From Udeniomyces pyricola (lineage: Eukaryota; Basidiomycota; Tremellomycetes; Cystofilobasidiales; Mrakiaceae), in NCBI GenBank assembly GCA_039545295.1, contig BCIK01000032.1, positions 125,282 to 189,281 of the forward strand: 64,000 bases of DNA, written 5' to 3'. Below the pieces are notes generated by a model that did no database searches, had not been told where the DNA came from, and worked only from the letters and a program-made list of their open reading frames with translations. Numbering within the stretch: the stretch's first letter is position 1; each line of letters begins with the position of its first letter. The position numbers were made by a program, and so were the translations under genes. This document shows, in pieces, positions 1-64,000 of this stretch.

Positions 1-638
1 CGAGGATGTTGAAGGTTATCACACATGCGACAACGTGAGGAAACGTAAGGGTGTAATCTTAATTAAAATTGTTTATCAAAGTACAAACGCGATGTTAGCT
101 ATTGAGTTGAGATGAGAGGAGAAGGGTTCGATTGTATCTGAACCTTTCTTGTTGTGCGGATGGACTCACAGGCTTGAGCGAGCATGCCAATTGGTAGGGT
201 CGACAGAACAGTGTTGACACTCCCTATATGAACGAATACAAATCAAAATACCACATAGGTGCAGATTATTTCAGTCCTAGCTCAGGTTATAGAATGAAAG
301 GAGATAGAGAGGAGGAGAGATCTCCTCTAGCCTTCAACTAATCGTCAAGTGTGATAAGGATCAGGATAGAAAATCAAAGGGACACGGGTCGGTCCTCACA
401 CCAGAGTAACAGCAGATTGAGTGTATGCTGAGACGACCGATTGTCTTCTGGAATTCTCTGGAGGATAGTCAAACACAAGACACGGCATTCCATCAATTAA
501 TGCACACATCAGGCCATTTGTTCGGAGTGCTTCTGCATGCATAGTCGTCCGACCTAGACCGACTTCCTTTATAACACGTCACCAACCCATACAAACAACC
601 CGTCGACTGGCCCTACGAAATGTCCATTTCCCTTTCTT

Positions 639-881
639 TTAACTCACCTCGATACCTTCTACTTCTACTCCCATATCAAACACCTTTTTGAGAGCTCGGA
701 ACACGGGTCCACGTTCTCTGAGGTCGTCGTCCCTCTCCTCTTCGATGCGTTCCTGGCGAGAGCGTTTGGTTTGGGCATGCAGTTCGTCGTCGGCAATCGG
801 GTAGGTTTGGACGTTGGCAATAGAACCCTTTTCCTCGTCGAGAACGGACGTCGGAGGTGAATAGCGATTCGAAGGAATCAT
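639..881 (-). CDS. Short hypothetical ORF, possibly a first exon
   Basis: An 80-codon open frame starts with ATG at 881. It is rich in Glu, Arg and Asp (a charged stretch around residues 38-60) and does not look like random low-complexity translation. Just before its stop the sequence reads ATCGAG followed by GTGAGTT, a good 5' splice site, so this may be the first exon of a gene running toward coordinate 1. I found no downstream exon that joins in frame. A stretch at about 370-515 on the same strand is open but does not match the phase. I do not recognise the family. It could also be a chance ORF. Confidence 0.3.
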   Translation of the reverse strand: MIPSNRYSPPTSVLDEEKGSIANVQTYPIADDELHAQTKRSRQERIEEERDDDLRERGPVFRALKKVFDMGVEVEGIEVS

Positions 882-2088
882 GATCGAGAAGGATCAACGC
901 AAAGAGGAAGGGGATAACGAGCGTAGCTGTTTGGTGAGGAGGGCCGGGGGGGGAGGGGGGGGGGGGGGGAGAAGGAGGTTGTCGAAAGTCAAGTGATGCT
1001 GACGAGGCCGGTCGGAGCTGACATTCTCCAGCTGAGAAAGGAGGTACGTATTGGATTGTATATCACAGGCCAGGAGGGTCCGGCCGGGTCGGATGAGGGG
1101 AAACACCCAGGGGAGGCATGTGGGGAGTAGGTTGTTAATAGAATCGGAGGAGAAGGTCAGCTATTAGCGCTGCGTGCCCCCCCCAGCAGCTACATCTATA
1201 TATGATCACGTTAACGTTCGACTCGGTCATCGGTTTTGACTTTCTCCTTATCAGCTACCTGGCTAGCGGTTACATCCGAACGAGATGATCTCGGAATTCT
1301 CGAGCTCAAAGTCTGCTCCGGGACACAAGAGTCTGGGTGGAAGGAGGCAAGGCAGATCAGTAAGGATGTACGTGAGAAGGCATCGATGATCATCGATCAT
1401 GAGAGGATCACCGCTATCGCTCAGTTCCAAAGGGATTGGCAGCGATCGAGCTAATCATGAGGACGAGGCCGGCGGGAGCGCGCGGGCGGGAGTTTGGTGA
1501 TTTGACACGCCTGGATGATGCGTCAACGAATCGAATGGCCGCCGACCTCCGGATTTTATCTTATTTTATTTTATTTTATTTTATTTTGAACGTATCAATT
1601 CCCCGAGCACGTATAACTTACGCATCATATCGACCGGCATATCACGATATCAATCTTGTTCTTGATGATAGATCGCTTAGCGCTGATCATCGCCTGCTTT
1701 CATACTCATGATCGTCGACATGTCCATCAGCTACTGTTGTCCACACCTGCTCTCCATTGCCTGAATTGAATTATAGTACCAACACGTGAAGCGCGCTGAG
1801 AATCCCAGAAAACCGCGTGCAGCCGAGTAATGGATATCTCCTAGCAATATGCTGCAGCTTCTGCTCATGTGTATCCACTAAATCCCAATCAAAGCTTTCA
1901 CCCTCAAAAGCCGACATGTCGACGAAAAAAAAAACCCCGAGATAGAAGAACGGAAGATCGGAGAGCCATAGCGGATTTGCAAGCTGCATATGATCGTGCG
2001 GGTACAGGAGAGAGAAAGAGAGATCAGGCGTGTAGAAACAGGAGTTGTGGAACAGGAAAGTGGTCTTGTGTGGAAAACGAAAAGCAAC
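882..2088. other. Intergenic stretch without a convincing gene
   Basis: This 1.2-kb stretch lies between the end of RPT1 and the short ORF below it, both on the minus strand. It holds a poly-G tract near 945-970 and a run of TTTTA pentamers at about 1554-1587. Short ORFs occur on both strands but none shows family similarity or a consistent splice pattern. It may hold the 3' UTR of RPT1 and the promoter of the next minus-strand gene. Confidence 0.5.
1554..1587. repeat. TTTTA pentanucleotide microsatellite
   Basis: About six tandem copies of a TTTTA-type pentamer are visible. The tract lies outside any recognised gene. Confidence 0.8.
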
Positions 2089-4908
<2,820 letters not shown>

Positions 4909-5474
4909 GATGTGTGATGAGTGGAAAGGGTTGAGTGTATGCAAGGGATGGGTTGGTTGGTTGATGGATAATGGGGTGATGATGAGTGTGGTGTGGTGTA
5001 ATGGGAGAGTGACTTGAGTAAGTGTGTGTGATCAGTGGAAGCTGCAGCAGCTGGACTGGACTGGCGCTGGTGGAGGGCAAAGGCGATGATCGATGGTCTG
5101 GCATGACGCTGCCTCTCCTCCCCTCACACATCCAACCATCCACCCACCCTCCCCCTTCCTCCCCCCTCCTCCCCCTGCTCTGCCTCCCGCCTCTACACAT
5201 CTCACTTCCCCGATCCATACTCATTCATCATGGTCAGCTTCAGGCCGATAACGCTTCTCATTCACTTGAGTTCCTCACATCAAACACCCCCATCAGACCA
5301 CTAACCATCTTCCGTCTGCTTCCCTCCTTCCACCCCTCTCGGCGTTTCCCCCCCCCCCCCTCTCTTGGCTCTCTCACTTGATTCCATCTCATCCATTCGT
5401 CCGCCTCACCAACCTCTTCCAAACGCGTCCTGCCACCCGATGCGCGTGCACCCACTCCTCTCTAGGCTGGCGCT
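4909..5474. promoter_or_regulatory. Divergent intergenic region, RPT1 / VMA1
   Basis: About 566 nt separate the start codons of RPT1 (minus) and VMA1 (plus), so the two genes probably share or abut promoters. The VMA1-proximal half is strongly pyrimidine-rich on the plus strand and carries a poly-C tract near 5349-5360. I saw no clear TATA box or known regulator site, including no obvious proteasome-associated control element. Confidence 0.45.
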
Positions 5475-8400
5475 ATGGAAAACGCAAAGAGGGACCTCCC
5501 CAAGGCACGAACCCCACCCATGCGTTATCAAGTTCCCCGAAGCCAAGCCCATCAACTAACTCATTCACCCGCACCTCCCCCCTCTCCCCCTCTCCCCCCT
5601 TCCCGTGGTCTCACCACCTATCCTTGATCCCTGCTTTCTATTGCCTTGCTTCTCTCGACGTCTGCTCGACCTTCACATCCATCTCTCCTCAACAGATCCG
5701 AGATGAGGATCGAGAGTCGCGCTACGGTTCCGTCTTTGGTGTTTCGGGTCCTGTCGTCATTGCTGAGAACATGATCGGAGCCGCCATGTACGAGCTCGTG
5801 AGTTTCCAGTTCGCATTCGGGTCTCTTCCAATCTCCTCACGTCCCTGGAGCGTTGTCCAATCTCTCCGTCACAAGGACGGGTGGGCACGATGAATCCTCC
5901 CGCGCCATTGGGACGTCCCGAGACAATCAAATCAGGGATAAAGAGGAAACTGACCACGCAAGAGGCCTGTTGCTGCCGACCCGTTCCTCTTCCGTATCGC
6001 AGGTCCGAGTTGGACACGATGAGCTTGTCGGAGGTGTGTATTCCTGGTCTGTCTGCTCAAGCTTCATGTCTACGGCTTTGTCCAATCCGTATGCAGCGAA
6101 AGGGTTGACTGATCCGCTCGGTCCCACCATCTCATCCTTACAGAGGTCATTCGAATCGACCACGACAAGGCGACAATCCAAGTCTACGAGGAAACCTCGG
6201 GTGTCACCGTTGGTGATCCCGTTTTGAGGACGGGTAAGCCGCTCTCGGTTGAGCTCGGACCAGGATTGATGGGAAACATCTACGAGTAAGCAGAACGTGC
6301 CGATAGACAGTATGGTCCCAGAGAGGACCCGTACGCTGTACGTCGATGAGGCCTGACTCGCGCCTCCATCTTGGTCCCCCATCTTTTACGTACGCTCTTT
6401 CTTTACCGCAACCCTCTGCCACCAGCGGTATCCAACGACCTCTTAAGGACATTCAGGAAAAGACTCAGTCCATCTACATTCCTCGTGCGTACTTCTTCTT
6501 CGCCCATCTCCGCTCTCGCCCATCAAGCTCGCAGTTCTGACGGCCTTGCTTCTCTCCATCTCTGATCTCGTGGGTTTCTAGGTGGAATCTACACCGAGGC
6601 GCTTTCGCGAACCACCAAGTGGGACTTTAACCCAGCTGAGCTTAAGGTACGTCTGTTCAGCTGAATCTATCTATGTTGATAATGCCCGATTTTGCACGGC
6701 CTCGAACTAATAAGTCGCATGTATGCGCGATCTGCGGTCCTCTTAGGTCGGCGATCACATCACCGGCGGAGACATCTTTGGTCGGGTCTATGAGAACTCG
6801 CTGGTCGATGACCACAAGATCATGCTCAACCCCCGAGCCATGGGAACTATCACTCGACTCGCCGAGAAGGGAGCCTACACTGTCGATGTGAGTCGTTGCT
6901 TCGCTGATCAACGCTTTGTCCCGTGACGGACATGGCTTACGACGCGAAACTTACGCCTTGGACCTTCCTTGTACAATGTCAGGACGTCATTCTTGAGACC
7001 GAGTTCCAGGGCAAGACCACCAAGCACACGCTCAACCAGATCTGGCCTGTCCGAGCCCCCCGACCTGTCCGCGAGAAGAAGAGGGCTGATTACCCGCTCC
7101 TGACTGGACAGAGGATCCTCGATGCCCTTTTCCCGTACGTGACCCTCGCGATTACATACGTTCCTTCCTATCATTGCATAAGCACAGCCTGGCATCACTA
7201 ACTCCTGCTTCCTATCTGACTTGATAGGTGTGTTCAGGGAGGAACGACTGCCATTCCCGGAGCATTCGGTTGCGGAAAGAGTGCGTGGTTCATCTTTTAT
7301 GCCATCGGAATATCTATGCTTGCATCGTTGCTCCTGGGATTGGCCCGCTCATTGGTCACTTGAACTTTTGCACTCTTTCCATAGCCGTCATTTCACAGGC
7401 TCTTTCCAAGTTCTCAAACTCGGACATCATCATCTACGTCGGGTGCGGAGAGCGAGGAAACGAGATGGCCGAGGTTTTGATGGAGGTGCGTTCATCTTGA
7501 CGACTGTCTAATACCCCCCTTTTCCAACAGCAATCGGCTTCTACGACTTCTTTGCAACTCAAACCAAGCATACTGACTCTTTGCGCATACACTCGTACGC
7601 ATATAGTTCCCCGAGCTTACTTTGTCTACTAAGGACGGCCGAGAAGAACCCATCATGAAGCGAACCACCCTGGTCGCCAACACGTCCAACATGCCTGTCG
7701 CGGCCCGAGAGGCGTCCATCTACACCGGTATCACCCTGTCCGAATATTTCCGAGACCAGGGCAAGAACGTTGCCATGATGGCCGACTCCACTAGTCGATG
7801 GGCCGAGGCGCTCCGAGAGATCTCTGGTCGACTCGCCGAGATGCCGGCCGACTCGGGTTACCCTGCGTACTTGGGAGCTAAGCTTGCTTCGTTCTACGAG
7901 CGAGCTGGTAAGGTTGACTGCTTGGGATCTCCTAACCGAGATGGTTCGGTCTCGATCGTTGGAGCGTAAGTAGTCATCGTTTGAGCCGGCTTCGTGTTGC
8001 TCGAGGCCGTTTGATGATGTCATAGCCCTCCTCGCTCCATGCTAATCCACGCTTCGTCTTCGATTTGTTCCTCCTTTCCTCTTCTCTTCCGCAGTGTCTC
8101 TCCTCCCGGTGGTGACTTCTCGGACCCCGTCACGTCGGCTACCCTTGGTATCGTTCAGGTCTTCTGGGGTCTTGACAAGTACGCCCACTTCTTTCGATCA
8201 CATGCACCATCTCTTGTACTCGCTTGTCTTGCCACTCGTCAGGGAACTGACCGTCCTTCTGATTGACATTTTTTCCCCCCAATTTCAGGAAGCTCGCTCA
8301 GCGAAAGCATTTCCCGTCCGTCAACTGGAACTTGTCCTACTCCAAGTACATGAAAACGCTCGAGCCCCATTACGAGGCGACCCAGCCTGGTTTCATCCAA

Positions 8401-9173
8401 AACCGAACCACCATCAAGGAGATCCTCCAGAAGGAGGACGACCTCGCTGAGATTGTCCAGCTTGTCGGCAAGAGTGCGCTTGGAGAGAGTGACAAGGTTA
8501 CCCTTGAAGGTAAGCTTTCCTTTTCTTGTTGTTGGCGCTTAGGTTGCTTTGTTGCTCTGTTCAAACCTGACTCGTCGCAACCCCCCTACCTTCTCCCCTT
8601 CTGATATTCCCTCTCAGTCGCCAGCATGATCAAGGACAACGTCTTGCAGCAGAACGGTATCTCGGAGGTGAGTTGACTTTGTGCGGTCTTGGGACTTTCA
8701 GTCTTGCATGTTGTCGTCAGCTGACTGGAACCCTTGATCGCTATGATGCATCTGCCTGTCTCTTTGTAGTACGACCGATTCTGCCCCTTCTACAAGACCG
8801 TCGGCATGATCAAGAACTACGTCTCCTACTACAACGCTGCCGTCAAAATCATTGATTCGGGCGACATGACGTACGCCCAGGTCAGGGATGCCACCACCGA
8901 CCTTACGTACGCGCTCTCGCAGCAGAAGTTCCATGTACGTTTGACATTTGTCTGGCTTCAAGACTTGGTCTCATGGTTTTTCGGAAAGTTGATATTGACA
9001 TGCCCTGTTCTGATGTCCTGACATATTTCCCCTTTTTCCCTGCTGCTTCTACTTTCCTTTCATTTCCGACGTGCGCTCTCCAGTCGCCATCGGAAGGAGA
9101 GGAGGCCGTCTCGCAGAAGCTCAACCAGCTTTCGGATGACATTGAGAGGAAGTTCCGAGAACTTGCCGAGTAA
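5475..9173 (+). CDS. VMA1: V-type H+-ATPase catalytic subunit A (Vma1)
   Basis: Subunit A of the peripheral V1 sector hydrolyses ATP to drive proton pumping into the vacuole and endosomes. Sixteen exons fit: 5475-5504, 5696-5797, 6003-6033, 6144-6285, 6426-6484, 6582-6646, 6747-6887, 6983-7134, 7228-7280, 7385-7485, 7607-7965, 8095-8178, 8289-8509, 8618-8667, 8770-8934 and 9084-9173. They give 614 residues, against about 617 in human and in mature yeast Vma1. The P-loop GAFGCGKT is split by the intron after 7280; PSVNW and the non-homologous region typical of subunit A are present. There is no intein. The start is the least certain part: [10 protein letters not shown] joined to IRDEDRES looks right for the family, but that join needs a GC donor at 5505. 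An open frame also runs upstream from exon 2, but its translation looks like intron or UTR. Confidence 0.95.
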
Positions 9174-9601
9174 AAGAAGGATGTCTCTGATTCGATCGAC
9201 GGCCCTAGACCTTTTTTTTTTTTGTCCCCCTTCTTCTGTTTCCTATTCTCCTTCGTTTGTCTTTCCAGCTCGCCTGAAATCATCGATCCTTTTCTGCGTG
9301 CCTTGTTTTGTGCGATTGTATTTCCTATACCCATCTCTGTTTCGTTTCTCTCTTGTCTCGTGTGGCGTGTGTTTGAATGAGCGTGTCATGTTGATGGCAA
9401 TGACGAGAAGCGACGAGAAAAGGTCATGCGTGATCAATAGATGCACATATATAGTCATCGGGGATGCTGCAGCTGCAGTCGATGATGATGAGATATGGGA
9501 GACAAAACGACGTTTGATCCAGCTCGCCTCTCCACCACCTTCGTCCCGTCAACCCCCTCCCCTCCCTCCCTCTTTCCTCCCCCTCCCCCCTTCCTTCATC
9601 C
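9174..9601. other. Intergenic, VMA1 3' end to CWC22 start
   Basis: This is 428 nt between two genes in the same direction. The second half is pyrimidine-rich on the sense strand, with many CCCTCC runs just upstream of the CWC22 ATG, as is usual for 5' regions in this window. A T-rich stretch follows the VMA1 stop codon. No gene is visible. Confidence 0.5.
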
Positions 9602-12600
9602 ATGTCCGCCTCCCCCATCCATCGTCAAGAGGACGATGGTCTCAAGAGGAAAAGGTTCGAATCACGTTGTCCATCACTCTCTCCTCGATCCGTTGCACCC
9701 TGCCCTGGCAGTCTCAACTCTCCTACTAACGACGCGACCTTCCGGTCTTCCATCCGACCTGTATTCCATTGTCCTGGCCATAGATCCCCTTCACCTGCTC
9801 CTCGGGAGCGTGCTCAATCCCCACCAGTCCAGCGCCGACGATCGCTGTCCCCTCCTGCAGTTCCGATTCCCAGAGTTCAAGATGTCGACCCTGCCCGTCG
9901 ACGCGAGCGGGAACGCCAACTTGCGCTCCAACAAGCCGAGCGCGAGCTGCTCGCCAACGACCCTACTACTTCGTCATCCTCTTCTACTGCCCTCACGACG
10001 ACGACGACGGGCAAAGGTACCGGAAATGACGGTTTTGATGCTGCTGCCGAGTTTGCCAAGTTGACGGCTGGCAGTAGGAGCGGAGGCACGTACATCCCCC
10101 CCGCCAGACTGAGGGAGATGCAGATGGCCGCGTCAGAGGACAAGGCGAGCCCAGAGTATCAAAGGCTCGTTTGGGACGCGCTCAGGAAGAGTCTCAATGG
10201 TCTCATCAACAAGGTCAGTCAGGCTGTCGATGCTGTATCGGGGCTCACCGGAACTAGATGTCGGGCGAGCAAAGGCGCGTCTTGGGCAGGCGTGGCGAGA
10301 CGAGAAGAGGATGAATTGGGATCGTGTCGTTTGATGAAAACGTATGGGCCTGACAACCAGGGTAATGCTGACCGACCTCTTTCGTTGGTCCTTGTACCCT
10401 TGCCGTTCTGTGATGTGATGGTGCGAGTCTTTCAGGTCAACGTTGCCAACATCAAACATGTCGTTCCCGAGTTGTTTGGCGAGAACCTCGTCCGAGGTCG
10501 AGGTCTCTTTGCGCGGTCCATCATGAAGGCCCAAGCAGCCTCCCTGCCTTTCACCCCCGTCTTTGCTGCTCTCATTGCCATCATCAACACCAAATTGCCG
10601 CAGGTTGGAGAGCTCGTGCTCACCCGACTCGTCAGTCAGTTCAGACGAGCCTTCAAGAGAAACGACAAGGTACGTTTAGATCCGGCATCAAACCCAGCCT
10701 GTCCAACTTGAACCTTTTGCTCTTCGTCTCGCACTTCTTGGCTTCTGTAGCCCATCGTGGTCCGAGAGCAGGTCAACGGTTGTGAAGGAGAGCATCAGTG
10801 TCGCCAAGTCATATGAACGAATGCACGACTCATCGCCCACCAAACCCTTGGCTTCGTGCCTTCTTGTTCTTCCCTTGCAGACTGTTTGTCTTTCGACCGC
10901 CTCGTTTATCGCTCACCTCGTCAATCAATCCGTCGCGCATGAAATCGTCGCTCTTCAAATCCTCCTCCTTCTTCTCGAAAACCCGACGTCCGACTCGATC
11001 GAAATCGCTTGTGCTCTCACGCGCGAAGTCGGCGCCTTCCTCACGGAGCATTCCCCTAAGCCCAACAATCTCATTTTCGAGCGATTCCGAGCCGTCCTGC
11101 ACGAAGGCAACATCGAAAAGCGAGTCCAGTACATGATTGAAGTCCTTTTCCAAACGAGGAAGGATCGATACAAGGACAATCCCATCATGCAAGAGGGACT
11201 CGACCTCGTCGAGGAGGACGAACAGATCACCCACCGCGTCTCGCTCGAAGACGAACTGAAGGTTGAAGAGGGCCTCAGTAAGTATTTTACGAGAAGCTCT
11301 GGCTCTGACAGTATCGTTCCGTTCTCACTCGGTATCTTCCTTGGGGAGGTAAACCGGTTATCCAAGGTACATCACTTATTTGATTTACCCCATCGTTCAT
11401 CTCTTTACACCTACAGATGTCTTCAAGCTCGATCCCGACTTCATTGCGAACGAGGACCGCTACAAGCAGATCAAAGCTGAGATTCTTGGTGACGAAGATT
11501 CGGACGACGAAAGCGGTTCCGGCGGTAGTGGCAGTGAATCGGACGACGACGAGAGCGACGACGAGGAGTCGGCAGCTGGTGAGTGACAACGTGCCATCTG
11601 AAGTTTTCTTCTTCTCTTTTTGTTTTCCTTGTTTCTCGTTAGCTCCATCCAGCGCCTGTTTTACCAGATTTGTCTCTGCCGGGCGGATGATAGGAGCGAG
11701 CTCTGAACTGACTTGCGTGTCAATCTTTTCGTGTGTTACTATGTTCCCATCCCAACAGTCGTTCCCAACAAGCATGGCATTCAAGACATGACTGAGACTA
11801 ACATGATCAACCTCCGAAGGACCATCTACCTCACCATCATGAACTCGGTTCGTCTCAGAGCAGCAGCTCCGCGTTTTTTGTTCCATCTTATATCTATCAA
11901 ACCGAAGCAACACTCATGCGATGCCATTGTTCTTGTTGGTTGTTCTTGTTTCCATCCGTCATTTAGCTCACCTACGAAGAAGCCGTCCACAAGCTGTTGA
12001 AGGTCCAGATTCAAGAGGGCATGGAGGTACGTACCAGGATGAGTGGGGCGGCTTAGTTTTTGCATCACTATCATCCATCATACCCAAGGGGTACTCATCA
12101 TGATGTGTTTGGTTTCCTTGACTAGATCGAGCTCGTCAACATGGTTATCGAGTGCTGCTCTCAGGAACGATCGTACTCTGCCTTTTACGGTCTCATTGGC
12201 GAGCGGTTCTGCAAGCTCAACCGAACCTGGTGCGAGGCATTCGAGCTCGCTTTTTCCAACTACTACGAGACCATCCATCGATACGAGACGAACCGATTGC
12301 GCAACATTGGTCGGTTCTTTGGTCACCTTCTCGCCTCGGACGGGATCTCATGGGGTGTCTTCCACGTCGTCCACATGAACGAAGAAGAAACGACATCGTC
12401 AAGCCGAATCTTTATCAAAATCCTCTTGCAGGAGATGACGGAGGAACTGGGCGTCAAGAAGATTGCCCTTAGGTTTGGCGAACCGTCGATGCAAGGCGCT
12501 TATACCAACGTTTTCCCGATCGACAACCCCAAGAACACGAGGTTCTCCATCAATTACTTTACCTCTATCGGCCTCGGTGCCGTCACGGAAAAGATGCGAG

Positions 12601-13607
12601 AACATCTCACCGTACGTCCGCTTTTTTCCTTGACGTGTTTTTTTTTCTCCTTGCAACACCCACCTCCCTCCCCCGCTGGACGCTCTCTTTCTCTCTTTCT
12701 GGGGTCGATGCCCATGAAATTGAGGGTGAGGGGGGGGGGGTGCTTGTACTTTTCTCTCGGCGAGTGCCCTCAAAACTGACTTGCTCGTATCGTTGCGCCA
12801 CGCCTCTCTCCATTTCCCCCCTCTTCCCCCCCCCCCCCCTTGAACTTCTTTCCCACCTAACTCTAGAACATGCCCCGACTCATCCTCGAACAACGTCAAA
12901 AAGCGCTGGAAGCCGAATCATCCGACTCGGACTCCTCTTCGTCCGACTCTTCCTCCTCTGATAGCGACAGCGACAGTGACAGCAGCAGCAGTTCCGACTC
13001 GGATTCAGACTCGGATTCTCGGGGTTCGTACTCGTCTCGTTCGCGTTCGCGTTCGCGTTCGCCCCCGCGTGGTGCGAGCCGACGTCGAAGGGATTCATCG
13101 ACGCCGCCTCCTCGACGAAGACGAAGGGGTTCTTCCGTCTCGTCCGATGCGTCATCGGTTAGGGCACCTGTTAAGCGAGGAGGAGGAGGCGGTAAGCGAG
13201 TGGATTCTCGCTCGCCTTCGCCACCGCCGCTTCCTCCTCTTTCTCGACGAAGGGACGTCGATTCGCGATCGCCCCCTCCTCCTCCTTCTGCTGCTCGATC
13301 GACTGGTGGTGGTGGTGGTGGTGATGGAAGGGCTCGACAAGATGATACGCCGCCTTTGAGAAGACGTGGATACCGGGATGATTCGCGCTCGCCCCCTCCT
13401 CCGAGGAGGAGGCGACAGAGTTCGACACCTCCTAGGGCCGGAGGAGGTGGTGGAGGTAGGGGTGGAAGGGATGATACACCTCCGAGGAGGTATGGTGGCG
13501 GTGGTGGTGGTGGTGGTGGTGGTGGTAATGGGAGAGGAAGGAGGTACGATTCAAGGGATCGAAGCTCGAGTAGGAGTAGGAGCCCGCCGAGGGGTGGAAG
13601 GAGGTAA
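9602..13607 (+). CDS. CWC22: Pre-mRNA-splicing factor CWC22 with RS-rich tail
   Basis: Spliceosome component, active before step one; in animals it also loads eIF4A3 to start the exon junction complex. Exons: 9602-9654, 9784-10213, 10436-10669, 10881-11277, 11417-11578, 11759-11847, 11967-12026, 12126-12611 and 12867-13607 (2652 nt, 883 residues). After a Ser/Pro/Arg-rich head (to about residue 65) comes a MIF4G domain containing YIPPARLR and FIAHLVNQ, then an acidic Ser/Asp linker in exon 5, then an MA3 domain with [10 protein letters not shown] and [10 protein letters not shown]. The last exon encodes MPRLILEQR followed by Ser-Asp runs, RS/SR dipeptides, CCTCG-type repeats and Gly runs up to the stop. 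The first intron (9655-9783) is 129 nt without an in-frame stop, so a naive ORF reads through it, but a perfect TACTAAC at about 9724-9730 and the clean RKR-SPSP join support removal. Confidence 0.93.
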
Positions 13608-13674
13608 GGGAAGGAAGAAGGAAGGAAAGAAGGAAGAAGGAAGGAAAGAAGGAAGAAGGAAGGAAAGAAGGAAG
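13608..13674. repeat. Purine-only tandem repeat after CWC22
   Basis: A little over three copies of a 19-nt AG-only unit (AAAGAAGGAAGAAGGAAGG type) start directly at the CWC22 stop codon and end in an A-run. They would lie in the 3' UTR. Confidence 0.7.
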
Positions 13675-14463
13675 AAAATAAAAAAAAAAATTGAAAGAAT
13701 GGGATGGATGATGCAAAAGAGGCAAGAGGACAGATGGAGGAGTAACTGAACTGGGGTCAGGAAGGAATGTGAGAGCGAGAGAGCCCCTGGAGAAGGATAG
13801 GGATCGAAGGCCTTTTTGTTTTTTGAGCGGGAAGTGTGCTAAGAAAGGGAAGGGGAAGATCAAAGGGAGATCAGTGAAAGATGGATGTCAAAAAAAAAAG
13901 GTCCTAGGCTACTTACTATTATCTTATGATCATCTTCCGGAGAATAATCATAATAAATGAGCTACTTAGCCCCTTGCCCATCTATTCTTTTTTCTCGTTT
14001 TTGTTTTTGACAGGTTACGTCACGACGTCGCTTGGATATCTTATAGGCCGGATCGTGCATCATGGTATATTCATTACAAAAGCGTAAACATAAAAAAATG
14101 AAAGCAAGAGGGCGCGATGATGACTGAAGACAAAGGGGGGAAAAGAGATCAACTGAAACTAAGACCGAGACCAAGACTGAGCCACCTACGTAGAAGACAA
14201 GGGCAAAGAAGAAGAAAAAAGCTAGAATGCGTGTGTGTGTGTGTGTGTGGGTCGGGTGGAGGAGGGGAGAGATTCGACTTGAGCGTGTAACGGGTTTTTG
14301 TGTGCGATTCTTGTGGGTGTGCTGGTTTAAATGGATGGAAGTTCGATGCTTCCATTGGGATTGTCTCTGCAGTCATAGCAGCTATTGCAAAGAAGAAGAA
14401 GAAAAAAATAAATAAATAAAAAAATGCGCTTGATAGGAGTCGAAATGGATCGTCGACAGTCAG
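13675..14463. other. Intergenic, no gene seen
   Basis: A mostly purine- and A-rich stretch with A-runs and a (GT)n tract at about 14230-14250. It separates CWC22 from a possible convergent gene. None of the short ORFs looks coding. Confidence 0.4.
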
Positions 14464-14620
14464 TCATAGGACGTCGAGCAGGGTCGTTGCGGAATGGGGC
14501 CAGGGATATCCCAAGAAGTTTTCGATGACTGAGACATCAAATATATAGCCAATGGTCAACGTGATTGGCGGACGATTGATGATCGGGAAGCTGGATTTGG
14601 CACGATAGAGCAACGTACGT
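14464..14620 (-). CDS. Possible 3'-terminal exon of an unknown gene, broken by a gap
   Basis: On the minus strand the frame ending in TGA at 14464-14466 reads about 50 residues of mixed, protein-like composition (for example YRAKSSFPIINRPP and FDVSVIENFLGYPWP). It sits in a tract that is otherwise purine-rich or homopolymeric on the plus strand. Upstream the frame enters a run of C and then 35 Ns (14694-14728), so the preceding exon cannot be followed. An ATG at 15407-15409 on the same strand opens a short basic and hydrophobic N-terminus (MARSSSRRFPLPLK) and could be the start of the same gene, perhaps a small membrane protein. I could not connect the two and do not recognise a family. Confidence 0.3.
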
Positions 14621-14693
14621 GAGGGGGGGGGGAGGGACTGATGAGGGATTTGAGCATCGGAGAGAGCGTACGGATTGAAAGGTTGGGGGGGGG

Positions 14694-14728
14694 NNNNNNN
14701 NNNNNNNNNNNNNNNNNNNNNNNNNNNN
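14694..14728. other. Assembly gap inside a homopolymer
   Basis: Thirty-five Ns are flanked by G-runs on both sides (about nine before and eighteen after). The assembly failed or was scaffolded through a poly-G tract, so the true length is unknown. Single Ns inside similar tracts occur at 21345 and 30463. Confidence 0.95.
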
Positions 14729-15508
14729 GGGGGGGGGGGGGGGGGGGGATCGGAGAGAGGTAGTGGAAGAGGAGGGGAAGACATGAGAAACATTGGGAAG
14801 CAAGTGTCACAACAGAAGATCAAAGAACAGAGGAAACAAAGAAAGACAACAAAACAGAAGGGGGAAAGAAAGAAGTGAGAAAAGAGAGAAACGCTGGTGA
14901 AAAAAGAAACAAAACAAAAAAATCGCACGAGGACATAGAGTTGACACGCTGTTGCAAAGAGGTCAAACCCAAACTAAACTGGTCAAAAACGAAAGCGAAA
15001 AAAAAGGCTAGATGTGGACCAGTAGTTGGTGTTCAACCAGTCGAACCATGAGCCGATGAAAAAAAAAAAGCAACACAAAGAAGCATGATGGAGAGAGGGT
15101 GTTCGGCATACAGGGTACAATGAGTGTAAGAGCAAAGGTTGAGTAGTAAAAATGTCAGCTGGCCACGGGCAAGAGGCCATGTCGGGTAGGCAAGCAAGAG
15201 GCAGACAGGAAAGTCATAACAAAGGGAAACAAAAGAGGAGGAAGCCGAGAGGACAAAAGGATGCGGGTAAAAAGGCAAGCAAGCGGGAAGAGGATAGAAG
15301 ATTGAAAGATGATCGCCATGGACTACTACCGGTGGGAAAACAGTATCACGGTTGAACTGAGTATGATCTTCAGTGGAAGTGGAAATCGACGAGAAGAGGA
15401 TCGAGCCATTCTCCCTTTGCCGTTCCGAGACGAAGGAAACGACGGTTCCTGAGAGTGTATCTAGATGAACGTATAGAGGTAAATCCCGATGGGTGTAAGT
15501 GGAGGGGG

Positions 15509-16976
15509 TCAGTCTAAGATGAAGACGTGGAAGAACATAACCGACTCATCCAAAAGCATAGGACCCGCCCCCCTGGCCCGTTTCCCCTTGACCTTGTTTT
15601 ATTTTTCTTAATATAGCTTGCACCAACACACCTTTTCAACGCCGATTTGGAAGCAAAACGGAGTTCTCTCAGTCGAGCTTTTCGCTCCTGGACCTCTTGC
15701 TCTGTTCCAGAAGGGAGTGATTGCCTCTCCTGCAAGTAATCGCGCAGGTTGATGAAGACCTCTCGTTTGAGGAGCGCGCGGGCTTGTGTCAGCGAGGTAG
15801 GGAAAGGGTGATAGTCATCTTGAGTAGGAGTCGTAGATCGTGTGGGTGTTTGAGCACGTCGGTCGGAAGGAAGGGAGTCAGACGAAGTCGTGGGAGAAGG
15901 GGATCGGATGGATGCAGACGAGGAGGGCGCGTAGGTCGAGGGAACGGGTGGAGCGACCAGTCCAAGTTCGATTGCGAGAGCTTGCCAAAAGAGGAGTTTG
16001 TTACGGTGGTCAGAAGTGAAGGCAACGGTATTGAGAAGGAAGCTTTTGGATGCATTTATCAGAGTTTAGGAGCGTCGACAAGTGGGATAAATGCAGGTCA
16101 AAGACAAAGAGGGGTTCATACATCAGAAATTGGATCATCGCGTGACAGAAACATCCCTATGTACAACAGAAGTGAGTGCATGTAGAAGAATCCTCACCTG
16201 TCGATATGATCTGAAGCAAGTTGATCCGTCATGACACTCTCTCTGTCGTCATCGTCGTCATCAGATATGGACGCTCGACTTTGTCGGCTCCTCTCGCTCG
16301 CCCAGCTTGAGGAGGTTGATGAACCTGGCGCGCGGTCAACAGAGACTGAGGACGAGGACGAGCGTTGAGGGATCGAAGCAGTCGATGGGCCTTGGCCTGT
16401 CGCCGGACTGCGAGGTGTAAATGTCGGGGACTGGACCGGTGGGGATCCGGATGAGTCTGAAGTGGCGAGCAGGACGGCCGCTGCGGCTGCTTTTCGCTCT
16501 TTGGCGCGTGCCCTCTGTCGCTTGCCTCGAAGTTTACGTCTATCCGCCGAGGTCACATTACCGGTCTGTGGGGCGGTGTGGGATGGCGCGGAGGAGGATA
16601 AAGAAGAGGCAAGACCTTTAGGGGTCGATGGCAAGGTGTGGCGAGAGGAAGAGACGACTTCGTCGTCAGCCCAACTCGTCATAGGTCGTCGCCTCGAGTC
16701 AAGGAAGACCTCATCTTGGGACTCGTCGTCTATGCCCGTGTCAGATGAAGGTGCGTCGACAAGGACAGCACTGGTAGTGTTGGAGGAGGAATCTGAGAGA
16801 CGTCGGTGGACGCTAGAAGGGTTGAAAGGTGGGATCGACGAGGGCTGGCTGAGGAGGATGTACTCGTCGGAGTCGTCCGTTTCGCTGGATGAGATGTCCC
16901 GGTCATGGTCGGTGTCCTGGTAGAGGCCGAGGTTGACGAAGGACTGGGTGATGGAGTCGAGTAGATTGAGGGGCAT
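15509..16976 (-). CDS. Hypothetical Ser-rich protein with a folded-looking C-terminal part
   Basis: Three exons fit in frame: 16198-16976, 15632-16042 and 15509-15572 (1254 nt, 417 residues). The first 260 residues are Ser/Asp-rich and probably disordered, with a basic Arg/Lys/Ala patch (RRKLRGKRQRARAKERK) near the middle and an Asp run near the end. After the first intron the sequence changes to FLLNTVAFTSDHRNKLLFW and ALAIELGLV, then a Ser/Thr/Pro linker, then a charged predicted helix (KREVFINLRDYLQ) that looks conserved. The last short exon, ending LLDESVMFFHVFILD, is my inference; reading through the last intron instead gives a tail ending in Ser repeats at 15514. I do not recognise the family. 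Confidence 0.6.
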
Positions 16977-17360
16977 ACGGGAGGAATATATGCTTGGGGG
17001 GGGGGGGGTGATGACGGATGGATAAATGGATGGATGGAAGAAGGAAAAGGAAAAGGGCGATTTGGTACATGATAGAATTTATTATAGAATTTATGATAGA
17101 ATTTATGGATTCCAAGACATGACTTGCTCATAAACACACTTATAATTCTACATGTCCACTCTACACGCTTCACACACAGTCACAGTCACACTCATACTCT
17201 ACCAGGCACGGTCGATCGATCGATTCGATCCATCAGCAACGCCATCAGCTCTCCCACATCCCACGATCCCAATCCACTTGGCCTAACCATCATATTCCCA
17301 TCCACAGCCGATCTCACTCTGGCCACCCTTCCCCACCCATGGTTCTCACATCAGAGCAGT
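16977..17360. other. Divergent intergenic region
   Basis: About 380 nt between the Ser-rich protein (minus) and the carrier (plus). A poly-G tract at about 16996-17007, C on the strand of the minus gene, lies only some 20 nt upstream of its ATG, and three near-identical TAGAATTTAT-like units occur at about 17072-17106. No gene is visible. Confidence 0.4.
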
Positions 17361-19748
17361 ATGTCCACACCCGTCGCCCTCTTTCAATCAACACGCCCAC
17401 GCTCACACATCGATACCCAAGCCAACGCGTCCTACGGCCTTGCATCAACTCGCGACTTTCGCCGTTCCCTTTTGCCGCCGCGGGACTACTCGACTTCTCT
17501 CCCTTTTCTTTCGCTCACTCACTTCCTCCGTCGTCTACCCTGCTGTTTCTTGCCCACCACTTCATCCCTTCAGAAAGGGTAAAGGTCGTGCCTCATCAGA
17601 TTCCACCAGTCATACCTTCCATCTCTGGGAGCAAGCCAGGCGTCAGTCATCGTTGTCCTTTTCTCCTTCTCCATTCCCAGCCCCTCTGGCTGTCGCCCGC
17701 TCCGCTGTCCCCTTCAGGCAACAAGATCCCGGCTCTGGCTACTTCATTCCCGGAAACTCATGTCTCATCAACCGAAATTTGTATGCTTTTCGCGTCGTTC
17801 TCACAGTCAATAGCGATGTCATCTCAATCCTCGTTGGGTCCAGCTCGTCGACTTTGCTAGGATACCCGGTACGGACCTTGGATCGTTCACAATCGCTCCT
17901 CATTCGGAGCTTTCGAGCTCGATCCCTGACGCGATTAGCAAGCTAAACTGTTTTCTCATCGACTACGCACTCCTTTCGTTGTTGGCATGTTATTTTGTTT
18001 TCCCTCTCGATCCTTCACATTTTCTCAACGCACAAACGACTGGTTTGGCAGCTTGACACGCTCAAAAACCGCATGCAAACTTCGCGGGCGGCGGGGCGAC
18101 CCAAAATCCACCGCGTCATCGGCGAGGTTTTCCGGGAAGAAGGCGTGAAGGGTTTCTACCGGGGCGCCATCGTTCCAGTCGCGTCCATATCAGTCACTCG
18201 TGAGGACATGTTCTTGACGACTTCTTTTGCACCATTGCTCGCGTCGTCTCAAGGCGTATGCCTTGCCCTAGAGTTCAAATTGACGCGCCCATATGCCCTG
18301 TTTTCCTTTGCCTGAACCTTCTTTTCGATTTCATTCTGTTATCTCGTCCAGGTTTCGTCTCCATCTCGCTCTACTCACACATCAGCGAGCTCTTTCCTAA
18401 GTCCTCTTTGGCCACTTCCTCATCCACACCCTCGACGCGGCAACTCGAGCAATTGGCTTTCACCAGTTTCCTCTCGGGCATCGCTTCCGGAGCCGCCATC
18501 TCCGTCACGTCGACGCCGTTTGAGCTTGTCAAGATCCGCCGTCAACTCGAAGTTGCCATCGCGAAAGATGCAGGTCAGACACCGGGCAGAGATCTTGGAA
18601 CTATTGGTAGCATCAAGGCCATTATGCGGACAAACAAGGGTTGGACGAGGGGCCTCTACACGGGTTTCGGGCCGCATCTGAGTGAGTGAGAGGGATTTAC
18701 AGCTATCGATTGAGGACCTATAGGTCATTGTTCTACTCGTCAACACCGAATTCATATGCTCTCTCCTAACCCATCTTCATCTCGGCCTCCTTTGTCTCTC
18801 CCCACAGTACGAGACGGCCTCGGCACAGGTCTTTACTTTGGCTTCAACGAGGTTTCGCGAGCCAAGCTCGGCCGGCTTCCAACGGGCGAGCAAGGACCAG
18901 CCCCTCCATGGTTGCCTATCCCGGCAACATTAATCCCTTTCTTCTGTGGTGCGGCGTCGGGCGTTCTATCATGGGCATTGGTGTATCGTGAGTTTGAGTT
19001 CGCTACCTGAACTCTCGTTGAAAATGGGCGTTTGTCCTGCTTTAGGAGAGCGGATAAGTTGGATTTGTCCTGGATGAAACCGTGCTGACATTTGGATGCG
19101 TTTTACCCTTCTACCTTGGCATCAATCAAATCAGCTGTTGACGCGGTCAAAGTACGTCGCCATGTTGCTCTCTCTGTCCTGAGAACAGCTCTTAAGGCAA
19201 AAGCCTCACCCCCTTTTTGAGCCGCTTTACTCATTCCTCTCCTTCGACTTTCCTCTCTCGCGATGACTCTGTTACTCGCCCTTCGTTCGAGTGTAGACAA
19301 ACATGCAAAAACGTTCGCTCGCTAACCAGCCTTATCGCGGGCCGATTACGACCCTTCGAGACCTCACGCAAGGCCGTGATCCGCTTCGTCCTCAGCCGCT
19401 CAGCAAGGGTATTCTTAGGCTGTACTCTGGCTTAGGAGTCTCGGCGCTGAGGTCATGCGTGACCCATGGATTGCTCTGGTGAGAAGGACAGGAGGAATTT
19501 AAAAACCTGTCGTTGGATGCCGTTTGGCTTGGTTGGACTTTTCGGGTGTTTCTCGATTTGCACTCTCCCGACGCTGATCCGTTCAATTCGTTTCATATCC
19601 GTCTTGTTTCCATTCTCTCGCACCCTGCTCTTTTGCTTTCGTACTCCTCGCGCATCATTCACGCCTCTCTCTCCAACCTTCAAGGCTGATCATCGACAAC
19701 GTCCAATCTTACCTGAACCACGGCAAGCTCTCTGTTTCGAAACATTAG
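17361..19748 (+). CDS. Mitochondrial carrier family protein (SLC25-like)
   Basis: A six-helix inner-membrane metabolite carrier. Exons from the first repeat onward are clear: one ending at 17868 (...TLLGYP), then 18052-18199, 18352-18681, 18808-18987, 19135-19151 (17 nt), 19297-19478 and 19685-19748. From 18052 on these encode 306 residues. All three carrier signatures are present: YPLDTLKNR, TPFELVKIRR and YPVDAVKTNMQ. The second, PFELVK followed by RRQLE, resembles fungal carriers related to yeast YFR045W, but the transported substrate cannot be told from sequence alone. The 5' end is unresolved. ATG 17361 opens a Ser/Thr/Arg-rich leader but is not in the frame of the exon ending at 17868, so at least one intron is missing from my model. 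The stop codon is TAG at 19746-19748. Confidence 0.85.
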
Positions 19749-22394
19749 ATGCATCTTTGTACGTTGTGATCTCCACGACTCACGCATATAAACGTCAACA
19801 AAAGCACTCCTCCCCCTCTTCCCTCGATGGCTCGTCCGGTGCTTTCAAGGAGAATCAAGCTCCTCTTGACTTCCTCCCCCGAATCGAGCTTTGGTTCCGT
19901 GACTCGCCCAGGCTTCTCTCCTAGCTTTCCTTCTGTCTTCAACTAATTGCATTCAACCCTACTCCTCTTCTTTGTCATCCCCTCGCTGCCTTCCTCCTTC
20001 GCAAATATTTCATCCCTGTCCCAATCAGCTGATCTAGCCCGACGTCATATCACTCGTCTCGAGCATCCCTCCATCCTTCCATCCAGTGCTTTCCTACATC
20101 TTCCGCAATCCGCTATTCTCACCATCTCATGTCTTCCTTCCCACTCTTCGCCCCCAGCTTCCGTTCCTTTCTTACGCTACCATCCCCAACCCCTCCTCTC
20201 ACTCCTCCTCCCTCCCGCTTTAGTATCAAATGAATGAAAATATACACCCCAACTCAAGAGCCCATCATGGCTTACCTTCCTCCCCACTCAAAGAATCCTT
20301 TCTCTTCATCTCAATCTCGTCCAGGCTCTCTCCTGCTCTTTGTTCTTGAACCCTTTTCTTGGCGCCTTCTTCTAGGTTTAACTTCCCCCCTCCCTTTTAT
20401 TTTTCCTCCCACCCATTTTATTTTTCTCTCTTCCTAATTTCCTGTCTTATTCTGCTCTTTCTCCTTCTCCTCCTTGTCCTTTGCAAAGCTTTCCCCTCCC
20501 CTTCCCTTCTCCGACCCATTCTCTCGAGCTTCACTCCACCACCACATAGAGTCTGCAAATAACCCCCCCCCCCCCCCCCCCCCCCTCTACACACACACAC
20601 ACACCTCGACATCCCCGGCCCTCCTCCCCTACATCTTCTCGCTCTGTCCCTTGAACCCATTCATCCATCCCTTCTCCCGTGCTCACTTGACACACTTCAA
20701 TCCCTTCAAACCCCCAATCGACTCAACCAAAAAAAAAAAAAAGCAAAAAAAAAGAAACCATTCATCCATTTTCGTGTCGTTTTTCCTTTTCCCTTTGTTT
20801 TCGGGCAAACATAGAGGATATACCCGGTCGTTTTTACTAGACTAGATTATATCTAAATCCCCCTTCCCCCCCCCCCTCATCGTTCCCTTTTTTTCTTTTT
20901 TTCTTTTTCCGAGGAAAACCTCTTCCAGTTTCGACACAACCCTTCACTGAACCCCAAATCGGGGGAAGCTGAGATGAAGCGGAGTGGATGAGTAACGTAT
21001 ATGGATATATACAAATATATATAACGATGTTTGAGATATATACACTACGTCGGTCGAAGGAAAGCAAAAAAAAAAAAAAAAAAAAAAAAAAACAGGTGTG
21101 CATGCGTAGGGGCAAAGGGATGATGGGATGGGATTTTTCAGAGGAAAAAAAAAAAAAAAAAAAAGGGGGGGTACAACGTGATTTTACTGGGAAAGTATGG
21201 GCGAGCGGTTAGCTAAGCTGTTTGCAGAGAGCGCGTGCATAGAGAGGGATGGGTTGGGGTGTGGGATAATGGGAATGGGACTCGAAGTGTGGTTTGAGGA
21301 GGAGGGGAAACAGAGGGGATATGTGAAAAAAAAGGGGGGGGGGGNGGGGGAGAAAAGAGGGAAAAAAACAAAGGGGTATAGAATGACAACAATGGATTCA
21401 ACAGAGCCCCTTCCTCCTCCCCTCCCCCCCCCCCCCAAGAAAAAAACACACACAAACACAAGGAGGAAAGGAGTCGGAAAAGAAGCAACGTGAGAGAAAA
21501 AAGGATCGAGAGAGACCGGGAACGATGTTTTGTTTTTGGGGGAGGGGGGGGGGGAGGTTCCACTCTGCTTGCTGCGATGTAAGAGGAACGAACCGGCCTT
21601 TGTTTGATGAAGGGAGAAACAAGAGGGGGGGGAAGAGAGAGGGGGGGGGGAAGAGAGGGGGGGGGGAGGGGGCAAGAAAGACCAAGACCAAGACGAAGAT
21701 TTGTCCATAGAAGCATCTGGTTTTAGGTTGGTTCATATCAGCGTCCGTGGTCATGATCAAAACAAAAATAAATTCGCAGACGGAAACCGATGAGATGGAT
21801 ATAGTCGATGGGGTCAAGTTGGGTTTGGGTTGGATTGGTGTGGGAGACAAAGCATTCTCCAGCAATCTACACTACATATATATATGTATATTCATTTCAA
21901 AGGGGGGTGGTAGGGGGGTGTCATATTAGATCATTTTTGATTCGTCACTCGAACCAAAAACCCTCCCCTTTCCCCCTCTCTCTCTCTCTCTCTCCTTCCC
22001 CTTCGGATAAGCCCGAAAAGGGGGGATGTGGAAAAGAAAAAGGAAGAAGGAAAGGATCTACAGGGGTTCGTTGAAAGCCGACTTCTCTGGTTATAGTCAT
22101 TCAACCCCCCTTTGCCCTAGAAGAAACGAGAGGAAATGCGAGTTGGAGATTGAGAGTTGGATATGGTTGGGGGTAGTGGCAGTGGTAGTGATCGGGATAG
22201 TGGGCAGGCGGTCGAAGAGAGGGTGGAAGGAGGAAGAGGTTTATGAATTGAGAAAAAGCAGGAAAGAACTTACGCAACCCATGAGCCAAGTCGAACGCTC
22301 CCCCAACTCCCCCCCTCCTTCCTTCTTCTTCTTTCTTGAGACACAGAGACCTAGCTCAAGTCCCGAAACCTCAAACAACTGCGTCAACGGCTCT
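19749..22394. other. Long convergent intergenic region, no gene found
   Basis: These 2.6 kb between the 3' ends of the carrier and COX18 hold no ORF with protein-like composition. The first kilobase is pyrimidine-rich on the plus strand; after about 20990 the plus strand becomes purine-rich with A- and G-runs. It contains a poly-C of about 23 followed by (AC)n at 20563-20602, poly-A runs near 21065-21091 and 21147-21164, a G-run with a single N at 21345, and (CT)n near 21978-21993. Confidence 0.5.
20563..20602. repeat. Poly-C plus (AC)n tract
   Basis: A C-run of about 23 nt is followed within a few bases by about eight AC dinucleotides. It lies outside genes. Confidence 0.85.
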
Positions 22395-24333
22395 TTATGG
22401 TTTCCTATTGGTGGTTTCTGGAAGGGGCGCTCTCGGTCGTGATTGCCCGTACACGATCCCCGGCGGTTGCTGGTTCCACTTAGGCTGCTGCTGCTGGATC
22501 TTCGTTATCGTCGGCTTTGGCGTCGGCATCGTCGCTGATATCGGAGGTATCGACATCGGTTCTGGCGACTCGGGTGAAAGTTTCCTGGCAAGACCCGAAA
22601 GGGGGGGTTCTTTGCCTTGCGTGCGAAGCGATGCTCGATGGGAGAGCAATCGATCACGGTCAGATCGGCGGAAGAGGAAGGCTTGAATCGAGTTGAAGGT
22701 GTAAGTGGTCAGGAAGTAGACTTGCATCGCCTGGAAGAAGGGACGAGGGGATAAGATGAGTCAAGACCGGGAAAGAAAGATGAGAAGGGTGCGATTCAGT
22801 CAGGGTTCAGACCAAAAGGCTCCCATCGATCGGGATCGATCAAGACAACGGAGAACAATGAGGAGTAGGAGACAGGAGAAGGAGAGACAAAACAAAGGGC
22901 AGGAATGAAATGGAGTAGAGAGGGAGTGAAGTTGCCCACGCAAACGTACCGCCGGCGAAAACATGGATATCGGAACCATAGCAAACGCGCCCGCTCTCAA
23001 CAACTTATCCCAAACGCTTTGCTTCCAACCCTCTTTCGTCTCCCTCTCTACCACAACGACGTTTCCCTCGTTGTCTTTGTCCTCAATTTTCTCCACCAAC
23101 TGCGATTCCTTGTGCCATGGGTCGAGCTCATCTCGTTCCCTCCTCGCGGCCCGCACGAAATCGGCGTTGATCAGACACGTCACGCCAACACAAATGGGAA
23201 GGATTCCCCATTTGTCGGGCGTTGCAAGGTTGAGGTATGGGAGGAGAGGAACGTGTTCAAGGATGAGGGGGGTAGGTAGTTGGGAAGCGGAACGGAGAGT
23301 GTATGCCATGGTGACAAAAAGAGGAAGCTGGGTCAAGATAGGGATGATGAGCGTCGGAAAGGGGGTACAGTTGTATGTCTTGAGGAGATGATTCTTGTGG
23401 GTTTGGGTCTGTTCCAGGACGGTAACCACGGGGAGGGAATGGCAGGACGAAAGGAAAGAGAGAGACAAAGGAGGAAGAGGGTGATGAGAGTACACAAGCG
23501 ACAAGGCGAAAGGTAACATGGTCGGTCAGTTGGGAGTACGCCATCACTATCCACAACACCCCATCTAAGATACAATTGCCATTTCAATCCCGTTCCATGC
23601 TTACCTTGTCATCGATGTACTTTTTCAACTGTCTATCTGCGAACCCATCCGCTTTGGCTTCGGCCTTCCACGTCGCGATAGGTCTCGCCGCATACTCCTT
23701 CCAAATCGGCATGACCTCCTCCCTTAGCCTCCTCTCTCGCTCCCTCGACCAAAGTGTCACCGGTAGCGTCACAGCAAGCCTAAGAGCAATCGTACTGAGG
23801 ATGATAGTGGTGGTGTAAGGACCGATGGTCCACCAATCGGGAACGGGGAAAGGGTTGTGAAGGAAGAAGTTGGCAAAGGAAGAGACGTTGTCGGGTATAG
23901 GGAATGCACCATAGTCGACCAAGGTCAGGTCGGGAGGAAGGTTAAGTGCCTCTCGTGAGGGAATGTCCGTTGGATAGTATGGGTTTGGAGGAGTGGCAAA
24001 GGAAGAAGAGGAGGAAGGGAGAAATGCAGGGTTTCCAAGAGATACGTGAGAAGAAGCGAGGTTCTCAGCGGCCGTTTCTGGGGCAGAAGGGTTGAGGGGC
24101 GAAGGCAGTGGAGATGAGGGAGTTGGTGAGGGTCCAGCAGATGATGATGATTCTGCAATCATAGCATTTGCTTTAGAGTAAAGGGTGCCAGTCCAGATGG
24201 TACGACGGGCAGCGGGGGCGGTGAATAGATGGGGAGGATTGGAAGGATGAGATAGAAGAAGAGATGGCATGACGCTCATCCGGTTTGCTGCCAGCGCGCG
24301 CCGGCGCAAGGCCGGGGTCGAGAGAAAACTCAT
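22395..24333 (-). CDS. COX18: Mitochondrial inner-membrane insertase Cox18 (Oxa1/YidC/Alb3 family)
   Basis: Inserts the C-terminal part of Cox2 across the inner membrane during cytochrome oxidase assembly. Exons 23605-24333, 22950-23408 and 22395-22730 join in phase 0 and give 507 residues. The N-terminus (MSFLSTPALRRRALAANR) is Arg/Ser-rich without acidic residues, as expected of a mitochondrial presequence. A Ser/Pro-rich linker follows, then the first YidC helix (IGPYTTTIILSTIALRLAV), a charged loop with REEVMPIWKEY, and a second helical region with PILTQLPLFVTMAYTLR, the QxPxF motif typical of this family. Later hydrophobic segments end near LLRAGAFAMVPISMFSP and MQVYFLTTYTFNS. The last 60 residues are Pro/Gln-rich. 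Cox18 fits better than Oxa1 because the protein has a short matrix tail without a long coiled coil, but the choice between paralogues is by inspection only. Confidence 0.85.
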
Positions 24334-24750
24334 GGCGCAAGTGGCAAGGAGTGATTGAGAAGAGGTTCGTGCCAAAAGGTGGGGATGTTGAGAAGGCAGA
24401 GAGACTGAGGAGGCAAACGAGGGGGGATAAGCCGCGGGGAGGGCTGGGAAGTGGATGGGAAACCCAGCGAAAGAACAAGCGCAAGATGGTAGATGCAAAG
24501 TACAGAGTACAAACTGCATGGACCAGCGCAAACAGGTAACGGAGCAACCAGGTTGAGCCTTACCACCCAAACACCCTTGTCACGCATCACGCATCTCACA
24601 TCTCACGCCATCATTCAGATTTCCCACTTTCCAACGACTTCATAACAACCGATATTGACCCAACACAACAAACGAAGAAGAAGAAGGAACCATACAAATC
24701 ACGTCCAATTCCTTTCCCTCTCCATCCTTCCATATATATATATATACCTC
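24334..24750. other. Intergenic, COX18 5' side to SF3A1 3' end
   Basis: About 417 nt between two minus-strand genes. It includes a (TA)n tract at about 24733-24748 immediately beyond the SF3A1 stop codon. An open frame continues upstream of the COX18 ATG to about 24570, but I chose the ATG at 24333 because the peptide after it looks like a presequence. No gene is visible. Confidence 0.45.
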
Positions 24751-27700
24751 TTACTTCCTCACCGCCAAGACCAACCCATCCCCACTCTTCAAGTTCACAC
24801 TCGCCAGCGTTTGCTTATTGTTCAACACCTTGTTGCTCGGCGGCGGCAGATCCAACCGCATCTTGGACAGTGGCAGCGTCGTCTTGGTCGCTTCTTGAAT
24901 CTTCTCCCGGAGGAGGGCGATCGTCGTCAGAGGTGGGAGTGATGGAAGGGTGATGCTGTTTTTTTTTTTTTTTTCGAGTCCAACGAAGAACAGAAAACGA
25001 GAAAACGTCAGAACCAAACAACAGGTCACTCAACGCAGACTCCAATTTCGATGCCAAATCCGCCAAATCTCTGGGAAGAAAGAGATGAAGAAAAAAAGCA
25101 AGGGGGAGAAGGGCGACGTACGTTGATCCATCCAGCTCAGGTTTGCCCTCGACCGTCGGAAGGGTGATGATGAGGCTGACAGGGTAAGGGTTCATGGCAA
25201 GCCACGTCGGTTCCTGAATTGCCCAACGACGAACGGGAGAGAACGCGTGGAAGGGAGGAGGGGTAAAGAAATTGGGAAAGCAGGGGAGAGAAGTGGAGAA
25301 GGCGGGCAGGAGGGATAGTCATACGGGAGGCATGAATCGTAACAATGAGGCAAAATTCGTCAGTATCGTTCTGGAGATGGATTGTTTCAAGATGACCTCC
25401 AATCCTAACCGCCCAACCAAGCTGCATTTACGCCCTTCTCCCTTACATCATCGACCTCTGTACGTACGGAATGGAAAGTGCCCTCGGGCAACGTAATGTC
25501 CAACTTCTGTTTCTTCGCCTCTGGCGGTCCCGCCTCAGCCTTTTCGTCCTCGTCTTCCTCCCTCGGTCGTCCTCCAGAAACGCTTCCGGCCTCATTCGCC
25601 GCCGGCAACGACGAAGCGGCGTTGATGGCACTGCCGTTCCCATTTGAAGACTCGTCGTTCTGCTGCTGGTCGTCTTGTTGATCTCTCGCCGCAAGCGCTG
25701 CGAGTCTCGAAGGATGGATGCTCGGTGGGGCACCTTGAGGGATAGCGCTCATTGGCATAGGAGCGGAAGAGTACGTTCCTGGGGCGGCAGCGGCAGGAGG
25801 AGGAAGAGCGGGGGAAGGAATTGAAGGAAGAGACGCAGAAGGTCCTGAAGGAGGTCGAGCGGCTCCTCCTGCTCCTACTCCCGAGAGAAGAGGGTTGGGA
25901 GGGAGAGTGGAAGGAGCAGATGAGGAAAGAGCGGAAGGACCTGTGGGGAGAGAAGGACCGGTTGGGAGGTGGTGCGGATTCGAAGGACCAGTGGGCAGAC
26001 CGCCAGCGCCAGTGGGAGTCGCGGCGAGAGGGGTTGCTGATTGGGGACCGGGACCAATGTTGGGTCCAGCAGTGTTTTGAACCCTAATCAGCCAGAAAGA
26101 GAGAATGCACAGAAACGAACAAAAGGCGATGAGGATCTGCTCTCCACAAGGCGAAGGAGGTTGGAAAGGAGAGGGAAGAGAAAGGCCGTTGTGAAGCAGA
26201 GAAGACAACTCACATTGATAGTCCTTTCGCCCTGTGGATGGCCTCGATCTGTTGATCCAAGTTGGCGCCCGTCTGGAACTTTTCGACAGTCGTGTGCTTT
26301 GAGGAGGTGTGACCGTCCCAGATGATACGTTCTTTTTCGCGACGACGGGCGAGGTCTTCCTCTTCCTGACGCTTGCGCTTGTCTTCGTCCGTGTCCGTAC
26401 CGAACATGTCGGTTCGGGCTGATGCGAGGGCTCGGAGCGAGGCGGAGACATCGGCACCTAACAGACAAGAACGAAGAGTAAACAGAAAGGAAACAGAAGA
26501 GAGAAGGAGGGGGGGGGAGAGAGGCATGAGAGAGCATGAGCAAACCAAAACACTCATAAGCTCATCGCTTCCGACCCGCCTCGCCTCGCCTCTTTGGATA
26601 GCTCCTCGTGACCACTGCTAGGCGATGAACGTACCTTTCTGAAGCATTCCCGCCTGAGTCTTTCTCGCGTCGAGCTCCTGTTTTCTCTCCTTCCACTTTG
26701 GGTCGAGGAGCTCGATTCGAATATGCTCCGTGATCTCGTCGATGGGGATTGCTTGTCCACAGTAGGAGCAGATGGTGGTTTGCACTTGAATTTGAGGCTG
26801 GCGAGCTGGGTCGAAGTATCGGAACATGGAAAGGCAACAGAAGCGACAAGGAAGATGAAGGGTGACGTAAGTGATCATAATGTTGCCAGGTAAATCGGGG
26901 CATTAAGCTCGGTTGGAAACCACAGACAGAAAGAAACGGATCAAAACGAAAGGCGAGACAAGGCCAAGGCCCAAGACGTACATTTGGGAACGTAATCCTT
27001 TCGAATCTTGATGGCAGCCTGCGGCTGCTTTTGAACCTCTTTTGGCTTTTCGACTGGCTCCGGCTGAGGTGCCGCCTGAGCAGGAGGGGGTTGCTGCTGA
27101 GGAGCACTCACTGCCGGCTCCGCACTCTCCTCTTCCTCCTCCTCCTCCATATCCATCTCCATATCTCCGTCTTCCTCCTCTCCTCCTGCCGGAACATCCT
27201 CGGTGTCCTTGCCATCGTTACCAGCGCTTCCCCCCGGTGCGACCTCACTCTCCATCACCATCGATGCCATCTTCTTCTGGGCGAGCGTCATGCTCTCCAT
27301 CTGGGCGACCGAGCTCGGTGCGGGAAGCTCGAGCGATTCGTCGGCCGACGTAAAGTCAATCGTCTCGACCACGACAAAGTCTTGCCAGTCAATTTGTGCA
27401 AACGCCACTGAGTCGTCGATGTTCCGCAGATAAGAGGACGGGACCAAGACAGAAGTTGCGAGGAAGAACAAACGGAGAAAGACGCGTACATGTGTCGAGG
27501 AGAAAGAAAATGATGGGGTCGACAAGGGTCAGCTTCACCTCAGCCCACACAGAATGTAACTGGTGAAGAGTAAGGGAGGGTTACGGGAGGTGGGGAAGCC
27601 ACACCACGAGTAACGACGAATACATACCTCGTTGAGCCTCCTTTGCCTCTTCCCTCTTCTTACTCCTCTCACCCTTCCACTTCTCCCAATCCGCCCTCAC

Positions 27701-28986
27701 CTTGGCCTGCTCTAAAGCCATCTTTCTCCCCTGAACCTTCTCGCTACCTCCTTCGAGCTCTTCGAGCGCCTCCGCTGGCGGTGCGAGGACACGTGTGTAC
27801 TGCTGAACCATGCGTTGGAAGAGCGCGTAGAGGGAGTGCGTCGGGCGAAGGAAATCGAATTGGTAATTACGTCCTTCGCGTTGAGAGAGCGAAGAGAGGA
27901 AAGCTCGACCCCGACGGGCAGTGAAGAGAGCGGTAAGCTTGAGGATGTCACTAAAATGAAGATGCAAAGGAAAACAAGGGGTAAGGCACTGCATCTTGAT
28001 CGAGACGCGCACGACGTGTTTCCCATCCTCTTTCCCCCCTTGATGAACTCCCAGCCTAATTATGGCCCCATGACGCTCTCTCTCTCTCGCTCTCGCTAGC
28101 TCTTTTTCTGAACACGACCAAGCAAAGAAAACAAAAGAAAAGAGAGAGAACATACAGGTCGACTGCCGGCAAACCTGGCCTATCGACGACAAACTCCAAC
28201 TCCCTCGGTTCCTGAGGTTTCCCATCGTCATCCCTGCGTCTTCCACCCGGACCTTCGATCAACCCCTCGTTTCCCCCATCGCCTCTTCCCGGGCCAGTCT
28301 CTCCATCTTGAACAGCTGTGGGCTCGACGACCATGCCCTCGGATAAACGAGCCTGCATGTAGAGGTAGTAGGTGTGGTACGGGTCGGAGGAGTTGAGGAA
28401 GGAGAACTTGGGATCGGCACGTTGGCCTTCTTTGATTTTGGACTCGAGTTGAACGGGGTTGGCGGATTTGTGAAGCGCGCCCGCCGTCTTATCGATGAGT
28501 GCTGATGGAAGAGAGACGAGTCGTACATGTATGTGTGTGTATGGGAGTGAAATAGGGCAGAGTAGGAGGGAAAGAAGGAGGGAGGTGTCGACACCGGAAA
28601 GGGAAGGCGTAAAGGGGAAAGTATAAGACCAAGGGGGGGGGGGGGGGCAGCGAGTAGTTGGGACGAAGGAGAATGACTTGACGCGTCAGTGGATTTTATC
28701 CTGAGCTGGTTGACCGAACAGACGGTGATGGAGATGGTAGGGGCAAAGAGGAATGATGGCACGCGCAGAAGGGAAAGAGAAAGAGACAGAGCGCGGACTG
28801 ACTTCTAATCTCGGGCGGAGGATAGATGAGGTTCTTCTTGAACGACTCCGACTTGGGGACGTTCTCGGTCTCGGTCTCGGTGGGATCGTCATCGGTTTGT
28901 AGGTCGAGATCGGGAGTGATGTTGGTGGTGACCAAGGATTGATCTCCCTGGTCTGGGTTGACTGGGGGAGGGAGGACGAGAGCCAT
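24751..28986 (-). CDS. PRP21: Splicing factor 3A subunit 1 (SF3A1 / Prp21)
   Basis: Part of the SF3a complex of the U2 snRNP, needed for branch-site recognition. Exons: 28803-28986, 28156-28501, 27628-27950, 26982-27407, 26635-26805, 26214-26457, 25468-26083, 25122-25213 and 24751-24955 (2607 nt, 868 residues). Two SURP modules are visible: FLNSSDPYHTYYLYM (exon 2) and NYQFDFLRPTHSLYALF (exon 3). The SF3A3-binding stretch AQIDWQDFVVVETIDF opens exon 4, followed by an acidic run. Exon 5 carries CSYCGQ and EHIRIELLDPKW. Exon 6 has IWDGHTSS and QIEAIHRAKGL, strongly conserved in the family. A long Pro/Ala/Gly linker leads to a C-terminal ubiquitin-like domain ending LKSGDGLVLAVRK. In the intron 24956-25121 a Leu-rich stretch could be an extra exon, but skipping it gives the better domain. 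The gene is divergent from MRPL31. Confidence 0.94.
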
Positions 28987-29161
28987 GGTGGAGGAGCGTG
29001 GGGGTGATGGTGGGTGGTGAGTATATGCGATGGCTCTATGCGCCTTGGCTTGGCTGGCTGGCTGGCTGGGTTGGGTATATGCGTGGTCTTGGGTGACTCC
29101 TTTCGTTTGAACCAATTCCCCTCACCTCCCTTCCCCCCTCCCCTTGAACGCGTCCCTCACC
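28987..29161. promoter_or_regulatory. Compact bidirectional intergenic region, SF3A1 / MRPL31
   Basis: Only 175 nt lie between the two start codons. The region contains a GGCTGGCTGGCTGG repeat near 29051-29070. Promoter elements cannot be assigned by eye, but any promoter must serve both directions or overlap the 5' UTRs. Confidence 0.4.
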
Positions 29162-30210
29162 ATGTTTGCCTCTCTTGTCCGCACAGGCGGTATCGAATGG
29201 TATCCCACTCTTTCCTCTCGTATATCGATCTCCATCTCTTGATTCCTGGCTCACCAAACCCCCCTTATCTTCCACCCAAAGGCGTAAAACCTACACCATG
29301 TCCTTCGCCCAAAAGTACAACCAGCGTAAACGTCTCAAGGCCGTCGACGGCGTCATCGAGGCTGTTCGGGCATCGGGTATCAAGTGTGCCGCTCTCGTGA
29401 GTCGTCTGTCTTACGTTCTCTCATCCTCATCCTATAGCTCACGATGCGTACATAGCATTGAGCCACGACAGGAAAAAGGGTTAAGGAGGGGAGTCGACCG
29501 CAGCGGTCATTAACCCGATGCATTCATCCTTGCTCTCTCTCCCTTCCTTCTCACACTCCGATACCCGCAACGACTCTTACCTTAATAACCACTCATCTCG
29601 TCCACCAAATCCACAAAAGGATGCCTGCCTGTCTCTCCCGAAAGAGTCCGAGATGTCGGCCCGAGGTACGATTTCGATTGCCCTTCTCCGTTTCCCGCTT
29701 CCATTTCCCTTGATCCAAGCCTGCTTCATCTGACCTTTTGTCGCTCAAAACTATACACAACTATCATCAACCCCCCTCCCCCTCTTTCTTTTCTGCTCTC
29801 AACCCGTAGACAAGTACACTGTCTTCTGCCGTAAAGCTAAAAACTACCGCAAGCCGATGCATCACGTCCATCACTTCACAAAGGTTCATCCATCCCTCCC
29901 TCCCTCCCTCCTCTCTTTCCCCGTTTCCTTCCCTCTCTTTCTGGGTCTGCCCAGCCTTCTTCACCTTATCTCCCTCTTCACCCCCCAACTCGCTCATGAA
30001 ATGACATCGGAGACGTCCCGATCAATCCAACCAAAAGAAATATATTAATCATGACAAAAATCGGAAAACGCGTGACTGACCAACTTACCTTTTCTTGTCC
30101 TCATTCTCTCTCTCTCTCTCTCTTTTATCCGTTCTCCCTCTGCCCTTCTCTCTTTCCTCCCGTTCACCACCTCTCAGATCACTCACCGAGTCAACCCCGT
30201 CGGTTTCTAA
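29162..30210 (+). CDS. MRPL31: Mitochondrial large-subunit ribosomal protein mL60 (MRPL31)
   Basis: A small fungal protein of the 54S mitochondrial large subunit. Exons 29162-29199, 29282-29396, 29620-29665, 29810-29883 and 30178-30210 total 306 nt (101 residues), short but close to the family once exon 1 is included. The N-terminus MFASLVRTGGIEWRKT ends in a Trp-Arg-containing stretch like the LLWKIPWRMS of yeast Mrpl31. QKYNQRKRLKAVDGVIE matches the basic helix after it. The C-terminus MSARDKYTVFCRK, then NYRKPMHHV and FTKITHRVNP, matches the yeast MSSKDKYWTFDKKAV, GYRKGIHKVPKWTKI pattern. A longer ORF starting at 29166 is in another frame and only crosses the first intron. The last intron (294 nt) is long for this window. 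Confidence 0.9.
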
Positions 30211-31680
30211 TAAGAAGAAGAAGAAAGCAGAAAAGGAAACAAACAAGAAGCCTCGACTACGCCTCCTTCTCTGTTCCTCTACCACTCTCCCTTCCTTTTC
30301 GCCACTTTCTGTTTTTGTTTTTGTGTTTCTTCGTTTGGTTGTCTGCTTCTTGTTCTTTGATGTTTCCCCCTTTGTGCTGTCTCTATCTCTCTTCCTGAAC
30401 CCTTCTCGTCCGTCTTTCGGAAACGATCGAGATGGGAACTTGACCTGCAAACCAAAGGGAACNCCCCCCCCCCCTCCCCCCCCTCCGGACTTCCAGAAAA
30501 CCCAGCGCAGTCGTACTGAAAAAAGCAGATCGAAGAAGAAGAAGAAGATGTAACCGAATTAATCACTAACTGATTGACTGATTGATCGACTGACCAGCTA
30601 CGTACTTACATGTACATCTGATCCATCCCATCCCGATATATATATCCCCAAGACCCGGCATCTCCAAATCGAAATGCACTTCCTCCAACCAACACTCATC
30701 CCGTACATTCCTATCAAATCCGACCTTGTACATATATATATTATATAACCAGTTTTCTTCCCGATCGATCCAAGCAGGCTGCCCTTCCAATCAGCTCATA
30801 AAACCCTCACCTCCCTCCGCGCCGGCCCCTAGTATACACACTTACACAGCGACTATCAATCAATCAGATCGACATGCGCGACGTCGCCTTCAGTATCTTC
30901 AGCAAAAGTCCATTTTCTTTATTTTGAATTATTTTATGAGGACCCCCCTTAGATGGTCATCCATACGTTACGTCCCGGTTCTATCGCATCATACACTACC
31001 ACTAGGATATACATACATATGAGTAGGATCTTGGGACGACTGAAAAATCGACTTACGTTGATTGGTTCCATGTATAACACACTGTCAGTGCGTTGTGTCC
31101 ATCGATTACGACTTTGGATCGACTACGCTCGACATCATATCAAGTATAATTGAACACTCCCTCCCCCTCCCCCCTTTAATCCTCCGCCCCCCTTTATCCC
31201 TCGGAACAGCAGCTGCAGCTCTTATTGTCTCGGTTTCGTTCGGTCGACATCCCATCAAAAAGAAAGAAAGAAAAGGGAGAAGAAAGAGAAAGAAAACAAA
31301 ATCGTCCATGAGATACGCAAGTGTGTGTGTGTGTATTTGTACAGTAAAAGATTCACAAGAGGGTTTCGATGGGTCCGCCAAGAGATATTGGTCAAAGGTG
31401 GAAGGAGGGGGGGGGAGAGGGGGAGCTGGATCGAGAGAAGAGCTCCAGAGTGGTAGTACATTATGCTTTGACAAAAAAAAAAGAAGAAGAAAAAAGAAAG
31501 AAAGAAAAAAAAAGGAGGGGGGAGTATCTGCTTTTGCAAAGACTCATGTAGGTCGATGATATGCGTTCACGGATCCAGAGGACTTTCCTCCTTTCCCTCT
31601 TACCTCTACCTTTTTCATACCTTTCCGCCTATGAACCTCCCCTATCCCTCTCTCTTCACTCTCTCTCTCTCTCTCTCTCT

Positions 31681-31712
<32 letters not shown>

Positions 31713-31756
31713 TAAATTGCCCAAACCCAACCGTCATCTTCTCGTCATCCACTTCA
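30211..31756. other. Convergent intergenic region, no gene found
   Basis: About 1.5 kb between the 3' ends of mL60 and the LEA_2 protein. It is pyrimidine-rich on the plus strand at the start, with an N-interrupted C tract at 30463-30482, (TA)n near 30637-30645 and 30731-30748, (GT)n at about 31320-31334, A/G runs at 31471-31520, and (CT)n plus a poly-C of about 29 at 31664-31710. No ORF has convincing composition. Confidence 0.45.
31680..31710. repeat. Poly-C tract of about 29 nt
   Basis: One of the longest homopolymers in the window. It lies directly after a (CT)n run and about 50 nt beyond the stop codon of the LEA_2 gene, where it is poly-G on the sense strand of that gene. Confidence 0.9.
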
Positions 31757-34122
31757 TCACCGAACACCCTCTCCATCGACCCATTCACGTCGTCCTTCCA
31801 ATGCTTCAAGTTCAACGTCGTGACGACCGTTGAGTGTGTTGGATGACGACAGGACCGTCGAACCCGCCGTCGTCACGGCCAGAGAAGAAGAAGAAGAGCT
31901 GAGACCCGTTAGGCCGGAGATACCGAGTTTCTGATGAGGTGAAGAAGAAGAGACAATCGGGAGGTGATCGCAGTCAGAGAGAACACAAAAGAAAGAGAGA
32001 GAGAGAGAGAGAAGATGGAGCTAAGAGCGGAACGGACCTCGATATCGGATAACGAGAACGGGCATGCAAAAGACGCATCGTTGGCAAACTTTGGCGAAAC
32101 GGACAGCTAAGAAAAACAAAACAAAAGTGATAATAATAACAATAAAAGCATCAGAATGATACCACAGGAAGAAACAAGACACAGCAAGGAAAGAAATACA
32201 GAGGAATCAAAGATCACAGAAAGGAAATGAGATCCCCCAAGGCAAGCCATCATCAGTCTTCTGGTATGATCCTTACGACGCCTCGCCCATTCCCCCTCAT
32301 CCTCAAATCCAAACCAACGAAACACATCCGAGCGAGATTTCAATGATCAATGGGGACTTACAGAGAGGATTTTGATAGTCGTCAGGATCTTGTAGTCGAT
32401 GGTGAGATCCTCCTTGGTCGAGGTACTGTCATTGGTTATTTCGAGGCGACGCGAGAGAACATATACGCCAAGGAAGGGAACAGCACGGTGAGATCAGTTC
32501 CATACTTCCAGTCCATACTGCAGAGGAAAGCAAGAAAATACTAAGATGAAGCAAACAAACGAACGAAAAAAGGGGAGATGAAGGGGGCAGGGGGGAGTTG
32601 AAGATTTTGCTAGACTTACTCGAGGAAGCCACATTTCGAGACGATATCTGCAATGATGGTATTGTTGGGATCCGATGCTTTAGTGTAAGTCACCGAGAAG
32701 GGGAAGGCAAACTTCGTCTTGGAGTTGGACGCAAAGTCAATGTCTTTGAGCGTGCTGCCAGAGGAAATGACAAGGAGAATTGCGAGGAAGGAGAACAGCC
32801 GGGAGCGGAAGAAGAGGAGGACGAGGAGACGAAGGGAAGAACGTAGGATAGGGGGAGAATAGAAAAGATACAAGTTTCTTGGTGTGAGCGATAAATGCGA
32901 GAGTCGTGGTGTGATTCATGCTCCGCCGACAAACGAGGAACAAAACAAAGGTAAGAAAAGACAAAAAAAAAAAAAAAAACTAACCCTCCTCCAAGCTGCG
33001 TCGACACGCCCGGATAAAACGCTTGAGCCTCTAGATTCTTGAAAGTCGCGCCGAAGTAATTCGGGTTCGCAACCGTGAGCGAGACGGTGATGTTGATGGA
33101 CAACGCGCTCGAGGCGTAAGTAGCGTTGCCAACGGTGACGCTGTTGAGAGTGACGTTGGGAGGTTTGATGTAAAGGGCACACGTGAAGACGATGGAGAGG
33201 AGGATGGCGATGAAGAAGAAAACGGTGCAGATGAAGCAGCGGCCGAAGACGCGAAGGCCTCCCCCCTGATGTGAAATCAAAGCGGGTCGTTTGGGCAAGC
33301 AGCGAAGAGAAAGGGCAGATGTGTGAGTGAGATGCTTTGCCAACCAATGCCGAGTCAGGTGGTGGGGATATGATTCAATGTCGAAGAAAGGGGGGGGGGG
33401 GAAGAGGATGAAGACAGAAGATGGGCAAGGCCGAGACAAGAAGAGCTGTGTTGCTAGTTCCTGAGGGGATGAGGGCGGAATGCACCCGAATGCTGAGCAA
33501 GGCATAAAAAGCGTGATCTATACCGGTCGGCTAGCAAGGACAACGTATGTGTGGCAGGTTGATCTCACTCTGCCCACCGTACGAGTCGGAAGACTGCTTG
33601 GGCATGGATGGATGGACAGCTTCTTGTCCTGTAATCGCCTGAAGCGACGTTCCCATCATGTCCCCCCTGCTGCGGCCAGCATGAGTCAGTGAACAAAGAT
33701 CCCCCTTGCCGCCTAGTCATTCCACGCCTTGCTCTACCCTCTTCACTTATTGACAGATAGTGGAGAAGGAGTATCTGGATAGATAGATAAATAGGTAGGT
33801 AGAGCCAAAGATTGGTGCTGATGACCGTACCTTCATGAGGACCTTGCCCCGATCGGCCTTGCGCCACTCGGCCAACATGCCGGTCGAACGAGGGGGTGCG
33901 ACCTTTTCCATCTCGCCATAGGCCGAATAGCGGTTATCCGGATAGGGCGAAGCGTTCGGCAGAGGGTTTTGGTCGTGGGAGTCGGACCGTTGATGATCTG
34001 AAGAGAAAGGGTAGAGGGGAGCCAAGAAGAAGGGAGAAAGCGTGAAGCGTGAGGATGGGAGAGGGTGGGAGGTCAAACGGGTTGGGTGTTTGCTTACTCG
34101 AGTAAGGATCGCGGTAGGACAT
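31757..34122 (-). CDS. Membrane protein with a LEA_2-type domain
   Basis: Seven exons fit: 34098-34122, 33831-33997, 32985-33265, 32620-32754, 32362-32425, 32038-32106 and 31757-31930 (915 nt, 304 residues). The first 65 residues are polar with YGEMEKVAPPR. A short Gly/Arg stretch then leads into one strong transmembrane segment (CFICTVFFFIAILLSIVFTC). After it, PPNVTLNSVTV, LTVANPNYFGATFKNLEA and the spacing of hydrophobic strands look like the water-stress LEA_2 fold seen in plant NDR1/HIN1-like and fungal vacuolar or plasma-membrane proteins. The likely topology is a short cytosolic N-terminus and an exoplasmic domain carrying several N-x-S/T sites. The C-terminal 55 residues are Ser/Thr-rich. 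The function is not known to me. The gene is divergent from asparagine synthetase. Confidence 0.75.
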
Positions 34123-35025
34123 GGTGAAGAGGGATTGTGAGTTTGATGGGATGGATATCGAAAAGTCTGATTGGCAAGGGTCAAGTGGAAGAAGGATGAT
34201 AGGGATGGAATGGGGACAAGAGTGGGATGAGTCGTTCTATGATGACAGAGGGGTTCGGAGGGAAGGGAACAACTGAAGGGAAACAGTTGGCAAACGCTGT
34301 AACTCCTTCGTCTAACTCTGATATATAACATCCCACCACGTAAAGTACATACACCGCACAGCATCCATCATCATCGTGTATTATCCATCAGGCGCCTTTT
34401 AGATCGACTGCGCTTCTGATTTATGATCGAAGAAGGGTACGACATCGAGCGGCGACCGCTTGAATATTGCGATGCATATATACGATATATGGATACGATA
34501 TATGGATACGATATATGGATACAATATATGCATACAATATATGCATACAATATATGCATACAATATATGCATACAATATATCAGTGGACCCTCACATGGG
34601 ACGCACACCCTAGACCCTGCCAAGGCTGTTGTTTTACTGGCAGATGGAACATGATGATGCACAGCCTGCCAATGTTGAATACAGTGGGATGATCGATGGT
34701 GTGCTGTGAGATGTGACGGGCGGTTGAGGGATTGGCCGAGTGGATTGACTCGAATTGAACAAAATCCAATTGATCGCACCGAATTCCAACGTTCTAATCG
34801 CTTCTTCCCATCATCATCAACCCACACCACTCACACACATACACTCGTCTTATACCCCCTCGCCACCCACCCCTTCTCCTCATCTTCAACTAACTCCAAA
34901 GAGTGACTACCGTTTCGTCCTCTGGCCATTCCCACCACTCACCATCACCCTCAGCCAACTCACCCTTCCTTGCTGCCCCCCCCTTCATTTTCGCGCTTCC
35001 ATCCTTGCTTGCCTTTCTCTGACAG
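34123..35025. promoter_or_regulatory. Divergent intergenic region with minisatellite, LEA_2 gene / ASN
   Basis: About 900 nt between start codons. It contains a 13-nt minisatellite (34471-34584). The sequence directly before the ASN ATG reads TTTCTCTGACAG, a good 3' splice site, so ASN may have an intron in its 5' UTR. No gene is visible. Confidence 0.45.
34471..34584. repeat. 13-bp minisatellite in two variants
   Basis: About eight tandem 13-nt units: one degenerate copy, then three of GATATATGGATAC type, then four of AATATATGCATAC type, then a partial copy. The change of variant half-way suggests two local expansions. There are no spacers, so it is not a CRISPR array. Confidence 0.9.
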
Positions 35026-38000
35026 ATGTGCGGTATCTTCTGCTGCTTCAACCGACAAGGCGACATTGGTGCCTTCCGACCCCGTGCCGTCGCACTCTCC
35101 AAGAAGCTTCGTCACCGAGGGCCTGATTGGTCGGGATGCTACATGTCTCAGGACACCATCCTCTGTCACGAGCGATTGGCTATCGTCGGTGTTGGTGAGT
35201 TTGGATATCGACCCTTTACCGCCTGCCTGTCTGCCTGCCTGCTCGCTCTTTCACGACCTCGGCTTTCGTTTGGCCCGACCCTTGCTGCCTACGTCAGTCG
35301 TTCGATGATGTGGCTGCACAGATTAGCTCTCTATCGGTCTTGAGACAGGGGATGAATTTCCTTCCCTTGAACTCTGATCAGACGCGGTCGACCAGGCGCC
35401 GGCGGGCAAAACGGCGGAGGAGCTAAGGGGAGGCGAGGGCTGGCTGAGTCGGACCTTTGTCGTCGGGGCAGAGACCGAGAATGACTCGTTTCCTGACCGT
35501 CTTTCTTTCCTTTTCCCTTGGCGTGCCTCGTCCTTTACCATTTTCTTGTCCCAACACTTTTTTTTTCTCCCCTTGGATTCACCTACCGTTCTATTATACC
35601 TCACACTCACATCTAATACACAGACACTGGCGCCCAGCCTTTGGTCTCGGACGATGGCAAGATCATTCTTTGCGTCAACGGCGAAATCTACAACCACCTT
35701 GACCTTCGAAGCCACCTCAAGAACCCCGCCGTCTTCAAGACTCACTCCGATTGCGAAGTTATCATGCACCTCGTTCGTAGCTTACATTCAGAACTCGGAG
35801 AACCAAGAGAAAATGCGAGGAGAGAGAGAGAGAAAGACGAAGCAACCCACCTACTTTTTCTGCTTGTCGTTTCTTACGTGTCAAATCCCTTTACCCTTCC
35901 TCTTTCCCTTCTCTCTTTTCATCATCTGGTTCGACCTCCCCTCCAGTACAAGGAGTACGGCACCGACCTTTGCTCCAAACTCGACGGCATGTTCTCCTTT
36001 GTCCTCCTCGACACGTCCGTGACCCCCTCCCGAGTGATTGCTGCTCGTGACCCGATCGGAATCACCACCCTCTACCAAGGTTGGCACTCGTCTGCGCCCG
36101 AGACCATCTTCTTCGCGTCCGAGCTCAAGGCGATCCACGAGGAGTGTGACAACGTTCGCGCGTTCCCTCCCGGTCACGTTTACGACTCGGCTACCAAGGA
36201 GACGACGAGGTACTACCAGCCCAAGTGGTGGAACGGTGACAAGGAAGGCGAGGAGTTCGTCCCCAAGGGCGAAGCTGATCTCGCGGTCCTCCGAGAATCC
36301 CTCGAGACGGCCGTCAAGAAGCGACTCATGTCCGAGGTCCCGTACGGTGTTCTTCTCTCGGGTGGTCTGGATTCGAGTTTGATTGCGGCCATTGCCGTCA
36401 AGGAGACGGAGAAGGTTGCCAAGGCTCAGGTCCTCGCGAGGGAGATGGCTCTCAAGAGGGGTCCCTCGGGAACGGCTACTCCGGATGTCGATGGTGAGTT
36501 GCAGCGATGCCGGTATATCGACGAAAGAAGCAAGGGTGGAGGGTAGGGAAGATGAAGAAAATGACGAGAGAGGGTATAAGGCAAGGGGGGGGGGGTGTTA
36601 GGGAGTAGATAGTGTAACCGAGTAAAAGCGAAGCTTCTTTGCTGACCCGTCTTCGACCTTTTTTTTTTAAGTCGCCCGCGAAGCTGCTCTCGCCACTTGG
36701 CCCCAAGTCCACTCGTTTGCTATCGGTCTCCCCAACTCGCCCGATCTCCTCGCCGCACGCAAAGCGGCCGCTTTCCTCGGCACCATCCACCACGAGTACA
36801 CTTTCACCGTCGAAGAAGGTCTTGACGCTATTGAGGACGTCATTTACCACCTTGAGACTTACGACGTCACGACCGTTCGAGCCTCGACGCCGATGTACCT
36901 CCTCAGCAGGAAGATCAAGGCTATGGGTGTCAAGATGGTTCTCTCAGGAGAGGGAAGTGATGAGATTTTTGGTGGTGAGTGTTTTCAGAAGGGGGTATGA
37001 ATGTCGAGACGGGTTTTTTTCTCTTCTTTGGTTGGGTTTAGCGGGTTGAATGAATCGATTCTGACGTTTTTGTTCTTTTTTTTATTTTCTTTTTTTGTCG
37101 TTTCCCCCCTCTGACACCTCTTAATCGATCCCCTCCCCCCCCCTTTTCGATTGTCTTCCCATAGGCTACCTCTACTTCCACGCCGCGCCCGACGCGCCAG
37201 CGTTCCACCAAGAGCTCGTCAAGCGAGTCAAGAACCTCCATACCGCCGATTGCCTCCGAGCCAACAAGTCAACCATGGCTTGGGGTCTCGAAGCCCGAGT
37301 GCCGTTCCTCGACAAGGTCTTCCTCGAAGACGCCATGGCGATCGACCCGAAGTACAAGGAGTTTGGAAAGGGCGCCGAGCAGAAGGTCGATGAGGATGGA
37401 AAGCCAATGATGGAGAAGGTGCGTGGTTCTTTTGTTCTTCACGGTTCTTGATTTTCGCCTTTTTTTGTGCGTGTGTGTGTTTGGAGGGGAGGGAGGGATT
37501 ATATGGACAGACAAGCTCGGGTTCAAGGTACAGACGGAGAAAGAGAGGGAGGGAGGGAGGGAGGGACGGTCGAAGGCCAGACAGGAAGATGAATAGAAAG
37601 GACAGAGGAAGGAACAGCATATCCATACCACAAACAACACCGATAGTACCTTGGAACCAAGCGTTGACCCCCCTCTCCCCCCCTCCCCCCCTTGTCTTTT
37701 TTTTTTCTTCTTCTCCCTCATCCCTCTTCGCTTCTTCCATCTATTCATCCTTCCTCAGTACATCCTCCGTAAAGCGTTCGATTGCAACGGACCCGACGGC
37801 AAGCCGTACCTTCCCGCGTCGATCCTGTGGCGTCAAAAGGAGCAGTTCTCCGATGGCGTCGGGTACTCGTGGATCGATGGCATGAAGGAGCACGCCGAGG
37901 CCGCCATCAGTGATGATGCGTTCGCTAAGGCTGGGGAGCGATGGTCGTTGGATACGCCGTTCACGAAGGAGGCGTACTGGATTAGGGAGATCTTTGAGAG

Positions 38001-38570
38001 TACGTCGTTGTCATTGTCATCGTCGTCGTCATTCTCTTGCTTCTCCTTTGTTTTCTTGGAATTTTGGACCGAAAACTTCGGACCAAAGAGAACAAAACAA
38101 GAGAGAAAAATCAACCATAACAACACCATTCTGACATCTCGCTTTCCTTTCCTTTTTTTTTCCTTCCAACGTTGATGGGATTTTTTTTTTTTTTTGCGCT
38201 TCTATCTCCCTCTTTCTCTTTTTTTCTTCTTTCGTCGTCCTCTCTCAGAGCACTTCCCTTCGGAGTCCTCTGCCAAGACTGCCGTTCGGTTCGTACCCTT
38301 CATCATCATCATCTCCTCCTGCATCTCTTTCGCCTTCCCCTCTTCTCCCTTGCCTTCTCGTTCGCATGCTCTACCACTAACGCTTTCCTTCCTTCCTCTT
38401 CCTTTCCTCTCTCCATTCTCGGCAAACCCCCAACTGGTCTTTTCAACTCTCTTCTCTTATGTAGATGGATCCCCCGAACCGACTGGGGTATGTCCTCCGA
38501 CCCGTCCGGTCGAGCCGTCAAGATCCACGATGCCGCTTACGAAGCTACCCCCGCCGCTGCTCAGGAGTAA
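35026..38570 (+). CDS. ASN1: Asparagine synthetase, glutamine-hydrolysing
   Basis: Makes asparagine from aspartate, glutamine and ATP in the cytosol. Exons 35026-35194, 35624-35772, 35947-36493, 36672-36974, 37165-37418, 37759-37999, 38249-38288 and 38465-38570 total 1809 nt (602 residues). The protein begins MCGIFCCFN; after removal of Met, Cys2 is the nucleophile of the N-terminal glutaminase domain, which also has [18 protein letters not shown] and [10 protein letters not shown]. The synthetase domain shows the PP-loop [10 protein letters not shown] (exon 3) and [14 protein letters not shown] split over exons 4 and 5. The C-terminal RWIPRTDWG is typical of the fungal/animal enzymes. The choice between yeast Asn1-like and Asn2-like is not meaningful here. 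A putative 3' splice site abuts the ATG. Confidence 0.96.
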
Positions 38571-39115
38571 GAAGAAGAAAAAAAAACGAAGGAAACGAAC
38601 CAAGAGGAATGGAAACGACGAGAACCGCAGGGTGGGTGGGGCAGGAAGGGAAAGGTAGAGGGAGAGGGGGGTTGTTTGCAAAAACGAAAAAATATATAGG
38701 CAAAGAGAATAAAAAAGGGTCTGTCTACTGGGCATTGGTTTTTTTTTTCTCCCCCGGTATATATATACATATAGAATTCTTGTATGGTCAATTTTGTTTG
38801 TGGGTTTCCTTCTTGTTTTTGCTCTCTTCCTCAAATGATTGAACGATGCATCAAATCGAACCAAGAGAGAAAGGAACAATTCACAAGAAACACACACACA
38901 CTCACACACAAACAAACAAACAAAAAGGAGTCCAAGTATCATATATATATCACAGTTGTTGCTACTGCTACTGCAGCGGTTTCGTTCGTTCTCGTTCGAG
39001 ATGACTACTACATATATATATTGGTACCCTCGCAGCTGAGGTCTTAGTCGACATCGTCTCGAGAGTCAGACTGAGCCGACTGCGCGCGAGCGACGGGGTT
39101 TGATGGAATCCCGAT
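38571..39115. other. Convergent intergenic region, ASN / STT4
   Basis: About 545 nt between two 3' ends. It holds (TA)n at 38758-38770, (CA)n at about 38890-38908, and no coding signal. Confidence 0.5.
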
Positions 39116-42100
39116 CTAACTCGCGTATGGAATTCTATGGAAACCCAATTCGAATGGTTGAAAAAGAAGGGGAGGGGGGGGGGAAGGAGCAGGGGTAGGG
39201 AGAGAAAAAGAGAAAGACGATGGCGATTAGTCAAAGTTGAATGAATGGAAGCGAAGGAGTCCTTAGAAAGGAGAGGAGGGGGGGGAACATACCCATTTTG
39301 CAGCTGGATCGCGTCAGAGATCATGACGAGGGCAAGTGGAAGAGAAGATCAAAAGAGGTCGTAGAGTTAGTAAGGTATTTCAGTGGCCCGGTTTCGTGTC
39401 ATCACAAGAGGACGAGGAACGAGCCTGGGGCCGAGGAGAAAGAGAAGAAAATAAAACGAGAAACGGGACGAACCCGTTGGACTGTTGGTTTCGATGCGAC
39501 AAGGAGTGAAAGTGAGAACGAACGTAACCCAAACGCAACAAAGTGTCAGTCTATGCTCTCTCATCACCAAGTGAGTGCCCGCAGAGTCAGGTGTTGTCGG
39601 GTAAGAAAGGAAAAGAGATCGAAAAGTGTGGCTTCCGTCATCTTCTCCTGCCCCTCTTTCAAGACTCACACTCATCATAGACCAAACTCCTCTTGTTCTC
39701 GTGAGCGTTCTTGATGACGCCGACCATATACTCCGCGGCTTTCTCCTCGCTCAACTCCAGCCTGAACCGGTCGCGAAGGCGTTTGATTGTCGGTTCGCCT
39801 TTGAAGCTTGGGAGACCCGTCTCGAGCATGAGGTGGACGGTATCGACGAGTTGACTGGCGTGAGGTCGGATAGCGAGGAACGCTTTGACCGTAAGTTCCT
39901 GGAAGATGCGGTAACCTTGCGAGTAACGTCCACCCATCAGATCCACCATTTCGTGCGTCAGTTTGAACGAACTCGGCTCGAATTTGACGCCCTGTGAGGG
40001 TGCGCAAGAGGAAAGGGGTGAAGCACGATGCGAAAAGGTCAGTCATCAGGTAAGAATTTACACTCGACGCCGTGTGTTGCGTAGCGAGGAGGACAAAGAA
40101 CAAGAAAAAGGGAAAAGATGAGGGCAAATCAAGCGTACACCAGGGCCGATGTCGAACAAGAATCCAAAGTCTGAGAGGAATAACATAAAGGCATCAGCAG
40201 GTTGTTCTCCCGTCATCTGTACTAAAGCGAGTCTGATTTATAACGCACCAATGTGAACGATGTGACCTTCGCCATCAATCATGATGTTACCGTTGTGTCT
40301 ATCCTTGATCTGAAGAATGTAGCACGCAATCGAGTAGGCGGCCATGCTCTGAATGAAGTTCATGCGCGCCCGTTGGAACGGAATCGTATCGACTGAGCCA
40401 TATTCGTCGACGAAGAAGCTGAGGAGGTCGTTGACTTTGGCTCGACCCATTTCATCTCGCGAGGTCGAGTTGGGAACGACGTCAATCACTCCGCACTAAA
40501 AAAACGATGCATGCGTATGGAAAGAGGCGACGTCAGCAAAGAGCCCAACGCACAGGAACCACCGAACCAGCAGTCCAGCAAGAGAGCAGAAAGAGGCCGC
40601 GACGAGGTACTCACACCAGGGGCCGTAGCCGTGACTCGGTAAGGGAAGAGGTAGAGGCTTAACCCGACGCCGGCAAAGATGTTCTTGAACATGGCGATGA
40701 TTTGAAGGGCGAGCACATCCTGTCGGCAATCGTCTCCGACTTTGAAAATCGCAGCCTGCCAAACTTCGTAGTAGAGTTTGCTCTGGGCTTGCCGGGAGGC
40801 TTCGATGAGCGAGTCCTCGGTTGGAATTGAGAACTCGACACGTTCTTTTCGGACTTTGAAGGTCGCCATGAAGGGCGCCTGGAAGTGAAAGATGCATAGC
40901 TTTCAGCCAGTCTCCGATCGATCACTCACGTCAGCTATACGGCTGATACACGAAGTAGTCCACTTACTTTGGCGTGGGATTGTAATGGTCGCCCCGACTT
41001 CTTGTCAATGTCGACGACGACTCCGTCCGGGTTACTAGGCAAATAGACTCCCTTGTCGACCACAATCTTGGCCATCTCTTCGTCAATCTTAGCCTGTGTT
41101 TTCAGGTGGATTCATGCAAGCCGAGTAAGTTGAGGGTAGTGAAGGAGAGGTAAGGAAGAGGATGCCAATCCTTGTCTATACGGATGAGCGACCATGCCCA
41201 GAGGGCGTACCTTCTTCTCCGGCTTCGTCTTCTTGATAAAAGGCTTGAGCTTGCCCGAGATATCAGTAACCTCGTTGAAAAAGTTGAATTCTCGGTCGTA
41301 GAAGCTTCGTGCTTCTCCCGAAAGCGAAGCGACGACGCGATCGACCATTCGATCGAGCATCGGCTTCATAGGATCGGGCTGTCATGTTCGACCAGAAAGC
41401 ATTGGCCGAAGGTGATGGACTGGTTAGCAGGAAAACTGTGATCACTGCCTTTCCGGGTAGATATCATGCTGGGTTGAAACTCGAAACCAACCTCGGTCGC
41501 GCCATCGTCCTTGTAGCAGTTGGCTTTCATGTTCCAGATGATCTGATGGCAGAAGAGCTGCGAGACCTTGGAGGTCTCAAAGATGAAGCGTTCGACGTAG
41601 CCTAGCAAAATGAGTGAACCAAAGAGATCAAGCCAGTTCGTTAGGAACTCGATCGTGGGAGGATCTTTTTTAGACGACCCGAAATTGGCACACACACCGA
41701 GAGCATCTGATCGTAGAGCCTGCACTACTTGAGGAACGAAGAAAAAGGTGAGTTGCACCGGATGCTGCTCAAGGACCCGCATGGCATATTGAAGGACGAT
41801 TGGGTTGTTGCCGTAGCGGGGCTGGAAGTAATTGACCGCGGTGACGGGCGGAACAGCAGCCCAGAGCAGCAGCCACTAAGGAGATGAAACGGGCACCATG
41901 AAGGCAAACTTATCACGTCAGCTCTGAGAGAAAGCAGAAGAGAAGTATGTTCTTCTGAACACAAGCTGGCAAACACACCTTAAGATTCCTTTGCGAGCCC
42001 GGCGTCATGCGGTCGCCGAGGAGGAATGCAAGGGCCTCGTGCACGTCGATGACATCCTTGGGTCGTGCCCGAACCATGGCCTGAACTTCGGACGTAACTT

Positions 42101-45100
42101 GAGGGAGATTGAGTCGTTCGGCGAGATGGACCGCTACCGCCGGATTTTGCTTCCACGCGGTCTGAAGGATTTTGGTCCATGATAACTGATAGAAACAAAG
42201 CGAACAGAACGATAATTGGTTAAACAGCTGAGACTTTACGCTGAGCTCTCAGCAAAAAAAGGTATATAAAAAAAAAAAAAACGCGTACTGTTGATCGATC
42301 GGCACCCGAGTTATGAGCACGCGAAGGTTCCCCGAGAGCGTTCTGCCAAACGGAGAGATGACCAATCTCGTTCTCGATGAGGATTTGGAGTAGATGTAAT
42401 CGATCACGGTGCATGGACTCGTAGTCTCGAAGATCGCCATGCCCGTCTGCACGGTAGAAAGTGGGATAGATGGTTAGGACGAGATGAATACGGCGATATG
42501 CACACAAACACCTGAAGTACATTTTCCAAACATGCCGTACCTGGAAGGATCCTCGCATGGGGGGCAACCCGAAGACTAGACACAAACGTCTGGGCTCGAA
42601 CGGTATCGGCCTTGAGGGCGACCAGGACTTCTTCCATAAGCTTGATCTCGGCGTTGACCTGGATTCGGTTGCTGCCAAACGACCATCTGTCGGGAAGATG
42701 GAGGGATGTCGATCCGAATGTTAAGCCTCAGGTCGACTATAATGGACCTCATCTTGATGCAAGGAAAGTATGGCATCAGATCACTCACTGAGGTCGGACC
42801 GCAAACCATGCAAACGCAGTCTCATACAACGAATCTCGTAGCTTGAGTTCCAAGACGGCCTCAAAACGGCTGCTTTGAAGAAGCTGAAGACCAAACAGAA
42901 TGAGGGTGAAGCGAGCCTCGCGAGCAAGTGGATGTGTGCTGAGTCCAGGTGAGGTGGGTTGAGAGGTCAGTCAAGGTCAAGTTATGCCGAGCTTTCTACT
43001 GCTCCTCCCTCCCTTCCCTCCTCTCAGAGTTTGCACTGAAATATCCGTGAGACATACCTCATGCTCTTGGAGGCCTTGCACGATCGCGCAAGCACTCGAT
43101 AGAACGACACCATGAGCGCCGGCTCTCTGTACTTGACGGCTTGGAATCGACTCGAGAGGATTTGGATAAGAAGCAAGTGCGGCGTGAGAAGGTTCTGAGC
43201 GGCTGCGAGAGATTTGTCCATGAGCTCCTTGTCCGAAGGAGAGTACTCGACGGGATGAACGAACGGATCGCTCGTGCTGGATAGAAGGAAAGCAGACGAA
43301 GCGAGAAGCCATCAGTCAGTCGATCGAAGGGACTCAGGAGGGAGCTCGAGACGCAGATCGAGCAACGCTTGACTCACTTGAGGGCACTCGAGAAGAGACC
43401 CTTCTTCTTTTGGATTGTCCACGTCCAAGCGACGACGATCTCGGTCAGAAGCGCCATCTCAACCGCTGGACGTTCGCTGACAAGCCAGGTCCAAACATCG
43501 ACGCCCGCAGCAACTGATCGAGGAGAGAATGCTCGCATCGGGATTGAGACGAGATAGTGAAGGATGTCGTTGTCGACCTAGAAAGTCACCGTAAATGGGG
43601 AAAATGGGGGATGGATGAATGGACGGTTCCTTTGTGCCAAAGCGCAAACGAACAGACCGCAAGGAAACGGCAACTTACCGCCTCCGACGAAATGAGAATG
43701 GCTACTCCTCGAGATAGCAGCCTTCGAAGATCTGGAATGCTAAACGTGCTCGTCTTGTCGTCGACAGCCTTGAGTGCGGCGGCCATCTGAGCCTTGAGAG
43801 CATCGAGCTCAGAGAGTGACGTAACGGTCGGACTATCTTGCTGAAGGCCTCGCAGACCTACGCAAGGGTCAACATGATAAATAATTTAAGATGAGATAAA
43901 CGTGAGTCTCCGCTTGTTTCGAGAATACTCTCATCTCTGACTGGACAAGACGAACCTTGCTTGAGGATAAGCCTCGCGCCACTCCGCTCGCCAGCGTAAT
44001 GGATCTTGGAGGAAAATTGACTCGCGAACAGGTTGGCTTTGTCGGATGGCCAGCCTCCGAGCGAGGGCATAAGAGCTGAGTAGACGAGGTCAGACAATTC
44101 CGTTCATCGATGTCAATGATAGTCTTCAGTGAATTTAAGTGACGACAGGTTGAAGTGCTGATACACTCACTCTCCTTACGATCCGAGTTACTGATGACCT
44201 TGGAGTAGTGAAGGGCGAGTCCAGCACCCATCTCGACACTGTCAGGCAGAAGAACATCCCTCGACTCGGCGAGATAGAGCTAGTTACAGTGCAAGGCAAA
44301 ACTCAAATCACGTCAGAGATACCAGACAATGATGATATAATTTGACGTGGTGCGTTGCATCCTCACCTGGAGAACTGTTTGGACCTCAATAGGGGCGCGT
44401 GAAATGGCGGCAGTCAGCCAGTTGCGGGCATAGCCGTAGAGTTGGGTTGTGATTTCGTTTCGAACGATAAAGCTGTCGGATAGTTGCAGGGTAATGTCGA
44501 CCTTGGTGGAAGAGTATTCGTACACGGGTGAATACTGGAGGGCATTTATCGCGATATGGAGGAAAGAATCTGGTCAGCTCAGATTTCACGCGTGCGAATC
44601 AACACCAGGGACTCCGAACCCGGGCCGTGAGGCGACGTACCTCGTCCGTAAACTCTTCTTCGCAGCTGTTCCGCATGATAGTGAGGACCTCGAGGAGCGA
44701 AAAGACAAGCTTCTCGTCGCACAAGAGAGACGGGAAATTGGACATGAGAGTGTTGAGGTAGTTGAACGAGAGGTCTCGAACCTTCTTGAAGCGGTGCGTG
44801 CAGCCGATGAGAAGGTTCTGGAGCTCTTCCGAAATGGACGTCGGGATAGCGTGCGAGATAGCTTGCTTATGAAGTTCACCCCGGTAGCTTGCAGTAATCT
44901 GTGTGCAGTCAGGAAAAACACAACAGCAAAGCCAACGTCACTTTCCAATTTGGAGCGAGCTCGCAATCAGTCAATGGCAGCCCTATGCTGGCAACGTACC
45001 TTGCTGGCGACAGCGTCAAGTGGCTTGATGAGCACGCTGCCGTTGATACTTTCGTTGCAAAAGTACAGCAAAAGACTTGAAGGCTTGCCGAGCCGTGTTC

Positions 45101-48100
45101 GCATGCCCTCGAGCTCCCAGATAGTGAGGAGAAGCGTGACCTGAGGAAGCGAGAACGTCCGAATCTCGCCGGCGAGGCCAGGGAGGACATCGGTAAGGAG
45201 GCTTCGCTGCTTGCTGAGAACGACGTGAGCGTAGTCCTTGCGAAGGATGGAATTGTATTCGAGGTCACTCTCGACGTAATCAGCCGCTGATTCGAGGACG
45301 AGGGCGGGTGTCTTGAGAGCGATGCGTTCGAGGGCGGCACGCTGCGTAGGAGGAAGCGTTCGCGGAATGTTGAGCACGACGCACAGGAACCACATGTTGC
45401 GGAACAGGGAGACGAGCTCGGGCGTCGGTTTATGCGAAGGGTTGAACGTCTCGTGCCGGAGGACGGCATCGATCGGGAGCAATAGGCTCGCGAGTTGGGC
45501 CGTCAGATCCGAAACCGTTCGGTCGTCTTCTCCCAGGCCAGACGACTTGCCCGGGCCACCGCCGAGCTTGCGATGAACGCCATCCTCCTTCTTACCAGCC
45601 GCAAGCATTTGAATCTTGGTTCCTCGGTCAGCAAAGAGCTGTAGAAGCTCGACGAGGTAGACATCGCATAGCTCCTGTCGACCCACGAGATCCTTGCCAA
45701 GCCGGGTCTGGGCGGCGAGTACGGCAGACGAGGAGTGCGTAGGGTCTTCGGGGTTGGCAGATCGCGAGATAAGCGACAAAGACTTGATGACATCGATAAA
45801 GTCGAGCCGGGGGGCGACAAGAGCGAGCGGAACGAGGTTGGAGACGATAGTAGATTCGGTGTGGGCATCCGCGCCTCGGAGGCGTTGGAGCAGCATCGAT
45901 ACGATCACGTGAATGACCTGGTAGATTGTACAGAATGAAATGTTAGCGACCAAGATGAGAGAAACCAACTTCACCCATCTCTCGACAAGGCATAGGTACC
46001 TCGGACTGCTTGAACTCGATAGCGAGTCTTGTAACGACGGCGATGGTCGAAGCATTGACCTGTTTGGTCTGCTCATCGGTCCGTGGACCTCCGACGGTGG
46101 CGCCTACGGTCTTGACGGTCATTGTCTCGAGCTTAGCTTCTCGACCGGCCGAACGTGTCGAGGACGCATAATGAGCTCCGTTGATGTTCGGGGCCAAGGC
46201 GGCGGAGGATGAAGTCAGGTTGTTGAGAAGCGAGTACAGCGTTGAGTTGATGAGATCTTCGCCAGCAGCGGTCTGTAGATTGAACGGAGGAGGCGGGGAC
46301 GTCCATAAGCAGGTTAGACACATTCGTTTGGCAGTTCAGACTGTGCAGAAAGAAGTATTCTTACCTTGATGCAGACAGCGAGGCACTTAGCTGCCGAGGC
46401 GAGAACAAGAGATCCTTCGAGCGTGTCCGATCGGTCTCCATCAAAAATGCGAAGGGGAGTAGCTACGAAGCGTCGTAGGTGCAGAGCCAGAGGTTGGGCC
46501 AGTGGTTGGAAACTGCGCACACGGAAACGGATTCAGCTCTACAGTGATCAGTCGGAGAGCACCATCAACTAGGGAGCCCGACTCACTTGAGGACAAGGAT
46601 CATCAACGATTGAAGGGCCGCCTCCTGAACGAGGGGCTCAAAGACGGGTGCGTTGTCTGACGCAAGGAGTTTGAGGCGAGACAGAAGAGCTGCGTCGGGT
46701 TGGCCGAGTCCAACCGAGCACAAGGCAGCGAGTTTCTATAGGTGTGAGGCACAGGCAGACCTCAACAACATGTCAGCTTGATAGAAGCAGTGAATTGCAT
46801 ACATCAGGAGCAGAAAGGGGCCTGAATCGAACGGGAGAACTCACCAGGCTCTCGCTGATCATCTCGAACGGATAAAGGTCCGGAGCTGGCTCGCCTGCCA
46901 GGCTACCGATGGTGACAATCATCTCACCCGCACATCGCATTGCATGCTCGAGCACACCTCGAATCTCCTTTTCCTCACGCTCGCCAAGTGGACCCATACC
47001 CTCCCTGCTTGCGGGGCCACTGAGGAGTCGGAACCAAGCGGCGTTGCTGGCCTCGGCGCCGACGCCGGCGTCGTTGCCAGAAGGGATAATCTCCCCCTCC
47101 TTGACCGCCTGGTCGGCCGATAGAGGGCGGCTGAGTGCCTGTGAAAGCATCGTCTTTTGCATCTCGAGTCCTGCGCAAACGAGGAAGTTACCGCTCAAGG
47201 GTCGGCCCAGAGCACGGTAGCGACCGAGGAGGGCAAAGGCATAGCGAGTCGTCGCAGGATCGTCGCAGGAGGTAGCGAGTGAGGAGGAAGGATCGATGAG
47301 CAGGTGATTGAGAGCGTCGATCGAGCTTGGTTGGAGCAGGGTGCTCATGCTCGAGGCGAGAGATGCAAACGATTCCAGCGTGAAGGGGTGCGTGAACGAG
47401 GTCAAAGCTCGGTACAGGCCGTTGAAGATGGGCATCGAGTGAACGATGACGTCGACAGCTATACTCCACGCAAATGTAAAGAGATCTTCGCGTCAGAACC
47501 AGGACTTCGCATCTATCGGGGGTAGCATCAATACCCCGTGTGAAGTACCGTTGACAGCATGAGCCGAGCGAGAGCAACTCTTACCATCGCCCTGGTCGAT
47601 TCTCGCGGTCAGCTCCCGGATAAAGTTGGCGATGGCCTCAAGGGTACGCTGTCTGGGTTTAGGATGCTCCTGATTTCCCGCAATCTTGAGAAGTGCGCCC
47701 AGGACGCCATAGGTGAGCTGGTCGGGCAAGGCCCATTCGGTCCAAGCGAGCCCTTGCTCAAAGTCGGTCGCCGGGATGTCTCGCAAGAGGTCGAGAAGGA
47801 TGGCCGTATTGTCGGCCATAGATGGGTGGGAGGGAGGTAGATGCGAGCAGAACGTGGAGAATGAGGTGTTGACGTTGGTCGAGGTCAGAGTCTAGCAAAG
47901 AGTCAGCAGCAAGTGGTTCAGCGTAGGATGGGTCAGACTAGTTAAGCTGCGCGATGTTGGTATATAGCTTGATGTGCGAGGGAGAAATGGGTCTACATAC
48001 CATAACTACCCGGCTCTCGTCATCATCATCGTCACCTGCTGCTTCCTGCTGCTCAGCCCGGACCTGGTGGACGAGGTGATGAGTCCCCTGAGCGGCGGTC

Positions 48101-48261
48101 GGGCTGTTTGAGGTGTCCGAGGCGAGGTTGCGGGCGAGATCATGGAGGATGAGCGACTGGATGGGAAAGTCGAGGCTGGCAAAGGGTAGATGAGGGTGTT
48201 AGTTAGGATGCTAGTCGTATATATGTGGCGGGCTGAGTTGTGGCTGGACTGACTAGTCCAT
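39116..48261 (-). CDS. STT4: Phosphatidylinositol 4-kinase alpha, Stt4 type
   Basis: Makes plasma-membrane PI4P together with scaffold partners. The span and open exons suggest about 1,900-2,000 residues in more than twenty exons. The first exon is 8 nt (48254-48261, MDY with the next exon 48001-48175, [16 protein letters not shown]); the third is 47585-47891. The long middle is helical-repeat sequence. The kinase domain ends the protein: [15 protein letters not shown] near 40700, catalytic DRHNGNIM at 40280-40303, activation motif [11 protein letters not shown] in exon 40139-40170, then [11 protein letters not shown]. The last exons are tiny: an exon ending at 39670 (VYDE), 39474-39481 (8 nt), 39293-39303 (11 nt) and 39116-39134. 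Joined they give VYDEFQRLQNGIPYAS, the family's C-terminal pattern. ATG 47819 (MADNT) is internal. The gene is divergent from the Sae2-like gene. Confidence 0.93.
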
Positions 48262-48494
48262 CGCGTCGGTGAAGGATAGAAATATGAGGTGGTGGATAGA
48301 TGGAGTGATGACTATTGATGCTGCGAGCTGCTGTCATGTCGACCGACGCGATCGGCCTCTTCCGCTTTCCCATCGACATCCCATATTGCTTTTCCCCCGT
48401 CTAGCTTGCCATATCGTCTCACTACGCACGCCTCTTCTCCACCACCGCGCACACTTCTCATCTGCCATAGTCTGCTCGCGCTGTCCCATCAGAT
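48262..48494. promoter_or_regulatory. Bidirectional intergenic region, STT4 / SAE2-like
   Basis: About 233 nt separate the two start codons, so the promoters must overlap or be shared. The half next to the Sae2-like gene is pyrimidine-rich on the plus strand. No specific element is recognised. Confidence 0.4.
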
Positions 48495-51400
48495 ATGGAT
48501 CAGCACGCGTCAACTGACTCGACAGGCTGCCAAGAACGCGTCAAGGGTCAACACCTGCTCGCCGATTATACCAGTTCGCCTTGTAAGTCGGATGACGCGT
48601 GTCGAGGGGGTGTCGCTCAGTATCCCTCTTTCCCCTTGCTTTCGTTTCCTTTGAACGAAAAGACACTTGTATCCAACGTGTTATTCACTCGCTTATTCTC
48701 CATGGTATCCCAGGGTCTGAACCCCAGGTTAGAAATCTCCTTCACGCATAGCCGATGGGTCCATCCGAGACGCGACTGACCTGGACCTTCCCTGTATTCT
48801 TGATATCGGTCGACGTTCCGCCCGGAACTCTAGCAGCTCGCAACCAGACATCGACCATCCATCAGCCGTTCTCGTAGCGCCGTTAGAAATCCTTCCAAGT
48901 AGGATTAATTTCACTGCTGCTCTGACTGCATCGTCACCGCTCTCTCTGCCACATACATGCTAAACTCATCGCTCCGTCTGACTCACTGACGCGTTCCCTA
49001 GAGACCTTGCTCTGATCGCGGTTCGGCTTGGATTCCCCGACTTTACAGCGCTGCAGTCTTACCTCGAGAAAGCTCCCAAGACATGTTCTCTCGAACGCCT
49101 CGAAGCCCAACGCAAATCTCTCGAGGCTGATTTGGCCAGTGCCGATACCGCCCAGTCTGCCCTCATGTCACTTCTGTCCTCGGAACGAGCCGATCACGAA
49201 CGCACGGCAAGGAAGCTCGTCCAAGCTCAGCAAGACGTCTCGTTCGAACAGACCTGTGTCAAGCAGTTTGAGAAGAAACTCCAGCATGCCAAGGACGTTA
49301 TGGACGGTCTCCACGAGCTCGTGACCGCCAACGACGCAAGCGCAGTGCGCGAGATCGAGCTTGAACAGAAGCTGCGGAATGCCTTGCAAGAGATTGATGG
49401 GCTCAGAGCAGACATAGCCGGTTTGAGACTGGAGCTGGACATGGCGCTAGGGAAGCTGACAGAGTAAGTCAGCATCATAGACATGATGCATATACGTGCT
49501 TCACTTGACCCCTTGCTCCCCCCCCCCCCCTTTCCTCCGGATACTAATACCGGCATTGATCTTCTTTCATTCTCGTAGGCATCAACTCCCGACGGAAGAC
49601 GTCGATACGCCTGGTTCCTCATCGTCTCATTGCGTCATTTCCGCTGACAACAATAACGCAGCTGAGGCATCGCCCATTTCCTCAACTGCAGCTCAACTCG
49701 TCCACAACCAAACTCTTTACGATGGCCTCGCTCAAAGGTTCAACGATCTCGAACAAGAGCACCAGCGAAAAACAGCATCTTACCGGGCATTCGTTCGCAA
49801 GCACATCAACGATTTCAAAAAGGTTCGCGACGACGAGAAGAAACGACTCGCGAGACGAAAGGAAAAGAAGGCCAAGGAGACAACTAGCTCTGCAGGTGCA
49901 GGCGCAGCTGAGACGCAGGAGGATGCTCAGGCCTGGGAGAAGCCCGTGGCTGACGACCCGGACAAGACACTCGTCAATATCAGCCTCGTCACAGAGGACC
50001 GCAAGAGACGAGGCTCTCAAGAGACTGTCGAAGAGAGGCTGTCTAAGAGGACGAAGCTGCAATCAAGGGACGATTCTGCTCCGCCTTGTCCTAGGACAGC
50101 ATCAGTCCCGGGCAAGGACGAGGGCTCGAAAGGCCAAGCAGGCGAGCTGGACCGTGTCCGAGAAGAGTGCGTCGAGATGCGTGAACAGCAGAAACCATCC
50201 ATCCCTCAAGAACTCCCACGACCACCACCGTTGCCCTGTCCTACACTGGATCCGTCATCATCCTTGCTGCCAAGAGAACCTCAATCTACTTCGGCTACCT
50301 ATCCGCCACGCACCACTGCTTCTACTTCTATCCTTGTTCCCGTCTCTAATACTCTCTCCACCATCGCTTCGGCCTCGCCCCAGCAGCACGACCAAGGTTC
50401 TTCTACAGTCCCAACCTCTTCCGATCAGGCCTATCCTAACCCCTTTGTCGTCCCTAGTCATCCTGATGACGGTCCATCATCGTATCTCGCATCACCTGGT
50501 ATTCAGACGCATCGTTATGCTGGAAAGCCGACGTCTGCAACTAAGTCGTCCAGACTCAGTCATCTTCTCGCTAGTCGAGCTATGAAGCCTGCTCTTTTGC
50601 CCTTGACGCCCGCGTGCGCCACGCCTGGTGGAACCTCCTTGAGTGACTATCGAGCGAGTAAAACGAGTTCATTCGCCGTCGCTACTGATACGCCATCGAT
50701 CCAACGCTCTCAACTTGGCACTCGAGACAAGATTATCCTTCCACCTGACTACCCTACCCCTAAAACTAATCTTCGACTTCCTCCATTCAAGCGGTCTGGG
50801 AACGCTCAAGATACTCCGGCATCAGTCTCTTCCCGCCACACTCGTCCGTCGGGTCACCGTCCCCATTTAAATCCACTTGCATCGTCTAGCACCCGTACAC
50901 ATCGCAATCATTCGCTTGCTCCTACACCGGCCACCAACGCCACTTCCAAGCGTGCCAAACCTGTCCACTGGCTCGGGAAGCATATGTTTGAAGAAAAAGT
51001 CGTCGATGGCGACGACTTTGAGATGGCGATGCCCGAAGGCGAGGCGCTCATCATCCGCTCTGACGCCTCTACTGCCATAGACCAAAGGATCGACCAACCT
51101 CCTGTGGTTTCGCCCGAGAAAGCCTCGTCAGCAAAGCAAGGCGTGCGTTCTGACCCCATTCAGAGAGCTTCTAGACCGACACGAGACGAAGTTTTTGCTC
51201 GGGGCTCGTCCCCCTCTGACGACTTATCACCGGACGCGCTCGGAAAGAAGCCTTTCAAGACCCTCAACGCCGAGTTTGAGATCGATCCGAGCAAGAACGG
51301 CGGCCGAGCTTTTGGTAAGCGGTTGTTTCCGTTTGGGTTGAGTCTTGTCCACCTGTCCCACCTCTCGGCGACTACTGAAGCAGACTTGGAATCGTCTTGC

Positions 51401-52467
51401 TTCGTGATCTGATCTAGCCTACCACGAGGTCGTCCGAGGAGCCGCACGAAAGGATATTCACGGTCGTGGCTGTGGCTGTTGCAAAGGCGTGAGTCCTCAT
51501 CAGTCAGACATCGCGTTCGAGTACGATATCTTTTGTCCTGTGCATACTGATCGCAAAATGGTTCTTGTCGCTCTTCATCTGTACCACTGTGAATGGACAT
51601 GTTTTGTTGGGCTTGACGTGAACTCTTTCAGTACTGGGACTCTGTGTCGAATCTTCCACCTGGCGTTGAAGCCGATGCTCCCCGATGGCGAGGTTCGTCT
51701 AGTCCTGAAGTCTCTGATGACGGCGGTGAGGCCGTCCAGATTGACATGGATCACCCCGCCATGGGCCGAAAGGAGACCAAAGCCGATCGTATGGCGAGAA
51801 AACAGAGGGAACGTCACGCAGCTCATATCAGCAAGACGAGCCGACATCGCGACGTTTGGGTCGAGCCTAAGGATCCGTGCGTCCCCTCTCCCCCCTTCCT
51901 GTCTCCCTCCTGTCTCTCGTCACTTCCCTCTACTTGACGTTTCATGAGACACGAGTCCGTCTATGCATCTTCAGTACTGACATTCATCTCCTTTCGTGTG
52001 GTAAACTGATCAGCCCGTACTACCAGTGAGTTCCAGGCTCATCCGATAATTTCCCGCGACCAACCGATCTCGGTACAAAAAAAAACCCGCTCACTAAACT
52101 GATACTGCCTATTTGTATCTTTTTTTTTCTCTCTTCTTCTTCTTTTTCCTCGGATGGCATAGTGATATTGGGTTCCCATCGACGGCCAAAGCTGCGCTAA
52201 TCAACCAGAAAGCTGAGGAGATGGCCGAGGAAAAACGAATGAGGATCGCCGCCGAAGCAGAGTATGTTCTCGCTCTCCCCCCCCCCCCCCCCCCCCTTTT
52301 TTTTTTGTTCTCTGGCTTGTCGTCTCTATTTTGGTTCACCTTGAAGATGGGACCGGTCCGGTTCGCAGGGAGTCTGCCGTATTAGAAGTGCAATCTCTAA
52401 CCCATATCTTTTCCTGTTTGTTCACCTTGGGTACAGCCGAGAGAACGGCCGTTACCGTCGACGATGA
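48495..52467 (+). CDS. S​AE2: Sae2/CtIP/Ctp1-family DNA end-resection factor
   Basis: The family activates the Mre11-Rad50 nuclease to start resection of DNA breaks. Exons: 48495-48582, 48752-48898, 49004-49463, 49579-51314, 51418-51488, 51632-51876, 52014-52025 (12 nt), 52163-52261 and 52437-52467 (2889 nt, 962 residues). Residues of exon 3 form a long coiled coil (EADLASADTAQSALMSLL onward), as in the oligomerising N-terminus of the family. A long, mostly disordered Ser/Pro/Thr middle holds many SQ/TP-like sites. The C-terminus has YHEVVRGAARKDIHG, a Cys cluster (GCGCCKG), then SRHRDVWVEPKDPPYY and DIGFPST; this RHR...P...Y-x-IGFP arrangement is the conserved Sae2/Ctp1 box, though the family usually has CxxC and a Trp near the end. 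The tail is basic. The open frame beyond 51314 in exon 4 reads into an intron. Confidence 0.8.
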
Positions 52468-54028
52468 TACTCACCATTCTTATTTCTGTTGTTAATTCCT
52501 TCTCTTTCTTCTTCTTATCTACCCGTTTGATCTCACTTTCCCGAGCTCGATAAATGTTGATGTTGTTGTTGTCTTGAACCCTTCTTCTCCTCTCCTATGT
52601 ACGATGTCGCCTCTCCTTTAATTGCCTCCTTTTCTATGTATTCTACTCTATCCCTCTCATACCCATCCTACATTCCAAGCCTACTTGCTCTGCATACTTA
52701 ATTCCACTCATCCCATCGATCCTGGCTTCCATCCATATTAAAAACCAACCATTCCTCTCTCGTGATGAAACCTCAACCGTCACTCCGGACCAATCAGTCC
52801 GGTAACTCTTCCGATGTAAACAGTATATGTCAGGTACGATCCGCTCATCACGTTGACGATATCAGTCCTATTCGATTGCATGCATATATGGATATATATG
52901 TGCATTTCTGTCCTTATTTGAAGCAGTGATATCGCGTCTTCTCCGTCATCAAAGTGCGGAGTTTCTCCTTCGTTAACGAACACATCACGTATCTACTCGT
53001 TACCATATATAGTCTACGTAGCCTATATATACATATACAAAAGCGGAGCGATCTTGAGTACTGGAACGGCCATACGTTCGAGAAGAAGAAGAAAGAAGAT
53101 TGAAGGAAGACAAAAAAAAAAAAAAAGCACTATGTATGTTCCATTTCAGCTTGTCGATCGGTTTTTTTTTTCTCCTGTACGTCTTCTATAAGAAAAAGAA
53201 CGTCCGACTGAGAAAAAAAAAGAGGGGGGGGGGGGCGGTCCGGGGTTTGTTTCCGGTCGAGTCGTCGAAACGTAGACGAATCGTGCAATTTGATCAATGA
53301 AAGAACTCGGAAGTACTTGGGCATTTGGATACCAGTACGACTACCGGACTCATGAAGTAGGGGGAGAGGGGGGGGGGGGGGGGGGGGAGGTTGAGCTAAG
53401 TTTATGGTAGGTAGGTAGCATTACATCGTTACATCGACACACACACACACACACACACATCGCACACACACCAAGGAAAGAGAGAAAGGAAAAAGAAAAG
53501 AAAGAAAAAAAAAACAAGGAGAAGGAGAAGGGCGAGCGAGTGAGTGAGCAAGCAAGTAAAGGAGCAAGCGGAACGAAAAAAAAAGAAGAAAAAAAGCAAA
53601 GCAAAGCAGACGAAGAAAAAAAAAACAATCCTATTTAGAGTGATCGTCAAACTTGGGATTTCTTCTTTCGGGGTTGGTTTTCTTTTCTTTCAAAAGGTGG
53701 GAAGTGGATCAAGTTAGAGAAGAGGAGGGAGGTGAAAGGGTTGGAAATCCGGAGCTAGAGAGAGAGAGAAGGTAGATGTGAAAAAGGGGGGGGGGGGAGA
53801 GGGGGGGGGATTGATGCTCGGTTCGAAAGAAACATGATGCAAAGTCGGAAGTTGAAATGCGAAAAACGAAAGTAAGAAGAAAAAAAAAAGGACAGCAATC
53901 GAGAGCATGGAAATCCTCGTTTATTTTGTTATAGGCGGAAGTGGGAGGAGTGGATTGATTGCAAGAGCCAAAACAGGAAGAGAGGGCGAGAGAGCACAAA
54001 AGAGAGAGGGGAGATTCGAAAAACGTTC
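52468..54028. other. Convergent intergenic region, no gene found
   Basis: About 1.56 kb between the 3' ends of the Sae2-like gene and the peptide transporter. It contains short TA-rich repeats near 52886-52900 and 53017-53040, poly-A and poly-G at 53113-53126 and 53223-53235, a G-run of about 24 nt at 53370-53387, (CA)n at about 53438-53459, and G-runs at 53788-53810. No ORF has protein-like composition. Confidence 0.5.
53438..53459. repeat. (CA)n microsatellite
   Basis: About ten CA dinucleotides lie in the intergenic region, shortly after a long G-run. Confidence 0.85.
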
Positions 54029-57000
54029 TTAGGCTCTGCTAGATCGGGAAAGCTGGTGATCTTGAGGACGAATGATGCCTTCGATGGGACGGTCCGTACC
54101 GATCGAAGTGACCTGATGGATAGGTGAAACGAACAGGTGCATCATGACACAGGAAACATGAGGATCCGAAAGGGGAAAGAATGAGTTGGTAGAAAGAGAA
54201 AAAAAAAAAAGCAAAGACAGAGAGAGAAAAACATACCGATCCACGTTCGTCATCCATATGTCGGAACGCATACCAAACGTAGCACCCAACGACGGCGTTA
54301 ACGACTCCAACGCCGATAAACGGCTTGATCAAGTCCGGATCGACAAGCGAAGGGGTGATGATGATGCCGATAGCGGATGAGATAGCCGAGGTGAAGAGGA
54401 CGATGGCAAAGACCAGAGCTTTCATTCGTTGAGGCGAACGCGTGATGGCGAGTTCGAAAGAGGCAACGGCGATGAGGAGTTCGGCAATGGCTATGAAGAA
54501 AAAAAAACCCCCGAGGAAGCATGGCGAGAGGAGGAGAAAAGAGAATGGTTAGAGGAATGAAGACTTCTGGACAAGGGGGAGGGGGAGGTGGGGGGGGGGG
54601 GGGGGGGGGTTTAGACAGGGGTGAACAAGGAAGAGAGATAAGTTCGCACCAGGTAAGATGTAGAGCGGAGCCTGAACCCAGAGCGAGATCGGCGACGGCT
54701 CGGGACAGTTAGTCGCGTAGTATCCACATGGCCTGATGCCAAGGAAAAAAGGACGAGAAAAAAAAACAGAGCAGGGAAAAGGAAAAAAAAAAAGAAGGAT
54801 CGTTCGCGTCAGTCCAAACAGGCAGATGAGATCGGGTGGATAAAAAGACGTCAAGACGAATCCCAATCCGGAAAAAAGAATGAAAATCCTAAAACGAAGA
54901 ATGGACTGGTAAGGCGACAGCCAAAAAAACTCACGACGTTCGGTACACTTCGTACTGAAGGATGGCTCCTGCGACCATGGCAAGCACGCAGAAAAAGTAC
55001 CCGACACAGATTCGCTTGACAGGAGAAAAATCGATTCCTCTCTTGCGAAGGGCAGGGTTGATGACGAAGCTATGCAAAACACAAGGTTGGTGCGAAGAAG
55101 AGTGGACGATGGGAGGAAATGGGAAACAAGTCAGTATATGGGTGATCATTATCTGCCTCGATTTCGTCTCGTTGGTCAGAAGAAGAAGAAGAGAAAGAAA
55201 AAAAGACGATGCCTCACTTGAAGATAGGCAGCATGATGACGAGGGTGAGTCCGTTAAAGTTGCCCAACAAGTCGTTAGGGACTCCGTTCGAGCGCATCGA
55301 TCCACCCATGCTCTCAATGATGGTATCCAAACCTCCATCCGCCAGTTGGTACACAGGCATGAAAGCGAAGATCTGACGTGATTTGCATCAACCGAGAGGA
55401 GCGCGAGGAGATTGGAGATAGAGAGCCAAGCCAGATCAAGGTCAGGTTAGCCATGCAAGATCCGCTCGACAGTCAAGATCCGAACTCAAATCACACAAAT
55501 CCAAGCGAAAAAAGAGAGCAAAAAAAGGGGGGGGGGACCAATACTGACTTTGCAAGCGGACAAGGTTCGCCTAATCTCCGTCACAAAGTCATCGTCCCAA
55601 TCGACCGAGCTCCTCAAGGTTCCCTGAGCGGCCATGAATGAAGGCTTAGCCTTGGCCCAGAAGCCCTCGCTATCGCGCTTGAGGAGTTGCTTGATGCCAG
55701 GGCCGGCGAGGGCGGTCTTGATGACTCGGCAGGTGTCGGCAAAGACGGATCGCTTGGGAGGAATCTTGACGAGACGCTTGCTGACCCACCAAAGGTTGAG
55801 AGGCATCTATAAGTAGAAGGAAAAAAAAAAACACGGGAATCGAAAAAAGGTAAGGGTTTGAGGATTTTCGATTTTCTCACGGATGGACCGTCAACCACAC
55901 ATCGAAACTTGTCCCTCGGGCTGGTGACTTACGAGAAGGAAGATGATCATGGGTGGAAGCCAAGCGATCCAGTATCCCTCGTACTTGGCGAGGTAAGACG
56001 AAGAGATTCGCATAAACGAGCCAATGTTGATAGCCCTAAAAGTAGTCCGGTAACATCCCCCAACAGACTCGTGTCAGCCGACAATTTGCAGAAGAACGTT
56101 TCGAGAGAGAGCTCAGAGAGTCAAATGGAAAAGGGAAATAAAAGAGAGCAGATATAGGTGGGTTTACACACCAGTAGTAAGTCGAAAGCATGGAAGAGAT
56201 GGTCAACTCTGGGTCCTCAATGACTCGCTCGCCAGAGGGAAGGGTCTTGATGCGTTGACGGTTTAGAGGTGATCTGATGCCAAACAACCATGGATGAAAC
56301 AAGGAGAACAAGAAACGAGTCAGAAGAGGGAAGTGTTGAGAGTTGGCATAGATTGACGTGTAGTTAAGGTTTAGTTTTTTTTGGTCGTGAGATGATGGGA
56401 AACATAGACTGACTGGTCAGTGACGAGAGGACCGATGGTCGACTTGATAGCTCCCGTTCCAAGAGCCAACAAGAACAGGGAAATGGAAAATGGGATGACG
56501 GCTTTGCCAGTCGCGATGACTTCCTAAGAACGACAAAGAAACACGAAGGATAATCAATCGGAGAAGTAAAAAAAAAAGGTTCAACCAAACGTCGAGCATA
56601 GTCAGCTCGGGTCTCATCTAGCGATAGATGGATGATGGATGATATGAGGCTCATCTCAAAAGGGGAGATGAGGAGAGCGGGAAGACCTCGCTTCGAGGTC
56701 AGACTCACAGGGATAGCAGAGATAGTGAGGAGGACATGGGCGATTCCCGCAATGATGGTTCCATAAATGATCATCTTGAACTTGCCGGTGTACGTGTCGG
56801 AAAGAACGCCTCCCAAGATGGGGAGAGCGTAAGCGAGGAAGTTGAAGGTTTGTTTGATGCCTTGAGCGGCCCTGATACCCAAACCCAAAGCACCGGCGGA
56901 TCCTTCGGGGTTGTTGATAACGTTACCAGCGACGGAACCGGCAGGAAGATGTCGTTGGATAAAGTTGTTGAGCGTGCCACTGCAACCGTCTGAGAAAGAA

Positions 57001-58239
57001 AAAAAAAAACAATTCCACAAGGGTTAGTCGTTTAAGCTCTTTTGGTCGGTTGGACACATTCTGACCCTCGATTCGAGGCACGTTTGATGGAGGGCATCGA
57101 GCGTGTTTCCAAGAACTGATCAACAAGAATAGTTTTGATAATGACGCACAATAACTAGCTCGTTCAGCCAATTCACACTGCATGTGCCGTATGGTTTCAA
57201 AGCGCAAAGTTGTCAATCAGCTACCAAGACGACCCATAACGCAGACATGTCAACCAGACACCTCAAAAACGGCATAACAAGGAAGAAATCCCTCACGAGG
57301 CTGCGGAAAACAAAGAAGGAAACAACCAGCAAGAACCGGCCAGACGTTAGCATATTGGCTATTCTCTGGGAGTCAAACGATCTTGTCGGCCCTGCTCATG
57401 CGTTGCTCCCCGAATATCTCCCATCACGTTCCAAGTAAAGGACGTCCATCGGCCTCGATAATTTTCCCCAGCGAGCACCAGACGGACGTGTCCGAGCAGG
57501 AAAGCGAGATGGGATCTTTGTTATCCTTTTTGGAAAGGAAGAGAAACTGCAAGGTCAATCAACTTACCAAACGACGTAAGCCACCCAAGACACGCTAGCC
57601 GAAACCAATCTAAATCAAAAACAACCCCCCAAAAAAAAGAAGAATACAAGAAGACATTCCCAATGTTATTATCAGCCTATATGCTCCTCATCTCGTTCGT
57701 TCGTTTAACCAAACGAATATTTGAAGGGAGGGAAGGGGGGGGGGGGGAATCCAGAAAAGAAACGTACCGCAACGTAGCTTTCTCTTCCGGTGTAGGTTCC
57801 CGTCCATCAGCGTCTTCCTCATCAAACGACGGGGCCAGTTCTCCTCCATTCAACAACCCCTTCTCCCTCTTCTCATCATCCACACTCGATGTCGCTTCCA
57901 ACGGGCTCTCGATCTCCTTCGTAGGCTCGACGATCTCGAGGAGTGGAGGCGCGAGCGTGTATTCGGATGAAACCTCGATAGGGGCGATGGTTGGTGGTGA
58001 TGCAGAGTTGACGACTAGAGGGTCAAAACGTATAAAAAGGAGTTTTTTCCCAGAAATTGTCGTGTTGTCAAGGTTGATTGGGGATAAGGAAGACGTGGTG
58101 GGGCATTCGAGTTCCGAACGAAGTTGGTCGAAGCGAGGATATATCGGAAGAAAGTAGGCACGGAGCGTCAGAACCTTGGATGATCGGTCAAGTTGGACAT
58201 CAAGAGAGGGGGATGGATGTGCAGAAGGAATGTACCCAT
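54029..58239 (-). CDS. PTR2: Proton-coupled oligopeptide transporter (POT/PTR2 family)
   Basis: Imports di- and tripeptides with protons across the plasma membrane. The 5' exons are 58236-58239 (4 nt, ATGG), 57768-58014, 57568-57609, 57297-57300 (4 nt), 57150-57177 and 56709-56989; later exons continue to the TAA at 54029-54031. The acidic N-terminal tail ends PTPEEKATLR; joining the small exons yields LRLVSASVSWVAYVV then CLCELAERASYYG, the family's first helix with the E-x-A-E-R motif. Other signatures are LAYALPILGGVLSDTYTGKFK (helices 2-3), YYWAINIGSF (helix 5) and many hydrophobic segments down to YVWYAFRHMDDER. The C-terminal tail is short and polar. The 4-nt start exon is tentative; the next in-frame Met would be at 57901 and would shorten only the disordered tail. 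Confidence 0.9.
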
Positions 58240-60067
58240 GACGACTGTCGAGAATCTCAACAAGCGAAAGAGAGAAGGGGATAGGGGGGGGGGTGGTATA
58301 ACGTCGAGTGTAGCTAGTTAAAGCAAAGATCGTCGAAAGGCCTCATGATATATTCTTTCCGTGAGATTTCCTCGTCGTCGTCGATGGCGCCATAGCAGAA
58401 TATCGTGGGGTATGTTTGATCAGGACTAGTTGGACCATATCGGGGTGTGTGGGGGAGGAAATATCGAGAGGCAAGCCCGGCCCCAACCCATCCAACCAGG
58501 GGGCATGCACGCATGGATACAGAGGTAAGGGAAATTCCAACGGCCGTTCCTTTGTCCGTCGGTGTTTTCGAAAGGGGTGTGATCTGTGAGCCTGGGTGAG
58601 CGAATCGTGTGGAGAAAAGAACGAGGTCGTGCGGGGGAAGGGGGGAAAGAGGGGGGAGGGGGGGGGGAAGCAGAACCAGATCGCCCGTGTATAATTAACC
58701 ACTGCAGCGAACCCAGCTGCGGGCGAGGGGACATGATACATGATCGAATGATTTCATGATCGGCGAACCAGCGAACGCACCATCACTCATCCATGACGAT
58801 CGCGATCCTATAAACATCATATCATACAAGCCAAAGGCAATTCGGAGTACTGCAACGTGCATCTTGGCTTTAGCATTAAATTATAAGTGCTCGTTCCGGC
58901 CCTCGACTCGTCAACATACGCCGCAGACACGTGGTAAAGAATCCGCCGTTTAGACCAAAACCTCCGATCATGACGTCGTACAATCCTTATATGAGGCTTG
59001 CAGCAGCTTGCAGATCATCAGATATGTATCTGCTGCACAAATCCAAGCTGCATGTTATGTTCTGACGTGCGGTCTCAAAGATTCGAATTGAAGGCGCTGG
59101 ACTGATCATCGACCAGCTATAGCACAACTCATATTGACCGACCATGACCTCAGAAGTAGCAGGTTGAGCATGCACCACGTAGACTCAAGCTGTCCAGACA
59201 TGTCCAACTGCACCCCCACGCGAGCGGGCGGGTGATATGGCATCAAAGAAAAGAAGAAAACCCACTGGGAGAGGCAAAGCGGGACATGCAGACACAAGAC
59301 TCGGGAGAAAAGCTACAGTGAAGTGGAGATGCCAGAGGCAAAGTTCGCAGACGAAGGAAACGAAGAAAAGAAAGAAGGGGGGAGGAAAGGAGGCGAGGGG
59401 GAAGGCGGAAAACCCTACGAGAGCAAAGGAAGGAACAACGAGAAGAAGTCGGTTAGAAGATGTACGCGATACATGTTGGAATGGGAGGATGGATGGGATG
59501 TCTGGCTTGATCAGTGAAACAGAACAAAGCAAACTAAAGAGACAAAGAGACAGAGAGAGAAAGGAAAGAAGAAGAAGAAAACATCAAACTAAAGTGGAAA
59601 AGAACCCCAAGGAGGATCCACGAAGCAAGAAAAGAGAGAAGATAAATGATAGAGAAGCGGAGAAGCGAAGAAGGGTCGATGGTAAATGTAGAGAGCCAGG
59701 TGTATGTTCGGTACAGGCTATCAGGGAGGTTGATGACGGAGTTGACCACACACAAAAAAATGATTCAAATCCGATTGGGGAAACGAAAGGGATGGACGAT
59801 CAAAGAACATGCTGTGCGAGATGTACTGCAAACGGAAAGAATACAGCCACACTGAGTGCCACATGAAGAGTGATCGCGATGCCATGTAGTTACTCCCCCA
59901 TATTCCTGCTCATCTATCCCTTCCGTCTCGTTGCGAACAAATGGACAGAGACCCGAACCCCATCTGACACCTCTCTCGATCTATTCCCCCCCCCCTCTTT
60001 CTCCCCCACCTCTCCTCACCGTCCCGATACTTCCTCCTCCCGCTTCAATCAGACCCGTCTTGAAGCC
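58240..60067. other. Intergenic stretch, no convincing gene
   Basis: About 1.8 kb upstream of the peptide transporter and downstream of the next minus-strand gene. From 59240 to 59650 the plus strand is very purine-rich, equivalent to a pyrimidine-rich minus strand. A 209-codon plus-strand ORF (59237-59866) is mostly Lys/Arg/Glu from this bias. A G tract lies at 58657-58669. Nothing else is supported. Confidence 0.45.
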
Positions 60068-60943
60068 TCACTTGGTATCCCATTTGAACGGAGCCGAATC
60101 GAGCCCTGGCGTGAGAGCCATCTGGGACGACTCGACGACTCGCTTGACCTTGATCGCAAGAGGGGCAGTCTGAGAGATGGGATCTTGCGGTGGGTTCGAG
60201 GCGTCTGCTAGGAGCGGAGACGGCGGATTGACATAGGCCAGGGGTGATGTAATAGATGGATAAAATCACGAGGGCACGTATAGGAGAGAACAAAAAAGAG
60301 GGGGGGGGGAGGAAAAAAAAACGATGCGACGAGGCAAGGTTGGGCCAGGAAGATGATGTTCGATCGTTTGTATCAGCCACTGAGATGCATACACACGCTC
60401 GCAAGGGATCATGGATGGGTTCAAAAGCACACCGGATAGTGGTAGGGATATGAAAGACTCGGAATTGAATCCGCCTCTTTTGGGTCGATGTCGTGTGAGC
60501 GAGAGCGAGCGTCGGGACCAGCCGGGCCAAAGCAACCAGGCAGGACACAAGCGAGCGAGCAAAAGGAAAGGCGGAAGGGGGGGGGGGGGGACAGAGATCT
60601 CATTCGATTCTTCACACTAACCTGGCAGAGTAGTACTCGTTGAGCTGTCCTCTTCTTCTTCAACCGTCTCACCAAGTCCACCTTCCTTGGTCCCAACGGC
60701 CTTCTTGATCTCTTCGCGGGAACCGGCGCTTCTCTGAGACGCATCGCTGGCGCTCCGGCTTCCTCTCCTGCCCGAGTCACCAAACGCCTTCTCCGGGTCG
60801 AACGGCGGAGGGTTCTTGACTGAGGGATCGGAGGATGAGGTGTTGGAGAGACGCCGTTGGTGCTCCGAGTTGGTGAAAGAGGAGGAAGGCGCGCCGAAGT
60901 TGGCAGAAGAGAGGACAGGGGGAAGAAGGTTGACCTCGGACAT
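60068..60943 (-). CDS. Small hypothetical protein, Ser-rich, two exons
   Basis: Exons 60622-60943 and 60068-60207 join in phase and give 153 residues. The protein starts MSEVNLLPPVLSSANFGAP, is Ser/Arg-rich in the middle with a Glu run before the intron, and ends in a more ordered stretch (LAIKVKRVVESSQMALTPGL, then APFKWDTK). The intron from 60621 to 60208 is unusually long (about 414 nt) and contains poly-C on the sense strand. The acceptor CTCCTAG at 60208-60214 is the only AG that fits the phase. I do not recognise a family. The C-terminal part, without repeats, is the best evidence that it is coding. Confidence 0.55.
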
Positions 60944-62441
60944 GGTGATCGATAGCGCGAGATGGGGTTTGGTTAGGGGAGTAAGTGTTTGAAGAACGGA
61001 CGGTTGGTGATTGAAGTGTGGAGTGAGCTGATGATGAGAGGAGACGTTGACGTGAGGTGATGGGGGGGGGGAAGGGGGGGGGGGGGGTGGGGGGGAGTAG
61101 TGGGAAAGGTGGAGGGGGGGGGGGGGGGGGAAGGGGAGGAAGTAAGTGATGGGCAACTAGAAGAAGGGGGGGAAAGGGGAGGGGGACCGGGAGAAGGAAG
61201 CTGAGTGCTGGCGCAGAGGTCGGGCCGGTCAGAGAATGACAAGGAAAACTCGCTTGACGTCATCCGTTTTCCCCCTCAATTCCACCCTTCGGTTCGACGA
61301 TCCTTGTTGTACCATGCATGCTTGCACCCCACATCTACAACGAATATATAACTGCTGCCTTTCGGATATATTTCCCAACTCCACCACGTTGCATAGTAGT
61401 ACAGCAAACACGACTATCACGTACAAAGCAGTCCAAACAATCGACTGGTCTCATCGTTGTTCCAGCTGATTTATTGCAGTGCCGCCAGTAGCGCCGTTGA
61501 TCTGAATGCATGACAACCGACGGACTCGGCGCTCTCCCTCCAATTTCTTTGTCTCTCTCTGTCTCGGCTAGTCTCAGCTCGTTCGCTCGCCCACTCGTGA
61601 TGAGGTTCATTTGTCATTGACACAATCAACATGTCCATCATCCATCTGTCTCCGACCACCCATGCGTCCGGCTTCTCTCTTTCGACGTACCGGGTCTGCA
61701 TATACCCGCCGCATACATTTCGATCCGACGAACGATAAATGTATTCACATGATGTTGATCATCTGCATGATGTTGCATACATGCGATTTAGTCCGGTCCC
61801 CGCACAACACATAGTACATAAGAGTATACGGCACGGCTGTGCATACAATGGATGTATAAGCCATTTCGTTCCTCATCTCAATTGAAGTGGATGACATTAG
61901 GGAGTTTGATATATATATATATATATATATCGTGGAATCTCGCAAACACTAAGGATACTGGAGAAGAGAAAACGAATGCCGGGTTCGGGTTGGATGAATC
62001 GAGAGGCAGGAGGGGAAAAAGGAGGAATGCATGAGGGGGGGGGGGGGGGGACTAAAATGTTGAGTCGGAACACACATGGATGGAGAGTAAGATGGAAGAG
62101 AAACGAAACAGCGAGAGTAGGAAGAGAAGAAAAGGGTTGAAGATATATATAGAGAGAGAGAGAGAAAGAGAAGGAGAAAGATGTGAGAGATCAAGGACGA
62201 GTCGACGATGGCTGTGCCAAAAGGTTAGAAGAGGCGCATGGACTAAGCGAGAGAGGGAATAAGAGGACATCAAAGTTGACGGCGGAAGCGAGGTGATGAT
62301 AGGGGAAGTGCCAAGAGTTTGAGACGACGCAAGGAGAACGAAGAAGAAGGGGAAGGGGTCAAGAAGGCGAAATCTGAACCATCCAGGACAGTGACCTCCT
62401 CGCCGCCCGATATTTTGTTCCATCTTAGAGCTGCTCTTCTA
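60944..62441. other. Intergenic stretch between two minus-strand genes
   Basis: About 1.5 kb upstream of the small hypothetical gene and downstream of FIS1. It holds several G tracts at 61063-61132 (C on the sense strand, as in 5' regions elsewhere), a (TA)n of about 22 nt at 61908-61930, and (GA)n near 62152-62170. No gene is visible. Confidence 0.45.
61908..61931. repeat. (TA)n microsatellite
   Basis: About eleven TA dinucleotides in an intergenic region. Confidence 0.85.
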
Positions 62442-63777
62442 CTACTTCTGGTGTCGCGTGCTACGGAAGATAGAAGCGGCAACGACAGTGGCGACGGCAA
62501 CGACTCCACCAGCGATGGCCATGCCAATGTAACCCTCTGTGTGCGACGCGAATATGAACGAAAGGACACGAAAGGAGAGGATTTAGCTACGGGTTGTGTC
62601 GATAGATGAGACATGTGGAAGTCCTTATAACAAAGAATGCTTAGAAGTCAGTCCTTGATCATTCGAATGGGAGTCGTACCTTTGGCGACGCCGGCTTCGA
62701 TGAGGGAATTGAGACTCTGGGCTTGCATATTCGTAGGCTCTTTGCTCAACAGCAAGTCTATTTTTTTTTGAGGGTACAAGAAGACCCATCCAAGAAATGG
62801 GCGACGTTGAAAGGATATTAGCTTCAGCATGGCCGGAAATCATACATCAGAGACATGTATGCGTGTGTCAGATAGACAAGGCAATGGGAAGGGGAAGGGA
62901 GGAGAAAGGTTGCAAGTCCACGCACCATTGAAGCGTTTCGCGTGCTCCCAATTACCAAGCTTGTAGTATCCCAGGGCGAGGTAGTACAGGCACTCTCTGC
63001 GTCGCAAAGGCTCAGCAGCGTAAATCTCTTGAGCACGCAAGAGGAAGATGACCAGAAATGTGGGAAACCAAGAATGGAATGTTGGTGAGCGACTGCGAGA
63101 CATGGACCGGGTAGAGACAAATCGAGACTGAGGCCACGGGTTTAAGCCACGCTGGATCGATTCATCGGAGGATGACTGGAGATTCGACTACAAGCGCACA
63201 CTCGGGATGACTTTTGAATGGATCTGATGTAGCTGACAGACGATGACGCGAGGATAGGAGGATCTGATCCAACTTGGGATCGGTCCGCTCAAGTCCGCGA
63301 GGGGTCGAACTGCCTACTTCGCGTGTGGACGATATGTGTCTGAGGACGATGAGGTGTTGCACACTCCCTCTTTGTTCAACTTCACAACCAAGGATGCCAC
63401 GTAATTCTGGCCCAGACGCGAGGTGGAAGCATACAGATCGATGTGGAAGGCATGATGACGGGCGGGCACGAACCAGACTCGCTCGTCCAAGCGATTGACT
63501 AACCTTGAAGCAACTTGACCCCCTCCATCTGAAGTGACTTGGCGTCACTCTTGACGAGACCCCAAGAGTAGTTGAACTTTGTCTGGACAGAGACGTGGGA
63601 GGTGTGAAGCTCCTTTTCGTATTGGCGTTTGAGGACATCTAAGTGGGCAGGAGGGGAAGTCAGCGCAGGAAGTTGGGTGGGGTCCGCGCATGGTTGGTCG
63701 GATTAGTGGGACTGACCGAGCTCCTGATACGAGAGGGGCTGCTCAGCATCTGCGGCGTAAGGAAGATCAGTGGGCAT
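62442..63777 (-). CDS. FIS1: Mitochondrial fission 1 protein (Fis1)
   Basis: A tail-anchored outer mitochondrial (and peroxisomal) membrane protein that helps recruit the fission machinery. Exons 63717-63777, 63504-63638, 62926-63027, 62680-62757 and 62442-62536 total 471 nt (156 residues), the usual family size. The cytosolic part is a TPR-like bundle: the second exon has [19 protein letters not shown] and SWGLVKS, and the third has the hallmark [23 protein letters not shown]. The last exon encodes [11 protein letters not shown] followed by a Val/Ala-rich transmembrane helix and a basic tail (RSTRHQK), as expected for a mitochondrial tail anchor. The start [14 protein letters not shown] is preceded by only about 220 nt to the window edge. 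The donor of intron 1 is GTCAGTCC, a variant seen in other genes here. Confidence 0.95.
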
Positions 63778-64000
63778 GTTGGTGAGGGAGCGTTTAGAGG
63801 TGGTGGGTGGGACGATGAACTGATGAACGATGCCGCTAGATACCGGTTAACGTTTAACGCTGATGAACGGTTGGGTTACGTACGCTATTACTCATGACTT
63901 GGGGCGTGTTCGGTTGTGTTCGGGTGCTCACTTTCCCCTTCACGTAATCGATAACTATCAATCGATTCGATATCGTCTGCCTAATACTACCTTGTAACAT
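63778..64000. other. Upstream region of FIS1 to the window edge
   Basis: About 220 nt with no recognised gene. It presumably holds the FIS1 promoter. Confidence 0.35.

Follow-up and report, generated by a model that had tools for sequence, protein, structure and literature searches.

This locus raises the question of how two exons of a peptide-transporter gene, which lie 390 nt apart and do not join in frame, are connected in the mRNA. The gene is located in a 64,000-nt stretch of Udeniomyces pyricola DNA (the window, by which the whole stretch analysed is meant) and runs from about 58240 to 54029 on the minus strand. It was modelled with 14 exons and 13 introns, GT-AG throughout, in a single open frame that ends with a TAA at 54029. 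Transporters of the POT/PTR2 class move di- and tripeptides with protons. The predicted protein matched PF00854 over most of its length (189.4 bits, E 1.2e-55, model positions 1-383 of 392) and carries, directly 3' of the residues C-L-C, the sequence ELAER, an instance of the ExxER motif that we take to be the helix 1 motif of the family. By domain and motif alike the gene is classed as a POT/PTR2 peptide transporter, its activity being predicted. Its best protein match was found in Mrakia frigida (52% identity).

Several other frames were seen in the window. On the minus strand, a frame at 26848-26636 matches PRP21_like_P (PF12230, E 5.8e-15), a family of pre-mRNA splicing factors, and is presumably SF3A1-like. 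On the plus strand, the region 9602-13607 contains a frame that matches MIF4G marginally (10782-11477, 31.9 bits vs a cut-off of 30.8). On one side of it lies a frame that has no match in Pfam (9602-10711), on the other a Ser/Arg-rich frame (12870-13607); we assume that this region resembles the spliceosomal protein CWC22. An asparagine synthetase-like frame with GATase_7 and Asn_synthase lies at 35641-36546, also on the plus strand. Rfam at gathering thresholds gave no match within the window.

The interval and its 4-nt segment

The features of the transporter gene are given below; a slash marks an exon border, and C33 and C28 are two further POT genes of the genome.

58239-58236, minus strand: proposed start exon, ATGG/gtacat; this proposal would add one 221-nt intron to the model
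57768..58014, minus strand: N-terminal coding exon; the acceptor at 58014 is a proposal
57568..57609, minus strand: upstream exon, 42 nt, LVSASVSWVAYVV, with 3' end TG (...GTC GTT TG); the C33 counterpart is also 42 nt
57301..57567, minus strand: intron 5' of the microexon, 267 nt, GTAAGT...CCGCAG; position common to the C33 and C28 genes
57346..57350, minus strand: branch-point-like CTAAC, its second A (57347) 46 nt 5' of the microexon
57297..57300, minus strand: predicted microexon CCTC, TG/C CTC, residues C-L of helix 1; sole AG/N4/GT in the 390-nt gap
57178..57296, minus strand: intron 3' of the microexon, 119 nt, GTGAGG...TGCAG; position common to C33, absent in C28
57216..57220, minus strand: branch-point-like CTGAT, its A (57217) 39 nt 5' of the 28-nt exon
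57150..57177, minus strand: downstream exon, 28 nt, CELAERASY and the first base of the next Tyr codon; the C33 counterpart is also 28 nt
56709..56989, minus strand: coding exon 3' of the 28-nt exon, 281 nt
54029..56523, minus strand: span of the last nine coding exons to the TAA stop, with GT-AG introns and one open frame
56523-56414, 56273-56172, 56035-55933, 55806-55549 and 55372-55218, minus strand: first five of these nine
55069-54935, 54732-54650, 54490-54237 and 54112-54029, minus strand: final four of these nine

Possibly the exon that holds the start codon has just four coding bases; ATGG joined to 58014 gives MVVNSASPP. In the C33 gene an ATGG/gtgagt is likewise found upstream (L008:1784-1787).

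The sequence-only reading had placed an internal microexon, CCTC, in the 390-nt interval; the interval, the letters and the coordinates of CCTC and of its flanking splice sites were found as it had given them. Direct joining of 57568 to 57177, i.e. skipping of CCTC, was rejected: it breaks the frame, as had been claimed, leaving it exactly 4 nt short, and the resulting frameshift leads to a stop 82 codons past the junction codon. Where a loss of 'about two residues' had also been put forward, what is missing is exactly 4 nt of a three-residue stretch. The junctions read TTTG/gtaagt at 57568/57567, ccgcag/CCTC/gtgagg at 57300-57297 and tgcag/TGTGAA at 57177, CCTC being preceded by tttgttttccgcag and followed by gtgagg. 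The 28-nt exon (57177-57150) starts with TGT GAA TTG GCT GAA CGA, so that inclusion of CCTC gives TG-C CTC TGT GAA, or C-L-C-E, and the protein reads YVV-C-L-C-ELAERASYYG with the frame restored. CCTC would thus contribute the third position of a Cys codon, followed by a complete Leu codon, a short way 5' of the ExxER motif of helix 1. It is required for the reading frame and for the conserved protein sequence, as expected of an ultrashort microexon (<=15 nt), and it is flanked on both sides by introns of the spliceosomal GT-AG type with branch-point-like motifs. At least one CTNAY occurs in each of the 13 introns of the gene. When each site was left out in turn, the acceptor of CCTC came fifth among the gene's 13, and its donor shared tenth place. 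The acceptor of the 28-nt exon is weak (-7.7 bits), which counts equally in every model.

To enumerate alternatives, all frame-restoring stretches from 1 to 58 nt long that follow an AG and precede a GT or GC were listed. The earlier claim that CCTC is the sole 4-nt segment able to repair the frame was confirmed for GT donors, CCTC being the only AG/N4/GT in the 390 nt; if GC donors are allowed, three further 4-nt segments appear in the interval (CAAC, CAGG and AATA). Extension of the upstream exon by 4 nt creates a stop (TGG TAA), and the downstream exon offers no AG before the position 4 nt upstream of TGTGAA.

AG/N4/GT segments are common in the window, with 463 counted on its two strands. 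From this density about 1.4 are expected per 390 nt, and about 0.16 that also encode a family-like residue pair. On these grounds the argument from this single locus is suggestive and not conclusive. When splice-site strength is added, the summed score of CCTC was the first of all 463 (15.5 vs 14.8 for the runner-up), with matrices built from just the gene's other sites, 12 donors and 12 acceptors. The next three segments by score (17355, plus; 60977, plus; 26638, minus) showed no sign of a microexon by eye, the one at 26638 looking like the end of an ordinary coding exon.

Paralogues and homologues at the site

At least five POT genes were found in the genome: the window gene and those referred to as C33, C28, C23 and C20. 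Of the four paralogues, C33 has a 4-nt exon at this position, within a series of 42-, 4- and 28-nt exons that repeats that of the window gene in different letters:

contig C33: 42-nt exon, ending ...TTCGTTATTTG/gtgagt
L008:2349-2352 (contig C33:144848-144851): microexon, ctctctcacag/TATC/gtaaggat
contig C33: 28-nt exon, tctcacag/TGCGAGCTTGCGGAACGGATGAGCTATT/gtgagt

Joined, these exons read LVSADLTWVAFVI-C-I-C-ELAERMSY. TATC is the sole AG/N4/GT in its 191-nt interval, and its splice sites are weaker than those of CCTC (of the 463 window segments, 21 equal or exceed the score of TATC). Comparison of the two genes gave 16 DNA matches, ten of them collinear and 71-80% identical and six in a poly-C stretch, while the introns flanking the microexon showed no similarity beyond that of shuffles (z about 1 each). 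The shared microexon is therefore not the trace of a recent duplication. Because the sister gene has a 4-nt exon at exactly the same place, the CCTC exon is almost certainly real. We regard it as close to certain that CCTC is a genuine 4-nt coding exon between GT-AG introns of 267 and 119 nt, one predicted from genomic DNA to be included as a rule in the POT/PTR2 mRNA.

In the C28 gene the first intron lies at the same place (...GTCATCTG/gtaggt) and the next exon begins with CGCTTGTGAACTTGCT, in which the 4 nt CGCT are fused to it, reading C-A-C-ELAER. This arrangement, in which the 4 nt belong to the next exon, supports the microexon from the other side. C28 (L009:1966-2024) is without the second intron and without the next one, both of which are present in the window and C33 genes. 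It is as if these two neighbouring introns had been lost together, or had been gained in the other lineage. C23 and C20 are intronless at the site and read LALCIVELAER and LALCIIECVER, with the same three-residue spacing, so that they serve as length markers for the stretch. In a tree of 125 sequences the window gene grouped with C33 and then with C28 (support 1.0 each). Mrakia frigida joined next (support 0.45), and C23 and C20 were found elsewhere. The paralogue proteins in this tree were pieced together from matched stretches and are approximate; as the C33 row is without the microexon region, the grouping of the window gene with C33 is independent of it.

Conservation beyond this genome was assessed at the protein level. 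The search scored 7995 candidates and yielded 328 homologues; the residue counts cover the 120 listed, of which four (P0020, P0036, P0047 and P0100) are partial at the site. Exactly three residues separate the second V of YVV from the E of ELAER in all 116 complete homologues among these 120; P0031 has an insertion just 3' of the stretch. The first residue is C in 108 of the 116 and A in the other 8; in second place, L occurs 72 times, I 20 times, V 12 times and other residues 12 times. The residues completed by CCTC, C and L, are thus the commonest at both places among the listed homologues, in line with the earlier claim that the joined protein follows the helix 1 pattern of the family. The third residue, C, which comes from the downstream exon, is rarer (7 of 117 listed homologues). 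In the 117 listed homologues that reach the ExxER columns, the first E is present in 116, the second E in 115 and the R in 115.

As the PF00854 match starts 3' of the microexon, it says nothing on the latter. Among solved structures, 19 distinct POT relatives were found at E up to 0.001, all of them distant. The best-matching stretch of the best one, 7s8u, begins 3' of helix 1. The helix 1 alignment with 7pmy (SLC15A2), which has one residue fewer near the site, is insignificant (-3.7 bits), so that it speaks neither for nor against the microexon.

Splicing, rival explanations and origin

U2AF/U2 and U1 can hardly occupy sites 4 nt apart at once. Since they are unlikely to be bound together at this distance, the two introns would most likely be spliced out in succession, through intron definition. 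CCTC would be used constitutively.

That the 390 nt form one ordinary intron, in a gene that is a pseudogene or from which an error of sequencing or assembly removed 4 nt at the junction, would be mechanically possible in so far as both flanking exons have GT-AG sites that can be joined directly. It is nevertheless hardly credible: the other exons join in a single open frame to the stop, C33 has an identical 4-nt gap that is filled likewise, and an intron of 390 nt would have nearly double the length of the largest among the model's other eleven (124-202 nt). Equally slight is the chance that a different short exon fills the gap. Candidates exist, namely CAAC, CAGG and AATA with GC donors and the 7-nt GTGTCTG at 57261 with a GT donor, but CAAC would give C-N, CAGG C-R and AATA a stop, and GTGTCTG would add one extra residue. 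In none of the 116 complete listed homologues is N or R found in the second place, and all have three residues. The homologue alignment thus rules out the 4-nt GC-donor segments and the short ones with a different residue count, and longer segments would add residues that occur in none of these 116. The internal microexon proposed earlier is borne out by the frame, the number and identity of the residues, the strength of the splice sites, the branch-point motif and, above all, the 4-nt exon of C33.

A further possibility, compatible with a genuine CCTC exon, is that the exon is regulated, its inclusion acting as a putative on/off switch for peptide uptake. Four nucleotides are not a multiple of three, so that skipping leads to an early stop, and a 20-nt switch microexon has been described in Xlr2 of Trichoderma virens (PMC11121469). 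The splice sites of CCTC are good, however, and the 4-nt exon of human MPC1 is constitutive (PMC9929638), which makes such regulation improbable.

As to the origin of the microexon, the paralogues differ in intron content, and this suggests that one coding stretch came to hold two introns 4 nt apart, rather than that a frameshift was repaired. The event may be placed in the common ancestor of the window gene and its sister C33, or earlier. The series of paralogues would fit the gain of a second intron in that ancestor; it would fit equally well an older pair of introns, followed by the loss of the second and the next intron in C28. A more far-reaching reading, which we put forward as tentative and on balance doubtful, is that the 4-nt exon, which may be the shortest so far known from a basidiomycete, is common to two diverged paralogues, that the five genes with none, one or both introns show its origin by introns 4 nt apart and not by frameshift rescue, and that its inclusion could gate peptide uptake because skipping truncates the transporter.

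Known ultrashort exons

Ultrashort exons as a kind are already known, and the sequence-only reading is outdated where it places them at the lower limit of what a spliceosome can define. Exons of 1 nt have been described in Fusarium (PMC12940212) and in plants (PMC8831610), and one of 4 nt in human MPC1 (PMC9929638); the comparisons that follow draw on parts of these papers. Exon 2 of MPC1 is a constitutive 4-nt exon for which 67 bp of the upstream intron and 6 bp of the 5' splice site suffice. It depends on the upstream 3' splice-site region, and the authors argue for exon definition (PMC9929638). CCTC is likewise 4 nt long and not a multiple of three, and its good acceptor and the CTAAC fit this dependence. 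Unlike CCTC, the MPC1 exon is human, lies between long introns and has exon definition shown by minigenes (PMC9929638); the fungal exon lies between introns of 267 and 119 nt and is predicted from genomic DNA. An exon of 4 nt is also known from human TNNI1.

A fungal case is the 1-nt exon of CYP621A, an ascomycete P450 gene of Fusarium, which was confirmed by reads and for which the authors suggest the rescue of a lost base (PMC12940212). It resembles the present case in that joining in frame needs an ultrashort exon in a conserved motif, that an intronless relative serves as length marker, that the intron is longer than usual and that the exon is conserved in orthologues. It differs in its proposed frameshift rescue (PMC12940212), as the POT paralogues fit two introns 4 nt apart. 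Very short coding exons in a basidiomycete are known from the P450 genes of Phanerochaete chrysosporium, the shortest reported in the part of that paper used here being 6 bp (PMC1184071); an 8-nt microexon in a P450 of this species is cited in PMC12940212. Plant microexons (<=15 nt) are often unannotated and are conserved across homologues, with support from RNA-seq and RT-PCR, and 1-nt exons keep the frame in APC11 and VPS55 (PMC8831610). They share with CCTC the conservation across homologues, the keeping of the frame and the tendency to be missed in annotation, but differ in host and in being backed by RNA (PMC8831610).

Among the matches listed from the fungal, basidiomycete and peptide-transporter literature, most subscription journals being outside its scope, none concerned a microexon in a POT gene. 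The matches listed for peptide transporters together with microexons held nothing fungal and came from Arabidopsis alone. What appears to be new is thus a well-supported 4-nt exon in a fungal POT gene.

Ordinary gene finders would likely miss the CCTC exon, as had been anticipated, and a predictor that does so would break or distort helix 1 next to the ExxER motif, which is a warning for annotation. The set of paralogues, in which the 4 nt form an exon of their own, are fused to the next exon or lie in a stretch with no intron, constitutes a natural series for the origin and persistence of exons below the size that exon definition normally requires, and also bears on the handling of splice sites that lie 4 nt from each other.
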